The position numbers were made by a program, and so were the translations under genes. This document shows, piece by piece, positions 1-10,603 of a DNA stretch of 10,603 nt. Each line of letters begins with the position of its first letter. Position 1 is the first letter of the stretch. The notes below the pieces were generated by a model. That model saw only the letters and a list, made by a program, of their open reading frames with translations, did no database searches and had not been told where the DNA came from. Source of the DNA: Candidatus Naiadarchaeum limnaeum (GTDB lineage Archaea; Undinarchaeota; Undinarchaeia; Undinarchaeales; Naiadarchaeaceae); assembly GCA_014189685.1 (NCBI GenBank), contig DVAB01000014.1:1-10603 (forward strand), read 5' to 3'.

Positions 1-1
1 A

Positions 2-199
2 ATAGTAGGGCATTACATGAGGGATGCACTGGATAGAGAATTCTTGCAAAGCCGCACAAAGCACATGCAAAAAGGAAATGTACTATTGATATTACAGCAT
101 CATCTTGCCTCTGTTGAAAATGTTCAACTGATTATGGATACAGTACGTGAGAAAAAACCTGAGTTAGAGTTTTCTGCGCTGCTAACTTATGAGCATTAA
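2..199 (+). CDS. 3' end of an unidentified protein (partial)
   Basis: The frame is open from the left edge of the window to a TAA at 197-199, giving about 65 C-terminal residues. The ATG at 17 is not needed as a start, because the codons before it (I V G H Y) are also open, so the gene probably begins outside the window. Visible features are a hydrophobic strand followed by a helix (GNVLLILQHHLASVENVQLI) and a charged stretch ending in a strand-like LEFSALLTYEH. I do not recognise the family. The stop overlaps the stop of the convergent DUF63 gene by four bases, which fits a compact genome and supports this frame being a real gene end. Confidence 0.6.
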   Translation: MVGHYMRDALDREFLQSRTKHMQKGNVLLILQHHLASVENVQLIMDTVREKKPELEFSALLTYEH

Positions 200-990
200 A
201 CACCCATTGCCAATCTTAAAGTGTTCCTTATGCCAGGTCCAAGAGTCACAGTTAAAATTGCAAATTTTATAAAATTTCTGAAAAACTCATCTTCCTCATA
301 CTTATCAATTGCCCAAAGAGCAATTAAAATTACAAAAAATTTCAAAGGAATCATAACCCATGGTCCGAAAATTCCAAACAAAAAACTTGGAAGAACATGT
401 TTTTCTGCGTATCCATAAAGTGCCACGCCAATAACTGTAGAAGCTGCATCAAACATCGCACCGCTCAGAACCCATTGATTCAAATTTGATAAAACAGTAG
501 GAAGAATTTTTGAAAGAGAATAAATTGCAATTACAAAAATTCCGGTTAAAACAAGTATTTGCGTAAATGGAACTGGATAAACAAGTCTGTAAGAATAAGC
601 AAAAAAACCAAATATTATCACACCAACAGGAGCCATAATTTTCCAATACTGCGTATTGAGAGATTTTGCTGAGTAAAAGCTTGCAACTAAAACAATAAAC
701 GCAAATGCAAATTCAGTTATATACAAAATTGGTGCAACAAACAAAACGCTTCGCAGAACCCCAGCGTCCTGCAGGGTCCTCAAAAGCCCACCAAGAAAAA
801 TAAACGGCAGAGTTGCGATAAAAAAATTCCTGTCAATCGGAATTTCAAGCTTTTTTAACAATTTGTATATTGCAAATACAGCGACAGCCAGAATAACTGC
901 ATAAGTGATTGTATTGTACACGTTATAACCTGCGCTTCCCATGTAAAGCGGTTGAATAAAGTAAGTGTTGATAAACTCCTGCAAAGCCAT
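196..990 (-). CDS. DUF63 family archaeal integral membrane protein
   Basis: A 264-residue polytopic membrane protein with about seven to eight hydrophobic segments. It matches my memory of the archaeal DUF63 family: an N-terminus of type EFINTYFIQPL followed by GYNVYNTITY (residues 21-30), a conserved LGGLLRTLQDAG turn (66-76), a DAAST motif around 181-185, an EKHVLPSF motif around 196-203, and the diagnostic C-terminus GPGIRN...RLAMGV (251-264). Length is normal for the family, so it looks intact. The function of DUF63 is unknown. The ATG at 990 has a TATA-like TATTTAAATT at 1011-1020, about 25 bases upstream, consistent with a leaderless transcript, so the start is well supported. Transcribed away from the 92-residue gene and convergent with the partial gene at the left edge. 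Confidence 0.85.
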   Translation of the reverse strand: MALQEFINTYFIQPLYMGSAGYNVYNTITYAVILAVAVFAIYKLLKKLEIPIDRNFFIATLPFIFLGGLLRTLQDAGVLRSVLFVAPILYITEFAFAFIVLVASFYSAKSLNTQYWKIMAPVGVIIFGFFAYSYRLVYPVPFTQILVLTGIFVIAIYSLSKILPTVLSNLNQWVLSGAMFDAASTVIGVALYGYAEKHVLPSFLFGIFGPWVMIPLKFFVILIALWAIDKYEEDEFFRNFIKFAILTVTLGPGIRNTLRLAMGV

Positions 991-1010
991 GCTCGCCTAT
1001 TGATAAAAGA

Positions 1011-1020
1011 AATTTAAATA
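1011..1020 (-). promoter_or_regulatory. TATA-like box for the DUF63 gene
   Basis: On the minus strand TATTTAAATT is centred about 25 bases upstream of the ATG at 990. That is the distance expected for an archaeal leaderless mRNA. No Shine-Dalgarno-like motif precedes the ATG. Confidence 0.5.
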
Positions 1021-1041
1021 CTTAATCCGCAACTAACAGAG

Positions 1042-1066
1042 AAATCTAGACTTTATAATTAGATTT
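1042..1066. repeat. 7-bp inverted repeat in a divergent intergenic region
   Basis: AAATCTA (1042-1048) and TAGATTT (1060-1066) are perfect inverted arms around an 11-base AT-rich spacer. The site lies between the promoters of the DUF63 gene and the 92-residue membrane protein gene. It could bind a regulator, but in AT-rich DNA a 7-bp dyad can occur by chance. Confidence 0.35.
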
Positions 1067-1132
1067 ATTCTTTATATCGGTATATAAAAAATTGGCATTA
1101 GCTTAATACTCTGATTTTTCCAAAAATCCTTT

Positions 1133-1411
1133 ATGAGAATCAAAAAGTATCTTGCGATTTTTCTTGTGCAGGGAGTTTTGCTGGGGTACATGGCAATCCA
1201 GTCAAAGATGGCTACACGCGCCATGCTCGTTGTTCCGGTTTTGCTGGCGTTTCAACTTGCGCTCTTGCTTTTCTTGGTTGACTTTGAAAAGCTCCGTGCT
1301 TACACTTGGAAAACTGCAAAAGAAAATTTGGATTTAAAGCTGATTGATGGAAAAGAAAAGAAAAAGCAGATAAAGGAAATGCTGAAAATCGGCGCGATCA
1401 ATGTTAACTAA
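1133..1411 (+). CDS. Small two-helix membrane protein, function unknown
   Basis: A 92-residue protein with two hydrophobic segments (about residues 6-22 and 31-49) separated by a short polar turn (QSKMATR), then a charged, Lys-rich amphipathic C-terminal tail (about 50-92, with KEKKKQ). Such a tail would probably face the cytoplasm. I do not recognise the family. An overlapping alternative frame at 1152-1337 is a shadow with no sensible composition. The start at 1133 has an AT-rich TATA-like stretch around 1102-1109 at about 27 bases and another (TATATAAAAA, 1081-1090) further up, with no Shine-Dalgarno motif. The TAA stop overlaps the stop of the convergent redoxin gene by four bases. Confidence 0.65.
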   Translation: MRIKKYLAIFLVQGVLLGYMAIQSKMATRAMLVVPVLLAFQLALLLFLVDFEKLRAYTWKTAKENLDLKLIDGKEKKKQIKEMLKIGAINVN

Positions 1412-2406
1412 CCGAAAGTGAAAGTGAAGATTTTAAAAGTGTCGTCTCGAACTATAATCTCAATTGTATGCGAACCAGCATCTTGGTCAAAAATTAAACT
1501 ATACATTCTATAATCTCTTACAAAACACTCTGGGTCGCCCTTAATAATTTTTACATCCCAGCCCTTGTCTTTTTCTGTTAGCCTTTTCCCATCTTTTAAA
1601 ACTTCAAGCTCTACTTCTTTATCTGCCCCTGCAACAATGTTTACAGCGCGCGCAGTATATTTTAAAACAATTTTTCCTTCTTTTGAAATCAACTCCATAT
1701 TATCGCGGTTGTTTTTCCATTCGCCCTGCAAACAGGGCTTGCCTGATGGAATAACTTTTGGCAATTTATAATGCACAATCTCCTCTGGATTAAAGCCCTC
1801 AACATTTCCCAATTCTTGGCGCGAAAATTCGTAGCCAAGATAGATTTCAGGAGTCCAAACTAGAAATGGATTTACAGGAACAACATTTTTTGGATTCGAA
1901 AAGTTCTCAAGCAGTGTTTTTTGTTTCTCTCTCTGAATTTTTTCTTGCAAAAGTTCTCGAATATGCCCCTCAAATTCCTTATAGTGACCTTCCCCTTTTT
2001 GATTGAAACAAATTATTCCATTCGCATCAATTAAAAATTTGTTTGGCCAGCAGTTGCTTTCATAGGCGTTCCATGTTTTCATATTTGAATCAACAGCTAC
2101 TGGGTAACTTATTTCAAATTTTTTAACAGCGACCTCAACTTTCTCAGGATCTTTTTCAAATGCAAACTCAGGAGTATTTACTCCAATAATTACAAGCCCA
2201 TATGAGGAATAGGTTTCGTGCCATGCCTTCATATAAGGCAGTGTGCGGATGCAATTTATGCAGCTAAAAGCCCAGAAATCAACAATTACAACTTTGCCTT
2301 TTAAATCTTCAATTGTTAAAGATTTTGAATTAATCCAAGAAGTAATTCCAACTAGCTCTGGGGCTTTATCTCCGATTTTAGCTCCGCCAAAAAAGGGAAT
2401 CTGCAT
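1408..2406 (-). CDS. TlpA/DipZ-like thioredoxin-fold protein with C-terminal beta domain
   Basis: 332 residues. The N-terminal half is a redoxin/TlpA thioredoxin fold: GDKAPEL near residue 12, then the strand VVIVDFWAFSCINC, with the CxxC redox pair at C49 and C52, then RTLPYMKAW. The presumed cis-proline is P121 in the CWPNKFLIDANG segment. FxxCINCIRTLPY is characteristic of the redoxin part of bacterial DipZ/CcdA fusions. The C-terminal half (about 190-332) is rich in beta strands and resembles the carbohydrate-binding-like domain that follows the redoxin in those proteins. No CcdA membrane domain, signal peptide or transmembrane segment is visible, so it is probably cytoplasmic. The ATG follows the rad50 TAG directly (no gap), so translation is probably coupled. 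Substrate unknown. Confidence 0.85.
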   Translation of the reverse strand: MQIPFFGGAKIGDKAPELVGITSWINSKSLTIEDLKGKVVIVDFWAFSCINCIRTLPYMKAWHETYSSYGLVIIGVNTPEFAFEKDPEKVEVAVKKFEISYPVAVDSNMKTWNAYESNCWPNKFLIDANGIICFNQKGEGHYKEFEGHIRELLQEKIQREKQKTLLENFSNPKNVVPVNPFLVWTPEIYLGYEFSRQELGNVEGFNPEEIVHYKLPKVIPSGKPCLQGEWKNNRDNMELISKEGKIVLKYTARAVNIVAGADKEVELEVLKDGKRLTEKDKGWDVKIIKGDPECFVRDYRMYSLIFDQDAGSHTIEIIVRDDTFKIFTFTFG

Positions 2407-4494
2407 CTATATCTCCGGACTTGCAATCAAGTTAATTTTTGTCGGCTCATCCAGCTCTTTGTTCCTTTCCAACTTATACAGATATCCAGAAACTGCGCTT
2501 TCCAATCTCTCCTCATGCGTAATTAAAAATACTTGATCAATTAAATTTGGCAATCTTTCGCGCAGAGTAATTGCAAGTTCATCTATCGCATTCACATCTA
2601 AATTATGAGTAGGCTCATCCAAAACAAGCATTCCTAAGTTTCTGGCTAATGCAAGAGAAAATGCAATTCTTAAAGCAAGCGCAGCCAGACTTCGTTCCCC
2701 TCCGCTTGTAATCCCTTCAACATTAACCCATTCTGCTGTTGTGCGCGCTTTTAAAACATAATCTCTGTTTTCAATCTCTAATTTAACCGCAGTTATATCC
2801 CCATAAGGATACAAAGTTGGCCAAACCTCCGCCATAACTTCATTAACTATGCCCACAAATTCCTCACGCAAAGCCTCCTGAGTTTTCAAAAGAGCGCCTG
2901 AAAAAAGCTCCATCAACTTTTTTGTTTGAGATATCCACTCAACATCTTTCAAAATATTCTCATAATCATGCTTTTTCCCAACTAAAACCGCAATTCTTTC
3001 CTTTTTTTCACTCGCAACTGCTTGCTCGCTTTTAATCTGGCCCTTAACTTTTTCTTCCTGTCTGATTAAGTCCTGATACCTTAATTCTAAGCTCTCTGCA
3101 TCGGCTTTTACTACAATTTTCCCGCTCAGCTCTAAGTACTTTTTATCCAATTCCTTTATTTTTTGCTCAAATTCTTTCTTTTTCTTCTCAAGCTCTTTTC
3201 CGCGATTAATGCTTTCGTCCAAAAGTTTTTTCTGGGCCTTTTGCTCCTGCTCAGCATCTCTAATTGACTGCTGAAGCTCGTTTAAAATAGCGTGAACTCC
3301 CTCCAAATCAAAGTATTCTTTCTTCGCAGTGTTCAGCTCTTTTTTAAGAGTATCTATCTCTAATTTTAAATTATCAATTAGTTTTGAATGTTCACTCTTC
3401 AATTTCTTTTTGTGCGCAGACTTGAGCTTTGTTTTGCACAGCGGGCAATGCTCTTCTTCCTCAATGTCTTTTAGCGCATGCCCTAGATACTCAGTTTTTG
3501 TTTTATTCCGCTCAATTTTTTTGGAGAGTTCAAGCTCTTTTTCTTTTAAACCTTTCAAACTGCTTGAAACTTCCTTCGGAGTTCCATGCTGCTGGACTAA
3601 TTTATCAAATTCGCCCTTCTCAGCTCTTAATCCAGCAGGCTCTGGAATTGAAAGCTTTTTTGTTCCGCTTAGCTCTGATTCCAAAACCTCAAGAGTAGAA
3701 ATTAGACCGCGCCTTTCAGTCTCGATTTTTCCAATCTCTGCTTCTATTTTTCCTGATTCTCGGGCAGACTCGACCTCTTTTTTAACTTTATCGCGCTCGA
3801 TTGATATTGCAGCCAAACGTAAATCTAAATCAGAGACCCTTTCACTTAATTCTGAAATATCGTTTTCCAACTTTGCCAAATCAGAAGAATCTTTTTGGCT
3901 AAACAATGCCCTAGCAGCTCCTTCTTTTCCAGAGCGCTCTGTTTCTAATTTATTAATTAAAGTTGTGACATTTTTGCGCGCAGTTTCAAATCTATCTAAT
4001 TTTAAAAGATTGTCAATCTGGAACATTCTCTGGCCTTTTGGGAGTTCTAAAAAATAATCCAATTGATTTTGCTCTGCATAAACTGCCCGTGTAAATACAT
4101 CATAATCCGCGCGAAGAATTTTTTCAACATACTCTGTTACAGCCTGCGAATTTTCAGCTTCCAAAAGTTCCCCGTTTTTTCGCAATTCAACATTTGTAGT
4201 TCCCTTATTAAGCGCAATTTCGCGGGATATTGTGTAAACCGCTCCGTCTTTTGCAAAATCAGCTTCCACAAAAGCGCTCTGCGCTTGATTAGGTTTTGTG
4301 CGTATAATATCATCCAGTTTCAATTTTCTCTGTTGAAGGTTTGGAAAGGTTCCAAAAAGAGCATAGCACATCCCATCCATCACAGAGCTTTTCCCTGAGC
4401 CCATAATTCCGATTAAAGCATTAACTCCCTTTGTGAATTTAAACTCGCTTTCATTGTGCGAGCGCCAATTTCTTAATTTTAAGCGAACTATCAT
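2407..4494 (-). CDS. rad50: DNA double-strand break repair ATPase Rad50
   Basis: 695 residues. ATPase subunit of the Mre11-Rad50 complex, which tethers and processes DNA ends. All SMC-like landmarks are present: Walker A G29-x-x-G-x-GKS36, a Q-loop region YAEQNQLDYFLEL at about 139-151 followed by GQRMFQIDNLLKLDRFE, a coiled coil from about 170 to 560, a zinc hook CPLC at 350-353, signature SGGE at 597-600, Walker B LVLDEP with D626/E627, the D-loop NLD, and the switch histidine H660 in FLITHEE. The Asn common in the Rad50 Walker A (GxNGxGKS) is Met31 here. The protein is shorter than well-studied archaeal Rad50s (roughly 850-1000 residues), the difference being in the coiled coil. The start overlaps the mre11 stop as ATGA (4491-4494), indicating coupled synthesis with its partner. 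Confidence 0.96.
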   Translation of the reverse strand: MIVRLKLRNWRSHNESEFKFTKGVNALIGIMGSGKSSVMDGMCYALFGTFPNLQQRKLKLDDIIRTKPNQAQSAFVEADFAKDGAVYTISREIALNKGTTNVELRKNGELLEAENSQAVTEYVEKILRADYDVFTRAVYAEQNQLDYFLELPKGQRMFQIDNLLKLDRFETARKNVTTLINKLETERSGKEGAARALFSQKDSSDLAKLENDISELSERVSDLDLRLAAISIERDKVKKEVESARESGKIEAEIGKIETERRGLISTLEVLESELSGTKKLSIPEPAGLRAEKGEFDKLVQQHGTPKEVSSSLKGLKEKELELSKKIERNKTKTEYLGHALKDIEEEEHCPLCKTKLKSAHKKKLKSEHSKLIDNLKLEIDTLKKELNTAKKEYFDLEGVHAILNELQQSIRDAEQEQKAQKKLLDESINRGKELEKKKKEFEQKIKELDKKYLELSGKIVVKADAESLELRYQDLIRQEEKVKGQIKSEQAVASEKKERIAVLVGKKHDYENILKDVEWISQTKKLMELFSGALLKTQEALREEFVGIVNEVMAEVWPTLYPYGDITAVKLEIENRDYVLKARTTAEWVNVEGITSGGERSLAALALRIAFSLALARNLGMLVLDEPTHNLDVNAIDELAITLRERLPNLIDQVFLITHEERLESAVSGYLYKLERNKELDEPTKINLIASPEI

Positions 4495-5732
4495 TTCTTT
4501 AAATTCCCCCTTAGAAATTTGTAAGCAGAGTCAGTCCCGTTTTCAATCAGCGTATTAAAAAATTCCTCAATCTTTGTTAAATCCTTAAAATCGCTCTCTG
4601 CAAGATTTTTTTGCAATATTTGAACGCCGCGCTCCTCAATTGAGATTTGCTTTTTGAGCAATTCTTCTAAAATTTCTCTTGTGCCTGCGGTTTCTTTTGA
4701 GAACAATTTTTCTCGGCCTATGTGCAAAATACATCTGTCCCTGAATTCTTCTTCAATTTTGTGCAGATTTAAATCAGCAGCCTCAAAACCATGCTTAATT
4801 GTTCCTTTTAAAACCAACCGAACAAGAGGTTTTTTGTTCTTTTCTGGAATTTTGCTTAAAACTTCAGAAACTTTCTTTCTCAATGGATCCGGCTCAATCT
4901 CATTAAAAGTTAAAGTTTCGTAAAACAATTCGCGCTGAGTCTCAAGTTTTTTTTGCCTTAACTTCCCGTTTTCAAAAATATGAATAGCTTTTGGCCGCTC
5001 AGCCTCGATTCTTCTCATTTGAGTGCTTATTGTAGAGCCAGCAAGCAAAAAATTCAGTCCATCGCCTTTGTAATTGTCACTCCAGTGTATATGGCCATCA
5101 ACAACTAAATTAAAACCACGCGGCAAATCTTCCAGCATTAAGGTTGGATGCTCCTCATCTGAATAAAGATATTGGCCAACTGCCTGGTGAAACATAAAAA
5201 TATTAGTCGCGCCCTTAACAGGAATTGGATTGAGTTTTTGCAAAACCTCGCGCGCGTATTTTTCAGGAACATAGCTCATTCCATGGATTGCAATTTTTTC
5301 ACCTTTTAGCGAAAGCACAATTGTTCCGACATTTAGATGGATAAGCAAACCTGCTTTTTCCAAGAGCTCAACTGGATTTGTAAGCCCTTTCCCTCTTCTA
5401 TCATGATTGCCGTGTATAGCAACTATTGGAATTCCAAACAGCGATGACCTTGGAATCTCTTTTTCGCTTTTCCCGTGCAAACTCTCAATTTCAGCTTCCT
5501 GTTTGAGCAAAGGATACTTCTTCTTTGGCAAATGAAAGATCTCCATAGCCTTTGCCAAAATATCCTGTGTTGGAACTCGAGTATCAAAAATATCCCCGGC
5601 AAGTAAAATCAGGTCTGCATTTTCTTTTAAAGCTAGTTCAATTGCCTCGCGCGCCTGAATAAAACTATCCTCACGGCGCTCATCAGCTTGAAATGCGCCC
5701 AAGTGCATGTCCCCTATAATAGCGATTTTCAT
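4491..5732 (-). CDS. mre11: DNA double-strand break repair nuclease Mre11
   Basis: 413 residues from the chosen start. Manganese-dependent exo/endonuclease partner of Rad50. The calcineurin-like phosphoesterase motifs are complete: D8-x-H10 in GDMHLG, D47 in LAGDIFDTR, GNHD with N109/H110, H182 in FMFHQAVG, and H214/H216 in VVDGHIHW. The remaining C-terminal part (about 240-413) corresponds to the capping domain and the helical Rad50-binding region. The frame is open back to 5849, but those 39 codons translate a GC-rich palindromic promoter region and are not protein-like. The ATG at 5732 starts MKIAIIGDMHLG, exactly where the family begins. First gene of mre11-rad50-redoxin. No herA or nurA is nearby in this window, although archaea often place them with this pair. 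Confidence 0.95.
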   Translation of the reverse strand: MKIAIIGDMHLGAFQADERREDSFIQAREAIELALKENADLILLAGDIFDTRVPTQDILAKAMEIFHLPKKKYPLLKQEAEIESLHGKSEKEIPRSSLFGIPIVAIHGNHDRRGKGLTNPVELLEKAGLLIHLNVGTIVLSLKGEKIAIHGMSYVPEKYAREVLQKLNPIPVKGATNIFMFHQAVGQYLYSDEEHPTLMLEDLPRGFNLVVDGHIHWSDNYKGDGLNFLLAGSTISTQMRRIEAERPKAIHIFENGKLRQKKLETQRELFYETLTFNEIEPDPLRKKVSEVLSKIPEKNKKPLVRLVLKGTIKHGFEAADLNLHKIEEEFRDRCILHIGREKLFSKETAGTREILEELLKKQISIEERGVQILQKNLAESDFKDLTKIEEFFNTLIENGTDSAYKFLRGNLKK

Positions 5733-5752
5733 ATATGTGAAATTTGTGTGGC

Positions 5753-5774
5753 TTTGCGCTGTGCGGATCGCAAA
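5753..5774. promoter_or_regulatory. Dyad-symmetric operator-like site 1 upstream of mre11
   Basis: TTTGCG (5753-5758) and CGCAAA (5769-5774) are perfect inverted arms around a 10-base spacer. The site lies just downstream (in the mre11 direction) of the TATA-like palindrome at 5774-5783, where a bound protein would block transcription. It is similar in sequence to the palindrome at 5790-5809, 35 bases away. Operator function is an inference. It could instead fold as RNA. Confidence 0.45.
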
Positions 5775-5783
5775 TTTATAAAT
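5774..5783 (-). promoter_or_regulatory. TATA-like palindrome, probable mre11 promoter element
   Basis: ATTTATAAAT is a perfect 10-bp palindrome about 46 bases upstream of the mre11 ATG (5732). An archaeal start site 25-27 bases downstream would fall near 5752, leaving a leader of about 20 bases. No Shine-Dalgarno motif is visible before the ATG. The AT block is conspicuous inside a GC-rich stretch. Confidence 0.45.
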
Positions 5784-5789
5784 GCCGCT

Positions 5790-5809
5790 TGCGCTCTGCG
5801 CAGAGCGCA
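5790..5809. repeat. Perfect 20-bp palindrome (operator-like site 2)
   Basis: TGCGCTCTGC followed by its exact reverse complement, with no spacer. It lies between mre11 and the rhomboid gene, about 60 bases upstream of the rhomboid ATG and upstream of the mre11 TATA-like element. It resembles site 1: both contain TTGCGCT-S-TGCG-S-A (S = G or C). The adjoining bases 5806-5819 hold a near-tandem GCGCATG/GCGCATA. A perfect 20-bp palindrome is unlikely by chance in this AT-rich context. Confidence 0.55.
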
Positions 5810-5836
5810 TGGCGCATAGCCTATATTCCCCCACAA

Positions 5837-5845
5837 TATTTATAA
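5837..5845 (+). promoter_or_regulatory. TATA-like box for the rhomboid gene
   Basis: TATTTATAA is centred about 29 bases upstream of the rhomboid ATG at 5870, the spacing expected for a leaderless archaeal transcript. Confidence 0.5.
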
Positions 5846-5869
5846 TCAATATAGCCTTAACACTTTAAA

Positions 5870-6595
5870 ATGGCTTCGGAAACCTTGGGGTTACTAATAT
5901 TGCTGCTCTCATTTATCGGCGCGGCTTATTTATTTTTTGTAATGATACTTGCAGTCAAGCAGCGCGGCATGATAGTATGGATCGGTTTATTAAATATTAT
6001 AATTTTTATTTACACAATTTTATTTGCGCCTGATTTAATTCGGCAATATGCACTTTCTTTTAACAAAGTTGCGAGCGGAATGGGGTACACATTGATAAGT
6101 TATATGTTCATGCATGCGAATCTTTTGCATATCACTCTTAATACTTTTGGATTATTGTTTTTCGGCTATAATATGGAAAAAGAATTCGGCGCAGCGCCTA
6201 CTATGATGGTTTACATTGTCTCAGGATTTATGGGGGGAATTGTTTATATTTTAACGTCTTCCCCAACTAACATGGTTGTGGGCGCCTCAGCAGCAATTTT
6301 TGGATTAATGGCTTACTTAACTTTAACACGGCCATTTAAAATTTCGCCGATGCCGTTTTTAATTCCAATGCCTGTTGCTTTAGCAACAGTTATCTATGCG
6401 ATTTTAGTAATCCCTGTTTTCTTAACAGGCGATTTGAGACAATTCGGAAATGTAGCGCAGGGCGCGCATCTTGGCGGATTGCTCGGAGGAAGTTTAATGG
6501 CATTTGGAATGAACTATGCACAGGCGCTGAAAGGATTAATAATTGTAATAATAATTGCAATTTTAGTGATAATTTTGCCGCCGTTATTTATTTAA
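5870..6595 (+). CDS. Rhomboid family intramembrane serine protease
   Basis: 241 residues, polytopic. Rhomboids cleave transmembrane substrates with a Ser-His dyad buried in the membrane. The diagnostic elements are all visible: H82-x4-H87-x3-N91 in MHANLLHITLN, the catalytic Ser140 in VVGASAAIFG, and the catalytic His200 in GAHLGGLLGG. Hydrophobic segments include about 4-29, 36-53, 72-100, 111-130, 134-151, 165-186, 196-214 and 221-241, so there may be an extra helix at each end around the six-helix core. Apparently complete and active. It is read divergently from mre11 and may share control through the dyad sites between them. The 118-residue gene follows after 22 bases and may be co-transcribed. 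Substrate unknown. Confidence 0.92.
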   Translation: MASETLGLLILLLSFIGAAYLFFVMILAVKQRGMIVWIGLLNIIIFIYTILFAPDLIRQYALSFNKVASGMGYTLISYMFMHANLLHITLNTFGLLFFGYNMEKEFGAAPTMMVYIVSGFMGGIVYILTSSPTNMVVGASAAIFGLMAYLTLTRPFKISPMPFLIPMPVALATVIYAILVIPVFLTGDLRQFGNVAQGAHLGGLLGGSLMAFGMNYAQALKGLIIVIIIAILVIILPPLFI

Positions 6596-6617
6596 TCCTG
6601 CAAAGGAAGTATAACTC

Positions 6618-6974
6618 ATGACCAAAATTAGGCGTATAAAAATCTCAGGAGGATGGCATTGTTTTTTAATAACCACTAAAAACGAAGATGATTTAAACAA
6701 GTGCTATCTGCTGGTTTCAGAATATATTTCATCACAAACTGAGAGAAAATTTTCGGAACAAAGGATTAGGGAAATGGCACATGAGTTCAGGAAAGAGAAA
6801 ATAGATTTTGTTCATTTAAGTGGCGCAGTGCCTATGTTTTTTGAAGGGACAAGTGAATCAGTTTTTCGTATTTGTATAGGAAGATCAATAGGAGGAACCG
6901 CACATATTAATCTTTTAAGAAAACTACTTAATGAAAGAGAAACAGAATATTATGAAATAATCGACAAAAGCTAA
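6618..6974 (+). CDS. Unrecognised 118-residue protein
   Basis: A soluble, mixed alpha/beta-looking protein with no transmembrane segment. It begins with basic strands (IRRIKISGGWHCFLIT), has a charged helical middle (residues about 24-60, with EYISSQTERKFSEQRIREMAHEF), then a strand-loop part with FVHLSGAVPMFF and CIGRSIGGTAHINLLRKLL. I do not recognise the family. The start is favoured by an AAGGAAGT purine run about 10 bases before the ATG, which could act as a Shine-Dalgarno site. It follows the rhomboid gene by 22 bases on the same strand, so it may belong to that transcript, and it converges on the zinc-ribbon gene with only 20 bases between the stops. Confidence 0.65.
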   Translation: MTKIRRIKISGGWHCFLITTKNEDDLNKCYLLVSEYISSQTERKFSEQRIREMAHEFRKEKIDFVHLSGAVPMFFEGTSESVFRICIGRSIGGTAHINLLRKLLNERETEYYEIIDKS

Positions 6975-6994
6975 TACCACAAAAATAACTTTAT

Positions 6995-7297
6995 TTAAGA
7001 TTTAGCCAATTTCTTAATTCCCTTTTTCGGAGTTTTTTCCTGCTTAAAAATTAAAACCTCGCATTTTTCACATTTAACAGTATACGGCATTTCCAAATCA
7101 AGCTCTCCGGAAAAAATATGGTTGCATTTCTGACAAGTATAGGCAACTTTCATTTTATCGTCTGGGTTTTTCTTGAACATAAAAAGTCCTACGCTAAGTT
7201 TGTTAAAAACCGATGAAATTTTTATCCCTTTATTAAAAAGAGCCTCAGCTTCTGCTTTTAGGTTTTGAGCAACATTTTTAGAACTTTTTTCTGGCAT
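6995..7297 (-). CDS. Small zinc-ribbon protein coupled to ribosomal P1
   Basis: 100 residues from the ATG at 7297. The N-terminal half is helical and basic (residues about 1-35), followed by a zinc ribbon with two CxxC knuckles, C55-x-x-C58 and C76-x-x-C79, and a Lys-rich tail (KKGIKKLAK). Such ribbons usually bind one zinc ion. Nucleic-acid or ribosome contact is plausible given the basic flanks, but no specific family is recognised. A TTG at 7306 is in frame and would overlap the end of the P1 gene. The ATG at 7297 lies one base after the P1 stop, which suits translation by re-initiation, so I prefer it. No Shine-Dalgarno motif is visible. Its position suggests a translation-linked role, which is an inference. 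Confidence 0.75.
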   Translation of the reverse strand: MPEKSSKNVAQNLKAEAEALFNKGIKISSVFNKLSVGLFMFKKNPDDKMKVAYTCQKCNHIFSGELDLEMPYTVKCEKCEVLIFKQEKTPKKGIKKLAKS

Positions 7298-7298
7298 T

Positions 7299-7592
7299 TT
7301 AGCCAAATAGTGCGCCTAATCCAGCTGCTACAGCAGTGTCTTCCTCTTTCTTCTCTTCCTTTTTCTTTGCAGGTGCGCCGTGAGCTGCTGGAGCTGCAAC
7401 AGCGACTGGCATTGCAGCCTCGCTTATTGCCTTCTCAATATCAACTCCATGCAAACTTGCAACCAATGCCTTTGCTGTGCCAACTTCAAACTTTGCACCG
7501 CTGGCCTCAACAACTTTCTTTAAATGCTCCTCTGTAATTGGCTGTTTTGCAGAGTGCAAAAGCATTGCGCCATATACATATTCCATAGTCAT
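7299..7592 (-). CDS. rpl12: Large ribosomal subunit stalk protein P1 (archaeal L12)
   Basis: 97 residues. Forms dimers on stalk protein P0 and recruits translation GTPases. The N-terminal dimerisation domain starts MEYVYGAMLLHSAKQPITEEHLKKVVEASG. It is followed by an Ala-rich hinge (about 60-75), a charged KKKEEKKEE linker (about 76-84) and the GTPase-binding tail GLGALFG (91-97) typical of archaea. Length is normal for the family. The family usually starts at Met3 here (MEYVY), but the GAGGT Shine-Dalgarno motif at 7601-7605 is eight bases from the first ATG, so 7592 is kept. Unusually, no L10/P0, L1 or L11 gene is adjacent. Instead it stands with a zinc-ribbon gene on one side and an EF-Tu-domain-2-like gene upstream. 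Confidence 0.93.
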   Translation of the reverse strand: MTMEYVYGAMLLHSAKQPITEEHLKKVVEASGAKFEVGTAKALVASLHGVDIEKAISEAAMPVAVAAPAAHGAPAKKKEEKKEEDTAVAAGLGALFG

Positions 7593-7600
7593 TTGTTTAA

Positions 7601-7605
7601 ACCTC
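7601..7605 (-). promoter_or_regulatory. Shine-Dalgarno site of the P1 gene
   Basis: GAGGT on the minus strand sits eight bases before the ATG at 7592. A TATA-like CTTAATAAATAG lies at 7641-7652, which would place the transcription start near 7620 and leave a short leader containing this site. Unlike most genes here, this one seems to have a leader. Confidence 0.55.
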
Positions 7606-7672
7606 TTTTAATTAACGAAGTAGCCTATAATGTAAATTAGCTATTTATTAAGGTTTTGGTTTCGCAAAGCAC

Positions 7673-8086
7673 TTACATTTTCTTGATTACTTTGTAAACA
7701 ATATCCTTTTCGTGAACACGATCTTTCACTTTTAAGCCAACAACCTGCCCCACTCTTGCAATATTTACTGCCTGATGCTCTACATGCATTGACTGAATTT
7801 TTTGCTGGAAGTTTGTGTGCATTCCCTCAATCGAAATTTCATCCCCGACTGCCAAATCGCTGTCAGTCAATTCGATTATTCCAACACCAATTTTGTTGTA
7901 GTAGTGCGTAACTTTTCCAACCATTCTTTTTTCAGGCGCTGCAACAATTAAAGTGGCTGGCTTTCCAGGAATTGGTTTTAAGCGCTTAACCGCGGTCTTT
8001 GCTTTTTTTACAGATTTTCTTTTTGGAGCTGCCTTTTTGGCTTTAGCTCGTGCTTTAGATTTTGTTTTAGATTTCTTTTTTGCCAT
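7673..8086 (-). CDS. EF-Tu domain-2-like translation protein with basic tail
   Basis: 137 residues. The first about 36 residues are almost all K, A, R and S, an unstructured basic tail suited to RNA binding. Residues about 54-135 form a beta-barrel-like domain (MVGKVTHYYNKIGVGIIEL, VGDEISIEG, TNFQQKIQSMHVEH, VGLKVKDRVHEKDIVYKV). This matches the translation-factor domain 2 type seen in small elongation-factor-like proteins and at the C-terminus of U32 peptidases. There is no GTPase domain, so it is not an elongation factor itself. Its exact function is not known to me. A GGTGG motif about 10 bases before the ATG and a TATA-like CTTTTTAAAG at 8121-8130 support this start and a separate promoter. 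Confidence 0.8.
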   Translation of the reverse strand: MAKKKSKTKSKARAKAKKAAPKRKSVKKAKTAVKRLKPIPGKPATLIVAAPEKRMVGKVTHYYNKIGVGIIELTDSDLAVGDEISIEGMHTNFQQKIQSMHVEHQAVNIARVGQVVGLKVKDRVHEKDIVYKVIKKM

Positions 8087-8131
8087 AATATTCCCACCAA
8101 TAATGTGTATAATATTAGGTCTTTAAAAAGC

Positions 8132-8269
8132 TTACTGTAGGAAATCTTGGCTGTGTTTTTTCTTTTTTGCCTTCTTTGGCTCTAAAGGCTCGAAAGGCGG
8201 AACTATTTCATGCATAATTTCTTCATATTCCTTTTTTCGCTTTTTAAGTCGCCTTTTTGAAGTTGCCAT
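8132..8269 (-). CDS. 45-residue highly basic microprotein
   Basis: A short frame running ATG (8269) to TAA (8132). It reads MATSKRRLKKRKKEYEEIM, then HEIVPPFEPLEPKKAKKKK, ending HSQDFLQ. It is dominated by Lys/Arg with a Pro/Glu middle, so it is probably disordered and nucleic-acid or ribosome associated. The gap to the upstream methyltransferase stop is 22 bases, and the next gene's promoter starts right after its stop. It fills what would otherwise be an empty interval between two same-strand genes, and MATSKRRLKKRKKEYEE looks like a real N-terminus. No family is recognised. Chance is still possible, because AT-rich DNA gives Lys-rich frames easily. Confidence 0.5.
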   Translation of the reverse strand: MATSKRRLKKRKKEYEEIMHEIVPPFEPLEPKKAKKKKHSQDFLQ

Positions 8270-8291
8270 TTTATAGTGCGGGAGTATGATC

Positions 8292-8981
8292 TCAAATCTT
8301 AATTTCTAAAATACAGAAGTTGGGGGTTAAAATTTCTTTTGTTACGTTCCCTCCAAAAAAATCTTTTATTTGCTTTATATCATCAGAACTCCACCATCTT
8401 GAAGCGTAACCAGTTTTGCTTACAAAAAAACCATTAATGGGATCTGTTTTTTCTAAATCCACCTCGCCTACCATGGCTTTGAGTTTAGAGTACATTTTTA
8501 GACCCCAACTCCTAAGAGATTCTGATTTTAACATGGATATAACAACCTCACCATTGTATCTTTTAGCCACCAATTTCATTTGATTAAGAACCTTCCTATA
8601 ATCACCCTCAATTGTGCCGAGAGTATTTTGAAGTATAAGAAGCACTGGATTTTTAACATCCTCTTTCTCCAAAAGTTTGTAAAGCTTAAGCATATCCCCT
8701 TTTATTACTTTAACATTTCGGTGTTTTCGCGCTCTTTTTCTAAGTTCTGAGAGCATTGCAGGATTTATCTCTATTGCGATTACATTTCTAGCTATTTGTG
8801 CTAATAGATGCAAGACCCTACCATAGCCAGCGCCCAAGTCAATAAATGTCTTATCTTTGGAACCTTTTATATTTCGAATTAGATCCATTTCAACCTGCAT
8901 ATAATTCTGCACTATAGAATCGTCTATGTTTTCAACGGTTCTGATATATTTCTCAGGTGTATATTGTCTCATACCTTTCAT
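8292..8981 (-). CDS. Class I SAM-dependent methyltransferase
   Basis: 229 residues from the chosen ATG. The Rossmann-type methyltransferase fold is clear: motif I FIDLGAGYG (48-54 core) binds SAM, an acidic residue E71 after strand 2 (VIAIEINPAML) contacts the ribose, GDM at 95-97 follows strand 3, and LLILQNTLGTIEG (114-126) is the motif IV region. The substrate cannot be told. The frame stays open to 9224, but the extra N-terminal residues are a translation of tRNA-Leu and its intron, so they are rejected. ATG 8981 lies 14 bases after the tRNA 3' end, with an in-frame alternative at 8972. It has no clear promoter of its own and may be read through from the tRNA or from the Yip1-like gene. 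Confidence 0.85.
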   Translation of the reverse strand: MKGMRQYTPEKYIRTVENIDDSIVQNYMQVEMDLIRNIKGSKDKTFIDLGAGYGRVLHLLAQIARNVIAIEINPAMLSELRKRARKHRNVKVIKGDMLKLYKLLEKEDVKNPVLLILQNTLGTIEGDYRKVLNQMKLVAKRYNGEVVISMLKSESLRSWGLKMYSKLKAMVGEVDLEKTDPINGFFVSKTGYASRWWSSDDIKQIKDFFGGNVTKEILTPNFCILEIKI

Positions 8982-8995
8982 CCTAAAATTATTAG

Positions 8996-9175
8996 TGCGG
9001 GGGAGCGGATTTGAACCGCTGAAGGCGCTAGGCCACAGGATATCTTTGGCAACCTTTTCATTTTTCTCTTGATTTACTTGCCCTTTCTTTTGGGGTTGGG
9101 AAGGCTTTTTTTTTCGGGAAAAAAAGGGGTGGCCACTTAAGTCCTGCCCCTTAGACCAGACTCGGGAACCCCCGC
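8996..9175 (-). tRNA. tRNA-Leu (anticodon UAA) with intron
   Basis: Type II tRNA. The acceptor stem GCGGGGG (9175-9169) pairs with CCCCCGC (9003-8997), with discriminator A at 8996 and no encoded CCA. The D-arm has CCC/GGG. The anticodon stem CAGGA (9146-9142) pairs with TCCTG (9040-9036) with anticodon TAA at 9139-9137. The long variable arm is at 9035-9021 and the T-arm AGCGG-TTCAAAT-CCGCT at 9020-9004. The UAA anticodon reads UUA/UUG leucine codons. A 94-base intron interrupts it after position 37. A TATA-like box lies about 29 bases upstream. The mature length would be 86 bases before CCA addition. Confidence 0.95.
9042..9135 (-). other. 94-base archaeal intron in tRNA-Leu (position 37/38)
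   Basis: The intron follows G37 and ends before A38. A bulge-helix-bulge can be drawn: exon helix CAGGA/TCCTG, a 3-base bulge ATA on the 3' side, a central helix CTTA/AAAG (three pairs plus one A-A mismatch), a 3-base bulge AGT on the 5' side, and an inner helix GGCCACC/GGTTGCC with one mismatch. Cutting both bulges gives the spliced loop CTTAAGA. The intron also holds an A/T hairpin, seven pairs around CGGG (9108-9125). No box C/D or H/ACA motifs were found in it. Confidence 0.85.
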
Positions 9176-9197
9176 ATAGTATAGGCAGAATAAAGCT

Positions 9198-9209
9198 CTT
9201 TATAATATT
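9198..9209 (-). promoter_or_regulatory. TATA-like box for tRNA-Leu
   Basis: AATATTATAAAG on the minus strand lies 23-34 bases upstream of the tRNA-Leu 5' end at 9175, a normal archaeal tRNA promoter distance. It falls in the short gap after the Yip1-like gene, so the tRNA can be transcribed independently. Confidence 0.55.
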
Positions 9210-9220
9210 AAACTTACCTC

Positions 9221-9832
9221 TCAAAAAAGAGATAATAAAAATAAAAATGTTCCATAAACAACTGAAAACAGATAGGGCAGGGTTACTATGAGCGCCCCAG
9301 TACTTGTTGTTTCGTAATTAGCTTTCATTCCGATATAAGCAAGATAAACACTCCAGTACCCTGTTATAAGTGGAAAAAATGGCAAGATATTCAAGAAAAA
9401 CGGTGCGAACATAAATCCAGCGAGTTTTAGAGCGCGCCAAAATGTTCGCTTTCCAGCTATATCAGTCCCAGAAACTATCGATCCGAGAAAATGAAAGACT
9501 ACACTCCACAAAACCCATGCAAGCAGAAAAGCGAATGAGTTATAAAATATTCTAAAGAACAAAATTACCCCTCTTGTTACAGCACTTAGAATTTGAAGAA
9601 GAGTAGACCCTGTCTGCGCTGTTAGCTGTATATGCGCCCACATATCAACTCCAATTGCGCTCATAATTGCAGCTGCGATTACAACAATAAAAGGAACCGC
9701 TGTTGCGTAAGGCATATCAGCCTCCTCAATAATTCTGTGCACGGCTAGTTTTGGATTGCTAAAGATTCCATGCACATCCTGCGAAAATCTGCTCCCAAGC
9801 GTATGAACACGCTTCTCAATAATCCCTTCCAT
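9221..9832 (-). CDS. Yip1-domain-like membrane protein
   Basis: 203 residues. A cytoplasmic N-terminal segment (about 1-42, with FSQDVHGIFSNPKLAVHRI) is followed by five hydrophobic segments at about 43-62, 87-118, 134-157, 159-168 and 180-203. The arrangement and motifs such as FSNPKLAVHRI, FAFLLAWVLWSVVFHFLGSI and RALKLAGFMFAPFFL are typical of the prokaryotic YIP1 (PF04893-type) membrane proteins, whose function is unknown. A TATA-like element at 9855-9863 sits about 27 bases before the ATG at 9832, consistent with a leaderless mRNA. It is divergent from tRNA-Pro and followed by tRNA-Leu 45 bases after its stop. Confidence 0.75.
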   Translation of the reverse strand: MEGIIEKRVHTLGSRFSQDVHGIFSNPKLAVHRIIEEADMPYATAVPFIVVIAAAIMSAIGVDMWAHIQLTAQTGSTLLQILSAVTRGVILFFRIFYNSFAFLLAWVLWSVVFHFLGSIVSGTDIAGKRTFWRALKLAGFMFAPFFLNILPFFPLITGYWSVYLAYIGMKANYETTSTGALIVTLPYLFSVVYGTFLFLLSLF

Positions 9833-9841
9833 AAAAATTTA

Positions 9842-9863
9842 AGTATATGCACCCATTTATATA
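9842..9863. promoter_or_regulatory. Divergent promoter region of Yip1-like gene and tRNA-Pro
   Basis: TTTATATA around 9856-9863 is 23-31 bases upstream of the Yip1-like ATG when read on the minus strand. AGTATATGC at 9842-9850 is 27-35 bases upstream of the tRNA-Pro 5' end on the plus strand. The two elements are interleaved, so the two promoters overlap. Confidence 0.4.
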
Positions 9864-9876
9864 CCTTCTAAATTTT

Positions 9877-9963
9877 GGGGCCGTGGTCTAACCTGGTATG
9901 ATGCTACCTTGGGGACATGAGCCAAAATGGTAGTGGTTCCCAGTTCAAATCTGGGCGGCCCCA
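9877..9963 (+). tRNA. tRNA-Pro (anticodon GGG) with short intron
   Basis: The acceptor stem GGGGCCG (9877-9883) pairs with CGGCCCC (9956-9962), with discriminator A at 9963 and no encoded CCA. The D-arm begins GTC and closes GAT. The anticodon stem CTACC (9904-9908) pairs with GGTAG (9929-9933), with the anticodon GGG at 9911-9913. The variable loop is TGGTT, and the T-arm is CCCAG-TTCAAAT-CTGGG (9939-9955). A 13-base intron follows position 37. The mature length is 74 bases before CCA. The alternative reading with anticodon TGG would require shifting the stem by one base and gives a worse D-arm fit. Confidence 0.93.
9915..9927 (+). other. 13-base intron in tRNA-Pro (position 37/38)
   Basis: Between G37 and T38. 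The central helix TTGG (9909-9912) pairs perfectly with CCAA (9922-9925), and AAT (9926-9928) forms the 3-base bulge next to the exon helix CTACC/GGTAG. On the 5' side the second bulge merges with the 9-base apical loop, giving a relaxed bulge-helix-loop rather than a full bulge-helix-bulge. Cutting as in the canonical motif yields the loop TTGGGGT. Confidence 0.85.
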
Positions 9964-9965
9964 CT

Positions 9966-9977
9966 AAATTTATATAA
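9966..9977 (+). promoter_or_regulatory. TATA-like box for the 166-residue gene
   Basis: AAATTTATATAA is centred about 28 bases upstream of the ATG at 10000. This is a leaderless-type arrangement, placed three bases after the tRNA-Pro 3' end. Confidence 0.5.
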
Positions 9978-9999
9978 TTCAAAATCAATTTAGAAATCA

Positions 10000-10500
10000 A
10001 TGGATAGAGAACAGCACAGTGAAATTCATAACTGGCTTGAGCATTGGTATGGTGATAACAGAAAAAGAATGTGGGCTAGGGTTGGAATCCTTGCAGAGGA
10101 GAAAGTAGGAGGGGAAGTTCGATATATTGTTCCCGAAGGCGGAGTTTCAGCAGAAACAAGAAATGAATTTATTTCAGGAATTTTAAAGGGCCTGCAGGCA
10201 GGCATCAACGGTGCAAAGAAAATTCTTGAAAAGGCGGGCGATCTGAAAGGGGCAATCAATGCGTTAAATCAGGAGAAAGGTGAGTATGTTTCACAAGGTT
10301 CCACAGCAGGCCAAAAAGAGGAAGATGGTTTTGACCTTGGAGTTATTGAGGGGCTAGATTTAGCGCTAAAGATTCTCAATAAGCTTGAGAGCCCGGTTCT
10401 TGCTTATGAAACTTTAAACGATGCAACTCTTGTAAATCTTACCAAGGTAAGAAATTCTATGGTGAGGCTGGCAAGCACGAGGCATAAGATTGAATTTTAG
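10000..10500 (+). CDS. Unrecognised 166-residue helical protein with internal repeat
   Basis: A soluble, charged, mostly helical protein with no transmembrane segment or signal peptide. The N-terminus is rich in aromatic and charged residues (IHNWLEHWYGDNRKRMWARVG). Two segments resemble each other: residues 57-90 and 111-140 share F-x2-G-[IV]-x2-GL, A-x-KIL-x-K and a terminal LN, suggesting a duplicated helical hairpin with a linker rich in G, S, E and K between them. I do not recognise the family and propose no function. The ATG is supported by the TATA-like box 28 bases upstream. An opposite-strand frame at 10026-10259 is a shadow. Confidence 0.65.
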   Translation: MDREQHSEIHNWLEHWYGDNRKRMWARVGILAEEKVGGEVRYIVPEGGVSAETRNEFISGILKGLQAGINGAKKILEKAGDLKGAINALNQEKGEYVSQGSTAGQKEEDGFDLGVIEGLDLALKILNKLESPVLAYETLNDATLVNLTKVRNSMVRLASTRHKIEF

Positions 10501-10505
10501 ACGCA

Positions 10506-10516
10506 TTCTCTTTTTT
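10506..10516 (+). terminator. T-rich run after the 166-residue gene
   Basis: TTCTC followed by six T, starting about six bases after the stop codon. Archaeal RNA polymerase terminates at such oligo-T tracts without needing a hairpin. No stem-loop is visible. Confidence 0.35.
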
Positions 10517-10563
10517 GGCTAATTTAGAAAGTAATTTAAATCTGCTGCAATTAAGAGGAACCA

Positions 10564-10603
10564 ATGGCAGACGAAAAAGACATCATTGGAATAACAGTAA
10601 AAA
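10564..10603 (+). CDS. 5' end of a gene, possibly prolyl-tRNA synthetase (partial)
   Basis: ATG at 10564 with a purine run AGAGG five bases upstream and a TATA-like TAATTTAAAT at 10532-10541. Only 13 codons fit in the window, reading MADEKDIIGITVK. GITVK preceded by an acidic short leader resembles the start of archaeal-type prolyl-tRNA synthetase (typically GIT followed by a basic pair and an SE(D/N)FSEWY segment). With so few residues this is a suggestion only. A nearby tRNA-Pro gene (9877-9963) is suggestive but not evidence. The start itself is well supported by the spacing and the open frame. Confidence 0.5.
   Translation, partial: MADEKDIIGITVK

Follow-up and report, generated by a model that had tools for sequence, protein, structure and literature searches.

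An intron-containing tRNA-Leu(UAA) gene in a deep-branching archaeon encoding a single alpha-type splicing endonuclease

A tRNA-Leu(UAA) gene interrupted by a 94-nt intron lies on the minus strand of the window (the whole 10,603-nt stretch of DNA analysed here), and the genome that carries it encodes an alpha-type tRNA splicing endonuclease and an RtcB ligase. We are highly confident that the gene is the only one known for tRNA-Leu(UAA) in a deep-branching archaeon with a small genome, and that its ordinary 37/38 intron is spliced by these two enzymes. The intron is a typical archaeal tRNA intron at the usual place, and the gene itself is a routine annotation that default tools overlook. During maturation, the anticodon stem and a strong outer helix of the intron would form in the pre-tRNA. 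The alpha-type endonuclease would cut behind G37 and behind the final base of the intron, in spite of a mismatch at 35:-6 of the central helix, and RtcB would ligate the two tRNA halves.

The 5' half of the gene comprises tRNA positions 1-37 (9175-9136, 40 nt) and was placed by ARAGORN in intron mode and a hand-drawn structure, with matching 5' halves found in other archaeal genomes. The 3' half (9041-8996, 46 nt) contains positions 38-73 with the variable arm, the T arm and the discriminator A73, as judged from ARAGORN, the hand-drawn structure and intact relatives; CCA is not encoded. Between the two halves, the bulge-helix-bulge intron (9135-9042) ends in AAAGAU and occupies the canonical position 37/38 according to both the ARAGORN insertion position and a pairing table. 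Inspection of the upstream sequence further revealed a TATA-like box, TTATAAAG, at 9198-9205 on the minus strand, whose first base is 30 nt upstream of the tRNA 5' end and which is the probable promoter of the gene.

With introns allowed, ARAGORN called the same locus in the window and placed the 94-nt intron between TTAAG and ATCCT. Applied to the spliced 86-mer, it formed all arms of a class II cloverleaf and typed it as tRNA-Leu(taa); the long variable arm, the anticodon UAA and A73 are all present, as confirmed by hand reading. The joined halves share 77-84% identity with intact archaeal tRNA-Leu(UAA) genes, and intron-mode ARAGORN returned no tRNA of any sort from 300 dinucleotide-shuffled windows. 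An initial sequence-only reading of this DNA had proposed a tRNA-Leu(UAA) with a 94-base intron, which these results bear out. The intron interrupts the tRNA model, so that both default ARAGORN without introns and Rfam at the gathering score missed the gene; a relaxed Rfam threshold likewise gave no relevant match in the window. On the same strand, the ATG of a methyltransferase-like gene follows the tRNA end at a distance of 14 nt (8981-8996), and the two may reside on one transcript. A long open reading frame listed at 8292-9224 passes through the tRNA gene; its upstream part is probably spurious.

Five tRNA-Leu genes were seen in the genome, with the anticodons CAG, GAG, UAG, CAA and UAA. 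Another intact tRNA-Leu(UAA), named by the sequence-only reading as part of an observation that would count against it, was searched for and not found anywhere in the genome (98% complete), the UAA copy occurring only at this locus. Moreover, UUA is the most frequent leucine codon of the genes in the window, accounting for 97 of 346 leucine codons among ~3100 codons in total. Judging from the single gene found and the prevalence of its codon, the gene must work and the intron must therefore come out.

The central helix of the splice motif consists of three Watson-Crick pairs (32:-3 C-G, 33:-4 U-A and 34:-5 U-A) followed by an A-A mismatch at 35:-6, as read from a pairing table in the register that restores the 7-base anticodon loop. 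It is flanked by two bulges of 3 nt, AG^U and AU^A, each with its predicted cut site after the second base and in register to restore the tRNA. The outer helix is paired at six of seven positions (G-C, G-C, C-G, one mismatch, A-U, C-G and C-G). Among shuffled introns held in this fixed register, three central pairs together with six of seven outer pairs occurred at a frequency of 4e-5. Thus, the earlier claim of a bulge-helix-bulge setting the splice at 37/38, with an A-A mismatch in its central helix, agrees with both the ARAGORN insertion point and the pairing table. With three pairs and a mismatch instead of the four pairs of a strict motif, the intron is near-canonical and falls short of strict membership in the bulge-helix-bulge class. 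Few structures of the folding ensemble contain the central helix (about 4%), and the first intron base, a U, prefers to pair with A(-6). The tRNA-Met intron, whose 4-bp motif is perfect, scores no higher (1%), so that this probability does not discriminate between motifs, and we rejected it as a test of motif quality. The register favoured by folding, in which this U pairs with A(-6) and A35-A36-G37 form the 5' bulge, was likewise rejected as the functional one because a cut at 36/37 would leave a 6-base anticodon loop.

How ordinary the mismatch is becomes apparent from the other introns of this genome, which were compared using extracted tRNA loci. We laid out 14 introns at 37/38, placing the splice points by hand, and found position 35:-6 unpaired in seven. 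All six introns ending in AGAU^A (three Leu, Phe, Gly-UCC and Ser-UGA) are unpaired at this position, and 32:-3 and 33:-4 are paired in every one of them. A full 4-bp central helix was found in three introns, namely those of tRNA-Met, of one tRNA-Gly-CCC and of the tRNA-Pro(GGG) gene of the window (9877-9964, plus strand), which has a short intron of 13 nt and was also missed by the default tRNA search. We further compared ten tRNA-Leu(UAA) introns of other archaea, taken from surveys that covered up to 297 genomes. Position 35:-6 is unpaired in four of these, one of them also showing an A-A. A single endonuclease gene was found in two of the four genomes (G121 and G024) and two genes in a third (G183), while the fourth (G062) has one gene and a fragment at a contig start. 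With half of the organism's own 37/38 introns and four of ten introns elsewhere sharing the unpaired position, two of the latter in single-endonuclease genomes, the A35-A(-6) mismatch is normal for this organism and gives no evidence for a special enzyme. A single mismatch in the central helix should hence not be taken as a sign of an unusual endonuclease.

The sequence-only reading had suggested that an epsilon-type or heterotetrameric endonuclease of relaxed specificity may be needed, and that the endonuclease type in the genome be determined. In reviews, alpha4 and alpha2 enzymes are described as cutting canonical motifs only (PMC4033280, PMC6379350), and relaxed motifs are linked to (alpha-beta)2 and epsilon2 enzymes (PMC6379350, PMC4033280), which alone remove such introns efficiently (PMC6379350). 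The genome (98% complete) yielded one PF01974 and one PF02778 match, both within the same 176-aa protein (L001, 1249-1776); neither a gene for a second subunit nor a three-unit fused protein was found. By sequence, this sole endonuclease is a Methanocaldococcus-like alpha type: its alignment with the homotetrameric enzyme of Methanocaldococcus jannaschii (1a79; E = 1.6e-36) begins at residue 7 and reaches the C-terminal end, and its counterparts in relatives from the same order share 63% and 57% identity with it. No sizeable insertion was seen in the alignment with the M. jannaschii enzyme, the one comparison in which the Crenarchaea-specific loop of alpha subunits was looked for. An alignment with ARMAN-2 showed that the five-residue insertion 'ygtyk' is absent at the equivalent loop (for the role of the ARMAN loop, see PMC12397907). 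The single alpha-type gene, the missing ARMAN-type loop and the occurrence of the mismatch elsewhere, including the single-endonuclease genomes G121 and G024, leave the proposal of an epsilon or (alpha-beta)2 enzyme unsupported. We regard this proposal as mostly refuted already and as very unlikely to be correct. The genome also encodes a single RtcB ligase (499-aa open frame). Since alpha4 and alpha2 enzymes are published as canonical-only, our preferred reading, splicing by the alpha-type endonuclease, assumes that a central helix of 3 bp is tolerated; with both of its bulges intact, the near-canonical motif deviates mildly from what the literature states on enzyme and substrate.

The intron could also have a function of its own, as a stable small RNA that guides or regulates. 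Archaeal introns can form circles after excision, and some introns of tRNA-Trp act as box C/D guides. On the minus strand, the intron contains a run of seven T (9119-9125), followed by CCCG and nine A, the two runs starting at 9125 and 9114. The A/T hairpin noticed in the sequence-only reading thus exists as complementarity, but the stable small RNA derived from it is unsupported, since the hairpin alone reaches just -0.3 to -3 kcal/mol in folding and the whole 94-nt intron gains no significant stability over its shuffles (z = -1.36). In accordance with that reading, which had seen no guide motifs, no box-C/D-like pair was seen by eye. Moreover, the tRNA-Leu(UAA) of a genome from the same order (G002) has no intron, and a role as small RNA appears highly improbable. 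The T7 run is odd in another respect, as transcription by archaeal RNA polymerase can terminate at oligo-T. Lying on the coding strand, it could stop the polymerase before the 3' half, which we count against the preferred explanation. The run would fit a split tRNA, whose 5' half is terminated at T7 and joined in trans to a separately transcribed 3' half, and motifs of this kind are also used by split tRNAs (PMC4090602). However, both halves lie on one strand only 94 nt apart, and the pairs of the outer helix form in cis at a probability above 0.9 in folding. We therefore consider a split gene exceedingly improbable.

Among the closest known systems, archaeal canonical 37/38 introns share with the present intron the position, the 3-nt bulges, the cut sites and the strong outer helix, as well as an alpha-type endonuclease and RtcB encoded in the genome; they differ in having four central pairs. 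The relaxed hBH, HBh' and bulge-helix-loop introns of Crenarchaeota and ARMAN resemble it in their imperfect motif, whereas here both bulges and both helices are present and the single alpha-type enzyme lacks the ARMAN-type loop. The ten tRNA-Leu(UAA) introns of other archaea interrupt the same tRNA at the same position and some end in AGAU^A, but at 13-41 nt they are all shorter than the intron described here. Their bodies show no apparent similarity to it, as judged by eye from unaligned sequences.

The order was sampled by six genomes, this one (G000) and five relatives (G001-G005). As the intron is absent from the tRNA-Leu(UAA) of G002, whose order is the same and whose RpoA' is 76-77% identical, it is probably lineage-specific. 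Pattern and BLAST searches did not find tRNA-Leu(UAA) in the remaining relatives, G001 and G003-G005 (75-86% complete). The best named matches of RpoA' reach at most 59% identity (Archaeoglobaceae, Hydrothermarchaeota and Hadesarchaea), and comparisons of Mre11 and RpoA' identified no named close relative of the order. In a quick RpoA' tree, the order forms a separate clade within a weakly resolved region of deep branches including Diapherotrites. The order is a deep archaeal lineage with small genomes.

A more unusual feature of this alpha-only genome than the tRNA-Leu(UAA) intron is the presence of T-loop introns, read as 59/60 and with related ends, in four of its tRNAs: Lys(CUU) (L293), Ala(GGC) (L294), Arg(UCG) (L295) and Leu(CAA) (L082), the last of which carries two introns, one in the T-loop and one at 37/38. 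The motif is a perfect 4-bp one in Arg(UCG) and fits in Lys, Ala and Leu(CAA) if one extra C is bulged. In Thermoproteales, introns of similar sequence residing in different tRNAs were interpreted as evidence for intron transposition (PMC4033280), and the related ends suggest a recent spread here. The Lys intron as a query gave no convincing copies in the five relatives of the order. We tentatively propose, at somewhat less than even confidence, that a single-gene alpha-type endonuclease without an ARMAN loop processes the intron-rich tRNAs of this organism, including those with imperfect motifs at 37/38 and those with T-loop introns of recent spread. If true, this would break with the published association of substrate range with enzyme type. 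The genome, which combines a single alpha-type enzyme with T-loop introns and numerous imperfect motifs, offers a usable test of how strictly alpha-only enzymes select their substrates. Two further loci were observed among its tRNAs. The tRNA-Trp gene (L085, 211-501) contains an intron of ~215 nt with CTGA and ATGATGA, which resemble the D and C boxes, respectively, of guide RNAs. Another intron-bearing tRNA (L023, 1500-1613) is called Ser(tga) by ARAGORN, and its spliced anticodon may read UAU (Ile), which is unusual in archaea.
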